Below are positions 1 to 64,000 of a stretch of 64,000 nt of DNA, piece by piece (position 1 is the first letter of the stretch; the number at the start of each line of letters is the position of its first letter). A program made the translations under genes and the position numbers. Below the pieces are notes generated by a model that saw only the letters and a program-made list of their open reading frames with translations, did no database searches and had not been told where the DNA came from. Source of the stretch: Ruminococcus flavefaciens (GTDB taxonomy: Bacteria > Bacillota > Clostridia > Oscillospirales > Ruminococcaceae); contig JAMPIL010000001.1 of the NCBI GenBank assembly GCA_023662725.1, positions 394,258-458,257 on the forward strand, read 5' to 3'.

Positions 1-18
1 CTCCATTCTATATATATG

Positions 19-47
19 CAAAAACACCGCCTTTTCAGACGGTGTTT
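19..47 (-). terminator. Terminator after glgA
   Basis: An 8-bp stem (AAACACCG at 22-29 with CGGTGTTT at 40-47) lies just past the glgA stop on the minus strand. It is followed in that direction by a short T-run, so it probably ends the glycogen operon. Confidence 0.7.
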
Positions 48-51
48 CACT

Positions 52-1473
52 TTAGTGAGATTGAATTAAGTCTTTATAAATATCGATGTACACCTCAGCT
101 GATGCCTGCCAGCTAAAATCGCATCGCATAGAACGCTGAACAAGTTTTTTCCATGTTTTCTTATCCTCAAAATTGCTTTTAGCCCTTTTAACCGCATAAA
201 GCATATCATCAGCATTGCAAGTTTTAAACGTAAACCCATTGCCGTTTTCTCCCCCGTTATCACGAACAGAATCACGCAGTCCGCCCGTTTCACGAACAAT
301 CGGAATGGTTCCATATCTCATTGCAATCATTTGTGCAAGTCCACACGGCTCGCTCTTTGAAGGCATAAGGAACATATCAGTTCCGGCATAAATTTTATGA
401 GAAAGTTCCGGAACAAATCCCAGAGTTACAGAAACCCTATTAGGATATCTCGCTGCCATTTCACGGAAAAATTCCTCATACATTCTTTCTCCGCTTCCAA
501 GAACGGCAAACTTGATTCCCATACCAACCATTTCCTCAAAGGCATAACGAATAAGACCGATTCCCTTGTGATCGACAAAACGTGTCACAATTCCGATAAT
601 CGGCTTGTCATCATCAATAAGTCCCAGTTCACTAATAAGAGCTTTTTTACATTCGATTTTACCTGAAATATCGTCCGCAGAAAAATGTCCGGCAATAGCA
701 GGATCGGTTTCGGGATTATATGCATCCATATCAATTCCGTTGAGAATTCCTCTCAATTTGTACTGTTTTGTAACGAGAATCCTATCCAGACCATGGGCAT
801 ACCACGGATCAAGAATCTCCCAAGCATAACTCGGACTAACAGTTGTAACCATATCTGCCGCTTCAATAGCGCCTTTCATCATGTTAACATAACCGTCATA
901 ATCGAGCAAATTGGCATTATACGCAGGTATTCCCATAATCTCAGACAAAACTTCTTTTCCATATTTACCCTGGTATTCTATATTATGTATAGTATAAACC
1001 GTCTTGATTCCATCATATCCCTGCTGATATTTATAATAAATGTTATAATAAACAGGTATAAGAGCAGTCTGCCAGTCATTACAGTTGATAATATCCGGTG
1101 TAAAATCAATATATTTAAGCATTTCCAGAACAGCTCTATCGAAAAACACAAAACGTTCACAGTCATCGTAAAAACCGTAAAGACCATCTCTTGAGAAATA
1201 GTACTCATTATCTATAAAATAATATGTAACTCCATCAAGCTTCGCACTGAAAATTCCGCAATATTGCTTGCGCCATGAAACGTCAACAGTGATATTTGTA
1301 ATAAATTTAAGTTTTGATCTTAATTCAGGTTTTATTGCCTTATATAGAGGAATAACGATACGGCAATCGTGACCGTTAGCTTTAATGGCCTTTGGAAGAG
1401 AGCCTATCACATCGGCAAGACCGCCGGAGGCTGCAAATGGTACAGCCTCACTGGCGGCAAAAAGTATCTTCAT
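52..1473 (-). CDS. glgA: Glycogen synthase (ADP-glucose, GT5)
   Basis: Transfers glucose from ADP-glucose to the non-reducing end of alpha-1,4-glucan in the cytoplasm. The 473-aa length is normal for the family. The start at 1473 gives the family N-terminus MKILFAASEA, is preceded by a GGTGA ribosome site, and avoids the 65-bp overlap with glgD that an upstream start would create. The N-terminal GGLADV loop and the C-terminal glycosyltransferase block with SKSEPCGLAQMIAMRYG and ETGGLRDSV are present. The Lys of the usual KxGGL motif is Ala here (AASGGL). It is the last gene of glgB-glgC-glgD-glgA, 16 bp after glgD. Confidence 0.95.
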   Translation of the reverse strand: MKILFAASEAVPFAASGGLADVIGSLPKAIKANGHDCRIVIPLYKAIKPELRSKLKFITNITVDVSWRKQYCGIFSAKLDGVTYYFIDNEYYFSRDGLYGFYDDCERFVFFDRAVLEMLKYIDFTPDIINCNDWQTALIPVYYNIYYKYQQGYDGIKTVYTIHNIEYQGKYGKEVLSEIMGIPAYNANLLDYDGYVNMMKGAIEAADMVTTVSPSYAWEILDPWYAHGLDRILVTKQYKLRGILNGIDMDAYNPETDPAIAGHFSADDISGKIECKKALISELGLIDDDKPIIGIVTRFVDHKGIGLIRYAFEEMVGMGIKFAVLGSGERMYEEFFREMAARYPNRVSVTLGFVPELSHKIYAGTDMFLMPSKSEPCGLAQMIAMRYGTIPIVRETGGLRDSVRDNGGENGNGFTFKTCNADDMLYAVKRAKSNFEDKKTWKKLVQRSMRCDFSWQASAEVYIDIYKDLIQSH

Positions 1474-1489
1474 AAATTTTTCACCGCCA

Positions 1490-2611
1490 TTATATCTTTC
1501 CGTTTTTTCCGATATAAAGCGGATATGTTTCAGAACCTGTAAGAACCTTTTCATCGCTTATTTCGACATTTTTATCAGTAATAATAGATGTTACACTTGC
1601 ATTATTGCCGATCTTGGTACCCTGAAGCAATACAGAATTTTTAACGACTGTACCCTTTCCAACCTTAACACCTCTGAAAAGGATAGAATTTTCAACAGTT
1701 CCCTCGATTACGCAGCCGTCTGCGATAAGAGAATCCTTAATGTTTGATTCAAGACCGTATTTAACAGGTCCGTTATCGCCGATTTTTGTATAAATAGGCA
1801 TTTCCTTCTTGAAAAGAGCATTTCTCTTTTGAGTATCGAGAAGCATCTTGTTTGCAAGATAGTAATTTTCAATACTGTCGATTCTAGTAAAGAAATCCTT
1901 ATGTTCGTAACCCATTATATTATATTCATCTTTTTTGCCCTGAAGAATCTCACGGGTAAAACTGAACTGATTTCTGCTTGCCGCATCAAAAACGATCTTC
2001 TTAAGGAATTCTTTGCTGATAATGAGCATTTCCATCCAAACATTGCACTCCCCCGAAATCTGAGGAGTTACAAGTACGTCCTTCAGACGGCTGTTTTCAT
2101 CGAACTCAAGAACAGTCGAGCTTGCATTTTTCTCACAATCATAATGAGCCTTACCGTAGATAAGGGTAATATCAGCCTCAGACTTCATATGCTGCTTGAG
2201 AATTGGATCAAAGTCAATAGTAGTAATAACATCGCAGTTCGCCATAATAACATACTTAGCGTTTGAATGCTCAACAAAACTCCATACATTACTGAGAGCA
2301 TCGAGTCTGCCCTTATAAATACCTCCGGTCTGGCTGTAAGGCGGAAGAAGATGCAGCCCGCCCTTTTTACGGGAAAGATCCCAATCACGACCTGAACCGA
2401 GGTGATCGAGAAGAGAGCCGTAGTTGGATTTTGTAATAACTCCGACCTCTGAAACGCTTGAATTTACCATATTTGAAAGCGGAAAATCAATAAGACGATA
2501 ACGACCGCCAAAAGGTATTGAACCCATAGTTCTCTGCTTTGTAAGCTCGCTTACATAAGAATCGTGCATACTTGCGAAAATAAGTCCTAAAACATTATAA
2601 TTAACACTCAT
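1490..2611 (-). CDS. glgD: ADP-glucose pyrophosphorylase regulatory subunit GlgD
   Basis: Non-catalytic partner of GlgC in Firmicutes, where the GlgC/GlgD hetero-oligomer makes ADP-glucose. The 373-aa protein has a nucleotidyltransferase-like fold with [11 protein letters not shown] near the N-terminus and a left-handed beta-helix C-terminus. In the position of the GlgC motif GGxGxRL it has a degenerate ASMHDSYVSEL, which marks it as GlgD rather than a second GlgC. It lies 16 bp from both glgC and glgA, which fits one transcript. Loss of the nucleotide-binding loop suggests an allosteric or structural role, as known for the family. Confidence 0.93.
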   Translation of the reverse strand: MSVNYNVLGLIFASMHDSYVSELTKQRTMGSIPFGGRYRLIDFPLSNMVNSSVSEVGVITKSNYGSLLDHLGSGRDWDLSRKKGGLHLLPPYSQTGGIYKGRLDALSNVWSFVEHSNAKYVIMANCDVITTIDFDPILKQHMKSEADITLIYGKAHYDCEKNASSTVLEFDENSRLKDVLVTPQISGECNVWMEMLIISKEFLKKIVFDAASRNQFSFTREILQGKKDEYNIMGYEHKDFFTRIDSIENYYLANKMLLDTQKRNALFKKEMPIYTKIGDNGPVKYGLESNIKDSLIADGCVIEGTVENSILFRGVKVGKGTVVKNSVLLQGTKIGNNASVTSIITDKNVEISDEKVLTGSETYPLYIGKNGKI

Positions 2612-2627
2612 ACTAAAACTCCTCCAA

Positions 2628-3854
2628 TCAGATACTTTCGCCGATTATCTGTTTCGGCTCAACAACCTTATTTTCGGAAACGGTAACGTTATGTCCGACA
2701 ACAGCAATGCTCCAGTCGTCTCTGTTTTCAACGTTTTCAGGACTTGTTCCTATCCTTGCGCCGCTTTCGATCACGGTATCCTCGCCGACTATTGCGTATT
2801 CAACAACTGCGCCGGATTTAATAACAGCACCCGGCATAAGGATACTGTAATTAACAGTTGCGCCTTCTTCGATGGTAACGCCGGAGAAAACAATTGAGAA
2901 ATCTACAGTACCGTCGATCATACTTCCTTCAGAAATCATAGAATTTTCTATATTTGCGTTATCGCCGATATACTGCGGCGGCATATTATTATTTCTTGAA
3001 TAGATCTTCCAGCTTGGGTCATAAAGATCGAGCGGAACACTTGGACTGAGAAGATCCATATTAGCTTCCCAGAGGGAATCAAGAGTTCCAACATCCTTCC
3101 AGTAGCCTTCAAATTCATAAGCGAAAAGACGCTGTTTATCACGAAGCATAGAGGTAATAATATCCTTACCGAAATCTTTCGACCAAGCCTCGCCTCTTTC
3201 ACGCTTAGCATTAGCGTCCTCTTCATTTTCGATAAGATATTTACGAAGCTTCTCCCAGCTAAACACATAAATTCCCATTGAGGCAAGAGTAGACTTTGGC
3301 TCCTTTGGCTTTTCGACAAAATCGATAACCTGATTCTGGTCATCGCATATCATGATACCGAAACGTGAAGCCTCAGCCTTTGGAACATCAATAACGGAAA
3401 TAGTACAATCAGCATTGTTGGCAACATGGAAATCTACCATTTTAGAATAGTCCATTTTATATATGTGGTCGCCGCCGAGAACAACTACATATTCAGGATT
3501 ATATCTTTCGATAAATCTGATATTCTGATAAATAGCATTAGCCGTACCCTCATACCACGAAGCGCCTGCCTGAGTTTCATAAGGCGGAAGAACATGAACT
3601 CCTCCGTTCATTTTGTCGAGATCCCATGGCTGACCATTTCCGATATACTCATTAAGTACGAGAGGCTGATACTGTGTAAGGACACCTACTGTATCAATAC
3701 CTGAATTTGTACAGTTTGAAAGCGGGAAGTCGATAAGACGGTATTTTCCGCCATATGGAACTGCCGGCTTAGCAACATTTTTAGTCAAAGCATAAAGTCT
3801 GCTTCCCTGACCGCCTGCAAGGAGCATAGCAACGACTCTCTTTTTTGTATACAT
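2628..3854 (-). CDS. glgC: Glucose-1-phosphate adenylyltransferase catalytic subunit
   Basis: Catalyses ATP + glucose-1-phosphate to ADP-glucose + PPi, the committed step of bacterial glycogen synthesis. The 408-aa protein has an intact nucleotide loop, [14 protein letters not shown], at residues 12-25, then [10 protein letters not shown], the [10 protein letters not shown] motif around the catalytic Asp, FVEKPKEP (sugar-phosphate binding), and a C-terminal hexapeptide-repeat beta-helix. An AGGAGG-type site precedes the ATG. A 153-bp gap with a long hairpin separates it from glgB upstream, so its expression may be tuned separately within the operon. Confidence 0.96.
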
Positions 3855-3919
3855 ATTATTCCTCCTGAATCAGGAAAAAGCGCAGAATACTGCAAATTTT
3901 CCGATGTTGTATAAGTCGT

Positions 3920-3969
3920 GTTCAATAACCTGAAAATACTGTATCATCAAGTATTTCCGGTTATCGAAC
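3920..3969 (-). other. Long imperfect hairpin between glgB and glgC
   Basis: Arms at 3920-3940 and 3950-3969 pair over about 18 positions (GTTC/GAAC, ATAACC/GGTTAT, GAAATACT/AGTATTTC) with two mismatches and one bulge. There is no T-run after it on the minus strand, so it is unlikely to be a plain terminator. An RNA processing or stability element between glgB and glgC is the simplest reading. Confidence 0.5.
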
Positions 3970-4007
3970 AGGTCTATTGAAATTATTTTAAAAATTTTAA
4001 ACTAAGA

Positions 4008-5996
4008 TTATTCGTCCTTAGCAGTTTCTTTTGCCTTGGAAACGGTCTTGGTTTTCTTCACTGTCTTTTTTTCAGTTGTTTTTTCTGTTTTAGGAGTTCT
4101 CTTCTTTACAGGAGCATATTTCAGATAAATCACTGAAAGCGGAGCAAGAGTCATAGAAATACTTTCATCCAGACCGTGCATACCCTCACCGAGAGTTTTA
4201 AATGTTTTTTCAGTAATTCCCGAACCTCCGAACTCCTCGGCATCAGTATTGAAAACGAGCTTGTATCTTCCCTTATATGGAACGCCGATACGATAATCTC
4301 TGCGTTCAACGGGAACGAAATTGCAGACAGCGATAACTTCTTCTTCGTTGTCGTCAATACGTCTGAAAGCGATAACGCTCTGCTTGTAATCGTCGTTAGA
4401 AATCCAGCTGAAACCGCTCCATGAATCGTCATTCTGCCAAAGCGGAGAATTTTCGGCATAGAATTTATTCAGCTTTTCCGAGAATTTAAGAAGATTTTTA
4501 TGCGAATCAAACTCAAGAAGATCCCAATCGAGCTGAGACTGATAATTCCATTCGTTCATCTGAGCGAATTCCTGACCCATGAAGAGAAGCTTCTTTCCTG
4601 GATGAGCCATCATATAGGCAAGAAAAGCACGGTAAGAAGCAAATTTCTGATCGTAATCACCGGGCATTTTATTTATCATAGAGCATTTTCCATATACGAC
4701 CTCATCATGAGAAATAGGAAGTATATAGTTCTCGGAAAAAGCGTAGAAGAACGAAAACGTAAGCTTATCGTGGTTGAACGAACGATAAATAGGATCGAGC
4801 GACATATAACTTAACATATCGTTCATCCAGCCCATGTTCCACTTGAAATTGAATCCAAGACCGCCGATATCAGTCGGTTTAGTAACAAGAGGCCAAGCCG
4901 TTGATTCCTCAGCTATCATAAGCGCATCCGGATGCTTTGCAAAAACGGCTTCATTAAGATGCTTTAGGAAAGCAACAGCCTCAAGATTCTCGTTTCCGCC
5001 ATATACATTTGCGCACCATTCGCCGTCACGTCTGTCATAATCGAGATATAGCATTGAAGCAACAGCGTCAACTCTCAATCCATCAACATGGAACTCATCG
5101 AACCAATAATTAGCGCTTGAAATAAGGAATGAGCAAACCTCAGCCTTACCGTAATCAAAAACTCTTGTTCCCCATGATTTGTGTTCTCTCTTGCGCTCAT
5201 CTGTATATTCATAACAGCAAGTGCCATCGAATTCATAAAGACCTGCGCCGTCTTTAGGAAAATGGGCCGGAACCCAGTCCAGGATAACTCCGATGCCCGC
5301 CTCATGGAACATATCTACCATTTTTCTGAAATCGTCAGGAGTTCCGTATCGTGAAGTAGGCGCAAAATATCCTGTAACCTGATATCCCCATGAACCGTCG
5401 AAAGGATATTCCGTAAGCGGCATGAATTCGACATGAGTATATGACATCTTTTTAATGTATGGAATTATTTCATTTGCAAAAGTAATATAATCAAGGAACG
5501 TACCCTCGCCGTTTGATTTCCAAGAACTTAAATGCACCTCATAAACGTTTACAGGACTTTTATATATACTCTTTTTCTTTTTTTCTTCATACCATTCTTT
5601 ATCGTTCCATTTATAGCTGCTTTCATAAATTTTAGAAGCAGTTCCCGGTCGTGTTTCAAAATGTGCGCCGTATGGATCGGATTTAAGAATAGTTCTTCCA
5701 TCCTTCGTTTCGATGCTGTATTTATATGCGTCAAACTGTTGAAGCTTAGATACCTCAGCTTCCCAAACTCCGTCTGCAATAAGCTTCATAGGATTTTTAG
5801 TTTTATCCCACTCGTTAAAATCGCCGACAACGGAAACGCCTGATGCATTAGGAGCCCAAACTCTGAAAATGAATGAACGTCCTCTGCCCTTTTTTACGCT
5901 GTGAACTCCGAAAAATTTATAAGCCTCGTAATTCTTTCCCTGATAAAAAAGATACAGCGGGAAATCGTTTGGATTTGATTTAATATTAGCAGCCAT
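4008..5996 (-). CDS. glgB: 1,4-alpha-glucan branching enzyme (GH13, CBM48)
   Basis: Makes alpha-1,6 branches in glycogen. The order is an N-terminal CBM48-like domain (about 40-120), a GH13 barrel (about 150-500) and a C-terminal beta domain. Catalytic residues are visible: nucleophile Asp310 in VDGLRVD, acid/base Glu363 in IAEEST, and HDEVVYGK at 430. The 662-aa length exceeds the usual size because of a Lys/Thr-rich tail of about 32 residues after KYAPVK, likely disordered and highly basic. It is the first gene of the glg operon, with an AAAGGAGG site and a consensus promoter upstream. A second, clearly different branching enzyme lies at 15045. Confidence 0.96.
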
Positions 5997-6020
5997 GATT
6001 CAGCCTCCTTTGCTATTAAC

Positions 6021-6049
6021 ATTTTACCAGAATTTGATTAATTATTCAA
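6021..6049 (-). promoter_or_regulatory. Sigma-A promoter of the glg operon
   Basis: On the minus strand, TTGAAT (6049-6044), a 17-bp spacer and TAAAAT (6026-6021) lie just upstream of the glgB ribosome site, with TG one base before the -10. Confidence 0.75.
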
Positions 6050-6159
6050 GTTTTTTTTAAAAATCAATCAAAAATTCAGATGTTATACTAATTATTGTAT
6101 CAATCTTTAGTGCAATTTGCCATAAAAAGCATTTTTTGTTACTATTTTCATTGTTAAAA

Positions 6160-8406
6160 TCACACATGAGAAGTCTTTACAACTTTAATACCTATAACGG
6201 TAACATCATCGCTTTTTGAAGAAGGATTGAACACTTCGGATTTAATGCATATCTCATCAACCATTTTTTTCAAGTCGTTGCCGCTCAAAAGAAGTTCTTT
6301 TATAAAACTGTAGGCATTTTCACTGATTCCATCGGAAAACATAATAATAATGTCACCCTCCTCAAAATCATAGCTTCTTGAAAATGTATCGGACTGCTCA
6401 TAAATTCCTATAGGAAAGGTTGGCGATGAAACTTTCATAACGCTTCCCCTATGGCGGATGAGAGTGGCAGTCGCACCGGATTTTATAACGGTCAGACCGC
6501 AGTTATCGAGGTCTATCCTTACGGCATCAAGAGTTGCAAAAGATTCATCATGGGATTTAGTCAGCATAATGGAATTGATCAGCTTTATCGCCGAAGAGTA
6601 ATCCGCACCGCTGCTTATAAGACGGCGAAACATCCTTACGACTATTCTCGATTCAACAGCAGCATTCTTTCCGCTTCCCATGCCATCGGAAAGAATAACG
6701 TAGCTTATACCTGTTCCGTCGCTAAATATCATAGAAGTATCGCCGTTTTCCTTTGAATTATCTGCGCACACCGACGCACCGTAAACTTGAAGAGAATACT
6801 CCGGACGTTCAAAAAGTCTCAACCGAACCTCTTTTCCGGAGTTAACAGGATCAGCGCAATCAAGGGGAATTCTCAGCTCATCCGAAACAAGATCGCAGAT
6901 TCTTCTGATACTTTCCGGAGCGTCCTTAAAGGGAAAATAGATCTCTGCAAGGAGTCTGTTACGTGAATTATAGTAGGCAATGACGCTGTTTGTCTTAAAC
7001 CCAAATTTGCACAGTTTTGTTCTGATTATCTTGCTGATAGGCTCAGAATAACGCACATCAACACGTTCACCCGCTGCTGCTGCGACTTCCTCAATAATTT
7101 TTATCTGTTCCGAAAGAAGCTTTCTGCTCTCGGAATAACGCATCTCAAGAAGCTTTGCCGTCGCTTTTTCTCTTGCCTCTCTTTCAAATCTATCCCTGAG
7201 TTCGCTTTTGTGGAGACAATCGGTAAGTTCATAAGGAAAGCTCTCTTTTGCAAACTCAGTAAGCTGCGAAAGCTTGCGAAATCCTCTAAGCGTGCTGTCA
7301 TAATCTGTTTTCCAGCAGGAAAGCCGTCGAAAACAGCGTGAACATATCTCGTTGGAACTGTCCTCCGATTCATTTTCCTTACCGGAATTTTGTGAAAGCA
7401 TTTCCGCAATTTTCTCGGATTCTCTGCGAACATTTCCTATTGAATCGGAAAGAAAGCTCATCCGTGAGCTTAATATTTCCGGCAAAGCCGATGTGGAATC
7501 TTCTCCAATTATAACCCACTTATCTGAATAATAAGGTGCAAAAACGAGGAACAAAGCTGCTCCGCAGGCTATATTCACCATGCTGCTTACGCTATCGAGA
7601 GAAATTCCGGTAAGCATCATCATCATAAAATTCAATCCGACAAAAAAAGCGGCAGCAACATTTATTTTCTGCTTATAAAGATAACCGGTGAGAAGACCTG
7701 CCGCCGGAAGCAAAACCACAGTCATACCGCATGATGACGAGGAAAGAAACGCACCACAGGTAGTAAGCGCACCGCAAAGCACTCCTCCTGTATGTCGATA
7801 AAAGTAAGCCGCCGAAAGCGTAACTGCCGCCCCCAGAACAATGCCGATATTTACCAGAGGAAATCGTACAGAGCAAATTGAAGCCATAAGTAAAGTATAA
7901 GAAACAGCGTAAGCACATCCGGACGGAGCAGAAAGATCAACAGCTTTTTTTGTACGGAGTCCCGTTATTATCAGCGAAACTGAATAAGACGTAAAACCTG
8001 CAAGAGCTCCATAAAAAACGTAAAATATCAGCTTATATAAGACCTCGCCTATGAGCATTGAAACGGCAGCGCCGGAAACAAAAATTCCAACAAAAGTTAT
8101 AATGCCGCAAAGCCGTGGATTATTTTTAGGTTCAAGAAACATTTTAAGTATCAGAATTATAACCATTGCCGCAATTTTAACAATGTTTCTTCCAACGGTT
8201 CCGCCAATAATGCTTCTGACAAGACTCCCCGTCAGCACCGCAGCAGAAGAAGGAAGACCGAGTCCTCCCGTAAGAGCAGCATCCGCAAATGATGAAACTC
8301 CGGCCATGCTCGTTCCCGAAAGCATAAAACCTGCCGCAGCCGAAATCGTAAAAGCGCCGATTGATACTATAGCTGAATCAGTATAATTTTTTTTTACTTT
8401 TAACAT
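6160..8406 (-). CDS. spoIIE: Stage II sporulation protein E (PP2C phosphatase)
   Basis: Membrane-bound serine phosphatase that dephosphorylates SpoIIAA and so releases sigma-F in the forespore; it also interacts with FtsZ during polar septation. The first 300 or so residues are hydrophobic, with about ten membrane segments, followed by a central regulatory region and a C-terminal PP2C domain. Metal-binding aspartates are seen in SDGMGSGK (Asp574) and MFSDGISENA (Asp692). At 748 aa it is slightly shorter than the Bacillus protein. It has its own promoter carrying Spo0A-box-like sequences. Its targets, spoIIAA and spoIIAB, lie at the other end of the window. Confidence 0.95.
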   Translation of the reverse strand: MLKVKKNYTDSAIVSIGAFTISAAAGFMLSGTSMAGVSSFADAALTGGLGLPSSAAVLTGSLVRSIIGGTVGRNIVKIAAMVIILILKMFLEPKNNPRLCGIITFVGIFVSGAAVSMLIGEVLYKLIFYVFYGALAGFTSYSVSLIITGLRTKKAVDLSAPSGCAYAVSYTLLMASICSVRFPLVNIGIVLGAAVTLSAAYFYRHTGGVLCGALTTCGAFLSSSSCGMTVVLLPAAGLLTGYLYKQKINVAAAFFVGLNFMMMMLTGISLDSVSSMVNIACGAALFLVFAPYYSDKWVIIGEDSTSALPEILSSRMSFLSDSIGNVRRESEKIAEMLSQNSGKENESEDSSNEICSRCFRRLSCWKTDYDSTLRGFRKLSQLTEFAKESFPYELTDCLHKSELRDRFEREAREKATAKLLEMRYSESRKLLSEQIKIIEEVAAAAGERVDVRYSEPISKIIRTKLCKFGFKTNSVIAYYNSRNRLLAEIYFPFKDAPESIRRICDLVSDELRIPLDCADPVNSGKEVRLRLFERPEYSLQVYGASVCADNSKENGDTSMIFSDGTGISYVILSDGMGSGKNAAVESRIVVRMFRRLISSGADYSSAIKLINSIMLTKSHDESFATLDAVRIDLDNCGLTVIKSGATATLIRHRGSVMKVSSPTFPIGIYEQSDTFSRSYDFEEGDIIIMFSDGISENAYSFIKELLLSGNDLKKMVDEICIKSEVFNPSSKSDDVTVIGIKVVKTSHV

Positions 8407-8437
8407 CCAATCACCCTTAAAGAAAAATGTAATTCAT

Positions 8438-8471
8438 ATTATACCATTTTTCTTTGGCGAAGTCTGTCGAT
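8438..8471 (-). promoter_or_regulatory. spoIIE promoter with tandem Spo0A boxes
   Basis: On the minus strand, TCGACA (8470-8465) and TATAAT (8443-8438) are separated by 21 bp, with TGG before the -10. On the plus strand TGGCGAA (8455-8461) matches the 0A box TGNCGAA fully and TGTCGAT (8465-8471) matches 6 of 7; their starts are exactly 10 bp apart. The 21-bp spacer and boxes over -35 are known features of the Spo0A-activated spoIIE and spoIIG promoters of Bacillus. Confidence 0.8.
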
Positions 8472-8491
8472 TCCAGTTATCTACAACAATA

Positions 8492-9352
8492 TTAATTTGA
8501 GATTTCTCTAAGCTTTAATGAAAAATTTATAAGCTGTTCCATATCAAGCTGTTCCAGCCTTGCATTTTCGCTAAGACCAATTCCTGTAAGAGCCTCATAC
8601 ACATCGCCTTTGGGAATACCTGCGATCGAAGAAAGGGCATTTGCCGCAGTTTTTCTTCGCTGTGAAAAACCACTTTTTACTATTTTAAAAAAGAACTTTT
8701 CACTCTCTTCATCAAGCCTAGGAACGGGATTCGGCTCGATTTTTATAACTGCTGAATCAACATTGGGCGCAGGAATAAAGCTTCCCCTTGAAACGTCAAA
8801 AACCTTTCGGACAGTTCCGTAATAATTTACCGCAACCGTTATTGCTCCTGATTCTCTTGTACCGACTTTTGCACAAAGACGCTGCGCTGCTTCTTTCTGA
8901 ACCATAACCGTTATTGATTCCACAGGCAGTCTGCTCTCTAGCAGCAGCATTATCACGGGGGAAGTTATATAATACGGAAGATTAGCGCAGACCGCAGCTT
9001 TGATTCCGGCAAATTCCTCTCGAACAATCCGCTGTAAATCGCACTTCATAACGTCCTCGTTAAAAATTCTGATATTATCGAATTCATCAAGTGTTTCCTC
9101 CAAAATCGGAAGAAGCCGCTGGTCGATTTCAACAGCGCAGACCTTGTCCGCACGTTTCGCAAGTTCAGCAGTCAGAACTCCTATTCCCGTACCGATCTCA
9201 AGGACTCCAAATCCCTGACGAGCATTGCCATTTTCAGCTATTTTAGGACATATATCAGGATTTATAATAAAATTCTGTCCCAAACCCTTTGAAAAGCTGA
9301 AACCATGCCTTGATAAAATCTCTTTAACTGTGCCTATATTTGTTAAATTCAT
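8492..9352 (-). CDS. rsmA: 16S rRNA (adenine1518/1519-N6)-dimethyltransferase
   Basis: KsgA/RsmA dimethylates two adjacent adenines in helix 45 of 16S rRNA using S-adenosylmethionine during small-subunit assembly. The 286-aa length is typical. Motifs: GLGQNFIINPD at the N-terminus, SAM-binding VLEIGTGIGVLT, acidic ICAVEIDQ-like strand (VCAVEID), and the catalytic NLPYYI. A GGAGAAATAAATT ribosome site precedes the ATG. It ends the minus-strand operon that begins with mscS; the stop of the upstream small gene is 3 bp before its start. Confidence 0.96.
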   Translation of the reverse strand: MNLTNIGTVKEILSRHGFSFSKGLGQNFIINPDICPKIAENGNARQGFGVLEIGTGIGVLTAELAKRADKVCAVEIDQRLLPILEETLDEFDNIRIFNEDVMKCDLQRIVREEFAGIKAAVCANLPYYITSPVIMLLLESRLPVESITVMVQKEAAQRLCAKVGTRESGAITVAVNYYGTVRKVFDVSRGSFIPAPNVDSAVIKIEPNPVPRLDEESEKFFFKIVKSGFSQRRKTAANALSSIAGIPKGDVYEALTGIGLSENARLEQLDMEQLINFSLKLREISN

Positions 9353-9355
9353 AAT

Positions 9356-9628
9356 TTATTTCTCCTGAATACCGTTGCGTTCCTTCTGCGAAAATTCCGA
9401 CTGTTTGGCATTGTTTAATTTATTCAGATCGTTCACAAGATAGTCCGCCGATCTGTAAGCCCGCTGAAAATCCGTATCTTTAAAATAAAATTTCAAGTCA
9501 ACGAATTCGCCGTCTACGATAATGTCAAGCTGTTTTATTTGTCTGCCCGGATATTTTTCACTTGCATATTTTATGTAAGCGTCAACCTCGCTGCGCTCCA
9601 TTTCACCGCCTATAACATTAATTTTCAT
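9356..9628 (-). CDS. Small protein resembling an anaerobic RNR (NrdD) tail
   Basis: A 90-aa protein of unproven function. It starts MKINVIGGEMERSEVDAYIK and has a C-terminal segment YLVNDLNKLNNAKQSE that looks like the conserved tail segment of clostridial class III ribonucleotide reductases (from memory: GYLVG...RFNNAKRAE). It lacks any catalytic domain, radical glycine loop or cysteine cluster, so it cannot be an active reductase. It overlaps the upstream FAD protein gene by 11 bp and sits 3 bp before rsmA, so it is translationally linked to both. Small stand-alone proteins of this kind are commonly labelled as NrdD in related genomes; the true role is unknown. Confidence 0.6.
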   Translation of the reverse strand: MKINVIGGEMERSEVDAYIKYASEKYPGRQIKQLDIIVDGEFVDLKFYFKDTDFQRAYRSADYLVNDLNKLNNAKQSEFSQKERNGIQEK

Positions 9629-11213
9629 AATTCACCTCCAAATTTTTCAAAACAGCCTCGGCGCATTTCATTCCGTCCACAGCCGCCGAAACGATTCCTC
9701 CGGCATATCCTGCACCCTCTCCGCATGGAAAAAGTCCGCCCAATGAAACAGACTGAAGATTCTCTCCCCTGTTAATTCTCACAGGAGAACTGCTGCGGCT
9801 TTCGATTCCTGTGAGGATAGCCTCCGGCGAGTCGAATCCACGAAGCTTTCTGCCCATTTCAGGAATTCCCATTTTTAACGATTCACACACAAATTCGGGA
9901 AGATAATCCTCAGGCGAAGCAATTTTTACTGCCGGGCGATAAGAAGGTTCAACGTCTGAATTTCCTGCTTCTCCACTGAGAAATTCACCCACGCTTATAA
10001 TCGGAGCGCCGTAACCGGAACCGCCTGCTATAAAAGCTTTTTCCTCAAGTTCACGCTGAAAATACATCCCAGCAAGAGGATGGTCACTGTTATAATCGCT
10101 TGTATCAACATTTACAAGCAATGCGCTGTTGGAATTCTTGGCGTCTCGTGCAAAACAGCTCATACCATTGACCGCAAGACGGCCTGTTTCAGACGATGCC
10201 GCAACAACTTCTCCTCCCGGACACATACAAAAGGTGTAGAGCGTTCTTCCATTTGGAAGATGAACAGCAAGCTTATAATCCGCTGCTTTAAGAGCCGGAT
10301 GACCGACAAAATCGCCATACATAGCCTTGTCTATATCTTCTCTGCGGTGCTCGATCCTTACTCCTACAGCAAAGTTTTTCTGCGAAAGACTTATTTTCTT
10401 CCCGAACATCATCTCAAAAACGTCCCTTGCGCTATGACCAGAAGCGAGGATAACATTTTCCGATTCGATCTGATAGAGTTTGCCGTATCTCTCGTACTCA
10501 ACAGAAGAAATTCTGCCATTCTTCTCAGTAAAATCACAAAATTTTGCTCCGAAAACAACCTCTCCGCCAAGAGAAATAACACGCTTGCGAAGATTTTTAA
10601 CCACATCCCGAAGCATATCCGTACCAATATGGGCTTTCGCAAGGTATAATATTTCCTCCGGCGCTCCAAATTCGACGAATTTTTCAAGGATCCAACCTAT
10701 CCGCTTGTCCTTAATACCTGTAGTAAGCTTTCCATCGGAAAAAGTTCCTGCCCCACCCTCTCCGAACTGAATATTGCATTCTGTATCGAGAATGCCCTCG
10801 CTTCTGAAGCGTTCTACCGCCTTACAGCGTGAATCGACATCTGCCCCCCTTTCGAGAATTATCGGGTTTGCGCCTGCCATTGCAAGAACTAGGGCCGCAA
10901 ACATTCCCGCCGGACCAAATCCGATCACAACCGGTCTTTGAACCAAATTTTTAACGGGAATTATTTTGTATTCATATTTTTCGGCAGGAACGGCATTTTT
11001 CAGTGATTTCAGAAGTTTTTCCTCACCTTTTGCTTCTATATCGAGTGAAATTATAAAATGAACATCAGACTTTCTCCGTGCGTCCACTGATTTTTTTGAT
11101 AAACGAACACTTTTCAACCTATCCGACTTGATTCCGAGCTTTTTTGCACAAAGCTCCGGCAAATTCTCAAAATCAAAATCTAGGGGAACTCTTATATTGC
11201 CAACTCTTATCAT
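9618..11213 (-). CDS. FAD-dependent oxidoreductase (COG2509-like)
   Basis: A 531-aa flavoprotein. After an N-terminal alpha/beta domain of about 90 residues comes the dinucleotide-binding GFGPAGMFAALVLA loop, then GEGGAGTFSDGKLTTG, and near the C-terminus FPCGEGAGYAGGIVSAAVDG, which is the second FAD-contact motif of this family. Substrate is unknown. The start at 11213 forms an ATGA overlap with the stop of the next flavoprotein upstream; an upstream in-frame start would sit inside that gene. The tight coupling of two FAD proteins in one operon suggests a shared redox role, but nothing in the sequence names it. Confidence 0.85.
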   Translation of the reverse strand: MIRVGNIRVPLDFDFENLPELCAKKLGIKSDRLKSVRLSKKSVDARRKSDVHFIISLDIEAKGEEKLLKSLKNAVPAEKYEYKIIPVKNLVQRPVVIGFGPAGMFAALVLAMAGANPIILERGADVDSRCKAVERFRSEGILDTECNIQFGEGGAGTFSDGKLTTGIKDKRIGWILEKFVEFGAPEEILYLAKAHIGTDMLRDVVKNLRKRVISLGGEVVFGAKFCDFTEKNGRISSVEYERYGKLYQIESENVILASGHSARDVFEMMFGKKISLSQKNFAVGVRIEHRREDIDKAMYGDFVGHPALKAADYKLAVHLPNGRTLYTFCMCPGGEVVAASSETGRLAVNGMSCFARDAKNSNSALLVNVDTSDYNSDHPLAGMYFQRELEEKAFIAGGSGYGAPIISVGEFLSGEAGNSDVEPSYRPAVKIASPEDYLPEFVCESLKMGIPEMGRKLRGFDSPEAILTGIESRSSSPVRINRGENLQSVSLGGLFPCGEGAGYAGGIVSAAVDGMKCAEAVLKNLEVNYEN

Positions 11214-12442
11214 AATCTTTCTCCTATCAGTGATTCGGCACAATTTTTTCCCGCCCAAAGTCCCGATGACCAAGCCCATTGAAGGTTAAACCCACCGCAG
11301 TCGCCGTCTGCATCGAGAATTTCTCCGCAGAAAAAAATACCTCTGTCCAGCTTTGATTCCAGTCTTTCATCAACGCAGTCACCGTGAATTCCCCCGGCTG
11401 TGACCTGAGCATTTTTCCACGGCGAACTTCCTGTTATACTAAATTGAAATCCTTTTATTTTTTTCGCAATATTGATGATTTCGTCTTTTTTAAGAGTAGA
11501 TGTCTTATCTGTCAACGAACGTGAAACGGCATTTTTAACAATAAACACAGCAAGATTTTTCGCAAAAAATCCGGTAAGCAATTCATCAACAGATCGCTCT
11601 GCACGCTGTTTTTTGATTATATTCAGATAATCTATGATCTGCTGCGGAGTCATATCCGGAGCAAAATCAATTTGCAAAGTAAGACTACCCTCGTACTGCT
11701 GAAAAAGTCTCGCAAGATTAAACACACAGATTCCCGAAAGAGAATTTTCCGTGAACTGTATTTCACCGAATTCCTCTTTAAGTTTTTTCCCACCTGAAAA
11801 TGCAGCAACACAGCCTTTTGCACGAACTCCTTTAAGTCCCTTAACGCTTTCCGGAGACACTCTGAGCGGAGCGACCGACGGACAGATTTTCGCCGTTTTA
11901 TAGCCCCTTTCACGGAAAATACGCATTACCGAACCATCAGTTCCAAGCTGAGGAGCAGCATAACCTCCTGCGGCGATTATCACTTTTCTGCATGAAATTT
12001 TATCCCCATTTGAAGATACAATCTCATAGATTTTCCCTTTTTCAATTGAGACAAAATCGAATCCGCATATTTCAGTTATATCAAGCTCCGAAAGTTTCAT
12101 ACGCAAAGCGCTGAGGACCGTTGCTGCGCTCATACTTCGTGGATATATCCTTCCCTGATCGTCTGCACAGCAAAGAACTCCCATATCCATGAAAAATTCT
12201 TCAGCTGAAGGAGCGACATCAATTATTTTCATAATATTTCTGACCGAACCGTGATAATGTTCCGGCAGAATCGACTGATTGCTGAGATTGCACCTTCCAT
12301 TGCCCGTTGAGAGAAGTTTTCTTCCAACTCTGTCCAGACGTTCGGCAATTATGATTTTTGCCGACGGACGGGCTTTTTTCGCACTTATTGCAGCTGCCAT
12401 TCCCGCTGCTCCGCCGCCGATAACAACTATATCCGCATACAT
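11210..12442 (-). CDS. NAD(P)/FAD-dependent oxidoreductase (HI0933/YhiN family)
   Basis: A 410-aa flavoprotein of the HI0933-like family, function unassigned. FAD is bound by the N-terminal Rossmann motif VVIGGGAAGMAAAISA; RVGRKLLSTGNGRCNLSN follows, a family hallmark, and the C-terminal block FFCGEILDADGDCGGFNLQWAWSSG is highly characteristic. It is 15 bp downstream of the phosphoesterase gene and overlaps the next flavoprotein by 4 bp (ATGA). Confidence 0.88.
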   Translation of the reverse strand: MYADIVVIGGGAAGMAAAISAKKARPSAKIIIAERLDRVGRKLLSTGNGRCNLSNQSILPEHYHGSVRNIMKIIDVAPSAEEFFMDMGVLCCADDQGRIYPRSMSAATVLSALRMKLSELDITEICGFDFVSIEKGKIYEIVSSNGDKISCRKVIIAAGGYAAPQLGTDGSVMRIFRERGYKTAKICPSVAPLRVSPESVKGLKGVRAKGCVAAFSGGKKLKEEFGEIQFTENSLSGICVFNLARLFQQYEGSLTLQIDFAPDMTPQQIIDYLNIIKKQRAERSVDELLTGFFAKNLAVFIVKNAVSRSLTDKTSTLKKDEIINIAKKIKGFQFSITGSSPWKNAQVTAGGIHGDCVDERLESKLDRGIFFCGEILDADGDCGGFNLQWAWSSGLWAGKNCAESLIGERL

Positions 12443-12457
12443 ACTTTGTCACTCCTT

Positions 12458-13336
12458 TTAAGCCGGAACAATATCAATAACCGCAACTTCCGGCCTGTTA
12501 TTGAATCTTACAGGGGCGGGAGCGTCGCCGATTCCGGAAGTTATAAACATTGCTCCGCCGTCATAGTTGAAAACACCCTTATCGTAAACCGTAGTACCCT
12601 TTAAAGTAAGCTGAGGGAAAAATTTTCCGTAATCCGAGGAATAAACCGGACCAAGATCAAACGGAAGCTGAACCATTCCCCCGTGAGTATCACCACAAAG
12701 AGTAAGATCCGCACCGAATTTGGCAAAATCTTCGTAGTTTGGAATATGCGCAAGGAGAATATTAAAACAATCATCATCGATAGTAAACGCATTATTCAAA
12801 TCAAAAGTTGAACTGTAATAAACATTATCAATACCCATTATTCTCAAACTGTTACCGTTTACATTGATAATATCGCTTTGATAATTCATCACCTTCGCAC
12901 CGGATTCAACTATTTTCTCGATATATTTTTCACTTGTATCATGCTCTCCGGTCACAAAATAAACCGGATATCCATCATTTACAATGCTCTCTGTAAGATC
13001 AACAGCTATCTGTATCGTATCCCATGAACTTCCGGATGTATACATATCTCCAAGCATAACAACGATATCAGGATCTGTTTTTTTGATTTTTTTAATTATA
13101 TTTTTGTTGCTTATTCCGTGAGAAGACGCATGAAGATCGCTTATTGCCGCAATTCTCACTGGAGATTTGATTTTAGACGATCCTACACTGACTTCCGTTA
13201 TTTTTAAAGTATAATTATTAAACCACCATACAAAAACAAGCAAAATAACTACTGCACAAATTCGTCTGAAACGATACCTTGATTTTGAAGTCTTTTTCTG
13301 ATGTCCGTCGCTGAAAGAATCTCCGTATCCTGTCAT
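12458..13336 (-). CDS. Membrane-anchored metallophosphoesterase (YkuE-like)
   Basis: A 292-aa calcineurin-like phosphoesterase with one N-terminal membrane segment (about 23-42), so the catalytic domain is probably outside. Metal-binding motifs in order: SDLHASSHG, LGDMYTSG, VTGEHDTS, LLAHIPN and CGDTHGGMVQLP. The third motif is usually GNH[DE]; here the Asn, a metal ligand in the family, is Glu (GEHD). Members of this group have been linked to lipid or cell-envelope phosphoesters, but the substrate is not evident. It overlaps mscS by 4 bp. Confidence 0.87.
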   Translation of the reverse strand: MTGYGDSFSDGHQKKTSKSRYRFRRICAVVILLVFVWWFNNYTLKITEVSVGSSKIKSPVRIAAISDLHASSHGISNKNIIKKIKKTDPDIVVMLGDMYTSGSSWDTIQIAVDLTESIVNDGYPVYFVTGEHDTSEKYIEKIVESGAKVMNYQSDIINVNGNSLRIMGIDNVYYSSTFDLNNAFTIDDDCFNILLAHIPNYEDFAKFGADLTLCGDTHGGMVQLPFDLGPVYSSDYGKFFPQLTLKGTTVYDKGVFNYDGGAMFITSGIGDAPAPVRFNNRPEVAVIDIVPA

Positions 13337-14265
13337 GAAACCACGTCCTTAATATGTATATCAAGCTGATTATACGGAATTTCAATGCCGTTTTCATCAA
13401 ATGATTCTTTAACAGCTTCAATAATATTATATCTTGCCGTATTATAATCATCATTTTTAACGAAAACCTTTACATCAATCGAGACCGAACTTTCGTTATG
13501 GGAAGTCATACGAACTACAGGATCAGGAGTTTTCAGGAACAGACTATCTTCATCAATTATTTTAAGAATAAGCTCCCTTGCCTTTCTGAAATCCGAATTA
13601 TAGCCGATATCAAAGGTAAGATCTATACGTCTTTCCGGACTTTCAGTATAATTGATTATTTTAGCGTCAGAAACCTTACCGTTAGGTATGAAAATAGTCT
13701 TGCCATCGAAAGTTGAAATTTTTGTATAGAGAATGCTTATCGACTTAACTTTACCGACAGAGCCGTCCAATTCAATGGTATCGCCGGCAACAAACGGTTT
13801 AGAAAAGAGAATAATGAAGCCTCCGCACAGATTGGAAAGACAGTTCTGAAGCGCAAGACTGACTGCGAGTCCGGCAGCGCCGAATATGGTGATTATCGAG
13901 GACATCGGAACGTTCAGAACTGATAAAATCATTATTATGACGACCATATACAGAATTATTCTTATCAGCGATACAAGAAAACTTCTTGCTGCACCGTCGA
14001 TATTCGATTTTTTCAGAGTTTTTTTCGCAAAACCCGAGGCAAGTCTTACAATAAGCATTCCGACTACCAGAATCACAACAGCCATTATCAGTGAAGGTAC
14101 AGCATTTTTTATATGTATTATCATGCGTTCAAGCAGCGTCGCCGTTTTGGTGACCTGCTCCTGAATCGTAGCATGAGTCGACTCGGTTTCGGTTATTTCA
14201 GAAACAGCAGCAGAAGTTGTTGCAGTCATTTCTTCAATTACGGAAGTAAGTGTTGTTTCATTCAT
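13333..14265 (-). CDS. Small-conductance mechanosensitive channel (MscS family)
   Basis: A 310-aa channel. An N-terminal Thr/Glu-rich stretch of about 45 residues precedes three membrane segments; the pore-lining helix is GAAGLAVSLALQNCLSNLCGG, followed by the beta domain (FIILFSKPFVAGDTIEL) and a C-terminal alpha/beta domain. It protects against hypo-osmotic shock. It is the first gene of the operon running to rsmA and has its own consensus promoter. Confidence 0.92.
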   Translation of the reverse strand: MNETTLTSVIEEMTATTSAAVSEITETESTHATIQEQVTKTATLLERMIIHIKNAVPSLIMAVVILVVGMLIVRLASGFAKKTLKKSNIDGAARSFLVSLIRIILYMVVIIMILSVLNVPMSSIITIFGAAGLAVSLALQNCLSNLCGGFIILFSKPFVAGDTIELDGSVGKVKSISILYTKISTFDGKTIFIPNGKVSDAKIINYTESPERRIDLTFDIGYNSDFRKARELILKIIDEDSLFLKTPDPVVRMTSHNESSVSIDVKVFVKNDDYNTARYNIIEAVKESFDENGIEIPYNQLDIHIKDVVS

Positions 14266-14293
14266 TTGATCATCTCCAGAATATACTTACTAC

Positions 14294-14322
14294 ATTATAG
14301 CAGATTAATTTAAAAAGGTCAA
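14294..14322 (-). promoter_or_regulatory. Sigma-A promoter of the mscS operon
   Basis: On the minus strand TTGACC (14322-14317), 17-bp spacer, TATAAT (14299-14294), about 30 bp before the mscS start. A GGAGAT ribosome site follows. Confidence 0.75.
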
Positions 14323-14333
14323 ATTCAGATTTA

Positions 14334-14867
14334 TCAATCATAAATTTTCATAATTCCGTCCGAAAACTTTTCCATAATTCCGAGAACAGATTTTATTCCG
14401 TTGTCGCAGTATTTAAAATAGGTATAATATCCGCCGTATATCATATACGTCATCATCATCTGACTTTCTATACTCGGCTGATATTCGGGATAAACGCTGT
14501 GTATAACAGCCATTAGTTCCTCCTCGAAAATTGAGAGAAAACTTCCGCTGCGGCTGCCTTCAAAAAGAATTTTTATTAGCTGTTCATTAGCGGCAAAAGC
14601 ATCGCCAAGCTCACGGACAAATCCCCTGTTATTGCGGAAAAGAGCCTCAGGATGCTGAATGCTGTTAAGGGTAGCCTGAACCACTTCACGCTCAAGGGTT
14701 TCGGACAAATCGTAAATATCATGATAATGAAGATAAAATGTCGCCTTGTTTATCTCAGCAAGAGAAGCAAGCTCTTTAACGGTTATTTTTTCAAGAGGTT
14801 TCTGCGAACGAAGCTTTAAAAATGCATTTATAATACTTCTTTTAGTTTTTTCCACTCTGAGATCCAT
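14334..14867 (-). CDS. TetR/AcrR family transcriptional regulator
   Basis: A 177-aa one-component repressor-type protein. The N-terminal helix-turn-helix reads TKRSIINAFLKLRSQKPLEK then ITVKELASLAEINKATFYLHY, typical of TetR; the C-terminal ligand-binding half (about 75-177) is not diagnostic. The start at 14867 has an ideal GGAGGAGT site; a longer open frame upstream is not coding in appearance. It is transcribed divergently from the second branching enzyme, with a palindrome close to each start, so it probably controls that gene and itself. The ligand is unknown. Confidence 0.9.
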   Translation of the reverse strand: MDLRVEKTKRSIINAFLKLRSQKPLEKITVKELASLAEINKATFYLHYHDIYDLSETLEREVVQATLNSIQHPEALFRNNRGFVRELGDAFAANEQLIKILFEGSRSGSFLSIFEEELMAVIHSVYPEYQPSIESQMMMTYMIYGGYYTYFKYCDNGIKSVLGIMEKFSDGIMKIYD

Positions 14868-14896
14868 AGCAATACTCCTCCATACCTCGACAAATT

Positions 14897-14910
14897 TAGA
14901 CAAGTGTCTA
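14897..14910. promoter_or_regulatory. Putative TetR operator, regulator side
   Basis: TAGACAAGTGTCTA is a 6-bp inverted repeat with a 2-bp centre, 30 bp upstream of the tetR start. It shares the form TNGACANNTGTCNA with the palindrome at 15007. Confidence 0.6.
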
Positions 14911-14993
14911 TTAAACGACATGAGTAAAAAACTGATTATTGTAATATGATGTTTTTTGTCATATAATAAATTATAGCTTTTGCTGAATTTAAT

Positions 14994-15020
14994 TATAATA
15001 TAAATTTTGACATATGTCAA
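14994..15020 (+). promoter_or_regulatory. glgB2 -10 element and putative TetR operator
   Basis: TATAAT at 14994-14999 is followed at 15007-15020 by the perfect 14-bp palindrome TTGACATATGTCAA, which would cover the transcription start. A poor -35 suggests weak or activated transcription; repression by occlusion is the likely mechanism. Confidence 0.6.
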
Positions 15021-15044
15021 TAAAGCTTCAGGAGTTGATTTGTA

Positions 15045-16844
15045 ATGGATATCTACGGTTTTTATAAGGGAGAGGATTTCTCCGCCTATGAATTTCTCGG
15101 CGCACATACATCTGCAAAAGGAACAACATTCCGAACATATGCACCAAATGCATCCAAAGTCTCGCTGATAGGCGATTTCAGCGACTGGAAGGATATACCT
15201 ATGGAAAAAACAGCCGACGGAAATTTTTACGAAATATCCGTCCCAAAAGCTAAAGAAGGTATGCGTTATAAATTCCGCATTTACGACAGACAAAACAAAT
15301 TTATTGACCACTGCGATCCCTACGGCTTTGGCATGGAAGTTCGTCCCGGAACCTGCTCGATTATAAGAAGTATATCCGGCTATCGCTTCAAGGATTCCGA
15401 CTGGATAAGCCGCCGGACAGACTTTAAGGACAAACCCATGAATATTTACGAAGTGCATCTCGGTTCATGGAGACAGAAGCCTGCTGAAGAAGATACTGCG
15501 AGCTGGTTCACATACTCGGAAATAGCCGACCAGCTTATCGCCCATGTTCTCGAAAACGGTTACAATTTCATCGAGCTTATGCCGCTTAACGAACATCCCT
15601 GCGATGAATCATGGGGATATCAGAGCACCGGATTTTTCGCTCCGACTTCACGTTACGGAACGCCGAAAGACCTTATGAAATTTGTTGATAAATGCCACCA
15701 AAAAAATATCGGAGTTATAGTCGATTTCGTTCCCGTACATTTTGCTGTCGATCATTATGCGCTCACGGAATACGACGGTACTAAGCTTTACGAATATCCC
15801 AGCGATGATATCGGCTATAATGAGTGGGGAAGCCGCAATTTCATGCATTCAAAAGGCGAAGTACGTTCGTTTATCCAATCAGCGGCAAATTACTGGCTCA
15901 GCGTTTACCACTTCGACGGACTTCGTATGGACGCTATCCGCAACATGATATATTGGAATGGTGACGAAAGCCGTGGTGAAAACCGCTGTGCCATTGAATT
16001 TTTGAAATCCATGAACTGCGGACTAAAAGTAAGACATCCATCGGCAATTATTTCGGCGGAGGATTCCTCTGCGTACCCCAAGGTTACCGCTCCGGTTTTT
16101 GAAGGCGGACTTGGATTCGATTATAAATGGGATCTCGGCTGGATGCATGATACGCTTGAATACTTCCAGAGTTCGCCGATATACCGTAGCGGAGAATATC
16201 ATAAACTCACATTCTCAATGCTTTATTTCTATAACGAAAAGTTTATTATGCCATTTTCGCATGACGAGGTAGTTCACGGTAAAGCGACTATTACTCAGAA
16301 AATGCATGGACAATATGAAGATAAATTTCCTCAGGCGAGGGCAATGTATATGTACATGATTGCTCATCCTGGCAAAAAGCTGAATTTTATGGGAAACGAG
16401 ATCGCTCAGCTCCGTGAATGGGATGTAAAGCGTGAACAAGATTGGGATATGCTGAAATACCCTCTTCACGATTCGTTCAACCGTTATATTAAAGAATTGA
16501 ATCACATTTACCTTAAATACAACGCTTTGCATTATGATTACGACCCGACCAACTTCATGTGGGAAGATTGCAGCAGTACCGATCGCTGTGTTTACGCTAT
16601 AAGAAGAAAAAGTGCGGACGGAGATATTCTCGCCGTTCTCAACTTCTCAGATTGGTTTCAGCCTGATTACACCGTCACTGTCGGGGAAGGATATAAAGTG
16701 AAACTTCTGATTGATTCCGACAATCAAATCTACAGCGGTTCTACCCCCGAAGGACAAACTGCTTTCAAATATTCAAAAGGCAAAATTAATATGGATATTT
16801 CTCCATACAGCGGAGTTATGTTCCTGCTTACAAAAAAGAAATAA
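15045..16844 (+). CDS. glgB: Second 1,4-alpha-glucan branching enzyme (GH13)
   Basis: A 599-aa branching enzyme paralogue. CBM48-like domain at about 20-105, GH13 barrel at about 135-470. Nucleophile Asp296 in FDGLRMD, Glu339 in ISAEDSS (the operon GlgB has AEEST here), and FSHDEVVHGK are present. It lacks the basic tail of the other enzyme. The ATG is 11 bp after GGAG. It stands alone, away from glgCDA, next to a divergent TetR regulator, and ends in a strong terminator. This suggests a branching activity used under specific conditions, giving glucan of different chain length or acting on a different glucan; that is inference. Confidence 0.94.
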   Translation: MDIYGFYKGEDFSAYEFLGAHTSAKGTTFRTYAPNASKVSLIGDFSDWKDIPMEKTADGNFYEISVPKAKEGMRYKFRIYDRQNKFIDHCDPYGFGMEVRPGTCSIIRSISGYRFKDSDWISRRTDFKDKPMNIYEVHLGSWRQKPAEEDTASWFTYSEIADQLIAHVLENGYNFIELMPLNEHPCDESWGYQSTGFFAPTSRYGTPKDLMKFVDKCHQKNIGVIVDFVPVHFAVDHYALTEYDGTKLYEYPSDDIGYNEWGSRNFMHSKGEVRSFIQSAANYWLSVYHFDGLRMDAIRNMIYWNGDESRGENRCAIEFLKSMNCGLKVRHPSAIISAEDSSAYPKVTAPVFEGGLGFDYKWDLGWMHDTLEYFQSSPIYRSGEYHKLTFSMLYFYNEKFIMPFSHDEVVHGKATITQKMHGQYEDKFPQARAMYMYMIAHPGKKLNFMGNEIAQLREWDVKREQDWDMLKYPLHDSFNRYIKELNHIYLKYNALHYDYDPTNFMWEDCSSTDRCVYAIRRKSADGDILAVLNFSDWFQPDYTVTVGEGYKVKLLIDSDNQIYSGSTPEGQTAFKYSKGKINMDISPYSGVMFLLTKKK

Positions 16845-16853
16845 AATTTAATG

Positions 16854-16891
16854 CTGCTGCACTAAATAAATAGTGCAGCAGTTTTATTTTT
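16854..16891 (+). terminator. Terminator after glgB2
   Basis: A perfect 10-bp stem (CTGCTGCACT at 16854-16863, AGTGCAGCAG at 16872-16881) is followed by TTTTATTTTT. Confidence 0.88.
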
Positions 16892-17231
16892 ATGTCTCAA
16901 CATCCTGCAAATATGCTTTCAACTCCTGCTCCGTATCAAAAGCTATCCCCTCACGAAGCTGCTCACGGTCATATTCGGGAAGAAGCGAAACGCAGTAGTT
17001 TATATATCGGTAAGGCTCTGCCATTCCACGACAAAAAATGGCAATTCTGCCCTCATGTTCCTTTAAAATATACAATGGATCATTCTGTTCTTCCGTAGCC
17101 GCCGCGGCAAGCTTGGTATCTATCCTCTTCTGACGTATAGTCTGCCCCAGCGTACATATTACCATAAAGCCTGATATGGTCAATGCTGTAAGCACCGTGA
17201 AATAAATTCTCTTATCAAAAATTTTCCTCAT
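16890..17231 (-). CDS. Membrane-anchored protein with BofC-like C-terminal domain
   Basis: A 113-aa protein with one N-terminal membrane segment (about 10-28) and a soluble C-terminal half that reads YILKEHEGRIAIF, then VSLLPEYDREQLREGI and TEQELKAYLQD. This resembles the C-terminal domain of BofC and related proteins of spore formers, which is exported and often sits near envelope or sporulation genes. BofC itself inhibits a forespore signalling protease; whether this protein does so is not shown. It is divergent from the class A PBP gene. A GGAG site lies 8-10 bp before the ATG. Confidence 0.65.
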   Translation of the reverse strand: MRKIFDKRIYFTVLTALTISGFMVICTLGQTIRQKRIDTKLAAAATEEQNDPLYILKEHEGRIAIFCRGMAEPYRYINYCVSLLPEYDREQLREGIAFDTEQELKAYLQDVET

Positions 17232-17319
17232 CTTTCATGCTCCTTTGCTGAAATAATTGTAAATAGTATTGCCGTTTTTTTCTATATTATACAAAAAGGT
17301 GATTTTTTGAAAAAAGCTC

Positions 17320-17348
17320 TTAACATTACTGAGAAAATATGGTATAAT
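17320..17348 (+). promoter_or_regulatory. Sigma-A promoter of the class A PBP operon
   Basis: TTAACA (17320-17325), 17-bp spacer, TATAAT (17343-17348) with TGG before the -10. Confidence 0.75.
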
Positions 17349-17418
17349 ATATTATGTATAGTTATATGAAAATCTTTGAAAGGAGTTGTTTCTCTTTCAT
17401 CAGAGAAACTCTGGAAAA

Positions 17419-20004
17419 ATGAACGATACTATTTTAAACGCTCCGCTTCAGCCTTTCGGCGAACCGGTTGGAGAAGGAGAGGTCAGAACAAGTCCGCCGC
17501 CCAAAAAGAAGAAAAAAAAGAAGCATAGTCTTCCTTTCAGAATCTTCAAAAAACTTCTAACAGTTATTGCAACTACCCTGCTCTCGCTGTTTCTCGTCAT
17601 GATAATAACGGGAACGATAGTTGCAACCGCCCTTACGGTCTACGTTCTTGATTTCATGGACGACAGCACTACCATCACTTTTCAGGAACTTGAATCAGGA
17701 AGCGACACGTTCTTCTACGGGCTTCAGACCGATGAAAACGGCAACGAAAAAATCGTACAGCTGCACAGAATCAAGAATACTGTTCAGCGTATCCCCGTTT
17801 CTATCGACAAAATTCCGCAGCACGTCCGTGACGCATTCGTTTATACCGAAGACGAACGTTTCTACGTTCATGACGGTGTAGACTATAAACGAACATTTTC
17901 CGCTTTTCTGAATATGTTTTTGCATTTCTATGATACGAATCAAGGCGGTTCGACCATAACTCAGCAGCTTATCAAAAATCTTACCGGAGATGATGAGCAG
18001 TCCCCTCAACGTAAGATACGAGAAATTTTCAGCGCAATGCAACTTGAGAGAACCTACTCCAAAGATGAAATTCTTGAGGAGTACCTGAATTATATCGGTT
18101 TCGGAGGAGCTTACAATGGAATCGAGACTGCCTGTATCAATTATTTCGGAAAAACCGTTGACGAGATAACTGTTCCGGAAGCAGCGGTCCTTGCGGCTAT
18201 TCCGAAAAGTCCCAATGAATACGGTCCGTTCATTGAATATCACGAAGATGACGATCCACGGAATCCTGTTCTGATAGACGGACGAGCCAATAATAAGATA
18301 CGTCAGCGATATGTTCTTTATAAGCTCTATGAAAACGGCGCAATTACTTATGATGAATATCAGGAATATCTTAATACGCCGATAATTTATACCGATTCGG
18401 AAGAATATCTGCGTGAACATCCGGAAGACGCTGTTGAACAGCTTGAAGATGAACAAAAAGTATATTCATGGATGATAGACGCAATTTACTATGAAGCCGC
18501 TAACTTCCTTATGGAAGAATTAAATATTGACGACGAGCTTGAAGCCATAAATCGCATAAACAGCGGAGGATATAAAATATACTCCCGTGTTGACGAAAGA
18601 ATGCAGGAATATGTTGAAGAAAAATTCCTGAATCTCGATAATATCGTGCCGTCCGACAATGTAAGACAATGGGTAGATATAGATGGCGACGGTGAAATCG
18701 ATGACAGCGAAAGTCTTCCGCACGTTGCATTCGTAGCTCTTGATTACGATGGTTCTGTCAAGGCTGCGGTAGGCAACTGGGGCGAGAAAAAAGACTCTCT
18801 TATTACAAACTATGCCGTTCGTGATAAGCGTTCTGTCGGTTCAACTATCAAGCCTATTTCAACATACGGACTCGCTCTTGAAACGGACGAGATACACTGG
18901 GGTTCGGTTTTTGAAGATAAGGCCGTTATGGAAGTAAACGGAAAGCCATGGCCAACCAACTACTCCACAGGCGACAATGTCTACATTACCGGAGAAACCA
19001 ACTTCATGTACTATTTCCTCCAGAAATCATTCAATACCGTTCCGGCTCAGATCTGCCAGACGCTCACTCCGAGTGCAGTATTTAAATTCTCTACAGAAAA
19101 ACTCGGCTTAGATCTTGATCCATATGATGAAGCAATCTCGCCGCTGTCTGTCGGTTCACTCACATACGGTATTACGCTTGAAAACCTTGTAAACGCCTAT
19201 ATTCCTTACGGAAACGAGGGAATCTACAGCGAGGCTCATATTATAACCAAAATTGAGGACAGCAACGGTACGGTCATCTACGAAAACAATGGAAATCCAC
19301 GTGAAGCTGTCAGCTCTGAAACAGCATGGGTAATGAACCGTCTGCTTAAAAATGTAGTTGATAACGGTACAGGTACTAATGCTAAACTCAATAATAAGGT
19401 CGTTTGCGGTAAAACGGGTACTAACGAAAACTGGTGGGATCTTACGTTCGTAGGACTTACAAGAGATTTCGTAAGCGGAATAACTATCGGTTATAAGGGT
19501 TACAGAGATGGTATGGAGCTTCGTTCGGCCAATTCCGCACAAATATGGAAAAACATAATCGGGGATTATATCGATAACGAATATATTGATACTCCGGCAG
19601 ACTTCGATCCTGTAAAGGGCGTTATCGAATCGCCGTGGTGTACTCAAACAGGAAAAATAGCCGGACAGTATTGTCCGAAGAGCAGTCAGATGGGATACTG
19701 GAAATCAACAAACGCTCCGACGTGTGATGGATCTCACTGGGTTGCTCCGGATCCGACAGACGCTCCTGATAACAACGATGATCCAAACGGAAATCAAACC
19801 GGAGGCGATAATCCGGGAGAAGAAAATCCGGGAGGAAATCAGACAGGCGGCGATAATCCCGGAGGCAACCAAACAGGCGGAGACACTCCCGGTGGAAATC
19901 AGACCGGAGGAGATAACCCCGGAGGAAATCAGACAGGCGGAGACACTCCCGGCGGCAACCAGACCGGAGAAGATAACCCCGGCGGCGAATACGGAGAATG
20001 GTAA
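17419..20004 (+). CDS. Class A penicillin-binding protein (PBP1A-type)
   Basis: Bifunctional glycosyltransferase/transpeptidase of peptidoglycan synthesis. A Lys-rich cytoplasmic segment and a membrane helix (about 40-65) precede the GT51 domain: catalytic Glu144 in TEDERFYVHDG, GGSTITQQLIKNL, RKIREIFSAMQLE. The transpeptidase has Ser475 in STIK, KSFNT and KTG at 665. The C-terminus carries five 10-residue repeats GGNQTGGDNP/TP. The start is uncertain: ATG at 17419 has only a weak GGA site, while a TTG at 17386 abuts AGGAG with no spacing; ATG is preferred. rRNA methyltransferase, rmuC and comF follow in the same direction. Confidence 0.93.
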   Translation: MNDTILNAPLQPFGEPVGEGEVRTSPPPKKKKKKKHSLPFRIFKKLLTVIATTLLSLFLVMIITGTIVATALTVYVLDFMDDSTTITFQELESGSDTFFYGLQTDENGNEKIVQLHRIKNTVQRIPVSIDKIPQHVRDAFVYTEDERFYVHDGVDYKRTFSAFLNMFLHFYDTNQGGSTITQQLIKNLTGDDEQSPQRKIREIFSAMQLERTYSKDEILEEYLNYIGFGGAYNGIETACINYFGKTVDEITVPEAAVLAAIPKSPNEYGPFIEYHEDDDPRNPVLIDGRANNKIRQRYVLYKLYENGAITYDEYQEYLNTPIIYTDSEEYLREHPEDAVEQLEDEQKVYSWMIDAIYYEAANFLMEELNIDDELEAINRINSGGYKIYSRVDERMQEYVEEKFLNLDNIVPSDNVRQWVDIDGDGEIDDSESLPHVAFVALDYDGSVKAAVGNWGEKKDSLITNYAVRDKRSVGSTIKPISTYGLALETDEIHWGSVFEDKAVMEVNGKPWPTNYSTGDNVYITGETNFMYYFLQKSFNTVPAQICQTLTPSAVFKFSTEKLGLDLDPYDEAISPLSVGSLTYGITLENLVNAYIPYGNEGIYSEAHIITKIEDSNGTVIYENNGNPREAVSSETAWVMNRLLKNVVDNGTGTNAKLNNKVVCGKTGTNENWWDLTFVGLTRDFVSGITIGYKGYRDGMELRSANSAQIWKNIIGDYIDNEYIDTPADFDPVKGVIESPWCTQTGKIAGQYCPKSSQMGYWKSTNAPTCDGSHWVAPDPTDAPDNNDDPNGNQTGGDNPGEENPGGNQTGGDNPGGNQTGGDTPGGNQTGGDNPGGNQTGGDTPGGNQTGEDNPGGEYGEW
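19831..19980 (+). repeat. Five 30-bp tandem repeats in the PBP tail
   Basis: Five in-frame units encode GGNQTGGDNP or GGNQTGGDTP (the last has GED). N and T units alternate, suggesting that a 60-bp pair was duplicated. Such repeats are prone to change in copy number. Confidence 0.9.
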
Positions 20005-20019
20005 GAAGGTGATTTTACT

Positions 20020-21135
20020 TTGAATAATTTAATAAGACTTTGCTGTCCATGCCATTTTGGTCTGGAGAGCGTGTTAAAATATGAAATACTCAAAATCGGC
20101 GGTACTGACCTTAAAGTCAGTGACGGAAAGATAAGCTTCAGCGGGGATGAAAATATCCTCGCAAGAGCTAACCTCTGTCTCGCAACCGCTGAGCGAGTTA
20201 TGATAGAACTTCTCGAATTCAAGGCAACTTCTTTTGAAGAGCTTTTTCAGGGAGTCAAATCTATTGCCCTTGAGCAATATATCGGAAAAGACGACGCTTT
20301 TCCCGTTAAGGGATATTCACTGAACTCCACGCTTCACAGCGTTCCCGACTGTCAGGCAATAATAAAAAAAGCTGCGGTGGAGCGTCTTAAATCGAAATAC
20401 GGAATAGGCTGGTTCAGCGAAAGCGGTCCGCCTGTTCAGATAAAATTCAGCATCCTTAAAGATGTGGTAACGATATATCTTGATACAAGCGGTATAGGAC
20501 TTCATAAACGAGGATACCGTCGCAATTCAAATGCTGCTCCTATAAAGGAAACGCTTGCGGCAGGAATCATAGACCTTGCCCGTGTAAGACCTGATTCGAT
20601 CGTCTGCGATCCGTTCTGCGGAAGCGGAACACTGCTTATCGAAGCTGCTTTAAAAGCTTTGAGGATTGCTCCCGGAATAAACCGTCGGTTTGCAGCAGAA
20701 AAGTGGGGAAGTATCGATTCAAACGTTTGGAGAGAAGAACGCAGCCGTGCTATCGACAACGTTGACCGAAGCGCTAAATTTGAAGGAATCGGCGCAGATC
20801 TTGACGACGCTGCTGTCGCTCTTACACTTGATAATGCTCATAAAGCAGGAATAAAATCACGTCTGAAAATAGAACAGGCTGATATCTCAAAATTTTATCA
20901 GCCGAATAATTCTATCGTTATCTGCAATCCTCCGTATGGAGAGAGACTTCTCGAACTTCGTGAAGCCGAAGAAGTTTACCGCCGCATGGGAAAAGTTCTC
21001 GGCAAAGGCGGCGATAAGCAAAGCTACATTATCTCTCCGCATGAACAGTTCGAACAATATTTCGGCAAAAACGCTTCAAAACGCAGAAAACTTTACAACG
21101 GCATGATAAAGTGTCAGCTTTATATGTATTTTTAG
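20020..21135 (+). CDS. THUMP-domain class I RNA methyltransferase (RlmL/YpsC type)
   Basis: Predicted 23S rRNA guanine-N2 methyltransferase. An N-terminal THUMP RNA-binding region (about 45-155) is followed by a SAM-binding domain: HKRGYRRNSNAAPIKETLAAG, CDPFCGSGTLLIEAAL and the catalytic NPPYGERL. The 371-aa length fits the single-domain YpsC-like group rather than the fused RlmKL. The start is TTG at 20020 with AAGGTGAT seven bases before it, 15 bp after the PBP stop. No ATG close by gives a comparable N-terminus. Confidence 0.9.
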   Translation: MNNLIRLCCPCHFGLESVLKYEILKIGGTDLKVSDGKISFSGDENILARANLCLATAERVMIELLEFKATSFEELFQGVKSIALEQYIGKDDAFPVKGYSLNSTLHSVPDCQAIIKKAAVERLKSKYGIGWFSESGPPVQIKFSILKDVVTIYLDTSGIGLHKRGYRRNSNAAPIKETLAAGIIDLARVRPDSIVCDPFCGSGTLLIEAALKALRIAPGINRRFAAEKWGSIDSNVWREERSRAIDNVDRSAKFEGIGADLDDAAVALTLDNAHKAGIKSRLKIEQADISKFYQPNNSIVICNPPYGERLLELREAEEVYRRMGKVLGKGGDKQSYIISPHEQFEQYFGKNASKRRKLYNGMIKCQLYMYF

Positions 21136-21144
21136 GAGATTTTA

Positions 21145-22392
21145 ATGGACATTATTTTACTTATTATCGGTATCGTACTTATAATTCTTATGCTCGCCAT
21201 CCTCATGAAGCTCAATTCGTCAAAAAGCTCCGACACCGATGTAAAAGCTATCGTTCAGGCTGTACGAAATGAAAATGCTTCTTCGGACAGGCTTCTGCGT
21301 GAAGAAGTCGCCTCAAGCGTTCAGACGAGCGTCAGAGCTCTCGGAGATATGCTTGCGTCAACTCAGAAAAATTCCGGCGACGCTGTGAACGAACAGCTGA
21401 AACTGCTGGAAAACCGTTTTAAATCGCTCGAAGCAAGCAACGAGATGAAGCTTGACGCTATCCGTTCTTCCATGACCAAGCACCTTATAGGCATTCAGGA
21501 GGAAAACAACAAAAAGCTTGACGCAATTCAGACCACCGTCAACGAAAAACTCGAAAATAAAATGAACGAATCCTTCAAACTTGTAAGCGACCGCCTTGAA
21601 CAGGTCTATAAGGGACTTGGAGAAATGCAGAATATCGCATCTGGAGTCGGAGATCTGAAAAAGGTTCTCTCAAACGTAAAAAACCGTGGAATTCTTGGTG
21701 AGATACAACTCGGAGCAATTCTCGAAGATATACTTGCTCCCGAACAGTATGAAAGGGATATCGCTACCATCCCGAACAGCTCCAACAGAGTTGAATTTGC
21801 GGTAAAGCTTCCGGGCGGCAGCGACGATAAATGCATTTATTTGCCAATAGACTCAAAATTTCCCGGAGACACCTTTGCAGCGCTTCAGGACGCATACGAT
21901 ACCGGAAATCAGGAACTAATAGTTTCGACGAAGAAAAATCTTCAGACCGTTATCAAAAAATGTGCAAAGGATATACGTGATAAATATGTTGAAACGCCCT
22001 ATACGACCAATTTCGGAATAATGTTCCTGCCGTTTGAAGGACTTTACGCAGAGGTTGTAAACAGCGGAATGCTTGAAGTTCTCCAACGTGATTTCAACAT
22101 CAGCGTCTGCGGTCCGTCAACCATGGCAGCGATGCTTAATTCGCTCCAGATGGGATTCCGAACGCTTGCTATACAGAAAAAAAGCAGTCAGGTCTGGGAG
22201 ATCCTTGGCTCTGTCAAATCGGAATTTCTCACCTTTACTAAAGCGCTTGAAGACACTCAGAAACACATTAAAAAAGTGGACGACGACCTTGAAAAACTTG
22301 TCGGAGTCCGCACACGTCAGATCAACCGCAAACTGAGCGCAGTTGAAGCCATTGACGTATCGTCCGGCTTTGAAAGCCTGCCTGTCGATTAA
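21145..22392 (+). CDS. rmuC: DNA recombination protein RmuC
   Basis: A 415-aa protein with an N-terminal membrane segment (about 2-22), a long coiled-coil region (about 35-160) and the conserved RmuC nuclease-like domain (about 165-380) including NRGILGEIQLGAILE, IYLPIDSKFP and the IMFLPFEGLYAEV stretch. RmuC limits inversion at short inverted repeats in E. coli. An AGGAG site lies 6 bp before the ATG, and the gene follows the methyltransferase by 9 bp. Confidence 0.93.
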   Translation: MDIILLIIGIVLIILMLAILMKLNSSKSSDTDVKAIVQAVRNENASSDRLLREEVASSVQTSVRALGDMLASTQKNSGDAVNEQLKLLENRFKSLEASNEMKLDAIRSSMTKHLIGIQEENNKKLDAIQTTVNEKLENKMNESFKLVSDRLEQVYKGLGEMQNIASGVGDLKKVLSNVKNRGILGEIQLGAILEDILAPEQYERDIATIPNSSNRVEFAVKLPGGSDDKCIYLPIDSKFPGDTFAALQDAYDTGNQELIVSTKKNLQTVIKKCAKDIRDKYVETPYTTNFGIMFLPFEGLYAEVVNSGMLEVLQRDFNISVCGPSTMAAMLNSLQMGFRTLAIQKKSSQVWEILGSVKSEFLTFTKALEDTQKHIKKVDDDLEKLVGVRTRQINRKLSAVEAIDVSSGFESLPVD

Positions 22393-22393
22393 A

Positions 22394-23086
22394 ATGAATT
22401 GTGAATTCAAACGTAAACTTCTGCATCTTTTCTATCCTACACGATGTCCGGTCTGCGGAGAAATTATAAATGCCTCTGAAAGCTTCTGCTGTGAATGTTA
22501 TAAAAACATCAATCACTACACGGGAAATTTTAAGGCAATAAACGCCAAAAGTTTCACTGCCGCATTTGTCTACGATGAAAATATCACTCCTGCGATAAAT
22601 CTTCTCAAAGACGGTATCTGCGGAAATGCTGATTTTGCTCTTGGAAAGGAACTTGCTAAAAGACTTGAAGAAAACGGAACTGCTGAACTTATCGACGTTA
22701 TAATTCCGGTTCCGATGTTCGACTCCGACAAACGTGCAAGGGGATACAATCAATCGGAACTTATAGCCAAAATAGTCGGTAAAGCTCTTGTCATCCCTGT
22801 CTCCACACGATCTGTTATTAAAATCCGCAGAACTGCTCCTCAGAAAAACCTCAACAGAATTATGAGAACGCTAAATATTCTGAAAGCATTTTCTGTTGAA
22901 GAACCAAAGGCTTTAAATGGAAAAAGCGTCCTCATTATCGACGATATCTGCACAACAGGAAATACTCTTGCAGAAATTGCAAAAATTCTTATAAAAAGCG
23001 GAGTAAAAGAAGTTCACTGTGCAAGCTGTTGTAAAACTCCTCCTACGAAGAAAATCAAATATAAAACAAAGGCTGTTTCAAATTAA
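22394..23086 (+). CDS. comF: ComF family phosphoribosyltransferase-like protein
   Basis: A 230-aa protein with N-terminal zinc-binding cysteines (YPTRCPVCGE ... FCCECY) and a type I phosphoribosyltransferase domain with VLIIDDICTTGNTL near residue 180. ComF is a cytoplasmic factor in DNA uptake in competent bacteria; in other species its role is unclear. The start at 22394 lies one base after the rmuC stop, so translation is probably coupled. The stop codon lies in the loop of the downstream terminator hairpin. Confidence 0.88.
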   Translation: MNCEFKRKLLHLFYPTRCPVCGEIINASESFCCECYKNINHYTGNFKAINAKSFTAAFVYDENITPAINLLKDGICGNADFALGKELAKRLEENGTAELIDVIIPVPMFDSDKRARGYNQSELIAKIVGKALVIPVSTRSVIKIRRTAPQKNLNRIMRTLNILKAFSVEEPKALNGKSVLIIDDICTTGNTLAEIAKILIKSGVKEVHCASCCKTPPTKKIKYKTKAVSN

Positions 23087-23100
23087 TGAAACAGCCTTTT
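23068..23100. terminator. Bidirectional terminator between comF and tRNA-Arg
   Basis: AAAGGCTGTTTCA (23068-23080) pairs with TGAAACAGCCTTT (23087-23099). T-runs on either side would serve both the plus-strand comF operon and the minus-strand tRNA. Confidence 0.88.
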
Positions 23101-23102
23101 GG

Positions 23103-23176
23103 CGTCCCAAAGAGGAGTCGAACCTCCGGCCTGCTGCTTAGGAGGCAGCCGCTCTATCCTACTGAGCTATTGGGAC
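23103..23176 (-). tRNA. tRNA-Arg (anticodon CCT)
   Basis: A 74-nt cloverleaf on the minus strand. The acceptor arm is GTCCCAA/TTGGGAC with discriminator G; the anticodon stem GCTGC/GCAGC holds the loop CTCCTAA, giving anticodon CCT (reads AGG); the T arm is GGAGG-TTCGACT-CCTCT with one G-T pair. The 3' CCA is not encoded. Confidence 0.96.
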
Positions 23177-23345
23177 ATTAATATTTATTATATAACACCG
23201 AACTCTTACGAGTACATTTTATTTTACCACACCTTTGTTTGAATTGCAACTACTCAGAATATATTTTATTATTTTACCCAAATAAAGTTTAGAAAAATAT
23301 TTCTCTTTTTTTGAAAAAATACTTTTATTTTGGGAATAAATGTGT

Positions 23346-23351
23346 TATAAT
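23346..23351 (+). promoter_or_regulatory. Extended -10 before the YfhO-type gene
   Basis: TGTTATAAT (TG at 23343-23344, TATAAT at 23346-23351) without a good -35 at normal distance. The ribosome site GGAGG and ATG follow within 40 bp. The 213-bp gap between the tRNA and this gene otherwise holds only AT-rich sequence. Confidence 0.5.
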
Positions 23352-23389
23352 AAAGTGTGTATATTTACCAATCATTTACGGAGGACAAA

Positions 23390-25888
23390 ATGCAGAAAAA
23401 AATAAGGGAACTATCTCACTATTCAAAAGAAAAATACCTGATGGCATTTCTTCTCGGATTCGGCTGTCTGTTTATTTCAATTGTTCCCATTATGATTTCA
23501 AATCGAGGATATTTTATATATTCCGGTGATTATAATGCCCAGCAGATACCGTTCTATAATATGGCAAACGATACTGTCCGAAGCGGCGGGACTTTCGGCT
23601 GGAACTGGCTCACCGACCTCGGTTCGGATTTTCTGACTTCTTATTCATTCTACCTTTCCGGAAGTCCTTTTTTCTGGCTTACAACGATTCTCCCAAGAGG
23701 TCTTGTAACATACTCGATGCCTGTTTTACTTGCAGTAAAGCATGGTCTTGCTTCATTGACAGCTTATGCATATATCCGACGCTTTGTACGCAGCAAAGAA
23801 GCGTCCCTGGTCGGAGCGCTTCTGTACGCTTGTTCCGGATTTCAGGCTTTCAATATTTTCTTCAACCATTTTCAGGACGTTACCGCATTTTTCCCGCTTA
23901 TGCTCATTGCAATGGAAGAAAACATAAATAACGACCGTAAGGGTGTTTTTGCCTTAACTACGGCTTTTATGGCAATTGTCAACTATTATTTCTTCGCAGG
24001 TCAGGCTGTTTTTCTCGTTCTGTATTATCTTTTCCGAATGAAAGCTCCCGATTTCAATACATCTTGGAAAAAATTCTTACGACTTGTTTTTGAAGCTGCT
24101 ATTGGAACTATGATAGCCGGATTTATTCTTGTTCCGTCTGCCCTGGCAATAATTTCAAACCACAGAGTGAGCAGCTTTTCATACGGTCTCGATATGGTTA
24201 TCTATGATGACAACACCCTTATCCCAAGGATTATCCAGTCATTCTTCATGCCGCCCGATACTCCGGCAAGACCTAATCTGTTCTCATCCGAATATGAAAA
24301 ATGGGCATCTATCGGAGGATACCTCCCCTTATTTTCTATGGCTGGAGTTATCGCATTTGTTAAAGGAAGAAAAAAACACTGGGCATCAAGACTTTCCGTC
24401 TGCTGTGTGATTTTTGCATTTATTCCAATTCTGAATAGTCTGTTCCAGGCGGTAAATTCCTATTACTATGCCCGATGGTTTTATATGCCGATATTGATTT
24501 TTGCAATGATGACGGCGAACGCTCTTGATGACGAAGACGCTCCGCTTGAATTTGGCTGGAAGATCTGTGCTTGTTTTCTTGCAGCATTTGCAGTTATCGG
24601 AATGCTTCCTATTGCAGATGAAAATGAAAAACCGCTTTTCTTCCGTCTTCCTGTCTATGCTGCGTATTTCTGGATAGTAATCGGAGTTGCGACAGCCTGT
24701 CTTATCGTATCTGCGGTTTTATTCAGGCTAAGAAAAAAGAACCGGCCTTTCATGCAGCTCGGCGTCTGGATGACAGCTTTTTTCTCAGTCGTATGTCTGA
24801 TGACAACACTTTATTATACAGCAGCCGATATACCCTTGGCAAGACTATACACCGATGCGGCGGTAAATGGTGAAATATACGAATCTGTCGGTGAAGATAA
24901 TTTCTTTCGTATCGACATCTCCGAAGACTGTGACAACTATTCCATGCTTTGGGGATTACCGAATATGCGGGCTTTCCAGAGCGTTGTAAATACCTCCATT
25001 ATGGACTTTTACCACGAAATCGGATTAACTCGTGACGTTGCTTCAAGAGCGAACATCGAGCATTACACTCTCCGTGGACTTTTCTCGGTAAAATATTATT
25101 ACAGAGAACTGTATGATAATAAAACATACGAAGAAATAAAAAGCACACCTGAAACAGATTCTTCTGCTGAACCTAAAGATGAATATAAAAATGCAGATAT
25201 AACAAAAGAGCTTCCCGGATTTGAATACATCGGTGCAAACGAATACTTTGAGATCTATGAGAATAAGCTTTATATTCCCATGGGATTCCCTTACGGAAGC
25301 TATATTTCAGAAGAAAATGCCAGGAAAAAGAGCGATTCCGAGCGTGAAAAAACGCTTATAAACGCTCTTGTACTGAGCGATGAACTAATCGAAAAATATT
25401 CCGGTATTCTCACAGAATATGATAACAATGAAACGCTTTCAAAACAAGATTACATCAGCTCATGCAAAGAAAAACAGAAAACTGCGTCATCCTCTTTCAG
25501 CTACGATCATCATGGTTTCAAGTCTGAAATAAACCTTGAAAAGCCTCAGCTCGTATTTTTCAGCGTTCCATACAGCGATGGCTGGGAAGCTTATGTAAAC
25601 GGCAGAAAAACTGACGTTGAAAAAGTTTCATACGGTTTTATGGCTGTAAAGGCGGACGCAGGCGATAACGAAATCTTTTTCAGTTATAAAACTCCCGGAC
25701 TAAAAACAGGAATTATCATAACAATTTCGGGAATCATGCTCTTAGTAGGATACATCGTTATCTGCCGTATCCTAAAGAAAAAAGACAAAAATAATTCTGC
25801 CGGACACACGCGTTTCTACGATTACACCTCATGCCACAAAGTCAGTGCGTCGCAGGAATACTGCCGGAAACTTTCAGGAAAGGAATAA
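23390..25888 (+). CDS. YfhO-family multi-pass membrane protein
   Basis: An 832-aa membrane protein. About a dozen hydrophobic segments lie between residues 20 and 480, followed by a large outer domain (about 485-790) and a last membrane segment near 785-810. YFIYSGDYNAQQIPF, GTFGWNWLTDLGSDF and the aromatic C-terminal VFFSVPYSDGWEAYVNG motif are typical of YfhO proteins, GT-C-like membrane proteins linked in Firmicutes to glycosylation of lipoteichoic acid or other polymers. The ATG at 23390 has an ideal GGAGG site. Confidence 0.88.
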   Translation: MQKKIRELSHYSKEKYLMAFLLGFGCLFISIVPIMISNRGYFIYSGDYNAQQIPFYNMANDTVRSGGTFGWNWLTDLGSDFLTSYSFYLSGSPFFWLTTILPRGLVTYSMPVLLAVKHGLASLTAYAYIRRFVRSKEASLVGALLYACSGFQAFNIFFNHFQDVTAFFPLMLIAMEENINNDRKGVFALTTAFMAIVNYYFFAGQAVFLVLYYLFRMKAPDFNTSWKKFLRLVFEAAIGTMIAGFILVPSALAIISNHRVSSFSYGLDMVIYDDNTLIPRIIQSFFMPPDTPARPNLFSSEYEKWASIGGYLPLFSMAGVIAFVKGRKKHWASRLSVCCVIFAFIPILNSLFQAVNSYYYARWFYMPILIFAMMTANALDDEDAPLEFGWKICACFLAAFAVIGMLPIADENEKPLFFRLPVYAAYFWIVIGVATACLIVSAVLFRLRKKNRPFMQLGVWMTAFFSVVCLMTTLYYTAADIPLARLYTDAAVNGEIYESVGEDNFFRIDISEDCDNYSMLWGLPNMRAFQSVVNTSIMDFYHEIGLTRDVASRANIEHYTLRGLFSVKYYYRELYDNKTYEEIKSTPETDSSAEPKDEYKNADITKELPGFEYIGANEYFEIYENKLYIPMGFPYGSYISEENARKKSDSEREKTLINALVLSDELIEKYSGILTEYDNNETLSKQDYISSCKEKQKTASSSFSYDHHGFKSEINLEKPQLVFFSVPYSDGWEAYVNGRKTDVEKVSYGFMAVKADAGDNEIFFSYKTPGLKTGIIITISGIMLLVGYIVICRILKKKDKNNSAGHTRFYDYTSCHKVSASQEYCRKLSGKE

Positions 25889-25895
25889 ACAAAAT

Positions 25896-26441
25896 ATGGA
25901 AAATAATCATCTTGCAGAAAAAACTGTATCAAGCGATATAGTATATGAAGGTCCTATTTTTACAATAACTCATGATACCGTTGAACTGGAAAATCAAAAC
26001 ATTGCGGTTCGTGACGTTCTTCTTCATCACGGAGGAGTCTGCGTAATTCCTGTAACCGACAGCAACGAGATCTACATGGTAAAACAATTCCGCTATCCGT
26101 TCAGAACAGTGACAATAGAAATCCCTGCCGGAAAGCTTGAAAAAGGCGAGGATCACAGCGAATGCGGAAAAAGAGAACTTCTCGAAGAAACAGGCTGCGT
26201 TTGCAGCGAGTACATCTATCTCGGCGAAATGTACCCTACTCCGGCATACAACAGCGAAATAACCCATATGTATCTGGCAAGAGGTCTTGAATTCAAAAAA
26301 CAAAAGCTTGATGAAGACGAATTTCTCGACGTTATCAAACTGCCTCTTTCAGAAGCTGTTGACATGGTTATGAAAGGTGAGATCAAAGACGGAAAAACTC
26401 AGATAGTGATTCTGAAAGCCGCAAGAATCCTCGGAATATGA
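25896..26441 (+). CDS. Nudix hydrolase (ADP-ribose pyrophosphatase type)
   Basis: A 181-aa Nudix protein. The full Nudix box runs from Gly79 to Gly100 with Glu85, Arg93-Glu94 and Glu97-Glu98 in the right spacing; the upstream TIEIPAGKLEKGE and the downstream TPAYNSE are typical of ADP-ribose pyrophosphatases, which split ADP-ribose to AMP and ribose-5-phosphate. The start at 25896 has AAAGGA before it and lies 7 bp after the YfhO-type gene. Confidence 0.92.
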   Translation: MENNHLAEKTVSSDIVYEGPIFTITHDTVELENQNIAVRDVLLHHGGVCVIPVTDSNEIYMVKQFRYPFRTVTIEIPAGKLEKGEDHSECGKRELLEETGCVCSEYIYLGEMYPTPAYNSEITHMYLARGLEFKKQKLDEDEFLDVIKLPLSEAVDMVMKGEIKDGKTQIVILKAARILGI

Positions 26442-26450
26442 CCATTCGGC

Positions 26451-26616
26451 TTAGAGTGTGTTGACACTACCGCTCAACACCGTTTTACAGGCATCTTTTC
26501 CGTCTTTCTGCGTTAAAAATCCTTGCCATACAACAGTATGCCTTCGGATTTTTGTCTTGAAATACGAAAAATATACCTGCAATCCGAACATTTCGGATAG
26601 TGTCAACACACCCTAA
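26451..26616. mobile_element. 166-bp MITE-like element with 19-bp terminal inverted repeats
   Basis: The left end TTAGAGTGTGTTGACACTA (26451-26469) and the right end TAGTGTCAACACACCCTAA (26598-26616) are inverted copies with one mismatch. TA at each outer edge could be the target duplication used by IS630/Tc1-mariner transposases. The inside holds no ORF but has two hairpins: one with AAAAATCC/GGATTTTT arms (about 26515-26553) and one with ATCCGAA/TTCGGAT (about 26582-26598). It fills most of the 317-bp gap between the Nudix gene and murC. Confidence 0.7.
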
Positions 26617-26758
26617 AAACCGGAGCAATCTGCTAATTTTAAATTATCATCATGTTTAACCCATATGTTATAAAAAGCATATGCATATAATGATGATTTG
26701 ATAATTATAATTTTCCGATAATTCGGAAATTCACTCTGAAAATGAAAGGTGAAGTACT

Positions 26759-28174
26759 TTGGATAATAACATTTTAAACGGAAAAAAACATATTCACTTT
26801 ATCGGCATAGGCGGTTCAGGAATGTATCCGCTTGCTCAGATACTGCATTCACAGGGATATTTTCTTACCGGTTCGGATAATAACGAAACCGAAACTCTTG
26901 AAGCTGTCAGAAAAATGGGAATCCCAGTATTCATTGGCCAGAAAGCCGAAAATATTCAGGGAGCAGACCTTATAGTCCACACCGCTGCCATTATGGAAGA
27001 TAATCCTGAACTTATGGCTGCAAGACAAAGCGGAATCCCTGTTCTCGAAAGAGCGGATCTTCTTGGAATCGTCACAAGCTGTTATGACAATGCAGTCTGC
27101 GTCACGGGAACTCACGGTAAAACTACAGCAACTTCAATGATAACTCAGATCCTCTATACAGCCGGAGTTGATCTGTCGGCTTATATCGGAGGAAAACTCC
27201 CCTGTATAGGAGGAAGCGGAATCGCCGGAAAAAGTGATACCCTCGTGTGCGAATCATGCGAATTTGAAGATCATTTTTTAAAGCTTTCGCCAGACATCTC
27301 GGTAATTCTCAATATTGACGCCGATCATCTTGATTATTTCGGAACGCTTGAAAATATCAAAAAATCATTCAGAAAGTTTGCAGAAATGACCTCTAAGATC
27401 CTTATCGTGAACGGTTCGGATAAAAATACAATGGAAGCCGTCAGCGGTCTTGAAAAAAATATGATAACATTCGGTTCAGACAGTTCTTGCGACTTCTATC
27501 CTGAAAACGTCAACCATGAAAACGGTCTGCTTACAACATTCGACGCAATGTATAAGGGTGAAAAACTGGGAAAGATCACACTTCACGTTGCCGGCATACA
27601 CAATGTTCTCAATTCGCTTGCCGCTGTTGCCGCTGCACATTACCTGAATATTGATTTTACGGCGGTTCAGAAAGGTCTTGAGGAATTCCGTGGAGCAAAA
27701 CGACGTTTTGAAAAACTTGGCGAAGCCAAAGGAATCACTGTAGTTGACGATTATGCCCATCACCCGACGGAGCTTGAAGCGACTCTAAGGTCTGCAATGG
27801 AAATGAATTTCAATAATGTATGGGCAATTTTCCAGCCGTTCACTTTTTCAAGAACGAAGCTGCTCCTTGACGATTTCGCAAGAGTTCTTCAGATTCCTGA
27901 TAAAACCGTTTTAACTGATATTATGGGCAGCCGTGAGAAAAACACATACGGTATTTTCACACGTCACCTTGCAGAAAAAATCCCTGAATGCATCTGGTTT
28001 CCGCAGGATGAAAACGCTGAATGGACAGACGAAAGAAAATATTTCAACTTCAGTCAGATTTGTGATCATGTCTGTGAAAACGCAGAAAGCGGTGATCTTA
28101 TTATCACTCTCGGCTGCGGAGATGCATATAAAATAGCTAAAATGATATTAAACAAACTCAGCGAGGAGGATTAA
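26759..28174 (+). CDS. murC: UDP-N-acetylmuramate--L-alanine ligase
   Basis: Adds L-Ala to UDP-MurNAc in the cytoplasmic phase of peptidoglycan synthesis. The 471-aa protein has the three Mur ligase domains: N-terminal GIGGSGMYPLA, central ATP-binding GTHGKTTATSM, and C-terminal DDYAHHPTELEA. The start is TTG with AAAGGTGA seven bases before it; the nearest ATG is in another frame. lexA begins 2 bp after the stop, an unusual partner that implies co-transcription. Upstream lies an AT-rich stretch with inverted ATCATCAT/ATGATGAT arms. Confidence 0.95.
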   Translation: MDNNILNGKKHIHFIGIGGSGMYPLAQILHSQGYFLTGSDNNETETLEAVRKMGIPVFIGQKAENIQGADLIVHTAAIMEDNPELMAARQSGIPVLERADLLGIVTSCYDNAVCVTGTHGKTTATSMITQILYTAGVDLSAYIGGKLPCIGGSGIAGKSDTLVCESCEFEDHFLKLSPDISVILNIDADHLDYFGTLENIKKSFRKFAEMTSKILIVNGSDKNTMEAVSGLEKNMITFGSDSSCDFYPENVNHENGLLTTFDAMYKGEKLGKITLHVAGIHNVLNSLAAVAAAHYLNIDFTAVQKGLEEFRGAKRRFEKLGEAKGITVVDDYAHHPTELEATLRSAMEMNFNNVWAIFQPFTFSRTKLLLDDFARVLQIPDKTVLTDIMGSREKNTYGIFTRHLAEKIPECIWFPQDENAEWTDERKYFNFSQICDHVCENAESGDLIITLGCGDAYKIAKMILNKLSEED

Positions 28175-28176
28175 TT

Positions 28177-28758
28177 ATGCTGAAAGAAAAAGAAATTGCT
28201 GTTTTCAACTATATCAAAAGCCGTCTGAGCGACGGAATATCACCCTCTGTAAGGGAAATTATGGATTATATGGGCTTTAAATCAACATCAACCGCCCATA
28301 GATATATTGAAACACTTGTAAACGAAGGACTTATCGAAAAGTCAGGTAATCTTAACCGTACCTTACGTCTGCCCGGAAGCGGAGCAGCATCAGTTCCCAT
28401 AATAGGAACCGTAACAGCAGGTCAGCCTATCACCGCTTATCAGGATATAACAGGATATGTCGGATTTGAAGCGGGTTCATATGATCCAAACGACCTTTTC
28501 GCCCTGAAAATCAGAGGCGAGAGCATGATAAACGCAGGTATTCTCGATGGCGATATAGTTATCGTTAAACGTGATTCCTATGCTGAAAACGGAGACATTG
28601 TCGTTGCTTTCATTGATAGGAGCGACGCAACTGTTAAAAGATTCTTCAAAGAAGACGGACACTTCCGTCTCCAACCGGAAAATGATACAATGCAGCCAAT
28701 AATAGTCGATGAAGTAGAAATACTTGGTATTGTAATCGGTCTGAAAAGATATTATTGA
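28177..28758 (+). CDS. lexA: LexA repressor
   Basis: SOS-response repressor and self-cleaving serine peptidase. Winged helix at about 1-65 with STSTAHRYIETL as recognition region; cleavage site Ala81-Gly82 in GTVTAGQP; catalytic dyad Ser116 (GESM) and Lys154 (DATVKRF). The 193-aa length is normal. It follows murC directly, so its autoregulation, if any, would act through the murC promoter region; no obvious GAACN4GTTC box is visible there. Confidence 0.95.
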   Translation: MLKEKEIAVFNYIKSRLSDGISPSVREIMDYMGFKSTSTAHRYIETLVNEGLIEKSGNLNRTLRLPGSGAASVPIIGTVTAGQPITAYQDITGYVGFEAGSYDPNDLFALKIRGESMINAGILDGDIVIVKRDSYAENGDIVVAFIDRSDATVKRFFKEDGHFRLQPENDTMQPIIVDEVEILGIVIGLKRYY

Positions 28759-28930
28759 TTCATAAATAAAAAATTCCGGATTTAGACAAATATTAATGCT
28801 GAAACAGCAATAACGATCAGATTCAGACAATTTTCTTTGAAAAATATTCAAAAAACCTCTTCCAAATTAAAGAGAAATGTTGTATAATGAAGAATGGAGC
28901 AAATTTGCTCAGAAAGGAAGATACACAAAA

Positions 28931-29296
28931 ATGCTTAACGACGTTAAAGTTATTATCTGCGGTAAAGAATATAAAATTAAAACCTCAGAATCACCGAATT
29001 ATGTTTACGCTCTTGCAAGAGCGCTTGAATCGAAAATAAACGAGATAATGAATTCCGGAAGCGGCTCTTCGCCTTATACAGCCTCGATCATGGTTGCGCT
29101 CAGTCTTCTTGACGACCTGAATAAAGCTAATCAGAGACTTGATAATATCCGCAGCCAGACAAAAGAATATGTTGATGAAGCAGGAAAAACACGCATTGAA
29201 CGTGATTCCGCTCAAAAAGAGATCGAAGTTCTTAAATCTAAGATCGTCCAGTTGGAGAATATGGTCAAGCTTAAACAGCTCAAGGACAGCATCTGA
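28931..29296 (+). CDS. zapA: Cell division protein ZapA
   Basis: Z-ring associated protein that cross-links FtsZ filaments. The 121-aa length and layout fit: an N-terminal beta/alpha domain (VKVIICGKEYKIKTSE, residues 4-19) and a C-terminal coiled coil (about 70-115). The start at 28931 has AAAGGAAG before it. TATAAT at 28883-28888 is a likely -10. The stop overlaps the next start by one base (TGATG). Confidence 0.87.
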   Translation: MLNDVKVIICGKEYKIKTSESPNYVYALARALESKINEIMNSGSGSSPYTASIMVALSLLDDLNKANQRLDNIRSQTKEYVDEAGKTRIERDSAQKEIEVLKSKIVQLENMVKLKQLKDSI

Positions 29297-31329
29297 TGAA
29301 CAAACCGGAAATACTTGCTCCAGCCGGCAGCATGGAAACACTTATCGCTGCCCTTCGGTCTGGTGCGGACGCTGTTTATATCGGTGGAAAACAATTCTCC
29401 GCAAGAAACAGCGCTTCTAATTTCACTAACATTGAAATTTCAGAAGCTTCCGTCCTATGTCATAAATACGGTGCAAAGCTTTATCTTGCGGTGAATACTG
29501 TCATAACAGATGACGAAGCAGAAGATTTCTGTGATTATATCAAATTTACAGCCTCTGTCGGAATCGATGCCTACATTGTTCAGGATATCGGATGTGCAGA
29601 GCTTATAAGACGCTGTGTTCCGGATGCGGTGCTTCATGCCTCAACACAGATGTCCGTTCATACAGCCGCCGGAGCGGCAATGCTTAAAACACTCGGATTT
29701 ACAAGAGTGGTTCCTGCAAGAGAACTTGACCGTGATACAATTGAAAAAATTTGCAGAGAAGATATCGAAACGGAAATATTCGTTCACGGAGCATTATGTA
29801 TGTCAGTTTCCGGACAGTGTTATATGTCGTCAGTTATCGGCTCACGCTCGGCAAACAGAGGATGCTGCGGTCAGGCTTGCAGACTGCCGTTTTCTGCTTC
29901 CGAAAACCAAAATGCAGCAGCCTTATCCCTGAAAGATCTTTCTCTTCTTCCAGATTCTGTTCAGCTTGCCGAAATCGGCGTCGACTCCCTTAAAATCGAG
30001 GGACGAATGAAACGTCCTGAATACGTATCTTCGGCGGTTTCAGAACTAAAGAAATCCCTTGAAGGACAAGCTCCGGATATGGCGCTGCTGAAAGGAATAT
30101 TCTCACGCAGCGGATTCACAAACGGTTATTTTTCCGGAAAAAAACGTAATATGTTCGGTATAAGGGAAAAGGAAGACGTTACTGCTGCAAAGGAGCTTAT
30201 TCCGAAAATCCATGAACTTTACCGCTTTGAGCGAAGAGTACATGGAATAAATTTTCACGCCGTTATCAAAAACGGTATGCCGACAAAAATTACGGCGGAA
30301 TGCTGCGGCATCAGCATTGAAATTCAGGGTGATATCCCTGAAAAAGCCATGAATCGTCCGACAGACATTGAAATGCTTAGAAAACAGCTTTCACGTCTTG
30401 GCGATACGGTCTTTTTCCTTGAAAAAATAACCGCCGAAATTGACGACGGACTTATAGTCCCGGCAGGAAAACTGAACGAGATGCGTCGTAATATAACAGA
30501 CAGACTAACAGAAAATATCATACATAAAAATACTCCTCGCTATCAGATCACGGACTATTCTCCTCGTTTTCCTGAAAAAACTTCCGATGTAGTGTCCAAA
30601 AAGCTTCCTGTGCGAATATTCTGCCAAAACTTGCCACAAGTGAAAACAGCAGCTCATATGTCGGAATTTCTGATAATTCCGGAAGAGATCATCAGCGATG
30701 AAGTTATAAATATTGTCGGAGCAGACAAAATTATTGCCGCTCCCCCACGTTTTATTTCCAACGAGGAAAAAGTTATTTCCCGTATGAAATCGCTTAAGGA
30801 TATGGGAATCGACCGTATATTCTGTCATACTCTCGACAGTGCGGCTATTGGAAAGTCTCTTGGTTTCCGTCTGCATGGAAGCTTCACTCTAAACGTCTGC
30901 AATTCTTTTGCAGCAGAAAAGCTTAAAGAAATCGGTTTTGAGGACTGCATTTTCTCGTTTGAACCGAAGCTTGATCATTTTGTCAAAATTCGGTCTGCTC
31001 TCCAGCTCGGCGCATTGATATATGGAAAAATTCCTCTTATGCTAACCCGAAACTGTCCTATAAAAAATGAAATCGGATGCAGTAAATGCCAACGAACTAT
31101 CACTGATAGAACCGGAAGAAAACTTCCCGTTGTCTGCTCTAAAGATTACGCTGAAATACTGAATCCGGATGTTCTTTTTATGTCCGATCGACTTGCGGAA
31201 TTCGGCAATAATATCAGATTTGGATATGTTATTCTTCATGATGAAAACGAGGAGCAGACAAAAAAGATAATCTCCGGTTTTAAGCCTTCGGGAAATATTA
31301 CAAGAGGACTTTATTACAGAGGTATTTAG
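29296..31329 (+). CDS. U32 family peptidase-like protein (RlhA/YhbU type)
   Basis: A 677-aa member of the U32 family. The N-terminal TIM-barrel part starts EILAPAGSMETLIAALRSGADAVYIG; the signature EIFVHGALCMSVSGQCYMSS and the cysteine cluster around NRGCCGQACRLPF follow; the C-terminal part has RNCPIKNEIGCSKCQ, a likely cofactor or metal site. Large U32 proteins include the E. coli 23S rRNA hydroxycytidine synthase RlhA; others were called collagenases, so the old peptidase label should be read with care. It is translationally coupled to zapA and followed by dut 1 bp later. Confidence 0.88.
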   Translation: MNKPEILAPAGSMETLIAALRSGADAVYIGGKQFSARNSASNFTNIEISEASVLCHKYGAKLYLAVNTVITDDEAEDFCDYIKFTASVGIDAYIVQDIGCAELIRRCVPDAVLHASTQMSVHTAAGAAMLKTLGFTRVVPARELDRDTIEKICREDIETEIFVHGALCMSVSGQCYMSSVIGSRSANRGCCGQACRLPFSASENQNAAALSLKDLSLLPDSVQLAEIGVDSLKIEGRMKRPEYVSSAVSELKKSLEGQAPDMALLKGIFSRSGFTNGYFSGKKRNMFGIREKEDVTAAKELIPKIHELYRFERRVHGINFHAVIKNGMPTKITAECCGISIEIQGDIPEKAMNRPTDIEMLRKQLSRLGDTVFFLEKITAEIDDGLIVPAGKLNEMRRNITDRLTENIIHKNTPRYQITDYSPRFPEKTSDVVSKKLPVRIFCQNLPQVKTAAHMSEFLIIPEEIISDEVINIVGADKIIAAPPRFISNEEKVISRMKSLKDMGIDRIFCHTLDSAAIGKSLGFRLHGSFTLNVCNSFAAEKLKEIGFEDCIFSFEPKLDHFVKIRSALQLGALIYGKIPLMLTRNCPIKNEIGCSKCQRTITDRTGRKLPVVCSKDYAEILNPDVLFMSDRLAEFGNNIRFGYVILHDENEEQTKKIISGFKPSGNITRGLYYRGI

Positions 31330-31330
31330 T

Positions 31331-31768
31331 ATGAAACTGACTTTTAAAAAAATTAAAAAAAACGCTGTTATCCCCTCCCGTGCAACACCCGGAAGCGCAG
31401 GACTTGATATATGCGCCTGTATTGACGAACCGATAACTCTTGAATCCGGAGAAATCAAAATGATTCCAACCGGAATAACTTCCGCTGTTGATGAGAATGA
31501 TATTGCCCTGCTTATCTATCCACGTTCAGGACTTTCATCAAAATTCGGAGTTTCTCTTGCCAACTGCGTAGGAGTTGTAGACAGCGACTATCGCGGCGAA
31601 TGGTTCATACCACTTATAAATCACGGAACAAAGCCGTTTACCGTTGAAAATGGAATGCGTATCGCTCAGCTTATTCCTACAAGGATAGTTATTCCCGAAA
31701 TTGAGATAAGCGAAACTCTTACGAAAACGGAAAGAGGAAGCAGCGGATTCGGTTCATCGGGAATATAA
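31331..31768 (+). CDS. dut: Deoxyuridine 5'-triphosphate nucleotidohydrolase
   Basis: Converts dUTP to dUMP, keeping uracil out of DNA and feeding thymidylate synthesis. All five trimeric dUTPase motifs are seen in 145 aa: TPGSAGLDI, GLIYPRSGLSS-like (LIYPRSGLSSKFGV), GVVDSDYRGEW, RIAQLI and ERGSSGFGSSG. The ATG follows the U32 gene stop by one base. Confidence 0.95.
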   Translation: MKLTFKKIKKNAVIPSRATPGSAGLDICACIDEPITLESGEIKMIPTGITSAVDENDIALLIYPRSGLSSKFGVSLANCVGVVDSDYRGEWFIPLINHGTKPFTVENGMRIAQLIPTRIVIPEIEISETLTKTERGSSGFGSSGI

Positions 31769-31825
31769 ATATATTAAATTCAAACAAAAGAAAAAAGCCG
31801 TTAAACGGCAGAATGGAGACTAATA

Positions 31826-32089
31826 ATGAAACATGCTCTTTATATGATATTGCTTGTAGTTTCATCACTTATACTCGGCGCATTCATCGGAAACGCCGCT
31901 ACAGGCACATTGAAATGGCTTGGATATTCAAAATATTTCAAATTCATGCCGGAAAGTTATCTTATCGACACTGACGTTTTGAAATTTAATTTTGGAATCT
32001 ACATAAGCATTAACGTTGCACAGGTTATTTTACTTCTTATAGCTATATTTGTGTACTATAAAACTGCTCCGAAGCTTATTGCAGGATAA
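31826..32089 (+). CDS. DUF4321-type small membrane protein
   Basis: An 87-aa protein with two hydrophobic segments (about 5-25 and 58-78) and a middle loop; the layout and the LKFNFGIYISINVAQVILLL ending match small DUF4321 membrane proteins found next to mreB in clostridia. Function unknown. A GGAG site precedes the ATG. A short GCCGTT/AACGGC hairpin lies just upstream. Confidence 0.7.
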   Translation: MKHALYMILLVVSSLILGAFIGNAATGTLKWLGYSKYFKFMPESYLIDTDVLKFNFGIYISINVAQVILLLIAIFVYYKTAPKLIAG

Positions 32090-32115
32090 AGGGAATATTT
32101 TCTATATTCAAATTA

Positions 32116-32144
32116 TTGCCTGTATTGCAATTTGATGTTATAAT
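32116..32144 (+). promoter_or_regulatory. Sigma-A promoter of mreB
   Basis: TTGCCT (32116-32121), 17-bp spacer, TATAAT (32139-32144) with TGT before the -10, about 65 bp upstream of the mreB ATG. Confidence 0.75.
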
Positions 32145-32207
32145 ATTAAATATACGCAGGAACTTATTCCTATTTCGGATTTGTTCCTATTATTAAGGAG
32201 CTTTAGA

Positions 32208-33224
32208 ATGTTTACAAAAGATATTGGAATTGATCTGGGTACTGCTAATACCCTTGTTTATATGCGTGGAAAAGGTATAATAATAAGAGAACCTTCGGTG
32301 GTCGCAGTGAATACGAGAACCGATAAATGCCGTTATGTCGGTAAGGAAGCAAAAGATATTATCGGAAGAACTCCCGGTTCTATAGTTGCTGTAAGACCTC
32401 TTAAAAACGGCGTTATTGCGGATTTTGACATTGCTACGACTATGCTTCAGGAATTTATAAAAAAAGCCCTGAAAGGTACTATCTTTACCAAGGCTAACGT
32501 TATCATCTGTATACCGTCCGGAGTTACAGCCGTCGAAAGACGAGCTGTCCGTGAATCATGTAAAAAAGCCGGAGCTAACAACGTTCTTATTATTGAAGAA
32601 CCGATGGCGGCAGCTATCGGTGCAGGACTTCCTACCAACGAACCTGCCGGAAGTATGATTGTCGATATCGGAGGAGGATCAAGCGAGGTTGCCGTTATTT
32701 CCCTTGGAGGAATCGTTGCCGCACGTTCTGTAAGGTGTGCAGGCGATGAATTTGACGCAGCTATCATAAACTACATCAAGAAAAAATATAATCTTCTTAT
32801 TGGCGAAAGAACTGCGGAAAACATAAAGCTTGAAATTGGTTCAGCATTTCCAAGCGAAAAGGAAACAACTATGGAAATAAAGGGAAGAAATCTTCTCAAC
32901 GGACTTCCTGAAAATGTTACTGTCAGCTCCGCTGAAATAAGAGACGCTCTTGTAGAACCTCTCTACCGTGTTATTGACGCTATCAAGTCTACTCTTGAAG
33001 AAACTCCTCCGGAACTTTCAGCCGATATCATCGACCATGGCATCACTCTCGCCGGAGGCGGAGCATTGCTGCGAGGACTCGACAGACTTATTAACCGTGA
33101 AACCGGAATGCCGGTTTATATCGCCGAATATCCGCTTGACTGCGTTGCCGAGGGTACCGGAAAAATTCTTGAAAATATAAGCAATTATCAGGACGCTCTC
33201 ACTGAAAACGTCAAGTATTATTAA
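32208..33224 (+). CDS. mreB: Rod shape-determining protein MreB
   Basis: Bacterial actin that organises lateral wall synthesis. The 338-aa protein has the actin-type nucleotide motifs DIGIDLGTANTLVYMRGKGI and MIVDIGGGSSEVAVISLGG and a C-terminal HGITLAGGGALLRGLD. The start at 32208 has AAGGAG 8 bp before it. mreC, mreD and a class B PBP follow on the same strand, the usual elongasome cluster. Confidence 0.96.
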   Translation: MFTKDIGIDLGTANTLVYMRGKGIIIREPSVVAVNTRTDKCRYVGKEAKDIIGRTPGSIVAVRPLKNGVIADFDIATTMLQEFIKKALKGTIFTKANVIICIPSGVTAVERRAVRESCKKAGANNVLIIEEPMAAAIGAGLPTNEPAGSMIVDIGGGSSEVAVISLGGIVAARSVRCAGDEFDAAIINYIKKKYNLLIGERTAENIKLEIGSAFPSEKETTMEIKGRNLLNGLPENVTVSSAEIRDALVEPLYRVIDAIKSTLEETPPELSADIIDHGITLAGGGALLRGLDRLINRETGMPVYIAEYPLDCVAEGTGKILENISNYQDALTENVKYY

Positions 33225-33236
33225 GGAGGCTGCTCC

Positions 33237-34094
33237 ATGCGTGAATTCTTTAAAAGCACCAGATTCAAAATTCTGCTTGCTTTTCTTGCCTTTCTTTTGG
33301 GCATAATGATATATGCCGTAACTAAAGGAGGATATTCCGTTTCAGGCGCTTCGTTCATAAATACAATTACAAAGCCTTTCCGTGCGGTATCTAACGGAAT
33401 AAGCATGAAAATGGAACATAACCTCGATAAAATCGCTAATGCCGATGAGTATTACGAGGAAAATCAGCGTCTTAAAGCTCAGATAGGCGAACTGAATAAA
33501 CAGCTAACCGAATATGATGCACTTAAAGAAGAAGTCGAAGAACTTCGTAAATTCGTTAAGATAAAAGAGGAACATGAAGATTACATCCTATCCGTTCCCT
33601 GCGATGTTATGGGATATGTAACCAACGATCCTTTTAAATCTTTCACTATAGATAAAGGCTCGGATGACGGAATTCTGCCGAATTGTCCGGTCGTTACTGC
33701 TGAAGGACTTATCGGAATAACTGTCGAGGTTTCCGAACACGTTTCAACCGTTAGAACTATTCTTTCACCCGATCTTTCGATTGCCGCTGTTTGTTCTTCA
33801 TCAAGCGCCGATCAGGGAATTATTGAGGGAACTGTTCTAACAGCAGAAAACGGAAACACCAAACTTATCCATCTAAGCACAGAAAATAAACTTAAAAACG
33901 GCGATCTTATGATAACTTCCGGAACAAGCGGTCTTTTCCCGAAAGATTATCAGATCGGAACTGTCAAATCGGTGGAATATGATACGTCCGGTCTTTCGAT
34001 GTGTGCAGAGATCGTTCCATGCGTTGATATCACACGTCTTACCTCTGTTACCGTTATAACCGATTTCAGTGGCAAAAAGGAGGATTCTGAATGA
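33237..34094 (+). CDS. mreC: Rod shape-determining protein MreC
   Basis: Elongasome scaffold. The 285-aa protein has an N-terminal membrane helix (about 10-28), a coiled coil (about 65-105) and the outer beta-barrel domain with VMGYVTNDPFKSFTIDKGS and a DLSIAAVCSSSS segment. AAGGAGG lies before the ATG. The stop overlaps the mreD start (ATGA). Confidence 0.95.
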   Translation: MREFFKSTRFKILLAFLAFLLGIMIYAVTKGGYSVSGASFINTITKPFRAVSNGISMKMEHNLDKIANADEYYEENQRLKAQIGELNKQLTEYDALKEEVEELRKFVKIKEEHEDYILSVPCDVMGYVTNDPFKSFTIDKGSDDGILPNCPVVTAEGLIGITVEVSEHVSTVRTILSPDLSIAAVCSSSSADQGIIEGTVLTAENGNTKLIHLSTENKLKNGDLMITSGTSGLFPKDYQIGTVKSVEYDTSGLSMCAEIVPCVDITRLTSVTVITDFSGKKEDSE

Positions 34095-34660
34095 GACTCA
34101 GAACCACCCGTGAACAGCGTATACTCTACATAAAAACAGCTTTAAGGTGGCTTATCTACTATATTCTGATATTTTTAAGCTTTATTATCATGACTTCCGG
34201 AACATGGCTGAAACCGATTCTTCTCGTTCCGATAGCTCTGGCAATTGCAGTAAATAATAATCAGTACGGCTCTGTGGTCACCGGAGCAATATGCGGATTC
34301 CTGATTGATATAAGCTGCGGAAAACTCTTTGGCTATAACGCTGTTCTGCTTGCCTTTTTCTGCATTGTCGTTTCGCTCCTATTTGAACTCTATCTAAAGC
34401 ATAAATTTATCAATTTTATGCTTATTGTAACCGGAGTTTCATACATACAATGCAGACTTGACTACAAATTTTATTACGAAATCTGGAATTATGAAAATGT
34501 TGAACGTATTTTTACGCAGTTTACGTTGAAAATATGGGTATATACCATTATATCTTCTGTTTTTGTATATCTGCTGATAAAGCTTATAAATCATTTTCTT
34601 ATGCCTAAAAATCATCTCACTATTGAAGAAGCAATCGTCACTAAAACTCAGCAGAATTGA
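34091..34660 (+). CDS. mreD: Rod shape-determining protein MreD
   Basis: A 189-aa membrane protein with about five hydrophobic segments. Identity rests on position between mreC and the class B PBP, size, and the membrane profile including GAICGFLIDISCGKLFGYNA, since MreD proteins are poorly conserved. A short terminator-like hairpin follows the stop. Confidence 0.88.
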   Translation: MRLRTTREQRILYIKTALRWLIYYILIFLSFIIMTSGTWLKPILLVPIALAIAVNNNQYGSVVTGAICGFLIDISCGKLFGYNAVLLAFFCIVVSLLFELYLKHKFINFMLIVTGVSYIQCRLDYKFYYEIWNYENVERIFTQFTLKIWVYTIISSVFVYLLIKLINHFLMPKNHLTIEEAIVTKTQQN

Positions 34661-34684
34661 CCGCACCTTGTATGTGCGGTTTTC
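34660..34684 (+). terminator. Hairpin after mreD (partial terminator)
   Basis: ACCGCAC (34660-34666) pairs with GTGCGGT (34674-34680), followed by a short T-run (TTTCCTT). It may lower read-through from mreBCD into the PBP gene. Confidence 0.6.
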
Positions 34685-34715
34685 CTTATAATGGATTTAT
34701 AAAGGAGGAACTCTA

Positions 34716-37007
34716 TTGAAAAGTTTAACTGAAAATATAAAGTCATTTATAATAATTATTATGGTGATAGTCCTTGTTTTGTTCAGCGGAACTCGTCTTA
34801 TGGAAATTCAGGTCGTTGGAGATGAAAATATTAAAGAACCTGAACAATATGCTCCCGGAACTCTCTCTTATGTCCATGAGATAAAAGCTACCCGTGGCGA
34901 AATTATGGATTACAACGGGAATATACTTGTCACAAACGATGCAAGATGCAATCTTGTTCTGAAAAAAGCGTTCTTTCCGGACGACCTTAAAGAAGGAAAT
35001 AAAATTCTTCTCGGAATATATAATGCCCTTAAAGAACATGGATTTGAATTTAAAGAGAGTATTCCCATAACTAAAGATAAACCCTACGTTTTCACGGTCA
35101 ATGACGCTTCCGAGATTATTTCCAATCTCAATCTTAATGTTTATGCTTCGGCTGAAAACTGTATTGATAAGCTTATCGAAGATTGCGAGATAGATGAAAG
35201 CTACACCGACGAAGAAAAAAGAATCATAGCCGGAATGCGTTATGAGATGATGGCTAAGGATTTTTCATATGAAATTGACCTCACGCTTGCTGAAAATATT
35301 GATTCCCAAACAGTTGTCGATATGAAAGAGCTTGGCAACCTTTATAAGGGAATTGAGGTTGTGGAAGATTCCGAACGCAGTATCGTAAGAGGTGATATTC
35401 TTCCTCATGAAATAGGAACTGTCGGACCGATTTACGCCGAGGAATACGATGAGCTAAAAAAACAGGGGTATGCCATGGATGACACCCTCGGAAAAAGCGG
35501 AATTGAATCAGCGATGGAAAAGGAACTTCGTGGAATCAATGGTGAAGAAGAAATTCTCATCAATGACGGTTCGGTCGTTGACATCAAAACAATTACCCAT
35601 ACCTCCACCGGAGCTTCTGTAAAACTCACGGTTGACGGAAATTTTCAGCTTAAGCTCCAGAATATACTCGATACTTTCATTGATAATTTTCCGTCAATAA
35701 ATCCTAAGCCGAATGTTCTGAAAGATACCAACTGCGGTGCTGTTGTGGTTATCGACTGCAAAACCGGCGCTCTCAGAGGCGCTGCGACTGCCCCGACCTA
35801 TAACCTTAAAGATTACGCTGAAAACTTCGATTATTTCCTTAACGCAAAGGATTCTCCCCTGCTTAACCGCTGTACATGGGGATTATACCGTCCCGGCTCA
35901 ACCTTTAAAACAATAACGGCAACCGCCGGGCTCAATGAAGGCGCTGTTACCGCCGATACTCTTCTAAGATGCGAACCGGGTTACACATTTTATGGATCTC
36001 CTTATTCATGTACAGGAACTCATTATGATATTTCCATGAGAAAAGCTATCGAAGTTTCCTGTAATATTTATTTTTATGAAGTATCCAGAACTCTTGGAAT
36101 TGACAATATTACGAAATATGCAAAACTTTACGGTCTTGCCTCAAGTACCGGGCTTGAAACCGGAGACGCTGCCGGTTATCTCTGTAATCCCGAAACATTT
36201 GCCGAAAACGGCATCCCTTGGTATGTCGGCTATGTAATTCAAGCTGGTATCGGAAACCAGGATGCAGGTATAACTCCACTTCAGATGGCCGTTGTAGCAA
36301 GCACTATCGGAAACAGAGGCGTTCGTTATCAGCCATATCTTGTTGACAGCCTTCACGAATATGGTACTAACAAGCTTATTTCCGAAACTCAACCGACTAT
36401 TGCCGAAAAAATAAACCTAAGCTACGATGATCTTTATGACCCGATAATCGCCGGAATGATTGACGCTTCCCATAATATGCCCGCGCAGTATTCCTTACAG
36501 AACCTGGGATTCGATGTTGCTATCAAAACAGGTACTCCACAGACCGGAGCAAATCTTGAACAGCAAAACTCTTTCTTCATCGGATTTGCTCCCGCTGATA
36601 ATCCTGAAGTTGCTTTCGCCGGAGTTGTTGAAAGCGCTGAATATTCAAAGTATATGATTCGTGACATTCTTCTCGCATATCAGGAATGTTATGGTCTTAA
36701 CGGCGTTAAGCCAACAGTGAAGCCTCTTCCGGAAGAGGTTCGTCCGGCAATTGAAACGACTGACGCATCTTCAAGTGAAATAACTACAACTTCATCTGCT
36801 GAAACTACTACAACAGATACTACGTCCGAAACAACTTCCGCAACAACTACAGCATCTCCTATAACAGAACCTGTTCCGGCATACACAGCTCCTCCGGTAA
36901 CAGATACTCCCTATACAGAACCGCAAAATACGTCATCCAGCGAACCTCAGACTGATACAACCGGCGAACCGCCTGTTCCCGGAAATAATCACACACCGGA
37001 ACAATAA
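34716..37007 (+). CDS. mrdA: Class B penicillin-binding protein (PBP2/MrdA type)
   Basis: Transpeptidase of the elongasome. The 763-aa protein has an N-terminal membrane helix (about 10-28), a dimerisation domain starting near TRGEIMDYNGN, and the transpeptidase domain with Ser395 in STFK, SCN (SxN) and KTG at 604. The last 85 residues are a Ser/Thr/Pro-rich tail with no known fold, probably an extended stalk through the wall. The start is TTG with AAAGGAGG 7 bp before it. Confidence 0.93.
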   Translation: MKSLTENIKSFIIIIMVIVLVLFSGTRLMEIQVVGDENIKEPEQYAPGTLSYVHEIKATRGEIMDYNGNILVTNDARCNLVLKKAFFPDDLKEGNKILLGIYNALKEHGFEFKESIPITKDKPYVFTVNDASEIISNLNLNVYASAENCIDKLIEDCEIDESYTDEEKRIIAGMRYEMMAKDFSYEIDLTLAENIDSQTVVDMKELGNLYKGIEVVEDSERSIVRGDILPHEIGTVGPIYAEEYDELKKQGYAMDDTLGKSGIESAMEKELRGINGEEEILINDGSVVDIKTITHTSTGASVKLTVDGNFQLKLQNILDTFIDNFPSINPKPNVLKDTNCGAVVVIDCKTGALRGAATAPTYNLKDYAENFDYFLNAKDSPLLNRCTWGLYRPGSTFKTITATAGLNEGAVTADTLLRCEPGYTFYGSPYSCTGTHYDISMRKAIEVSCNIYFYEVSRTLGIDNITKYAKLYGLASSTGLETGDAAGYLCNPETFAENGIPWYVGYVIQAGIGNQDAGITPLQMAVVASTIGNRGVRYQPYLVDSLHEYGTNKLISETQPTIAEKINLSYDDLYDPIIAGMIDASHNMPAQYSLQNLGFDVAIKTGTPQTGANLEQQNSFFIGFAPADNPEVAFAGVVESAEYSKYMIRDILLAYQECYGLNGVKPTVKPLPEEVRPAIETTDASSSEITTTSSAETTTTDTTSETTSATTTASPITEPVPAYTAPPVTDTPYTEPQNTSSSEPQTDTTGEPPVPGNNHTPEQ

Positions 37008-37015
37008 TAATCAAC

Positions 37016-37057
37016 AGAACCTGTCTTTGATGTTCAAGGACAGGTTCTGAAAATTTT
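37016..37057 (+). terminator. Terminator after the class B PBP
   Basis: AGAACCTGTC (37016-37025) pairs with GACAGGTTCT (37039-37048); a T-run (ATTTTT) follows after GAAA. Confidence 0.65.
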
Positions 37058-37107
37058 TACGCATAAATTTACCTCTTCTGTCAATAATAAAAGCGGAGGT
37101 GTTATGC

Positions 37108-37926
37108 ATGAAAAAAGAAAATAACACGAAAAAAGGCTCGAAAGGCTTTTACGCAGCTTTAGGAATAAGTGCAGTCATGATTGGTTCAGCTTGTTTTTTC
37201 GCCTATGATCAGGGAGAAAAGCTGAATAACAAAAATACGGCTGATAATATTATTTCCGTTCCCGAAGCTCCTGTTGACAAAAAAACAACCGGTATTCCGA
37301 AAACAACTACTATCCCCATTCAGACGACCGCTCCGGTTTACACTACGGCAGCCGCAGTAACAACAGCTCCTACAATCACCGCTGCTGTTTCCGTTGAAAC
37401 TCTTCCGGCGGCTGATATTGTAAAAAGCGATCCGCCTGCCGCATCAGAAAACATCGAAGAAACAGAGAATTCAGCACAGGTAAACTCGGATTCAAACGGA
37501 GCATCAAAGCTTGAAAACGTAAAACCGCCGCTTTCTGATATGAGCAATATAATTAACCCTTTCAGCGGCAGCGAACTTGTTAAAAATGAAACTACAGGCT
37601 CATGGCAGACTCATAATGGAACCGATTTTGCCGCAGAGGTCGGAACAGAAGTGTTCTCCATTTCTTCGGGAGAGGTCACGAAAATAGATACCGACCAATT
37701 ATGGGGAGTTTGCGTTACGATAAATCATCATAACGGCTATGTTTCAAAATATTGCAGCCTTGGAAATGATTTATCGGTTCAGGAAGGCGACCTCGTTGCA
37801 AGCGGAGCAGTTATCGGCGTTGTCGGGCAAACTGCCGATATTGAAAGCGCAGTCGCTCCTCATCTTCACATTGAACTCCAGCATAACGGATCTTATGTTG
37901 ATCCGCTTTCAGCAATTAAAGAATAA
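37108..37926 (+). CDS. M23 (LytM) family peptidase, SpoIIQ-like
   Basis: A 272-aa protein: N-terminal membrane helix (about 13-32), a Thr/Pro/Ala-rich linker to about 140, and a LytM domain with zinc ligands THNGTDF (His and Asp) and HLHIEL. The wording WQTHNGTDFAAEVGTEVF and QTADIESAVAPHLHIEL is close to what I know of clostridial SpoIIQ, which bridges mother cell and forespore with SpoIIIAH. Unlike Bacillus SpoIIQ, the zinc site is intact. An alternative is a general cell-wall endopeptidase of the mre cluster. SD GGAGGT lies 7 bp before the ATG. Confidence 0.78.
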   Translation: MKKENNTKKGSKGFYAALGISAVMIGSACFFAYDQGEKLNNKNTADNIISVPEAPVDKKTTGIPKTTTIPIQTTAPVYTTAAAVTTAPTITAAVSVETLPAADIVKSDPPAASENIEETENSAQVNSDSNGASKLENVKPPLSDMSNIINPFSGSELVKNETTGSWQTHNGTDFAAEVGTEVFSISSGEVTKIDTDQLWGVCVTINHHNGYVSKYCSLGNDLSVQEGDLVASGAVIGVVGQTADIESAVAPHLHIELQHNGSYVDPLSAIKE

Positions 37927-37930
37927 GAAT

Positions 37931-37963
37931 ATCCGGCAGAAATTAAAATCTGCCGGATTTTTT
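37931..37963. terminator. Bidirectional terminator between M23 gene and xylB
   Basis: A perfect 10-bp stem, ATCCGGCAGA (37931-37940) with TCTGCCGGAT (37949-37958), T-run after it on the plus strand; xylB converges from the other side. Confidence 0.9.
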
Positions 37964-37971
37964 GCTGATTA

Positions 37972-39495
37972 TCAGATATTTGCAAGAGCTTTGAATTTTT
38001 CCTTTAATGCCGGATAAATATCTCGGTAAAGCTGATAATATTTCTCATATTCAAGAACATTTTCCACAGTCGGAGCTTGAACTTTATCTGCTCTTACGAT
38101 CTCTGCACAAGCATTTGGAACACTGTCATAAAGTCCTGCCCCAACACTCGCAAGAATAGCAGCTCCAAGCGCAGGACCTTCCTTTGAAGCAGTCGTTTTA
38201 ACCCTGCAATTATAAAGATCGGCGAGCATACTTCTCCAGAGAGGTGAAGAACCACCTCCGCCGCAGGCAGTCATGTCGCTCACGTTAACATTCATTTCAC
38301 GGAAAACCTCAATGCAGTCACGAAGCGAATACGTTACACCCTCCATAACAGCACGAAGCATATCACGGCGAGTATGAATTGCCGACAAACCAAAGAAAAC
38401 TCCTCTTGCATCCGGATCGAGATGAGGAGTTCTTTCTCCCATAAGATATGGCAGATACAGCAGACGATTCGCTCCGACAGGCACTTGCTCCGCCTGTTTG
38501 TCCATGAGGTAGTATTCATCAACTCCCATAAGATTTGCGGTTTCTTTTTCGCTCATGCAGAAATTATCCCTGAACCACTTCAGCGAAAGTCCAGCGCCCT
38601 GAGTAACTCCCATAACGTGCCAGCTATCAGGCACAGCGGCACAGCAAGTATGAACTCTACCGAGCTTGTCGATAGAGATATTTGAAGTGTGAGCAAACAC
38701 AACTCCCGATGTACCGATTGTCGTGAACGCCTTGCCGTCCTCAACAACGCCTGTACCAACAGCTGCCGCAGCATTATCTCCTGCACCGCCGACAACTATC
38801 GTTCCCTCGCAAAGTCCGAGAGCGTTAGCCATTTCTCTGCTTAAAACCCCAGTCACTTCGTATGATTCATAAACTTTTCCAAGCCAGTTTTTGTCGATTT
38901 CAAATGTAGAAAGAAGCTCATCCGACCAACAGCGGTTCGGAACATCAAGAAGCTGCATTCCGGAAGCGTCAGAAACCTCAGTCGCATATTCGTGCGTAAG
39001 CACAAATCTAAGATAATCCTTCGGCAAAAGAATATGAGCGACCTTTTCATATATTTCAGGTTCGTTGTTTTTCACCCACAGAATTTTTGCGGCAGTCCAG
39101 CCTGTCAGCGCAGGATTAGCCGTAATCTCCACAAGCTTTTCATGTCCTACAATACGGTTCATCTCGTCAACCTCAAAAGCCGTACGCTGATCGCACCAAA
39201 TAATTGAATTTCGCAGAACGTTATTGTTCTTATCAAGCATGACGAGACCGTGCATTTGTCCCGAAATACCGATGCCCTTAACGTCCTCCTTTTTAACTCC
39301 GCTCTGAGACATAACAGCTTTGATCGTATCAATCATTGCGTTTGCCCAATCTGCCGGATTCTGCTCTGCATAGCCGTTTTTCGGCTGATACATGGAATAT
39401 TCTATCGTTTTGGAAGCAATTACCGATCCCTTTTCATCAAAAAGGACTGTCTTTGTACCACTCGTACCGCAGTCCACGCCTATAATATATGACAT
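37972..39495 (-). CDS. xylB: Xylulokinase
   Basis: Phosphorylates D-xylulose to xylulose-5-phosphate for the pentose phosphate pathway. The 507-aa FGGY kinase has GVDCGTSGTKTVLFDEKG at the N-terminus, GISGQMHGLVMLD, and the C-terminal ACGGGGSSPLWRSMLAD. The start at 39495 has AAAGGA about 9 bp before it and gives the family N-terminus MSYIIGVDCG. It lies downstream of xylA with a small unknown gene between them. Confidence 0.95.
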   Translation of the reverse strand: MSYIIGVDCGTSGTKTVLFDEKGSVIASKTIEYSMYQPKNGYAEQNPADWANAMIDTIKAVMSQSGVKKEDVKGIGISGQMHGLVMLDKNNNVLRNSIIWCDQRTAFEVDEMNRIVGHEKLVEITANPALTGWTAAKILWVKNNEPEIYEKVAHILLPKDYLRFVLTHEYATEVSDASGMQLLDVPNRCWSDELLSTFEIDKNWLGKVYESYEVTGVLSREMANALGLCEGTIVVGGAGDNAAAAVGTGVVEDGKAFTTIGTSGVVFAHTSNISIDKLGRVHTCCAAVPDSWHVMGVTQGAGLSLKWFRDNFCMSEKETANLMGVDEYYLMDKQAEQVPVGANRLLYLPYLMGERTPHLDPDARGVFFGLSAIHTRRDMLRAVMEGVTYSLRDCIEVFREMNVNVSDMTACGGGGSSPLWRSMLADLYNCRVKTTASKEGPALGAAILASVGAGLYDSVPNACAEIVRADKVQAPTVENVLEYEKYYQLYRDIYPALKEKFKALANI

Positions 39496-39551
39496 ATAAC
39501 TATTTCCTTTCAAAATTTGTTTTTAATATAAATCAGAATTTATCTCGACTT

Positions 39552-39935
39552 TTATTGCTCAAAATAAGGATAACTTAAATTCTTAAATCCTCCCTTTGTT
39601 GAAAGAAAAATTTCATAAGACTGCTCATTTATCGAAAAGTCTTTCAGTTTAATTTCATTTGAGAGACACCCATCCATTGTACTGGCAAAAATTGTTTCTA
39701 CCTCATCGTCCAACTCGATTTCAACAGTTTGTCCGTTGGATATTCTTACTCCGATGCTATCAAGTATTGAAATCTCTATTCTTGGTATCGCTTGACCCAT
39801 AACATTAAATTTGCACAGGTCTCCGTCTAAATTATATTTACACATAAATTCTTTTTTATTGATATTTGTTATAACCCAATACGGTAATAACGCCGAAGCA
39901 AATTTCCTTTTCCTTTTTATGACTATTTTTTGCAA
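39552..39935 (-). CDS. Hypothetical protein between xylA and xylB
   Basis: About 127 aa, not recognised. It is basic at the N-terminus (KIVIKRKRKF) and mostly beta-predicted after, with no membrane segment or known motif. The start is uncertain: TTG at 39935 is placed well after AGAGGTGA; a GTG at 39944 would sit inside that ribosome site. Codon and base use look more AT-rich than xylA and xylB, so it may be a later insertion into the xylose cluster. Confidence 0.6.
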   Translation of the reverse strand: MQKIVIKRKRKFASALLPYWVITNINKKEFMCKYNLDGDLCKFNVMGQAIPRIEISILDSIGVRISNGQTVEIELDDEVETIFASTMDGCLSNEIKLKDFSINEQSYEIFLSTKGGFKNLSYPYFEQ

Positions 39936-40049
39936 AATTTTCACCTCTGTAAATCTCGATTTATCTGATTACTACTAATATGCCAAAAGACGTTCAGAAC
40001 GCTTACTCCATGAGGAGCTGTGTCCTAAACGTCCCATAAAATATAAAAA

Positions 40050-41372
40050 TTAAAGACTGAACATAATATTGTTCATAACAGCTTCGAGCATCTCCTGACG
40101 TCCGCTGCCGAGAGAATCGGTAACCTCTCCCTTTTCGAGAGCATATTTTTCAAGGTCATCCATTGTTGCTTTACCGTCAATGATATCCTTTCCTATGCCT
40201 GTTTTCCAAGAAGAATATCTTTCCTCAACAAAATTGTCGATTCTTCCATCGTCGATCATCTTCTGAGCAATTCTCAGACCGAGCGCAAAGGTGTCCATTC
40301 CAGCGATATAGCTGTGGAAAATATCCTCTGGAGTAAACGAACCTCTTCTTGCCTTTGAATCGAAATTCAGACCGCCGTTAGTGAATCCTCCGGCTTTGAG
40401 AACCTCATACATACAGAGAGCAGCTTCGTAAACATTTGTGGGGAACTGGTCGGTGTCCCAACCGAGAAGCGTATCGCCCTGATTAGCATCAATAGAACCG
40501 AATGCGCCGTTTTCTCTTGCTACACGAAGTTCATGCTGGAAAGTATGCTGAGCGAGAGTAGCGTGATTTGCTTCAATATTCATCTTGAAGTCTTTATCAA
40601 GACCGTACTTGCGGAGGAATCCGAGGACAGTAGCCGTATCGAAGTCATACTGATGCTTTGTAGGCTCCTTTGGCTTAGGCTCAATGTAGAAATCACCGGT
40701 GTAGCCGATAGAACGTGCATAATCAACAGAAAGTTTCATAAGACGAGCCATATTATCAAGTTCAAGTCCCATATTTGTGTTGAGAAGAGTTTCGTAGCCT
40801 TCTCTTCCGCCCCAGAAAACGTAACCGTTTCCGCCAAGTTTGACTGTAGCTTCAATAGCTTTTTTTATCTGAGCAGCCGAAAATGCGAAAACATCAGCCG
40901 ACGGAGAAGTTCCTGCGCCGTGCATATAGCGTGGGTGATCGAAGCATTTTGCCGTGCCCCAAAGGCACTTCATACCTGTTTCAGCCTGCTTTTCCTTAAT
41001 GTAATCCGTTATCTCGTCGAGCTTTGCATTTGTTTCAGCAAGACTGCCGTATTCCGGAGAGAGATCACGGTCATGGAAGCAGAAATACCCGATAGACAGC
41101 TTTTCCATAATTTCAAAAGCAGCGTCGACCTTAGCCTTTGCTCTTGCTGTAGGATCCGACTCGCCCCATGTCTTGTCGGCTGTACCAACTCCGAACATAT
41201 CTGTTCCGTCGCCGCCCATTGTATGCCACCATGAAAGTGCAAAACGGAGCTGTTCTTTCATTGTTTTCCCGCCAATGATCTCATCAGGATTGTAGTACTT
41301 GAACGCCAGAGGTTTTGTAGAGTTCTTTCCTTCGTACTGGATTTTGCCTATTCCTTTAAAAAATTCGCTCAT
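40050..41372 (-). CDS. xylA: Xylose isomerase
   Basis: Interconverts D-xylose and D-xylulose. The 440-aa protein belongs to the longer class II enzymes. Key motifs: [14 protein letters not shown] with the catalytic His, [16 protein letters not shown] with the catalytic Lys and metal-binding Glu, [19 protein letters not shown], and [20 protein letters not shown]. An AGGAGG site lies before the ATG, inside the loop of a 6-bp AATAAC/GTTATT hairpin (41374-41393). Confidence 0.97.
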
Positions 41373-41457
41373 AAATAACCTCCTAAAGTTATTCTGCCTG
41401 TCACATAAACACTCCCTGCAACAGACTTTTATTTTAAGAATTCTTCCGAATCTTAAA

Positions 41458-42693
41458 TCAGCTTAAAAGATCCAAAGAAATTTTCCTTGAATCAACGTCA
41501 TAATACTCCTCGATTTCAGCAACATAATAACTAAAGCAGTTCTTTCCGTTAAATATCATAACATCGCCCTCTTCCGGAACACCTATAATTTCGAGCTGTT
41601 CATCAGTAAGCGTATTAAGGTAAACAGAGTTATCTTTTTCAACAACAAAAATCGGACTTCCATAATCATTTGTATGTTCATTATTAAATATCTCAAACGC
41701 CTTGCCATTAAAATCACTGAAATAAACTTTGCTTCCGGATTTAGCCTTGATTTCATCAAGAAGCTCTGCCGATGGCGAAAGAACGTAGTACCTTCCGTCT
41801 GAATCACGTCCGATATCGAAAAGCTCAAGCTGCTCGTCAGTGAGTTCATCAAGCTTTATCGGATCAACATCCGAAGCAGTTTTTCCGATTTCAAATCTTC
41901 TTGAAACGGTTATATCATCAATCTGAAGCATCTCGTCATAGGTGTAACCAAGTTTTTTCAGCTCATCTTCTGAAAGATGAATAACTATATTATCTGAAAT
42001 TTCATTAAGATGAGCTGTAATTTCAGAGCGTGGCAACGTTACCCATTCAACGTTTACTTCTTCGTTTATCGGTCTTTCTATATGAACGACACGTTCCATA
42101 TCCTTGAGCGTAAACGTTGCATAAAGCAGTTTATATTCAAGGTCAGCGTCGTTTGGTTCAACATAAACGGCAGTGCTTCCGTTTGAGGTATCCTCTGTAT
42201 TTACCACTCTGTAGCGATATTTTCCAGACGGGGATACGCCGGAATCAACAACAGTTTCCTTAACAGAAGTTACAAAGAACGACGTAAACAGAAAATATCC
42301 GAGAGCGCCAAAAATATACATCAAAAGCACAATCGTTCCCAAAGCAGTTTTGGTTCCCTCTCCGGCGCCGGAAAGAAGCAGAATAGCAACTCCCGTAAAA
42401 ACAATAGGAATGATCATTCCCCATTCCCCAAAATAAAGCAGCACCACCGGAAGCATCGCCGGCAGTATGATAAAGCTTGATATACGTGTTAAAATCTGTT
42501 TTCTTGTATAAAGCATAACAACCATCGCAAGAATTGATATTCCTGTGATTATAAGGCACTGTGAAATTTTGGCGTGAATGGTTATTTCATAAAAAATTGA
42601 GAGATAGCAGAGACGGCATACTCCCAAAGCGTATAGCAGACTGACGATTGCCGCAACTCTCTTTGTCCAGATATTTTCGAAAAAATTTTTCAT
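41458..42693 (-). CDS. Hypothetical membrane protein with large C-terminal domain
   Basis: A 411-aa protein of no recognised family. Five hydrophobic segments lie in the first 145 residues, then about 265 residues of acidic, soluble sequence, probably outside. The phrase LTDEQLE occurs twice (near 280 and 365), in similar surroundings (followed by a short acidic beta-rich unit), suggesting an internal duplication. A CGGAGG ribosome site precedes the ATG. It is upstream of xylA on the same strand, but the 85-bp gap gives no proof of co-transcription. Confidence 0.7.
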
Positions 42694-42846
42694 TTCTACC
42701 TCCGAAAGATATAATAGCTGTTCTTATTTATATGAGAACACATTTTGAATTCAGATACATATACATAATATTATTATAACATTTTCAAATGAAAGTTACA
42801 AGTAATTTCCAAAATTTTTTCTGAAAAATTAATAAAAACTTCTCTC

Positions 42847-42875
42847 TTTACAAATAAAAGAAAAAATAGTATAAT
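42847..42875 (+). promoter_or_regulatory. Sigma-A promoter of the VanZ-like gene
   Basis: TTTACA (42847-42852), 17-bp spacer, TATAAT (42870-42875), 30 bp before the ATG. Confidence 0.8.
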
Positions 42876-42905
42876 ATAATAGTAGCATAAAGAGAGGATA
42901 AACGT

Positions 42906-43409
42906 ATGAAATCAAAATTTTCAACTATTTCAAGAATATTTTTTATCATAGCTGCAATTATCTGCATGGCAGTTATTTTCAATTTTTCGAGTGAAAACGC
43001 TGAAAAATCCTCCGATACAAGCGGAGTTATAACCGATAAGGCTGTTCATACCTTTGTAAAAGATTATGAGAAAATGCCTTCGGAAAAGAAAACTTCAATT
43101 CGTGAAAAAGTCAGCCACATCGTCCGAAAAACTGCACATTTTTCAATATATGCGGCTTTAGGATTCTGCATTTCAATGGCAGCAGGAAAGCGCAAACTTT
43201 TCACCAAAGGTTCAGCGTTTACTGTTATGCTCTGCTTCATTTATGCTTTTTCCGACGAACTCCATCAGAATTTTATTCCCGGACGTTCCTGCGAATTCAA
43301 AGATATGATGATAGATACCGCCGGAGCAACAGCAGGAATGCTGCTTTCGCTGATCATGCTGATGCTAATACATAAAACAATAATCATAAAAAATAAAAAC
43401 CTGTCATAA
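42906..43409 (+). CDS. VanZ family membrane protein
   Basis: A 167-aa membrane protein with four hydrophobic segments. It has the VanZ signature: FSSENAEKSSDTSG after the first helix, RKTAHFSIYAALGF, and AFSDELHQNFIPGRSCEFKDMMIDTAGA. VanZ-like proteins are known for low-level teicoplanin resistance, but most chromosomal copies have no proven role. A GAGAGG site lies before the ATG. It has its own promoter and is followed by a hairpin. Confidence 0.9.
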   Translation: MKSKFSTISRIFFIIAAIICMAVIFNFSSENAEKSSDTSGVITDKAVHTFVKDYEKMPSEKKTSIREKVSHIVRKTAHFSIYAALGFCISMAAGKRKLFTKGSAFTVMLCFIYAFSDELHQNFIPGRSCEFKDMMIDTAGATAGMLLSLIMLMLIHKTIIIKNKNLS

Positions 43410-43435
43410 GAGCAATAGTCATATGGAAATTTTGA

Positions 43436-43473
43436 GCCATAACATTTTTGATTATAAATAAAAATGTTATGGC
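43436..43473 (+). terminator. Hairpin after the VanZ-like gene
   Basis: A perfect 14-bp stem, GCCATAACATTTTT (43436-43449) with AAAAATGTTATGGC (43460-43473). The T-run after it is weak (GTTTC), so efficiency is uncertain. Confidence 0.65.
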
Positions 43474-43480
43474 GTTTCTA

Positions 43481-43509
43481 TTGACATATAATTCTTCTTA
43501 ATATATAAT
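43481..43509 (+). promoter_or_regulatory. Consensus promoter of small membrane protein gene
   Basis: Perfect TTGACA (43481-43486), 17-bp spacer, perfect TATAAT (43504-43509). This is one of the strongest promoters in the window, in front of a 108-codon gene. Confidence 0.85.
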
Positions 43510-43546
43510 TTAAGTAAGATAAATTGGATTTTACGGAGGAAATGTT

Positions 43547-43873
43547 ATGGAAAAACAAATAAATTATAGCAGAAAGATCATATCTGTCATTTCAATGCTA
43601 TTTCCTTTGCTCTATACTCTAATGTATCTGCCAATTTGGAACGGCAACAATTTAGAAATATATAATAATTTTACATTAGTTCTATTTATAATTCAAGTTA
43701 TCGCTTTTGCTTTGGCAGCAATAAACTCCTACAATATCATTTTTAAAAGAAGATTATTACATCAGTCTACTTTTATTGTATCTATGATTATTTCAGTCTT
43801 ATTGCTCGGCTTTGTTTGTATTTTTTTCGTTGAAAATCTAATGGGAATACCACCTATTCCACCGCAACAATAA
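43547..43873 (+). CDS. Small hypothetical membrane protein
   Basis: A 108-aa protein with three hydrophobic segments (about 10-30, 40-62, 73-97) and a Pro-rich end (GIPPIPPQQ). No family is recognised. A GGAGG site precedes the ATG, and a perfect consensus promoter drives it, so it is likely a real, well expressed gene. Its base composition is more AT-rich than that of its neighbours. Confidence 0.65.
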   Translation: MEKQINYSRKIISVISMLFPLLYTLMYLPIWNGNNLEIYNNFTLVLFIIQVIAFALAAINSYNIIFKRRLLHQSTFIVSMIISVLLLGFVCIFFVENLMGIPPIPPQQ

Positions 43874-43910
43874 ATTCTGATTTATACGAATAAACAAATA
43901 ATAAAAATAA

Positions 43911-43942
43911 GCCCGAAAGCAGTTGAAAAGCTACTTTCGGGC
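43911..43942 (-). terminator. Terminator between small membrane gene and ROK regulator
   Basis: GCCCGAAAG (43911-43919) pairs with CTTTCGGGC (43934-43942). On the minus strand it is followed by TTATTTTTATT, fitting termination of the ROK gene; it may also stop the plus-strand gene. Confidence 0.8.
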
Positions 43943-43993
43943 ATTACTTCTATATGAGTATTCGTCTTAATAACCGGTTTTATTTTAAAAGAT

Positions 43994-45214
43994 TTACTGC
44001 ATACCGCCCTTAACAAAGAAATTATCCTGAATTATAAGTGAACAGCCGCCAAGGAAATTGTTTTTGCCATCAAGCTTGCTGAGAACAATTCTATCGGCAA
44101 TCTCTTCACTTACAAGGCGAATCATTTCACGCTTGACATAATCGAACTGTTTCTCATTGAGTTTGAAGTTATGAAGAACGATTCTCTTTGCAAAATGGCT
44201 TATTGCAAGGTTGTTCAAAAGAACAGTATACTTAGCGATAAGGTCGTCAACAACGTTCTTGACAGGCTCTTCGCCACGCATTAAAGCCATAAATACGTTA
44301 TCAACGCTGATCTTGTTCTTATCGCCCTCTGTAAGCTCGTAAAGAACAGGTGTTTTATCCTTTGAATATATCTCAAAGAAAGAATTAAGCATAGCCGTTC
44401 TCGAAAGTTCAGCCTTAACGGAACCGTTCGGATAACCCTCATACTGTTTTCCATTTGGGCAAACGATATACTTTTCGATCATTGATGTGTATGAGAAATA
44501 ATCGCTTGAAAGTTCATTTTTATTTATAACAGCGAGGTTAACCTGATTTCCGTTATGAATGAAAGCAGTGTTTGTCTGATAACCGTTCTGAACACGGTAA
44601 TCATTGCTTGCAAGAGCCATAAGTCCGATAGCGTTTCCGCAAAGTATCTCGCAATCAAGACCGCCCGAAAGCTTGTCTATGAAGCTGTTAAAATCGAGTA
44701 CGCCGTCTTTATAGAAGATTTTGAGCTTTCCCCACATGGACGGAACAACGCCGACTCCGAGACCGAGAATTTTATCCTTGGTAAGACAGCTGTTTTCTAT
44801 CATCTCATTGCAGGTTTGAATTATGTAGTTGATGATATCCTTGCTTGTGGTTCTGTCATCGATAACCATGCTTGATTTATCGAGAACATCCGAATTGAGA
44901 TTTGTAAGACCAACCGTAACTTCCTTTTCGTCAACGGTTGCGCCGAGAGCAAATCTGCTGTTAACATTGATATCAATAAGTATCTTTCTTCTGCCCTTTT
45001 GCAGCTTCTCCATATTTACAGGAGCTTCACCTATTTCTACAAGAACGCCTTCTTCGATCATTTCATTTGTAATAATAGTAACGGCAGCCCTTGTGATCTC
45101 AAGAGCGCTTGCAACGTCAACCCTCGAAATAGGACCTGATTCTCTGATGACGCGAAGAATCTGCATTCTGTTGCGTCTTTTAAGATCAAGCTTGCTAATT
45201 CCTCTTTTTTCCAT
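43994..45214 (-). CDS. ROK-type transcriptional regulator (NagC/XylR-like)
   Basis: A 406-aa repressor-type protein. An N-terminal winged helix (MQILRVIRESGPISRVDVASALEITRAAVT) precedes a ROK/actin-like fold with LGLGVGVVP. The zinc-binding cysteine cluster usual in ROK proteins (CxCGxxGCxE) is absent; the region reads YIVCPNGKQYEGYPNGS, so sugar kinase activity is unlikely. The start at 45214 has GGAGAGA at good distance; an upstream ATG at 45229 abuts its site. It might control the nearby xylose genes, but it lies 2.6 kb from them and this is inference. Confidence 0.82.
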   Translation of the reverse strand: MEKRGISKLDLKRRNRMQILRVIRESGPISRVDVASALEITRAAVTIITNEMIEEGVLVEIGEAPVNMEKLQKGRRKILIDINVNSRFALGATVDEKEVTVGLTNLNSDVLDKSSMVIDDRTTSKDIINYIIQTCNEMIENSCLTKDKILGLGVGVVPSMWGKLKIFYKDGVLDFNSFIDKLSGGLDCEILCGNAIGLMALASNDYRVQNGYQTNTAFIHNGNQVNLAVINKNELSSDYFSYTSMIEKYIVCPNGKQYEGYPNGSVKAELSRTAMLNSFFEIYSKDKTPVLYELTEGDKNKISVDNVFMALMRGEEPVKNVVDDLIAKYTVLLNNLAISHFAKRIVLHNFKLNEKQFDYVKREMIRLVSEEIADRIVLSKLDGKNNFLGGCSLIIQDNFFVKGGMQ

Positions 45215-45238
45215 ACTATATCTCTCCATTCCTGATCT

Positions 45239-45278
45239 GACCTGTTAAGAATGCATAAAAATGCCCTTTTAGCAGGTC
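45239..45278 (-). promoter_or_regulatory. 5' leader hairpin of the ROK regulator gene
   Basis: GACCTG (45239-45244) and CAGGTC (45273-45278) enclose a further GCAT/ATGC stem, giving a long imperfect hairpin ending just before the ribosome site. A TATAAT lies about 40 bp upstream. It could be an operator for autoregulation or an RNA element. Confidence 0.5.
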
Positions 45279-45383
45279 TTTAAATAAAATTTGCAGTATT
45301 CTACGAAAATTATTATAACACAAATTAGATAAAAATAAAACAGTTTAATGCAAAAAATATAAAAATCAGCGTTTTGGACAAAC

Positions 45384-46313
45384 CTAAGCTAAAATTTTTG
45401 TCAATAATTCCGTAAATTCTACCACCAGCGGCAAAGTTAAAACCGAAAGTATAGTTCCGGCAGTGAAAATTTCTGATGCATACACTGAATTACGTCCATA
45501 TCGTATGCATTGCAGAGTACACATAGCTGCCGGAGGAGCAGAAGCTGCTACAATTACCGTCAAACGCACCTTTTCGCTTATTCCAAACGGCGAGAGAAGA
45601 GCAGCAAGGATAGCCGGTATCAGGAGAAGTCTAAGGAAACATATGTAGTAAACTCCGCCCTTTTTGAGAAGCTTTAAAACATTGGTTTCAGCCATTGTTA
45701 CTCCGGAAACTATCATTGCCATAGGAGTATTAAGCTGCGAAATAAACTCCAAAGCCTTTGCCGGAACTTCGTGTAGTCGGAACTGCAAAAAGAACGTTAT
45801 GATTCCGAGAACTATTGCAATAATAGTCGGGGAATACAATACCTTAACAATATTTTTCATGCTTTTTTCACCGGAAATAAGAATAATTCCATGAGTCCAG
45901 ACAATTAAGTTGAAAACGGTTATAAAAGCTGTGAGATAGAAAACTCCCTCCATACCGAAAAGAGCGTTCACAAGAGGAATTCCCATAAATCCGCAGTTTG
46001 AATAGATTGCCGAAAAGCGTTCAAGTTCGGTTTCTCTGCCTTTTTTTGACGGAATCAGCAGATACGCAAGCAGAATCGTAACTGCATACGCTCCGAGAGA
46101 GAGAACGAACGTAAGCAGAAGATTTTTCACAAGCTCCGGTTTGTAGTCGGTCTGGTAAGACATGAATATCATAACCGGATTCACGACCTGTAAAACGAAC
46201 TTTGAGAGATCTTTATTCGATTCTTTACTTATTATCTTTGTTTTAGAACATACTATACCGACCGTTATGAGAATCAGCATTATGATAGTTTGTTTTAATA
46301 TTGTCAGAGACAT
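45384..46313 (-). CDS. AEC (auxin efflux carrier) family transporter
   Basis: A 309-aa membrane protein with about ten hydrophobic segments in the 5+5 layout of the AEC family: N-terminal LITVGIVCSKTKIISKESNKDLSK-type start (in parts LKQTIIMLILITVGIVCSKT), FSAIYSNCGFMGIPLVNALFG in the middle, and MIVSGVTMAE and a C-terminal APPAAMCTLQCIRYG. Bacterial members carry malate or other organic acids; the substrate here is not clear. Confidence 0.88.
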   Translation of the reverse strand: MSLTILKQTIIMLILITVGIVCSKTKIISKESNKDLSKFVLQVVNPVMIFMSYQTDYKPELVKNLLLTFVLSLGAYAVTILLAYLLIPSKKGRETELERFSAIYSNCGFMGIPLVNALFGMEGVFYLTAFITVFNLIVWTHGIILISGEKSMKNIVKVLYSPTIIAIVLGIITFFLQFRLHEVPAKALEFISQLNTPMAMIVSGVTMAETNVLKLLKKGGVYYICFLRLLLIPAILAALLSPFGISEKVRLTVIVAASAPPAAMCTLQCIRYGRNSVYASEIFTAGTILSVLTLPLVVEFTELLTKILA

Positions 46314-46339
46314 TTTCTATCGCTCCTGTCAAAAGTACA

Positions 46340-46372
46340 AAATAAAAATCCGGAGTTTTTACACCCCGGATT
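46340..46372 (-). terminator. Terminator after the zinc-ribbon protein gene
   Basis: AATCCGG (46347-46353) pairs with CCGGATT (46366-46372); on the minus strand a T-rich run (TTTTATTTT) follows. Confidence 0.78.
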
Positions 46373-46390
46373 GTAAAAAGTCATTATAAA

Positions 46391-47077
46391 TTAGTCATCG
46401 TAGTCTTCAAGATTATCTTTTGATGTCAGAATTACTTTCCAACCTTCGCCCTTAACCTTAACTACACAAATCTTTGTTTTATTAGTATCCTTATCTCCGT
46501 CTTCTTTATCCTTAGTCTGAGCCTTGATTGTGAACTCGTAACCCTTCTTAACAGTTACATCTGCATCATACATCTTCTCAAAATAAGCTTCAGCGCCATT
46601 AAGAGCAGACTTCTTGAGCTTTTTGCCCTTCTTTACATCTTTAATCTTAATTTTATATTCATCGAGACGGTCAGACATAGTATCCTTATAGTCATCAATC
46701 ATATCATCCCACTTATCATCATCTTTAAGCTCTTTAATATAATCGTCGGGAAGTGTTAATGAATAAATCGTTTTACCGCCGTTTTTCTTTGTCATAGCCT
46801 TTGCATACTTATTAGCCGCACCCTTTGCGCCTGTGTGACCTGCAACAAATACAAGAACGAGAATAAGTACGATAAGACCTACTATGCCGCCGATAATAAG
46901 CGGAAGATTATTTTTTGCCTTTTCTACAGTGTTATCAAAACCACCGTTGTTTACCTGATCTCCGCCAACAGGAGCTGCGTTGTTGTCCTGCTGAGGAGCA
47001 GCGTTATTCTGAGCGCCCTGACAGTTACAAGTGCCGCCCTCAGGAATCTCATTACCACAGAATTTACAAAATGCCAT
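46391..47077 (-). CDS. Zinc-ribbon membrane protein with exported domain
   Basis: A 228-aa protein. An N-terminal zinc ribbon (CKFCGNEIPEGGTCNC) is followed by an Asn/Gln/Ala/Pro-rich linker, one membrane helix (about 59-80) and a Lys-rich outer domain. The C-terminal part VKKGYEFTI ... VVKVKGEGWKVI resembles the end of the lipoprotein at 50984. The function is unknown. It has a very strong promoter and a GGAGG site. Confidence 0.75.
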   Translation of the reverse strand: MAFCKFCGNEIPEGGTCNCQGAQNNAAPQQDNNAAPVGGDQVNNGGFDNTVEKAKNNLPLIIGGIVGLIVLILVLVFVAGHTGAKGAANKYAKAMTKKNGGKTIYSLTLPDDYIKELKDDDKWDDMIDDYKDTMSDRLDEYKIKIKDVKKGKKLKKSALNGAEAYFEKMYDADVTVKKGYEFTIKAQTKDKEDGDKDTNKTKICVVKVKGEGWKVILTSKDNLEDYDD

Positions 47078-47113
47078 AAATACAAACCTCCATATATTTT
47101 AAATTTCTTCATA

Positions 47114-47142
47114 ATTTTATCACAAACTTATCGCATTGTCAA
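47114..47142 (-). promoter_or_regulatory. Promoter of the zinc-ribbon protein gene
   Basis: On the minus strand TTGACA (47142-47137), 17-bp spacer, TAAAAT (47119-47114) with TGA before the -10. Confidence 0.82.
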
Positions 47143-47256
47143 GGGAAAAAGAGCAATTCTTTGACTTAATATGTAAATTCGGCAGTTTGTATAAAAAAAA
47201 CGATTGGTCATACCTCAACGTACGACAATTCACTCATTGAAAACATTGAAATTCTG

Positions 47257-47757
47257 CTATTTTTCCGCAAAAAGCGTTCGCTTGAACGCCAAAATATAAG
47301 CTATGATGAAAACTAACGCCGGAATAAATGTAAGCGGAAACATCATCCAAACCTCATTCTTTGAAAGAGCAGCAGAATTTGCGTCAACATTGATAAAATT
47401 ATAAATCTGAAGAAAATACCCGTTAATAATTTTATGCCAGCGATAGAAATTAAATTCCTTGCACGAAACCGAAATATAAAGAATTATCCAGCTTAAAAAT
47501 GCAGGTAAAGAAGCTGAAAATCCCATTCCGAATGCAGAAGCGAACTTTTTTCTTTCAGATAAGTCCCGCTTGTTTTTTATATCCTCTCTTGCGGTTTTAA
47601 CGGCAAAATCAGCCATAATCACCGCAAGTATACTTACTGTACATACTGCACTTATTCCCTTTACAAGCGGCATCGAAGAGCCAGCAAGCGTAAGACCTAT
47701 GAACAGCGAAAAAACATCCGCCGCAAGAACCATTGCGAGCGATTGTAAATATCTCAT
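47257..47757 (-). CDS. Hypothetical multi-pass membrane protein
   Basis: A 166-aa protein with four or five hydrophobic segments and no recognised family. The start at 47757 (MRYLQSLAMVLAADVFSLF) has AAAGGG before it. A charged loop KTAREDIKNKRDLSERKKF lies between the second and third helices. It is downstream of znuB on the same strand but separated from it by a gap that holds a plus-strand small ORF and promoter, so it is probably not part of the zinc operon. Confidence 0.65.
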   Translation of the reverse strand: MRYLQSLAMVLAADVFSLFIGLTLAGSSMPLVKGISAVCTVSILAVIMADFAVKTAREDIKNKRDLSERKKFASAFGMGFSASLPAFLSWIILYISVSCKEFNFYRWHKIINGYFLQIYNFINVDANSAALSKNEVWMMFPLTFIPALVFIIAYILAFKRTLFAEK

Positions 47758-47782
47758 ATCTAATAAACCCTTTAAAAATTTT

Positions 47783-47812
47783 TTGAATATTTTCAGATAA
47801 AAGTGAAATAAT
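47783..47812 (+). promoter_or_regulatory. Possible promoter of the 33-codon ORF
   Basis: TTGAAT (47783-47788), 18-bp spacer, AATAAT (47807-47812) with TG one base before the -10. The predicted start site is only about 15 bp upstream of the ATG, leaving just room for the ribosome site. Confidence 0.5.
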
Positions 47813-47834
47813 AATCCATGCGGAGGTGAGTTAA

Positions 47835-47936
47835 ATGTACGAAGATGATACAAAAATTTATGTACCAAGCAGCTCCGTTCCTGCTGCCGACTGCGAAAAC
47901 GAACCGGAAGACATCAGGATCTACGGCGTTTGCTGA
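47835..47936 (+). CDS. 33-residue peptide ORF with strong ribosome site
   Basis: A short ORF preceded by GCGGAGGTGAG, among the strongest ribosome sites in the window, and by a plausible promoter. The peptide starts MYEDDTKIYVPSSS, is acidic, and ends IRIYGVC with a C-terminal Cys; a second Cys lies at residue 20. It has no hydrophobic signal segment. The last 23 bp run antisense over the 3' end of znuB. No family is recognised; a small regulatory or modified peptide is possible, as is a chance ORF. Confidence 0.5.
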   Translation: MYEDDTKIYVPSSSVPAADCENEPEDIRIYGVC

Positions 47937-48750
47937 ATTCTCCGATAAATGTAAAGCACAGGAAGAAAAACACATTCACAATTACTATGCTTGCGCCGGG
48001 AGCAGTGTTGAAAATAAGCGAGCAGAACATTCCGATAATAAAGCTTGCAATTGAAACTGCTCCTGCCGTAAGCACAACTCCCCTGAAACTTTTACATACA
48101 CGCATCGCTGTAAGGGTTGGAGTAACTATCAGGCTCGAAATAAGAAGCGAACCCATCATCATCATTCCCAGAACTACCGTTATTGCGGTTAAAACTGCAA
48201 AAATCATATTGTAAATACCGGCATTTACTCCGGTCGCTCTCGCAAAGCTTTCGTCAAAAGTCACTGAGAAAATCCTGTTATAGAGTAAAAGAAACGCAAC
48301 AATGCAAATAACTGAAAGAACTACGCTGAGTATAACGTCGCTCTTGCTCATTGCGAGAATACTTCCGAACATATAATGACTTACATCGTTGGTAATGCCT
48401 GCCTTTGAGGAAACAAGAATACCGATCGAAAGCGCAGTTGTCGAAAAAAGAGCAATTGCCGAATCTCCGCTGAGTTTGCTGTTTTCGCTTAGACGAAGCA
48501 GTATGAACGCCGCTATTATGACTACCGGAAGCGCAACTTTCAGCGGAGCAAGATTCATTACCGCCGCAACTGATAATGCGCCATATCCGATATGTGAAAG
48601 TCCGTCACCGATCATCGAATATCTCTTCAAAACGAGAGTTACTCCAAGAAGCGAAGAGCATATTGTAACAGCTATTCCTCCTATTAGCGCTGGAAGAAGT
48701 ATTGCCCCGAAAAATTCGGGAGTAAACATTATTTTAAGATTTTCTGCCAT
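47914..48750 (-). CDS. znuB: Zinc ABC transporter permease
   Basis: A 278-aa permease of the ABC-3 family with about eight membrane segments; conserved parts include KRYSMIGDGLSHIGYGALS, LSIGILVSSKAG and GMMMMGSLLISSLIVTPTLTA. It forms the channel of the zinc (or manganese) importer with the ATPase and binding protein encoded just upstream. The start at 48750 has AGGAG 7 bp before it; the ATPase gene ends 2 bp earlier. Confidence 0.92.
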   Translation of the reverse strand: MAENLKIMFTPEFFGAILLPALIGGIAVTICSSLLGVTLVLKRYSMIGDGLSHIGYGALSVAAVMNLAPLKVALPVVIIAAFILLRLSENSKLSGDSAIALFSTTALSIGILVSSKAGITNDVSHYMFGSILAMSKSDVILSVVLSVICIVAFLLLYNRIFSVTFDESFARATGVNAGIYNMIFAVLTAITVVLGMMMMGSLLISSLIVTPTLTAMRVCKSFRGVVLTAGAVSIASFIIGMFCSLIFNTAPGASIVIVNVFFFLCFTFIGEFSKRRRS

Positions 48751-48752
48751 TT

Positions 48753-49457
48753 TCAGTCTCCTATAAATTTGCTGCTGATGTGAGAATTTGCATATTCTCC
48801 GGGAGTTCCGAAGAAACTGTGGTCGCTGCTGCAAAGGCAGAGAATACGGTTTGAGCAGTCCAGAGCCTTAACAACATCGTGTGTTACCATAATTATCGTC
48901 ATTTTATCCTCATGATTCAATTCGTCGATAAGACTGTACATCTCTGCCGCTGCCGACGGATCAAGTCCTGTCACCGGCTCATCGAGAAGAAGCAGCTTCT
49001 TAGCGGCGCACATTGCTCTTGCAAGAAGCATTCTCTGCTGTTGTCCGCCGGAGAGTTCACGGCAGCTCCGGTTTGCAAGATCTGCTATTCCAAGCCTTTT
49101 CATAGCGTTATGAGCCGTCTTTTTTTCTTTTACCGAATAAAACGGACGAAATCCTCTTCTTCCGAGACAGCCTGATATAACGACCTCTGCAACAGTCGCT
49201 GGAAATCCGTTCGCAAAGCTTGTATGCTGCGGAAGATAGCCTATATCCGTTTGTTTAAGTCCGTCGCTGAGAATTATTTTTCCGCTGTCAGGAGTTTTTA
49301 TTCCAAGCAGACATTTCACAAGCGTACTTTTTCCCGAACCGTTTTCGCCGAGAATACAAAGATAATCGCCCTCGTTCAGGGCAAAACTAAGTCCGCTTAA
49401 AACATTAGCGCCGTCATAACTGGCTGTAAGTTTATCGCATTCAAGTATTTTTTTCAA
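48753..49457 (-). CDS. znuC: Zinc ABC transporter ATP-binding protein
   Basis: A 234-aa ATPase with Walker A GENGSGKSTLVK, Q-loop GYLPQHTSFANGFPATVAEV (typical of ZnuC-type), signature LSGGQQQRMLLARAM, Walker B LLLLDEP and H-loop IMVTHD. It overlaps the binding-protein gene by 4 bp (ATGA). Confidence 0.94.
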   Translation of the reverse strand: MKKILECDKLTASYDGANVLSGLSFALNEGDYLCILGENGSGKSTLVKCLLGIKTPDSGKIILSDGLKQTDIGYLPQHTSFANGFPATVAEVVISGCLGRRGFRPFYSVKEKKTAHNAMKRLGIADLANRSCRELSGGQQQRMLLARAMCAAKKLLLLDEPVTGLDPSAAAEMYSLIDELNHEDKMTIIMVTHDVVKALDCSNRILCLCSSDHSFFGTPGEYANSHISSKFIGD

Positions 49458-50440
49458 TATAGCGCCTCCCTTAGATTATTCAAATTTTTGTACATAAGGT
49501 CGATGTAAGTCACGCCCTCTTCAAATTCGTCCTTTGTGACATTGTGGCATACGTAAAGAGGAAGCATTTTTGCTCCGGTTGCTGAGCAGAGCTTCTCCGA
49601 GAGCTTGCTTGCCGAAAAATCGAGATAGAATACAGTATCAATATCATGCTCGCCTATCTCGTCCATAAGATAAGCCATTGTATAAACCGACGGCTCCGAT
49701 TCCGAACTACATCCGCTGAAAGCCGCAAAATATTCAAGGTCATATTCGTGCGCAAGATAACGGAATGGAAATCTGTCACCAATAACTATTGTATTTTTCG
49801 GGGCATTCCGTATAATTTCATTAAATTCTTCGTCCAGCTTATAAAGCTTGTCCATATATTCGGAAGCGTTTTCACGATAAATCTCCGCATTTTCACTGTA
49901 ATTTTCGCATAAAGCTTCCTCAATCCCCTTAATACACCGTACAGCATTTTCCGGAGAAGTCCAGATGTGACCGTCGGCATTCTCCTCGCTGACCGTCTCC
50001 ACATCAGCCTCATCATGGTTATGATGTTCGTGGTCATGATTATGACCTGATTCCGACGCTCCCGCAACAGCTTCCTCCTCAAGAAGCTCAGCGTAATCGA
50101 ATAGCCGCACTACCGTTATTTTACTTGTATCAATAGAAGCGAGTATCTTATCGACCCAAACCTCGTCCTCTCCTCCGATGCAAACAAATACATCGCAATT
50201 CTGAATCTTTGCAATATCAAGCGGAGTCGGCTCATAGGAATGAGCTTCTGCTCCGGTATTCAAAAGCATTGTTATATCAGCGGCATCACCAGCAACAGCT
50301 CTTGCAAAGTCATATGGCGGAAAGCTTGTTGTAACTATTGAGATGCTGTCGCTTTTTTCTTTTTTAATGGAACAGCCTCCGGCTAATGGAGTAAAAATAA
50401 CAGTCGCTCCGACAATAATTCCTAAAAGACTTCTTCTCAT
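49454..50440 (-). CDS. znuA: Zinc ABC transporter substrate-binding lipoprotein
   Basis: A 328-aa cluster 9 binding protein. The N-terminus has a signal and lipobox-like LAGGC, so it is probably lipid-anchored. Metal ligands are in EAHSYEPTPLDI, DGHIWTSPENA and GDRFPFRYLAHEYDL. A His-rich loop (SGHNHDHEHHNHDEADVE, about 130-147) marks a zinc rather than manganese importer. It is coupled to the regulator gene upstream by an ATGA overlap. Confidence 0.94.
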   Translation of the reverse strand: MRRSLLGIIVGATVIFTPLAGGCSIKKEKSDSISIVTTSFPPYDFARAVAGDAADITMLLNTGAEAHSYEPTPLDIAKIQNCDVFVCIGGEDEVWVDKILASIDTSKITVVRLFDYAELLEEEAVAGASESGHNHDHEHHNHDEADVETVSEENADGHIWTSPENAVRCIKGIEEALCENYSENAEIYRENASEYMDKLYKLDEEFNEIIRNAPKNTIVIGDRFPFRYLAHEYDLEYFAAFSGCSSESEPSVYTMAYLMDEIGEHDIDTVFYLDFSASKLSEKLCSATGAKMLPLYVCHNVTKDEFEEGVTYIDLMYKNLNNLREALY

Positions 50441-50859
50441 TTTTCTTCAGCTCCCGAACATTCCGAGCAAGTTCCGTAAAAGACCGTTTTTGAAGAATCC
50501 ACAGCAAATCCATGATTTTCGAGAATATGCTGATTTACCCCGGAAAGATGCATACATTTAGTATGTATAAGTTTTCCGCAGTTTACGCATTTCAGATGAA
50601 AATGCTGACGGCAATTCTGATATTCGTCGATATACTGATAACAAGCTCCTGTTTTTCCGTCGATGGTATATTTCCTTACAATGCCCTGTTCAACAAGTTT
50701 ATCGAGCTGACGATATATAGTCGTTGTCCCGACCGAAGTCCCCTCCGAAGTAAAAAAAGCGCTTATTTTCTGAACATTCGTATGATTTTCTTTATTGTCA
50801 ATAAGAAAAGTCAGAAGTTTTTCTTTTTGCCTTGTATTATATCCTGAATCCTTGTTCAT
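50437..50859 (-). CDS. zur: Fur-family regulator, probably Zur
   Basis: A 140-aa Fur-family protein with a winged helix at about 10-80 (TVQKISAFFTSEGTSVGTTTIYRQLDKL-type, in parts GTTTIYRQLDKLVEQGIV) and a C-terminal metal domain with HFHLKCVNCGKLIHTKC and GTCSECSG, two CxxC pairs for structural zinc. Being first in an operon with a His-loop zinc importer makes Zur far more likely than Fur or PerR. The start at 50859 has CGGAGGA before it. A palindrome covers its promoter, implying autoregulation. Confidence 0.9.
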   Translation of the reverse strand: MNKDSGYNTRQKEKLLTFLIDNKENHTNVQKISAFFTSEGTSVGTTTIYRQLDKLVEQGIVRKYTIDGKTGACYQYIDEYQNCRQHFHLKCVNCGKLIHTKCMHLSGVNQHILENHGFAVDSSKTVFYGTCSECSGAEEK

Positions 50860-50878
50860 ATTTTCCTCCGAAATCAAC

Positions 50879-50907
50879 AATACGAAAATGGTTTTCATTT
50901 TCATATT
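50879..50907. promoter_or_regulatory. Zur-type operator
   Basis: GAAAATG (50884-50890) and CATTTTC (50896-50902) form a perfect inverted repeat with a 5-bp centre, extended outward by AATA/TATT to 12-bp arms with one mismatch. It begins in the -10 and covers the transcription start of the zur-znuACB operon. Confidence 0.75.
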
Positions 50908-50933
50908 GTATCATATTATTTCAATTTTGTCAA
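50905..50933 (-). promoter_or_regulatory. Promoter of the zur-znuACB operon
   Basis: On the minus strand TTGACA (50933-50928), 17-bp spacer, TACAAT (50910-50905). The operator begins at the -10, as expected for metal-dependent repression. Confidence 0.85.
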
Positions 50934-50969
50934 GAAAAAAGAACCGCCGCCATTTTAGTGCAGCAGTTC
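50934..50969 (-). terminator. Terminator upstream of zur
   Basis: GAACTGCTGC and GCGGCGGTTC (minus strand; 50969-50960 and 50950-50941) form a 10-bp stem with two G-T pairs, followed by TTTTTTC. It ends the lipoprotein gene just before the zur -35. Confidence 0.82.
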
Positions 50970-50983
50970 TATCAGAATCATCC

Positions 50984-51592
50984 TTAATTTGCATCTTCGC
51001 CCTTATAATATCTTTCAAGAGTTTCAGCGTCAACAGCTATATTTTTCCAGCCATCGCCTTCAATTTTCACCATAATTTCAACGTCTTCTTCTTCTAATCC
51101 GCCCGTATTGATAAAAATAGTTTTAAATTCGTATCCTTCAACAACGTTTATATCGTCCGCAGTGATCTGATCTTTTACTCCCGAATCAGCAAGATTAATA
51201 TTAGAAATTTCAACAAAATATTTTTGCGCTCCCAAAATCTGATCGTCATTCAGGGCATTCTTCTCCACTATCTCCTTCATTCCCGGAACATTATCCGCCA
51301 GTTCAAGATATGAATGTATTCCGGTATTGGTTTTTGAAACCATTTCATCGTAAAGATTATAGCTTTTAAAAATATCAAGCGTTACTTTCGGATAAAGATA
51401 ATTAAGAACCGCATCGCCGCCGTTTTCACTGTAATTAACACGGTAGATCTCTGCTAAAGCCTCATCAGCAGATTCACCAACTTGAGCTACAGCAGATGGA
51501 GGTGTGGTATCCTCTTTTTTATGATGACGACAGGAAGAAAAAGCACCGACAATAACCGTACATGAAAGCATAATAGAAATCAATTTTTTCAT
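50984..51592 (-). CDS. Hypothetical lipoprotein
   Basis: A 202-aa protein with signal peptide and lipobox-like FSSC (Cys21), so it is probably a membrane lipoprotein. The mature part is acidic and helical, ending VVEGYEFKTIFI ... MVKIEGDGWKNIAV, which resembles the end of the zinc-ribbon protein at 46391. The family is unknown. It has its own strong promoter and terminator. Confidence 0.75.
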   Translation of the reverse strand: MKKLISIMLSCTVIVGAFSSCRHHKKEDTTPPSAVAQVGESADEALAEIYRVNYSENGGDAVLNYLYPKVTLDIFKSYNLYDEMVSKTNTGIHSYLELADNVPGMKEIVEKNALNDDQILGAQKYFVEISNINLADSGVKDQITADDINVVEGYEFKTIFINTGGLEEEDVEIMVKIEGDGWKNIAVDAETLERYYKGEDAN

Positions 51593-51651
51593 TTTGAAAA
51601 TCTCCTAAAATTTATATTAATCTTGAAATCTCACATAAAATCCACTTTGTA

Positions 51652-51680
51652 ATTATAACACAAAGCAATAAATATGTCAA
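51652..51680 (-). promoter_or_regulatory. Promoter of the lipoprotein gene
   Basis: On the minus strand perfect TTGACA (51680-51675), 17-bp spacer, perfect TATAAT (51657-51652) with TGT before the -10. Confidence 0.87.
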
Positions 51681-51724
51681 CAAAAGTATTTTATGCTATT
51701 TTTCAAAAAATCCAACGAAATATA

Positions 51725-51753
51725 TTGACATTTCCATAAAAATGCTGTATAAT
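51725..51753 (+). promoter_or_regulatory. Promoter of the sodium/solute symporter gene
   Basis: Perfect TTGACA (51725-51730), 17-bp spacer, perfect TATAAT (51748-51753). Confidence 0.87.
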
Positions 51754-51832
51754 ATTTCAGAGCATTTCACTTTAATAATTTAAAGCTTTACAGATTCAAA
51801 ACCGTAGAGCAATAAGAAAAGGAGAATTTAGA

Positions 51833-53419
51833 ATGGATGCAAAAATCGCAACTCTTATTATCCTTGCTGTTTACGTTGCAATAATGGTCGGGATAGGAAT
51901 TTACACCTCGAAAAAAACGAAATCTTCAGATGATTTCATGCTTGGCGGAAGAAGCGTCGGCTCTTGGCTGACCGCTTTTTCGTACGGAACTACATACTTT
52001 TCAGCCGTTGTTTTTATCGGATACGCCGGACAGTTCGGCTGGATGTATGGTGCTTCCGCAGCATGGGTAGGAATCGGAAATGCCATAATCGGAAGTCTTA
52101 TCCCATTCTTCCTCATCGGAAAAAGAACCAGGCTTATGACCAATCATATCGGCGCACGAACAATGCCCGAATATTTTGAGCATAGATTTGATTCAAAGAC
52201 TCTTAAAACAGTTTCAGCCGCAATCGTTTTTATCTTCCTTATTCCCTACACAGCTTCAGTTTATAACGGACTTTCACGTCTTTTCGGCATGGTTTTCAAT
52301 CTCGGCGAAAACGGAGCTACTTACATAATTATCGCAATGGCAGTTCTTTCTGCCGCATATGTTACTCTTGGCGGATACAAAGCCACTGCCCTTAACGATT
52401 TCTTTCAAGGAATAATTATGCTCATCGGAATCGCAACCGTCGTTGCTCTTACCATTCAGCAAAAGGACGGATTTTCAGCCGCTATAGACGCTTTAAACGC
52501 TATTCCAGACAGTACTAATGGCAAAACCGGAACTCTCGGATCGCTCTTTGGTCCTGATCCGATAAATCTTCTCGGAGTCGTAATTCTCACTTCTCTTGGA
52601 ACATGGGGACTTCCTCAGATGGTTCAGAAGTTCTATGCTATCAAAAATGAGGATGCTATCAAAAAGGGTGCAATTATCTCAACATTTTTCGCTCTTGTAG
52701 TTGCTGGAGGCTCTTATTTCATGGGAGGATTCGTAAGACTTTACTGCACAACTTCCGCCGCAGATACAGACAAATCCCTCATCGAAGTCGTAAACGGCAA
52801 ACCTGTTTATGATACTATGGTTCCTGCACTTATAAAAACTGCACTGCCGAATATTCTTATCGGACTTGTTGTAGTACTTGTTCTTTCAGCGTCGCTTTCA
52901 ACTCTTTCATCGCTTGTTCTCACATCAAGTTCAACTCTCACCAACGACCTTATAAAGCCTCGTGTAAAGAATTTCGACGATAAAAAGCAGATGACATTTA
53001 TGCGTGTATTTATTGCAGTATTTCTCGTAATATCCGTAATAATCGCCTGCAACAAGAACGCTTCCATTTCAACTCTTATGTCGTATTCATGGGGCGCACT
53101 TTCCGGAGCATTCCTCGGACCTTTCCTCTATGGTCTGTTCATGAAAAAAGCTTCCAAAGCCGCTTGCTGGACAAGCTTCTGTACAGGAATCGGAATCAGT
53201 GTGCTTCATATGCTCCTTTTCAGCATGAACATCAGTGCTTTCGACGGAATAAAGCAAGCTGTGATCGACCTCAACTGTCCTCTCAACCTGCTTTCGCCTA
53301 TCAACGCCGGAGCTATTGCAATGATTATTTCACTTATAATCGTACCTCTTGTAAGTATGTTTACTAAGTCTCCTGACGAGAAAGTCGTTGAAAACGCATT
53401 CAGTTCGCTTAAAGCATAA
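51833..53419 (+). CDS. Sodium:solute symporter (SSS family)
   Basis: A 528-aa transporter with about 13 hydrophobic segments. Family hallmarks: DDFMLGGRSVGSWLTAFSYG near the N-terminus and the SSS signature AAYVTLGGYKATALNDFFQG. Members import proline, pantothenate, sugars or carboxylates with sodium; the substrate cannot be told from sequence alone. An AAAAGGAG site lies before the ATG, and it stands alone with its own promoter and terminator. Confidence 0.92.
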   Translation: MDAKIATLIILAVYVAIMVGIGIYTSKKTKSSDDFMLGGRSVGSWLTAFSYGTTYFSAVVFIGYAGQFGWMYGASAAWVGIGNAIIGSLIPFFLIGKRTRLMTNHIGARTMPEYFEHRFDSKTLKTVSAAIVFIFLIPYTASVYNGLSRLFGMVFNLGENGATYIIIAMAVLSAAYVTLGGYKATALNDFFQGIIMLIGIATVVALTIQQKDGFSAAIDALNAIPDSTNGKTGTLGSLFGPDPINLLGVVILTSLGTWGLPQMVQKFYAIKNEDAIKKGAIISTFFALVVAGGSYFMGGFVRLYCTTSAADTDKSLIEVVNGKPVYDTMVPALIKTALPNILIGLVVVLVLSASLSTLSSLVLTSSSTLTNDLIKPRVKNFDDKKQMTFMRVFIAVFLVISVIIACNKNASISTLMSYSWGALSGAFLGPFLYGLFMKKASKAACWTSFCTGIGISVLHMLLFSMNISAFDGIKQAVIDLNCPLNLLSPINAGAIAMIISLIIVPLVSMFTKSPDEKVVENAFSSLKA

Positions 53420-53429
53420 GGAGTAATAC

Positions 53430-53470
53430 AAAAAACGTCTGTCATCAATAAGACAGACGTTTTTATTTTT
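53430..53470. terminator. Bidirectional terminator after the symporter
   Basis: AAAAACGTCTGTC pairs with GACAGACGTTTTT (arms 53430-53443 and 53452-53465). T-runs on both strands serve the symporter and the converging dockerin gene. Confidence 0.9.
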
Positions 53471-54365
53471 ATTTTTCTGTTTTAAGAAACGTTAAAAAAT
53501 CCTTATCGCCGTTTGACAAAACATATGTGTAATATCTGAGCATCAAAGTCGCATCAATGCCCGATATTGCTCCATCGCCGTCAACATCCGCCGCTGCCGT
53601 TTCTGCCGGTGTAAATCCGCTGTCCATATTCGACATGATCAATGTGTATGCCCTGAGAGTAAGAGTTGCATCCACTCCATCAACTACTCCGTCATTATTA
53701 ACATCGCCAAGCATACGGTCGGACACATTTATTCTTAAAGATAGGGCATGATCTCCGCTCGGGAAAAATTCCTTAGAAATAATATCAGCGCCATATTTGT
53801 AAAGAATATCACATAAATTAGACGTTTCCTCGGTCATAAAATCAACCGTATACATTCCGGCTGGAGTATCTGTATTTATAAAAGCATCAAATACTGCCAG
53901 TGGGTAAGCATCTGAAGTATTTCCCGAAAGAGTAAACGGATCAACGCTAAGACCTAATGCATATGAAACAGACTGTGTATTCTTATCTGTATCAGTATCT
54001 AAACGAATAGATTTAGCACTTTTAAATTCAGTATATGGAGACTGTCCGTAAACAGTAACAGGGTCTTTAAGATTATTTAACTTAATATACTCACTTTCGC
54101 TTTTCCATTTTGCAATAATATGACCGGCTTTCTTAACATCATCTTTAATATACACTCCCGCATTAATTGAAGTAACCGCATTATTAGTATTATCAATACG
54201 GACGTAAACTGTTCCATTGGGCAAAATCTGATAATTCTCAGAATCATAAGCCTTGAAATAAAGCGATGGCGAATAGTCCGAACTACTCTCAGCCGAAGCA
54301 GTAAACATTGATACAGAGCCTAATGTGAGCATTGCCGCAGTAAGGGCGGCAGCAATTTTTTTCAT
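53469..54365 (-). CDS. Secreted dockerin-containing protein
   Basis: A 298-aa exported protein. Signal peptide MKKIAAALTAAMLTLGSVSM to about residue 25, a beta-rich module (about 30-220), then a type I dockerin (about 225-290) with two calcium loops, GDVNNDGVVDGVDATLTLR and ADVDGDGAISGIDATLMLR. The module reads in part YVRIDNTNNAVTSINAGVYI and INTDTPAGMYTVDFM, faintly like a cohesin or carbohydrate-binding fold; no catalytic motif is visible. AGGAGA lies before the ATG. It follows mtnN by 14 bp and is probably co-transcribed with it. Confidence 0.85.
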   Translation of the reverse strand: MKKIAAALTAAMLTLGSVSMFTASAESSSDYSPSLYFKAYDSENYQILPNGTVYVRIDNTNNAVTSINAGVYIKDDVKKAGHIIAKWKSESEYIKLNNLKDPVTVYGQSPYTEFKSAKSIRLDTDTDKNTQSVSYALGLSVDPFTLSGNTSDAYPLAVFDAFINTDTPAGMYTVDFMTEETSNLCDILYKYGADIISKEFFPSGDHALSLRINVSDRMLGDVNNDGVVDGVDATLTLRAYTLIMSNMDSGFTPAETAAADVDGDGAISGIDATLMLRYYTYVLSNGDKDFLTFLKTEK

Positions 54366-54379
54366 ATGTAATTCTCCTT

Positions 54380-55057
54380 TCAAAGAAGTTCAGTCATACG
54401 AAGAACTATCTCGGCAACACGCTTGGCGGCGATTTTCTCAAATTCGTCAAATGACATAGCTCCCTCGTCATCCGCATTATCGGAAATACATCTTACGCTG
54501 ACATACGGCATCTCATTCAGATAACAGCAATGACCAATAGCAGCGCTTTCCATATCTACCGCATAAGGATCAAATCTTTCCTGAATACTTTTCTTGACCT
54601 CATTACTGGAAATAAAAGCTTCTCCGGAAACGATCCTTCCACGAAAGCTGTTTACATTAAACTCACCGCAAACCTTTTCCGCCGTGTTCATAAGCATTTT
54701 ATCAGACTTGAAAATTCCACAGTAAGGCGGATAATCGTTAAGGAAATGAAGATCAAGATCATGGGGAAGAACTTCGGTGGAAATAACAACATCGCACACC
54801 TTAACAGCCGTATTCATTCCTCCGGCAATACCCGTATTAATGACATAATCCGGTTTAAAATTATCAATTGCAGCCTGTGTGCAAAGTGCGGCATTTACTT
54901 TAGCTATTCCGCAACAGGAATTTATGATCTTATTATTTTTATATGAGTTAATGTAATAGTCGAAGCCGGAAAAACGTTTTACCTCAGCTTCACCAAGAAT
55001 GCTTCTTATATCGGCAAGTTCAGATGGCATTGCGCCGATAATTACTATAGTTTTTAT
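54380..55057 (-). CDS. mtnN: 5'-methylthioadenosine/S-adenosylhomocysteine nucleosidase, AUA start
   Basis: Splits adenine from methylthioadenosine and S-adenosylhomocysteine. The family N-terminus (M)KTIVIIGAMPSE is only restored when translation begins at an ATA codon at 55057, placed 9 bp after a perfect GGAGG; the first ATG at 55030 is the Met inside GAM and lies 36 bp from that site. Other motifs: NTGIAGGMN, SGEAFISS, and VDMESAAIGHCC with the active-site Glu. The resulting 225 aa is the family length. Confidence 0.85.
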   Translation of the reverse strand: MKTIVIIGAMPSELADIRSILGEAEVKRFSGFDYYINSYKNNKIINSCCGIAKVNAALCTQAAIDNFKPDYVINTGIAGGMNTAVKVCDVVISTEVLPHDLDLHFLNDYPPYCGIFKSDKMLMNTAEKVCGEFNVNSFRGRIVSGEAFISSNEVKKSIQERFDPYAVDMESAAIGHCCYLNEMPYVSVRCISDNADDEGAMSFDEFEKIAAKRVAEIVLRMTELL

Positions 55058-55114
55058 GACAGAACACCTCCGGTTAAATTTCAGAATGCACCAATTTAAA
55101 ATGGTGTTATAATA

Positions 55115-55143
55115 ATTGTATCACAAACTACACTTTAAGTCAA
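55115..55143 (-). promoter_or_regulatory. Promoter of mtnN
   Basis: On the minus strand TTGACT (55143-55138), 17-bp spacer, TACAAT (55120-55115). A CACCA/TGGTG inverted repeat lies in the leader. Confidence 0.75.
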
Positions 55144-55202
55144 GCGGAATATATTAACGACTAAAAACATCATAATTATTTAGGTATTCCAATATAAATA
55201 CT

Positions 55203-55226
55203 GCCCTTGGATTTTTATCCAAGGGC
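55203..55226 (-). other. Hairpin downstream of the 43-codon ORF
   Basis: A perfect 10-bp stem, GCCCTTGGAT (55203-55212) with ATCCAAGGGC (55217-55226), tetraloop TTTT. There is no T-run on the minus strand after it, so it is a weak terminator or a stability element at the end of the orphan transcript. Confidence 0.6.
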
Positions 55227-55233
55227 TTCTTTA

Positions 55234-55365
55234 CTATCCGATGAGCTTAATTTTAAATTTATAAGCCAAAGCATACAGCTCTATATCACTAATATTTCTC
55301 AATACTCCGTATACGCCGTTTTTGCGGGCTTCAATCTCATCAATTATCATAGCAATAAATTCCAT
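55234..55365 (-). CDS. 43-residue hypothetical ORF
   Basis: A short ORF preceded by AGAAAGGA 7 bp before the ATG and followed by a hairpin. The peptide (MEFIAMIIDE ... KFKIKLIG) is mixed charged and hydrophobic, without signal or known motif. It lies about 300 nt downstream of a perfect promoter on the same strand. It could be a real small protein or a chance frame in an RNA gene. Confidence 0.45.
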   Translation of the reverse strand: MEFIAMIIDEIEARKNGVYGVLRNISDIELYALAYKFKIKLIG

Positions 55366-55714
55366 AATATTTATCCTTTCTGCATTTAATCAGGCTGACT
55401 TATGGTTATATAATTACTCATAACTAATTTAGCCATATTAACACAACAATAAATTATCAATTCCATGAGATACGATCTAAATAATGTAAAAAAGTAACGA
55501 TCAATGGAAATGAAATCAGGATAAATCCAAAAATGAAACTATCTGCAAATATTAAATTCAACACAAAAAGGAATAATAACGATCACTGTTTGATCTTCTT
55601 GATTATTTTTAAGAAGACTGTTGCGATTCAACCGTTTTAATCCTGTATATTTCAACAAGATATGAGAGAACCTCTCCCTTTATATATTATACATCAAAGC
55701 AATGAAAATGTCAA
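55366..55714 (-). ncRNA. Orphan transcription unit: consensus promoter without recognisable gene
   Basis: The minus strand has perfect TTGACA (55714-55709), 17-bp spacer and perfect TATAAT (55691-55686). The predicted RNA begins with a GAGAG/CTCTC hairpin (about 55664-55676), then a TCTTCTT/AAGAAGA hairpin (about 55596-55619). A 38-codon TTG frame (55655-55539) is possible but poorly spaced from its ribosome site. The rest is AT-rich with nothing recognised. A small RNA or leader is suggested, not proven. Confidence 0.4.
55686..55714 (-). promoter_or_regulatory. Perfect consensus promoter of the orphan unit
   Basis: Perfect -35 and -10 hexamers with 17-bp spacing and TG before the -10 (TTTGATG then TATAAT). 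Confidence 0.85.
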
Positions 55715-55777
55715 GCATTTTAACTGAAATCATCTATGACAAAAACTCTTTTCATTTAAGAGTATGTAACCAAAAAG

Positions 55778-55806
55778 AAAAAGGTGCATGAAAGCACCTT
55801 TTTTCT
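55778..55806 (-). terminator. Terminator after the three-module dockerin gene
   Basis: AAAAAGGTGC (55778-55787) pairs with GCACCTTTTT (55794-55803); on the minus strand T-runs follow. Confidence 0.88.
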
Positions 55807-55829
55807 TAGAAATCTGATTTTTATACTAA

Positions 55830-57881
55830 TCAGGCATTAGGATCAAGTGTTGGAACAAGTTCAAGCTTGAACTTCTGAATCTGAAGAGCATCTTCGTTTG
55901 TAACACCGCTTACTCCGTTTTCATAAACATCAGCATTCATCAGTCCCTGTGCTGTTATATGAGTTGGATCAGAACCTTTAAGACCATACTTATCAGGGTT
56001 AGAAAGCGACTGCATGATAAGAACAGCGTCAGACATATCTACCTTACCATCGCAGTTAGCGTCGCCCCATACAATCTTGGAAGGATCGCCTTCGTCAATT
56101 GGATTAGTCGTTGTAGTTGTAACTGTTGAAGTAGTTGTTGTGCTTGTAGTAGTTGTTGTTGTAGTAGTGGTAGTAGTTGTTGTTGTCGTGGTAGTTGTAG
56201 TAGTTGTTGTTTCAGGAATGTTATAATAAACCTCAACATTGCTTATAGTGATAGAATCTGCCTCACCGTAATAATAGCCGAGATTAACGGTTCCTTCCTT
56301 AACATTAACAAGGTTTGTTTCAGCGTTTGAACCGGCTATTTGATCAGGAAGAATCCACATAACGCTTGTAGTTTCACCAGGATTTAAAACAACGTAATCA
56401 GGCTTTGATTCCTGATACCAATATTTATTATTATCATCAGTATCAGTTATGCTTGGATCATCAATACCTGTACCTAATCCATAAACTATCTTCTTAGAGT
56501 CAGAATTTGAAGTTATATCAAATCTTACTGCATAAACGTCCATATCCTCTTCGATTCCGAGTTCAGCGTAAGATTTCTCGATCTTATTTGCTGTTTCATC
56601 TTTATGAGAAATAAGCTCGTTTACCTTAGTGGAAATAGAAGATGTATAAGGAACTGTTTTCTCAATTGTATATGTGAGGAAAGCGCTTGTGATCTTACAA
56701 GTTTCAAGCTCTGTATACTCCTCAGCATTTTCTGTTCCATACCAGAACTGGAATGAAACGGCATCTGTAACCTGAGTTCCCATATCCTTCTGAGCGCTCG
56801 TCGGAGGTTCCCAGTAAGCTTCAAAGTAAGAGCCTGCACCCTCAAGAGTAGTACCTGTTCCGATATCATCGATAAGGAACTTTACTCCGGCTGACTCAAA
56901 TTCTTCAAGCTGCTCCGGTCCCATATCGTTATACCAGTAACCGGCATTCTCTTTGCCCTCAATATTGGCGATCTGCTTAGCGTATTCAGTATCGGCATCA
57001 GAACCCTTTTTAACGTTCATACCGCCGCCGTACATAAATTTATCGAATTCTTTATCAGATTCAACAACAACTGTAAGCGACTCAACAGTAACTCCAGCCA
57101 TATCAGTAATACCAAAATCAGCGTATGTGAACTTGTGGCTGTTTATAGGGGCATCTTCTGTAAACTCATCTGGGTGAGCGGCATAATAATCCTCATCGAA
57201 ACCTTTTGTAAGGGTAATATCAAGGTCTTCAAGCTGTCTTGAAACAGTTGAACTGATGGTAGCCGTACCGTCTTTATTATCTTTGAAATCCCATTCACCG
57301 CTTTTTTTGTTTTTAGCTGTAACAGTAGTTCCGCTTCCAGTGCCTGTTCCAGTACCTGTACCTGTGCCATTAAATGTTGTACTTGTGAGAGTTACGGTAT
57401 TATCAACCATATCGTTCTTGCTGTTATCCCAGTGTGCGGAATAATAGCATCTGAACTCATACTTTCCGCCTGGGAGAACATCAAGTGAAGAAAGATCTAT
57501 AGTGATCTTATTTTCACCTTTTTTAAGATTTATAGCAGTACCCTCCGGACCATCGGTACCCTTCATCCATTTTCCGCTCTTATCGAGTTCAAGCCAGTCG
57601 CCTGCGCTTTTAACGGAAACGCCAAGGCCGTATGAAAAGCTCTGACCTTCATAATCAGAATTTATTGTGAAAGTAATGCTTTTAGCCCCATCTGCCGGAA
57701 GTTTTCCTTCGATAGTTGTGTCAGCCTTCATGGTATCAGCAGTTTTCTGTGAAGAAATGTTGATAACCGGATCAACTACAGCCGTTGACGTGAATGAAAG
57801 AGCGCACGTTGAAACAGCTGAAACTGCCATAGCAAGACTTACAGCAGAAACTTTTATTCTGCTTGCAATTGTTTTTCTCAT
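55830..57881 (-). CDS. Secreted three-module dockerin protein
   Basis: A 683-aa exported protein with signal peptide (cut near 35), three related beta-rich modules (about 50-170, 195-415, 425-560), a Thr-rich linker (about 565-600) and a C-terminal dockerin with one good calcium loop (GDANCDGKVDMSDAVLIMQS) and one poor one (ADVYENGVSGVTNED). Each module carries a YGxGxxV-type phrase (FSYGLGVSV, FMYGGGMNV, IVYGLGTGI) followed by a Trp/Tyr-rich spot. No catalytic motif is seen; a triplicated carbohydrate-binding module is the best guess. A GT repeat links modules one and two. Confidence 0.8.
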   Translation of the reverse strand: MRKTIASRIKVSAVSLAMAVSAVSTCALSFTSTAVVDPVINISSQKTADTMKADTTIEGKLPADGAKSITFTINSDYEGQSFSYGLGVSVKSAGDWLELDKSGKWMKGTDGPEGTAINLKKGENKITIDLSSLDVLPGGKYEFRCYYSAHWDNSKNDMVDNTVTLTSTTFNGTGTGTGTGTGSGTTVTAKNKKSGEWDFKDNKDGTATISSTVSRQLEDLDITLTKGFDEDYYAAHPDEFTEDAPINSHKFTYADFGITDMAGVTVESLTVVVESDKEFDKFMYGGGMNVKKGSDADTEYAKQIANIEGKENAGYWYNDMGPEQLEEFESAGVKFLIDDIGTGTTLEGAGSYFEAYWEPPTSAQKDMGTQVTDAVSFQFWYGTENAEEYTELETCKITSAFLTYTIEKTVPYTSSISTKVNELISHKDETANKIEKSYAELGIEEDMDVYAVRFDITSNSDSKKIVYGLGTGIDDPSITDTDDNNKYWYQESKPDYVVLNPGETTSVMWILPDQIAGSNAETNLVNVKEGTVNLGYYYGEADSITISNVEVYYNIPETTTTTTTTTTTTTTTTTTTTTTSTTTTSTVTTTTTNPIDEGDPSKIVWGDANCDGKVDMSDAVLIMQSLSNPDKYGLKGSDPTHITAQGLMNADVYENGVSGVTNEDALQIQKFKLELVPTLDPNA
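56107..56211 (-). repeat. Thr-codon low-complexity linker
   Basis: A run of about 35 codons almost all Thr (ACA/ACT/ACC/ACG mixed), with a few Ser and one Val, forming the linker before the dockerin. Mixed codons suggest selection for protein sequence rather than recent slippage. Confidence 0.88.
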
Positions 57882-57920
57882 GATAAATCATCCTCTCATA
57901 AATTTCTCATTTGAACTTTG

Positions 57921-57968
57921 GGCAAAACCGCATAAAGCTATAGTGCAGATTCTTTATGTAGTTTTGCC
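57921..57968 (-). promoter_or_regulatory. Long 5' leader hairpin of the dockerin gene
   Basis: A 17-bp stem (57921-57937 with 57952-57968; GGCAAAAC ends) has one mismatch and one G-T pair and encloses a 14-nt loop. It sits between the likely promoter and the ribosome site, about 40 nt before the ATG. No T-run follows, so control of RNA stability or translation is more likely than termination. Confidence 0.6.
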
Positions 57969-57988
57969 GTTACTATATTTGCATTTTA

Positions 57989-57994
57989 ATTATA
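57989..57994 (-). promoter_or_regulatory. Extended -10 of the three-module dockerin gene
   Basis: TGATATAAT on the minus strand (TATAAT 57994-57989). A -35-like TTAACA lies 20 bp upstream, longer than ideal. Confidence 0.5.
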
Positions 57995-58079
57995 TCATAC
58001 TTAGACTATCAATTTGTTAACTTTTTATGAACTTTGTGTAAATGTGGCAAAAAAACCAAAAAGTGTAATAATTATATAT

Positions 58080-58117
58080 GCAAAACAGAGATACCGTATT
58101 TATGCAGTATCTCTGTT
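58080..58117 (-). terminator. Terminator after cdaR
   Basis: AACAGAGATAC (58084-58094) pairs with GTATCTCTGTT (58107-58117); TTTTG follows on the minus strand. It separates cdaR from the dockerin gene. Confidence 0.8.
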
Positions 58118-58133
58118 CAACGTCAATAATATC

Positions 58134-59519
58134 TTAATCAGTATTTGATTTTACAGACGTTGATGAAGAAGTCGCTGATCTGGCAGACGTTTCATCTTCA
58201 TCATACGTTGTTTTTTCAGGCTCTATATGTTTTGTTTTCTGAATCTTTACGGCTGCTTTTGTAACTGACCATACTTTATCGGAAGCCAGGCACGAAAAAG
58301 TTACATCATAACTAAACTGTTCTGAAAGCCCTTCCGCATTAAGAAGGTTAGCGTCAGCTATAAAATTCGTGGAAGTAAGTTCTGAAATAACATCTTTCGG
58401 ACCAATAACGTTTATTCTAAGGCTCTTAGTAAGCAAAGTATAATCATACTCACTGCTGTTCGGCACATTGCTTATATGAATATTAGACTGATCAAGAACT
58501 ATTTCTTTCTTTTCAAGTTCTGAATCGTCAAGAGTAACAGTAACGGAATCTACACCGGACATATTTATCATATTCTTTTCCTCAAGAACGCTGTTGATGT
58601 CAAAGGTTTTAACGTAACCAAGATCAAGGTCACTGAGAGCGATCTTACCTATTTCAAGCGAATCCGGAATCTCCGACTGACTGCTTCTCGAAGCGATCGT
58701 AAGCGAATCGACAGACATCTCAAATTTAAGGCTGCTCCTATCAAATTCCGCCGGTGCATTTACTATCTGAACGGTCAGATCGACTGTTTTCTGAGTCAAA
58801 ACCGGAATACTTATGGTAAACGTTGAATTGTTTATCGAAAGCTGTGACTGATCAATAATAGTACCATCCTCTGCACAAAGCTGCAATTCATCGCTCTGAA
58901 GAGTATATGATGAATCGAGCTGAAGCTCTTTATTGGAAACAGCATAGCAATTCGCTATCTTTGCAAGCTGAGCCGACGGACCTGTTATGGTAATAACATT
59001 AGGCTCGCAGATAAGTTCCTCACGATAGATAGTCTTTCCGTCTACAGAAACAATATTTGGAATCCTTGGCGAAACGGGAACTTCGATAGTATCATATTTA
59101 TCGAGAACAACAGAAGCTGTCTGCGGATAAATTGATTCCACCTCATATTGTATACCGGTATTGCTTCTTATTTTGATCGGAAGAGTTTTTCTTCCTGCTG
59201 TGCTTATATTATCGGCATCTATGTAAGCGGTGAAACTTTCGGAATTAAGATCCGCCGCCTGAGTTCGGCTGCCCTTTACATTAATATTAACCTCTTCAAC
59301 ATCGCACGAAATAACGCTCAAACCGCTTTCAGCTGCGGAACTTCCCGATATATCGATATTCAAGGTTATGTTTTCAATGTTTTTTGTAACCGACGGATAA
59401 AGCGTCATAGAGATCACAAACCAGCAAAAACAAGCGATAAGCACAGAATAAATCGCAAGAGAGAGGTTATTCTGAGTTGCTTTTAAAAGCCGCCTCTTTA
59501 TTTTTTTCAGAATATTCAT
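58134..59519 (-). CDS. cdaR: YbbR-domain protein CdaR (c-di-AMP cyclase regulator)
   Basis: A 461-aa protein with one N-terminal membrane helix (about 20-40) and about four YbbR repeats outside (about 45-420); typical phrases are VNINVKGSRTQAADLNSESF, VSPRIPNI and ITITGPSAQLAKI. CdaR controls the activity of the membrane cyclase CdaA. The last 35 residues are Thr/Ser/Glu-rich. It overlaps cdaA by 4 bp. In many Firmicutes glmM comes next; here a terminator and a dockerin gene follow instead. Confidence 0.92.
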   Translation of the reverse strand: MNILKKIKRRLLKATQNNLSLAIYSVLIACFCWFVISMTLYPSVTKNIENITLNIDISGSSAAESGLSVISCDVEEVNINVKGSRTQAADLNSESFTAYIDADNISTAGRKTLPIKIRSNTGIQYEVESIYPQTASVVLDKYDTIEVPVSPRIPNIVSVDGKTIYREELICEPNVITITGPSAQLAKIANCYAVSNKELQLDSSYTLQSDELQLCAEDGTIIDQSQLSINNSTFTISIPVLTQKTVDLTVQIVNAPAEFDRSSLKFEMSVDSLTIASRSSQSEIPDSLEIGKIALSDLDLGYVKTFDINSVLEEKNMINMSGVDSVTVTLDDSELEKKEIVLDQSNIHISNVPNSSEYDYTLLTKSLRINVIGPKDVISELTSTNFIADANLLNAEGLSEQFSYDVTFSCLASDKVWSVTKAAVKIQKTKHIEPEKTTYDEDETSARSATSSSTSVKSNTD

Positions 59520-60394
59520 TTCTTTTTCCTCCTCTCAAGGTGTGAGGAAAAAAGTTTTTTTCCGGGGATTGTAATTTCGGTTTTCTCTTCAAGTATCTCG
59601 CTTTCAAGGAGTTTTTTCAGTTTTTCTCTTGAATAATCTCTTACAAGAACTCCGTTCATAGCAGTAGATATCTGCCCTGTTTCCTCTGAAACGACGATAA
59701 CTATAGCGTCGGAATTTTCGCTCATGCCGATAGCGGCTCTGTGACGTGAGCCAAGCTTTTTGTCTATTTGCTCATCCTTCTGAGGTTTGGGAAGAAAGCA
59801 GGCGGCGGCAAGTATAACTCCGTCTCTCATAATAACAGCTCCGTCATGCAGCGGAGTTTTTGGGTAGAATATGTTTCCGAATACTTCTTTGCTCGGCACA
59901 GCGTTCATTATCGTACCGGTTTCTATCTGTTCGCCAAGACGAACCTGCCGTTCGATAACGATAAGCGCACCCGTACAGGTCGCAGAAAGTTCAACGCAGG
60001 AATCGCATATAGACTCTATTGCCGGCATCCACATTTTGGTAAGTTCGCTGGTGCTTTGTCCTATCCCGAAAAATCTTACGCCGAAGCGTGTTCTTCCGGC
60101 TTTTTCAAGCAATCGTCTAAGCTCTGGCTGAAACAGTATTATCATGGCGATAAGTCCTATATCAAGAGCCTGTTTCAAGATGTACTGAACCGCTTTCAGT
60201 TCAAGAAAAACACTTACGAAATATCCTGCTACAAGAATGAGTATTCCCTTAACAAGCTGTCCGGCACGAGTTTCACGGATAAGCTTCAGCAGAAGATATA
60301 TAACGTATGCAAGAATTGTAATGTCAATAATATCAATAAATTCAAGAGTGCTTATAATGCTTAAAAAAGCTACTTTCAAATCATGTAAGGACAT
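59516..60394 (-). CDS. cdaA: Diadenylate cyclase CdaA
   Basis: Makes c-di-AMP, a second messenger for potassium, osmotic and wall balance. The 292-aa protein has three N-terminal membrane helices (about 10-85) and a DAC domain with the catalytic DGAVI (Asp184-Gly-Ala) and ligand motif SRHRAAIG (Arg217-His-Arg). AAGGG lies upstream of the ATG. Promoter and a leader hairpin precede it. Confidence 0.96.
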   Translation of the reverse strand: MSLHDLKVAFLSIISTLEFIDIIDITILAYVIYLLLKLIRETRAGQLVKGILILVAGYFVSVFLELKAVQYILKQALDIGLIAMIILFQPELRRLLEKAGRTRFGVRFFGIGQSTSELTKMWMPAIESICDSCVELSATCTGALIVIERQVRLGEQIETGTIMNAVPSKEVFGNIFYPKTPLHDGAVIMRDGVILAAACFLPKPQKDEQIDKKLGSRHRAAIGMSENSDAIVIVVSEETGQISTAMNGVLVRDYSREKLKKLLESEILEEKTEITIPGKKLFSSHLERRKKK

Positions 60395-60423
60395 TTATTC
60401 ACATCCTTTCCCTTAAAATATGT

Positions 60424-60443
60424 ACGAGGGCAGCCGCCCTCGT
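60424..60443 (-). other. Leader hairpin of cdaA
   Basis: A perfect 8-bp stem (ACGAGGGC at 60424-60431, GCCCTCGT at 60436-60443) with a 4-nt loop, 30 nt before the cdaA ATG and after its promoter. No T-run follows. Confidence 0.6.
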
Positions 60444-60473
60444 GCTGACTGCATAGTTATTCATTATAATAAT

Positions 60474-60501
60474 ATTGTACCACAATTTCAGATAATTTCA
60501 A
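60474..60501 (-). promoter_or_regulatory. Promoter of cdaA-cdaR
   Basis: On the minus strand TTGAAA (60501-60496), 16-bp spacer, TACAAT (60479-60474) with TGG before the -10. Confidence 0.7.
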
Positions 60502-60520
60502 TAGTTTTTTAGCAATTTCT

Positions 60521-61651
60521 CTAATTTAATATATTTTTAACTAAACGAGCAAGATTTACAGCATCCCTTTCACTGCTGAAAGCCGATGGAGCAAATCTGA
60601 TCGTACCTGTTTTTTCCGTCCCCAACTGAGTGTGAGCAAGAGCTGCACAGTGGAATCCTGCCCTGAGACAGTATCCTCTTTCGGCAAGTTTATCCGCAAG
60701 CTCTTCCGCCGGCATTCCTTCTATATTAAACGAAACTATCGGAACGTAAGAACTTCTCGAATCACGGTATATCGTTATCCTTTTATCCTTTTCAAGATCA
60801 TTTATGAAGCGCCGGCATATTTTTTCCTCATGACTGAAAATTTTATTCATGCCTGTGCTTCTGATGAACTCGATTCCGGCTTTTACCGACATCGCCCCGA
60901 TAATACAAGTCGTACCGCTTTCAAGACCGTCCGGAAGCATATCCGGCTGATTAAGGCTCATCGAAGCACTTCCCGTACCTCCCTGAATAGTGGGATGAAT
61001 TTTGTATTTTCCATCGGAGATAAGAAGTCCTGTGCCGGTTATTCCATAAAGTCCCTTATGACCGGCTGTGCAAAGGATATTTATTCCGTCGCCGAGCTTT
61101 ATATCGAGTATTCCGCACGCCTGTGCACCGTCCGCAATGAAACAGATGTTATACTCACGGCAAAGTTCTCCGATTTTTTTCCAAGGCATGATTTGTCCCG
61201 TAACATTGCTTGCAAGAGTGCAGACGATAGCCTTGGTGTCATTTCGTATAAGCGATCGGAAGCTTTCAAGCGTCTTGTCATCCTCCGGGTAAACTCTTGC
61301 AACAGACATTGAAATTTTTCCGCTGCGAGCCATTTCCGCCGCAGGACGTGAAGCTGAATTGTGTTCCATTCCGCTTATTATAATATGACCGCCATTGCTC
61401 ATGATTCCTTGTATTGCCATATTGAGAGCATAAGTGCAGTTAAGAGTAAAAATCACGTTTTCGGGTTCAGCCCCGAAAAAATCCGCAGCCGTTTCACGAG
61501 CCGAATATAATGCAGAAGAGGTTTGCATAGCAAGCTGATGACCGCCTCTGCCGGCATTTCCGCCATATTTTTCCATAGCCGTAACAACCGCTCTTTTAAC
61601 TCCTTGCGGCTTAGGATAGGTTGTTGCGGCATTATCAAAATTTATTATCAT
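60521..61651 (-). CDS. Cysteine desulfurase-like aminotransferase class V protein
   Basis: A 376-aa PLP enzyme of fold type I. FDNAATTYPKP at the N-terminus, TLNCTYALNMAIQ, SGMEHNSASRP, FIADGAQACG and the PLP lysine in CTAGHKGLYGITGTG are visible; the C-terminal part holds RAGFHCAALAH with the Cys on the active loop. This fits the subgroup of cysteine desulfurase-like proteins often paired with DUF3343 proteins, as here, and thought to handle sulfur or selenium. The ATG follows that gene by 3 bp. Confidence 0.9.
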   Translation of the reverse strand: MIINFDNAATTYPKPQGVKRAVVTAMEKYGGNAGRGGHQLAMQTSSALYSARETAADFFGAEPENVIFTLNCTYALNMAIQGIMSNGGHIIISGMEHNSASRPAAEMARSGKISMSVARVYPEDDKTLESFRSLIRNDTKAIVCTLASNVTGQIMPWKKIGELCREYNICFIADGAQACGILDIKLGDGINILCTAGHKGLYGITGTGLLISDGKYKIHPTIQGGTGSASMSLNQPDMLPDGLESGTTCIIGAMSVKAGIEFIRSTGMNKIFSHEEKICRRFINDLEKDKRITIYRDSRSSYVPIVSFNIEGMPAEELADKLAERGYCLRAGFHCAALAHTQLGTEKTGTIRFAPSAFSSERDAVNLARLVKNILN

Positions 61652-61654
61652 ATC

Positions 61655-61876
61655 CTATGCACCTCCGCAGTCGATTTTTGTATACGGAATTGCGTAGTTT
61701 TTTAAAATTTCACCAGCCTTACTGCCGTCGCCGTAAACATACAGCGAAAATCCGCAGCTGCCGGGCGAAACGTTGACATTCCTTTTTATTTTACAGGAAT
61801 ACCCTCTCGACCTCAAAAGCTTTTCGCCCTTAACAGTATAGGTGTAAGACGGCATCTCCACAACGCAGACTGTCAA
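61655..61876 (-). CDS. DUF3343 protein (putative sulfur/selenium carrier)
   Basis: A 73-aa protein. The sequence YTVKGEKLLRSRGYSCKIKR and the later PGSCGFSLYVYG match the DUF3343 layout, in which the Cys before Gly is thought to carry persulfide or selenide. The start is TTG at 61876, spaced properly from GGGGTGAT; the nearest ATG, at 61855, has no room for a ribosome site. It is the first gene of a pair with the desulfurase-like enzyme. Confidence 0.72.
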   Translation of the reverse strand: MTVCVVEMPSYTYTVKGEKLLRSRGYSCKIKRNVNVSPGSCGFSLYVYGDGSKAGEILKNYAIPYTKIDCGGA

Positions 61877-62008
61877 AAGTATCACCCCTGACCGGAACAA
61901 TGCAGTTCAGCCTGAAAAAGGGGTACAATCCGACCAATTCCGGTAAAAAGCTCCAGACTGGTCTTATTTAATATATGACATAAATCTGAATACTGTGAAA
62001 AAGTTCTG

Positions 62009-62584
62009 TTATTTCCTTTTCTTTTTCTTCTTCCTTACAGAAAATCCAAAGTCGCCCAACTTTCTTCCAAGAGCGAAATATTCTCCGTGAGCATAAGCCA
62101 TAAGTCCGCATTGCTGAAGATTAAGCTTGCCTTTGCTGTTGATATATTTTTCATCAGCGTCTATACCGACTATTTCCGCAAGAAACATTGTATGAGAGCC
62201 AAGAAGCTCCGATTTCACGACCCTGCATTCAAGACTGACCGGACATTCCTCTATCAAAGGAACAGCGACCTTATTGGCTGGAACAAGATGAAATCCGCAT
62301 GAAGAGATCTTATCCGTATCTTTTCCGCTTTTAACTCCGCAAAAGTCTGTTTCACGGCACATTGACGAAGTTGTAAGATTGATAACAAATTCACCGGAAT
62401 CTTTGATAACGTCATGCGAAAACCGTTCCGGACGCACCGAAATATAGGTCATAGGCGGACGAGTGCAGACTATGCCTGTCCAGCCGATAGTTAAAACGTT
62501 TGGCTTTTCAATCGTTCCGCAGGTAACGAGTGCAGCAGGTACGGGAGCAAGCAAAGCGCTTCCTTTCCAGAATTGTTTTGACAT
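62009..62584 (-). CDS. Flavin reductase-like FMN-binding protein (flavoredoxin type)
   Basis: A 191-aa protein of the flavin reductase-like family. APVPAALVTCGTIEKPNVLT at the N-terminus, PPMTYISVRPERFSHDVI, and FVINLTTSSM are typical; FMN is bound and electrons pass to partners such as ferredoxin-type proteins. The Lys-rich C-terminus (VRKKKKKRK) is odd. AGGTG lies before the ATG. Confidence 0.88.
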   Translation of the reverse strand: MSKQFWKGSALLAPVPAALVTCGTIEKPNVLTIGWTGIVCTRPPMTYISVRPERFSHDVIKDSGEFVINLTTSSMCRETDFCGVKSGKDTDKISSCGFHLVPANKVAVPLIEECPVSLECRVVKSELLGSHTMFLAEIVGIDADEKYINSKGKLNLQQCGLMAYAHGEYFALGRKLGDFGFSVRKKKKKRK

Positions 62585-62677
62585 TTTTTCACCTCTGAAT
62601 AAATCAATTGCTATTTATTTTATTATAACATATAAAACAATATATTTCAAGAAATTTATTTTATATTTATCAGCGGA

Positions 62678-62711
62678 TACGACATGATTCGCAGTTGATC
62701 CATGCTATAAT
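62678..62711 (+). promoter_or_regulatory. spoIIA operon promoter with tandem Spo0A-like boxes
   Basis: ACGACA (62679-62684), 21-bp spacer, TATAAT (62706-62711), TGC before the -10. TACGACA (62678-62684) and TTCGCAG (62688-62694) match the reverse 0A box TTCGNCA at 6/7 and 5/7, with starts exactly 10 bp apart. The layout aligns without gaps to that of spoIIE at 8438-8471. Confidence 0.7.
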
Positions 62712-62736
62712 TTGGCTTATCAGGGAGGCGAATAAA

Positions 62737-63042
62737 ATGAATATAGATATAAAATCCGAAAACGGTTCTGCGATCGCAAGACTCAGCGGCGAAATTGATC
62801 ACCATAATGCCAAAGAACTTCGCACTCAGCTTGATAAGTTCATCATATCTGCGCAGCCGCCGGAACTTGTTATGGATTTCAAAAATATAACCTTTATGGA
62901 CAGCTCCGGAATTGGTCTTATTATGGGCAGAAGCAAGCTTATGAAGGAATGCGGCGGAAGGCTTGAGGTACGTAATTCACAACCATACATAAAGCGTGTT
63001 CTCAAGCTTTCCGGAATCGAAAGAATCGTAAAAATCACTTGA
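62737..63042 (+). CDS. spoIIAA: Anti-sigma F factor antagonist
   Basis: A 101-aa STAS-domain protein. VMDFKNITFMDSSGIGLIMG holds the phospho-accepting Ser57 (Ser58 in Bacillus). When dephosphorylated by SpoIIE it binds SpoIIAB and frees sigma-F. The start at 62737 has GGGAGG before it. spoIIAB begins 12 bp after its stop. Confidence 0.93.
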   Translation: MNIDIKSENGSAIARLSGEIDHHNAKELRTQLDKFIISAQPPELVMDFKNITFMDSSGIGLIMGRSKLMKECGGRLEVRNSQPYIKRVLKLSGIERIVKIT

Positions 63043-63054
63043 ATGGAGAATATC

Positions 63055-63492
63055 ATGGAAGTTATAAATGAAATAAAATTTACCATGCCGTCGCTTTCGG
63101 TAAATGAAAGCACAGCAAGAGCAGTCGTTTCATCGTTTCTGATTCAGGCAGACCCGACTGTTGAAGAACTTTCCGACATAAGAACGGCAGTTTCTGAAGC
63201 GGTGACCAACGCCGTTGTTCACGCTTACCGCAATTCTAAGGGAAATATTGAGCTTGTGGTCAAGCTGCTCGCCGGACGTGAAGTCTACATAAGGATAAAG
63301 GATAAGGGATGCGGTATCGAAGATGTTGAGCAAGCTATGCAGCCGCTTTTTACAACTGCCCCCGAAGAGGAACGTTCAGGTCTCGGTTTCTCGGTAATGA
63401 GCTCCTTCATGGACAAGCTGAACGTAAAAAGTTCATCCGGTAAAGGAACTACTGTAACTATGCGCAAAAGGCTGGCAAAACATGAAAACTGA
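63055..63492 (+). CDS. spoIIAB: Anti-sigma F factor (serine kinase)
   Basis: A 145-aa GHKL-type kinase. N box AVSEAVTNAVVHAYRN, G1 box KDKGCGIEDVEQA and G2 box ERSGLGFSVM are intact. It binds sigma-F and phosphorylates SpoIIAA. The start at 63055 has GGAG 6 bp before it. It overlaps sigF by 11 bp. Confidence 0.95.
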   Translation: MEVINEIKFTMPSLSVNESTARAVVSSFLIQADPTVEELSDIRTAVSEAVTNAVVHAYRNSKGNIELVVKLLAGREVYIRIKDKGCGIEDVEQAMQPLFTTAPEEERSGLGFSVMSSFMDKLNVKSSSGKGTTVTMRKRLAKHEN

Positions 63493-64000
63493 CGTAAAAC
63501 AGCCGACAGCAGAAGAAAACCTCGGTCTTGTACATTTATGTGCAAATAAATTCAGAGGACGTGGGATCGAGTATGACGAGCTTTACTCGGCTGGCTGCAT
63601 CGGACTTCTTAAAGCAGTTAAAGCATTTGACGCTGAACGAGGCGTAAAATTCTCAACATATGCTGTACCTGTGATCTTAGGCGAAATAAAACGTCTTTTC
63701 CGTGACGGCGGAACAGTTCATGTAAGCCGTAGCTTAAAAGAGCTTTCGCTTAAAATCCAGCGTATCTGCGAGGATTTTCGTCAAAAAGAAGGCAGAGAAC
63801 CCGTCATAAGCGAACTTGCCATTCTTTCCGGAGAGAGCGAAGCCGACGTTTCAGAAGCCCTTTGCGTAAGTCAGCCGACGCTGTCGCTCACCGCAAGCGA
63901 CGATGATGAGGGTCAAATAGATATCCCCTCTGAATCGCCTGACGAATCCATCGTAGATCTTCTTGCACTGCGTCAGATCATGGCAAAACTTGAACCTAAC
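63482..64000 (+). CDS. sigF: RNA polymerase sigma-F factor (partial, runs off the window)
   Basis: The first 173 codons of a sigma-70 family protein, open to the window end. Region 2 reads YDELYSAGCIGLLKAVKAF and FSTYAVPVILGEIKRLFRD; region 3 has PVISELAILSGESEADVSEA. It is the third gene of spoIIAA-spoIIAB-sigF and overlaps spoIIAB, as in other spore formers. The end of region 4 is not in the window. Confidence 0.94.
   Translation, partial: MKTDVKQPTAEENLGLVHLCANKFRGRGIEYDELYSAGCIGLLKAVKAFDAERGVKFSTYAVPVILGEIKRLFRDGGTVHVSRSLKELSLKIQRICEDFRQKEGREPVISELAILSGESEADVSEALCVSQPTLSLTASDDDEGQIDIPSESPDESIVDLLALRQIMAKLEPN

Follow-up and report, generated by a model that had tools for sequence, protein, structure and literature searches.

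A putative Spo0A-activated sigma-A promoter at spoIIA in Ruminococcus flavefaciens and its relatives

Stage II promoters in described systems and at the spoIIA and spoIIE loci

In Bacillus, spoIIE and spoIIG are transcribed from sigma-A promoters activated by Spo0A~P, and spoIIA from a promoter that uses sigma-H together with Spo0A. Promoters of the former class have a 0A box over the -35 position, a second box 10 bp away and a spacer of 21-22 bp (22 bp in spoIIG); a 21-bp spacer is one that sigma-A polymerase should not use unaided. A TATAAT preceded by an extended TG is a sigma-A signature. For C. difficile, published reports describe a mapped SigH promoter at spoIIAA (PMC7438776), transcription of spoIIAA by sigma-H holoenzyme under Spo0A, and a sigma-A promoter with GTGACA and TATAAT at spoIIGA (PMC3789822). 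Bacillus and C. difficile share control of spoIIA by sigma-H and Spo0A, which is also the prevalent form in our phylum sample outside the order (family, order and phylum are here Ruminococcaceae, Oscillospirales and Bacillota). Among the titles and opening abstracts searched, which cover few subscription papers, we saw none reporting that sigma-A controls spoIIA in this group, nor did we find a published experiment on the question for its members.

The stretch of DNA analysed (the window, 64,000 nucleotides) has the spoIIA operon at its end, on the plus strand. The operon comprises spoIIAA, for the anti-sigma-F antagonist (62737-63042; TIGR02886, 100.7 bits, cut-off 114.75), spoIIAB, for the anti-sigma-F factor (63043-63492; TIGR01925, 186.9 bits, above the cut-off of 135), and sigF (63482-64000), which continues beyond the end of the window (its full length in the genome is 219 aa) and whose in-window part scores 138.8 bits on TIGR02885 (cut-off 321.45). 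On the minus strand, spoIIE occupies 6160-8406 and matches a sole sporulation family, TIGR02865 (258.5 bits, cut-off 490.8). Although SpoIIAA and SpoIIE fall below the curated cut-offs, these models are the best families for each.

Upstream of spoIIAA, a putative 0A box TACGACA (box 1, 62678-62684) overlaps a -35-like element and is followed 10 bp further on by a weak 0A-like box TTCGCAG (box 2, 62688-62694, with TTCGC at 62688-62692), the TG of an extended -10 (62703-62704) and an exact TATAAT (62706-62711) placed 21 bp past CGACA. A short leader, in which we read the ribosome-binding site AGGGAGG (62722-62728), separates the -10 element from the start codon at 62737. The corresponding elements upstream of spoIIE, on the minus strand, are putative boxes ATCGACA (8465-8471), also overlapping a -35-like element, and TTCGCCA (8455-8461, with TTCGC at 8461-8457), a TG (8445-8446) and TATAAT (8438-8443), again 21 bp past CGACA. 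Both sites conform to the composite CGACA-N3-TTCGC-N10-TGN-TATAAT (62680-62711, plus strand; 8438-8469, minus strand), and the weight-matrix matches discussed below span 62674-62713 and 8436-8475. The gapless alignment of the two promoters put forward in an earlier sequence-only reading, with 21 bases from CGACA to TATAAT in both, is correct in its letters and coordinates. The same reading held the spoIIA boxes to be the weaker ones, at 6/7 and 5/7; the first figure stands, while box 2 reaches 5/7 solely against TTCGNCA, with the fifth base free, and 4/7 against TTCGACA. The GACA of box 1 is invariant in the seven sequences compared. Box 2 is degenerate in relatives, the letters at its position being TTCGC in L429 and L433, ATCGC in L430 and TTTTT in L434, and mostly TTTTTA at the spoIIA sites of the family. 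Because box 2 is weak, contact of Spo0A at this box is less sure.

With a box over the -35 position, a weak 0A-like sequence 10 bp off where the class has its second box, a spacer of 21-22 bp and a TATAAT-like -10 element, the promoter resembles those of Bacillus spoIIE and spoIIG and of C. difficile spoIIGA. Unlike in Bacillus and C. difficile, where spoIIA is under sigma-H, the Spo0A/sigma-A class would here drive spoIIA too. We consider it probable, at roughly 0.87, that spoIIA has here a Spo0A~P-activated sigma-A promoter belonging to the spoIIE/spoIIG class and that the order has most probably replaced sigma-H at spoIIA. On the sequences compared, spoIIA of this bacterium and of many relatives appears to depend, like spoIIE and spoIIG, on Spo0A together with the housekeeping sigma factor.

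Recurrence of the composite element in the genome, the family and the order

The exact composite occurs twice in the 3.11-Mb genome (70 contigs), only at spoIIA and spoIIE, as the genome-wide motif search suggested in the sequence-only reading has now established; at up to 3 mismatches there are 8 matches genome-wide vs 2 for a reversed control. Since the two sites had themselves supplied this pattern, a fair test calls for a matrix built from other genera. Over both strands of the window, that matrix ranks spoIIE first (25.5) and spoIIA second (25.0), with the third match at 11.8 and maxima of 12.4-17.7 in five shuffles. Chance matches are not numerous in a larger scan either: 464 kb (the window with the neighbouring 400 kb of the chromosome) contain four sites above 22, at yqeG-aroQ (29.4), spoIIE, spoIIA and spoIIG (23.8), compared with a maximum of 15.2 in one shuffle. 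The fifth site (19.3) lies within an ORF and does not precede a gene start. The strongest of these matches, yqeG-aroQ, precedes no recognised sporulation gene, which counts against our reading; it is a possible further Spo0A target. It lies on the minus strand (L010 1501-1532; G000:C11:665119-665150), and from the protein sequences we take the gene after it to be yqeG-like and those further on to be aroQ-, prolidase- and efp-like.

That two sigma-A promoters merely look alike by chance is hardly credible in view of these ranks and shuffles and of the enrichment at a particular spacing in 91 spoIIA and 90 spoIIE regions, described below, which contradict it statistically. What can be said for coincidence is that the half-motif CGACANNNTTCGC, present exactly 2 times in the window, is not enriched there at up to 2 mismatches (40 vs 54.2 in shuffles); the half-motif with mismatches is, however, uninformative.

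The family sample comprised 119 genomes of 118 genera, of which 97 have SpoIIAB above cut-off. Six of these 97 were left out, and the 91 spoIIA regions used consist of the bacterium's own, 30 automatic loci (the matches with the highest scores) and 60 fetched ones. The 91 spoIIE regions are made up likewise (own, 30 automatic and 60 fetched) and were drawn from the 109 genomes in which anything matched; the dyad test used 90 of them, one being too short. In this de novo test, which counts spaced trinucleotide pairs and presupposes no motif, GAC-N22-TAT was the top dyad for spoIIA (40/91; 1.75 expected) as well as for spoIIE (35/90; 1.1 expected). Addition of two family loci from the order sample brought the family spoIIA regions to 93. 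When spacers of 14-28 bp were scanned, 45 of these 93 regions had the element at 21 bp and 1-9 at every other spacer; for spoIIE the counts were 43/91 at 21 bp and 1-14 elsewhere. A minor second peak at 26 bp (9/93 for spoIIA, 14/91 for spoIIE) counts against the reading. The element is thus broader than the sequence-only reading held, being enriched at both spoIIA and spoIIE throughout a 118-genus family sample, with a like architecture at spoIIG.

A matrix trained on spoIIE sites of other genera was then applied to spoIIA, with a 99% threshold passed by 1% of shuffles. In the family 65/93 spoIIA regions pass and 0/93 of their reverse complements do. The order sample of 48 spoIIA regions included two from the family, leaving 46 from other families, 26 of which pass; the regions below this threshold (28/93 in the family, 20/46 in the order) count against the reading. 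For the phylum outside the order, 70 loci were taken (30 of them the best SpoIIAB matches) and one without a recognisable spoIIAA was removed; here 2/69 pass. At a 95% threshold the family reaches 73/93 and the order 32/46, against a background of 12/69 in the phylum set (3.5 expected) and 9/93 among family reverse complements (4.7 expected). The 21-bp spacer was found in 1/69 phylum regions outside the order, and GAC-N22-TAT in 10 of the 48 order regions (1.1 expected) and in none of the 69 in the phylum set (1.6 expected). One locus of another order in the same class (L327), among four phylum loci with a sigma-H score below 10, scores 20.2 for Spo0A/sigma-A, and the switch may therefore predate the order.

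Further public loci, mostly from metagenome bins with Ruminococcus, Oscillospiraceae or Clostridia in the title, were considered as the best 80 listed, which gave 78 usable regions, 74 of them new. They are relatives of the training genomes and so represent new sequences, not an independent lineage. Among these best 80 listed, 59 of the 74 new regions pass for Spo0A/sigma-A and 2/74 for sigma-H. The same set includes a spoIIA region of R. flavefaciens YRD2003 (27.4), weak passes in R. bromii ATCC 27255 (10.5) and Caproiciproducens faecalis (6.4; threshold 6.2), and Acutalibacter sp. 1XD8-33, whose spoIIA fails the Spo0A/sigma-A threshold.

The sigma-H promoter at spoIIA and the SigH protein

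Upstream of spoIIA in the phylum set, the dyads that rank highest de novo describe a sigma-H promoter (GCA-N0-GGA in 37/69, AGG-N18-GAA in 40/69), and GAC-N22-AGG (16/69) shows a 0A box at a fixed distance upstream of it; where there is a 0A-like box, it most often ends 21 bp upstream of AGGA (8 loci). The second of two sigma-H matrices trained on the phylum, with gap 17 left out as it had 3 sites only, finds a spoIIA site in 59/69 phylum regions, 1/46 order regions and 7/93 family regions. Cross-validation in two halves gave 42/69, 0-1/46 and 2 and 4/93, respectively, so the figure of 59/69 is partly due to self-training. There is a slight excess of sigma-H-like matches at family spoIIA (7/93 vs 0.9 expected). 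Strict AGGA-GAAT with gaps of 18 and 19 occurs in 1 and 0 of the 93 family regions and in 15 and 11 of the 69 phylum regions. Compared with sigma-H spoIIA promoters, those of the order mostly lack AGGA...GAA and have TATAAT instead, with the box at the -35 position. In relation to C. difficile and to the sigma-H loci of the phylum, the operon is the same and the input from Spo0A would have been kept.

In the bacterium's own spoIIA region, the last 200 bp before spoIIAA have best scores of 2.2 and 2.0 with two phylum-trained sigma-H matrices, vs 13.3-30.8 for the 25 phylum sites listed for the first matrix. A sigma-H promoter upstream, which would have spoken for the Bacillus scheme, was accordingly not found there. 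Across the 464 kb the sigma-H matrix yields no clear excess (12 vs 5 in the shuffle above 14, 4 vs 2 above 16 and 0 vs 1 above 18). It may be asked whether a second spoIIA promoter, for sigma-H or another factor, lies farther upstream, so that the Spo0A/sigma-A element is one of two inputs. Bacillus spo0A is reported to have two promoters (PMC12090719), and in the family both matrices score at 3 of the 93 spoIIA regions. Such an arrangement is improbable at the present locus, where spoIIAA and the divergent gene upstream of it (62009-62584) are just ~150 bp apart and the sigma-H scores are as low as stated.

The phylum outside the order mostly has sigma-H at spoIIA, hence we infer that the order most probably exchanged it for Spo0A/sigma-A. 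The contrast in sigma-H sites between the phylum set and the order and family sets given above also favours what the sequence-only reading had proposed, namely that a single promoter type may serve the whole sigma-F checkpoint, a rewiring of the Bacillus scheme.

The SigH protein itself appears altered in the group. TIGR02859 matches above its cut-off of 294.8 bits were found in 177 of the 199 genomes in the phylum sample, which include two from the order, in 0/117 order genomes (7 of them family; best 193) and in 0/119 family genomes (best 164). The SigH-like protein encoded in the present genome scores 77.6 bits in six-frame translation and 84.3 bits as a protein, both under this cut-off, and its best SigH-type model is NF006147 (91.5 bits vs a cut-off of 212). 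Missed cut-offs are not peculiar to SigH, as SpoIIE (0/119) and SpoIIGA (0/29) of the family miss theirs as well; SpoIIAB (97/119) and Spo0A (26/29) pass. In comparison with SigH as modelled by TIGR02859, this is an intact SigH-like protein, encoded beside a CxxC gene, that scores far under the curated cut-offs. Of 60 loci fetched from the family and the order, 58 have the same CxxC gene (66-83% identical) next to the sigH-like gene, and 59 of the 60 SigH-like proteins align to our own with 24-44% identity; these loci are the best-scoring matches and thus a biased choice. The conserved neighbour and the alignment indicate that the gene is probably orthologous and fast-diverging and, the own copy being intact, no pseudogene in this genome. 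For the same reason a role of sigma-H is still conceivable. A genome survey counts sigH among the genes present in every spore former of the bacilli and clostridia (PMC3533761), and sigma-H has been reported for R. bromii (PMC5814915); the portions of both papers available do not address the divergence of SigH or its targets.

One possible consequence of this persistence is that a diverged SigH-like sigma changed its specificity and now reads the TATAAT-type composite, which would keep sigma-H control under a new consensus. The sigH-like genes do persist at a fixed place, and the own gene is intact. The composite, however, also precedes spoIIE and spoIIG, which are of the sigma-A type elsewhere, and TATAAT with the extended TG is the sigma-A signature. 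Moreover, a genome of the same genus rated 100% complete (G019) keeps the spoIIA site (score 23.2) although none of its TIGR02859 matches is better than 1.6e-10; this speaks against SigH having learned a new motif, with the qualification that the protein may be too diverged to match. We therefore regard a respecified SigH as unlikely and prefer the Spo0A/sigma-A promoter.

A wider reading is that sigma-H was removed from the start of sporulation throughout the order: with spoIIA in the Spo0A/sigma-A class and no sigma-H site upstream of spo0A in the family, entry would be left with one transcriptional input, and a freed SigH ortholog would be evolving fast towards another task. We hold this tentatively, at slightly less than even odds; it is weakened by SpoIIE and SpoIIGA also falling below cut-offs and by the spo0A count given below (0/25), which comes from family regions alone. 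A switch to one Spo0A/sigma-A class across the order would explain how SigH could diverge while the spoII genes remain, and the picture of sporulation entry built on Bacillus and C. difficile would not transfer to Ruminococcus-like gut bacteria. Such a switch predicts that spoIIA is on without SigH and off without Spo0A.

As to the surroundings of the sigH-like gene, a CxxC zinc-ribbon-like gene stands beside the divergent sigH-like gene at L003 1444-2413, and in some loci there are nearby genes that we take to be DUF1858-like and trmK-like. A sigK-like ORF (L004 1417-1752; G000:C33, ~3 kb from the contig end) stops after 111 codons, with other ORFs next to it, and is either a skin-like interruption or a broken gene.

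A proposed common Spo0A input to the stage II operons, and features of the spoIIA leaders

The own spoIIG site, TATGACA-N3-TTTTCAG-N11-TATAAT, likewise has a 21-bp spacer. Among spoIIG regions of the family the composite is present in 14/22 and a sigma-H site in 0/22. Regions upstream of spo0A have the composite in 4/25 and a sigma-H site in 0/25, these being family regions alone with no comparison set from outside the order. The three classical stage II Spo0A operons, spoIIA, spoIIE and spoIIG, thus share one promoter architecture here, and the description of spoIIA as a Spo0A-type sigma-A promoter like that of spoIIE agrees with the top ranks of both sites under the held-out matrix.

From this architecture and its enrichment we infer that Spo0A~P may bind at the -35 position, through the CGACA box, with weaker contact at box 2, and that it would hold sigma-A polymerase there, the 21-bp spacer being one that the polymerase could not use by itself. 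Because of that spacer, transcription would wait for Spo0A~P at the boxes. On arrival of Spo0A~P, spoIIA, spoIIE and spoIIG would be opened together, and sigma-F with its regulators, the activating phosphatase and pro-sigma-E would all start from one input.

The genome encodes two Spo0A proteins above cut-off, both of which read SRVERAIRHAIE, presumably the Spo0A DNA-recognition helix. Their genes are at L427 1492-2253 (G000:C3) and at L419 (G000:C11:256859-257584). The one on C3 follows an ORF that by eye resembles an integrase, and its receiver domain has LVSPF where that of the other copy has LLKPY.

Two features of the leaders were seen in passing. A terminator-like hairpin, with a perfect stem of 11-12 bp and a T-rich tail, is present in 11 of the 66 family spoIIA regions scoring at least 8 (0.15 expected from shuffles), and its left arm extends to the -10 position (L016, L024, L029, L040, L110, L113, L117, L129, L131, L136 and L148). 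It may terminate transcription that arrives from upstream, with the transcript of the promoter itself escaping. A GGACAAGC/GGACAGGC motif recurs in the spoIIA leaders of the family (e.g. L119, L020, L025 and L162), between the promoter and spoIIAA or close to the -10 element, with GGACAAGC lying near many family spoIIA promoters.
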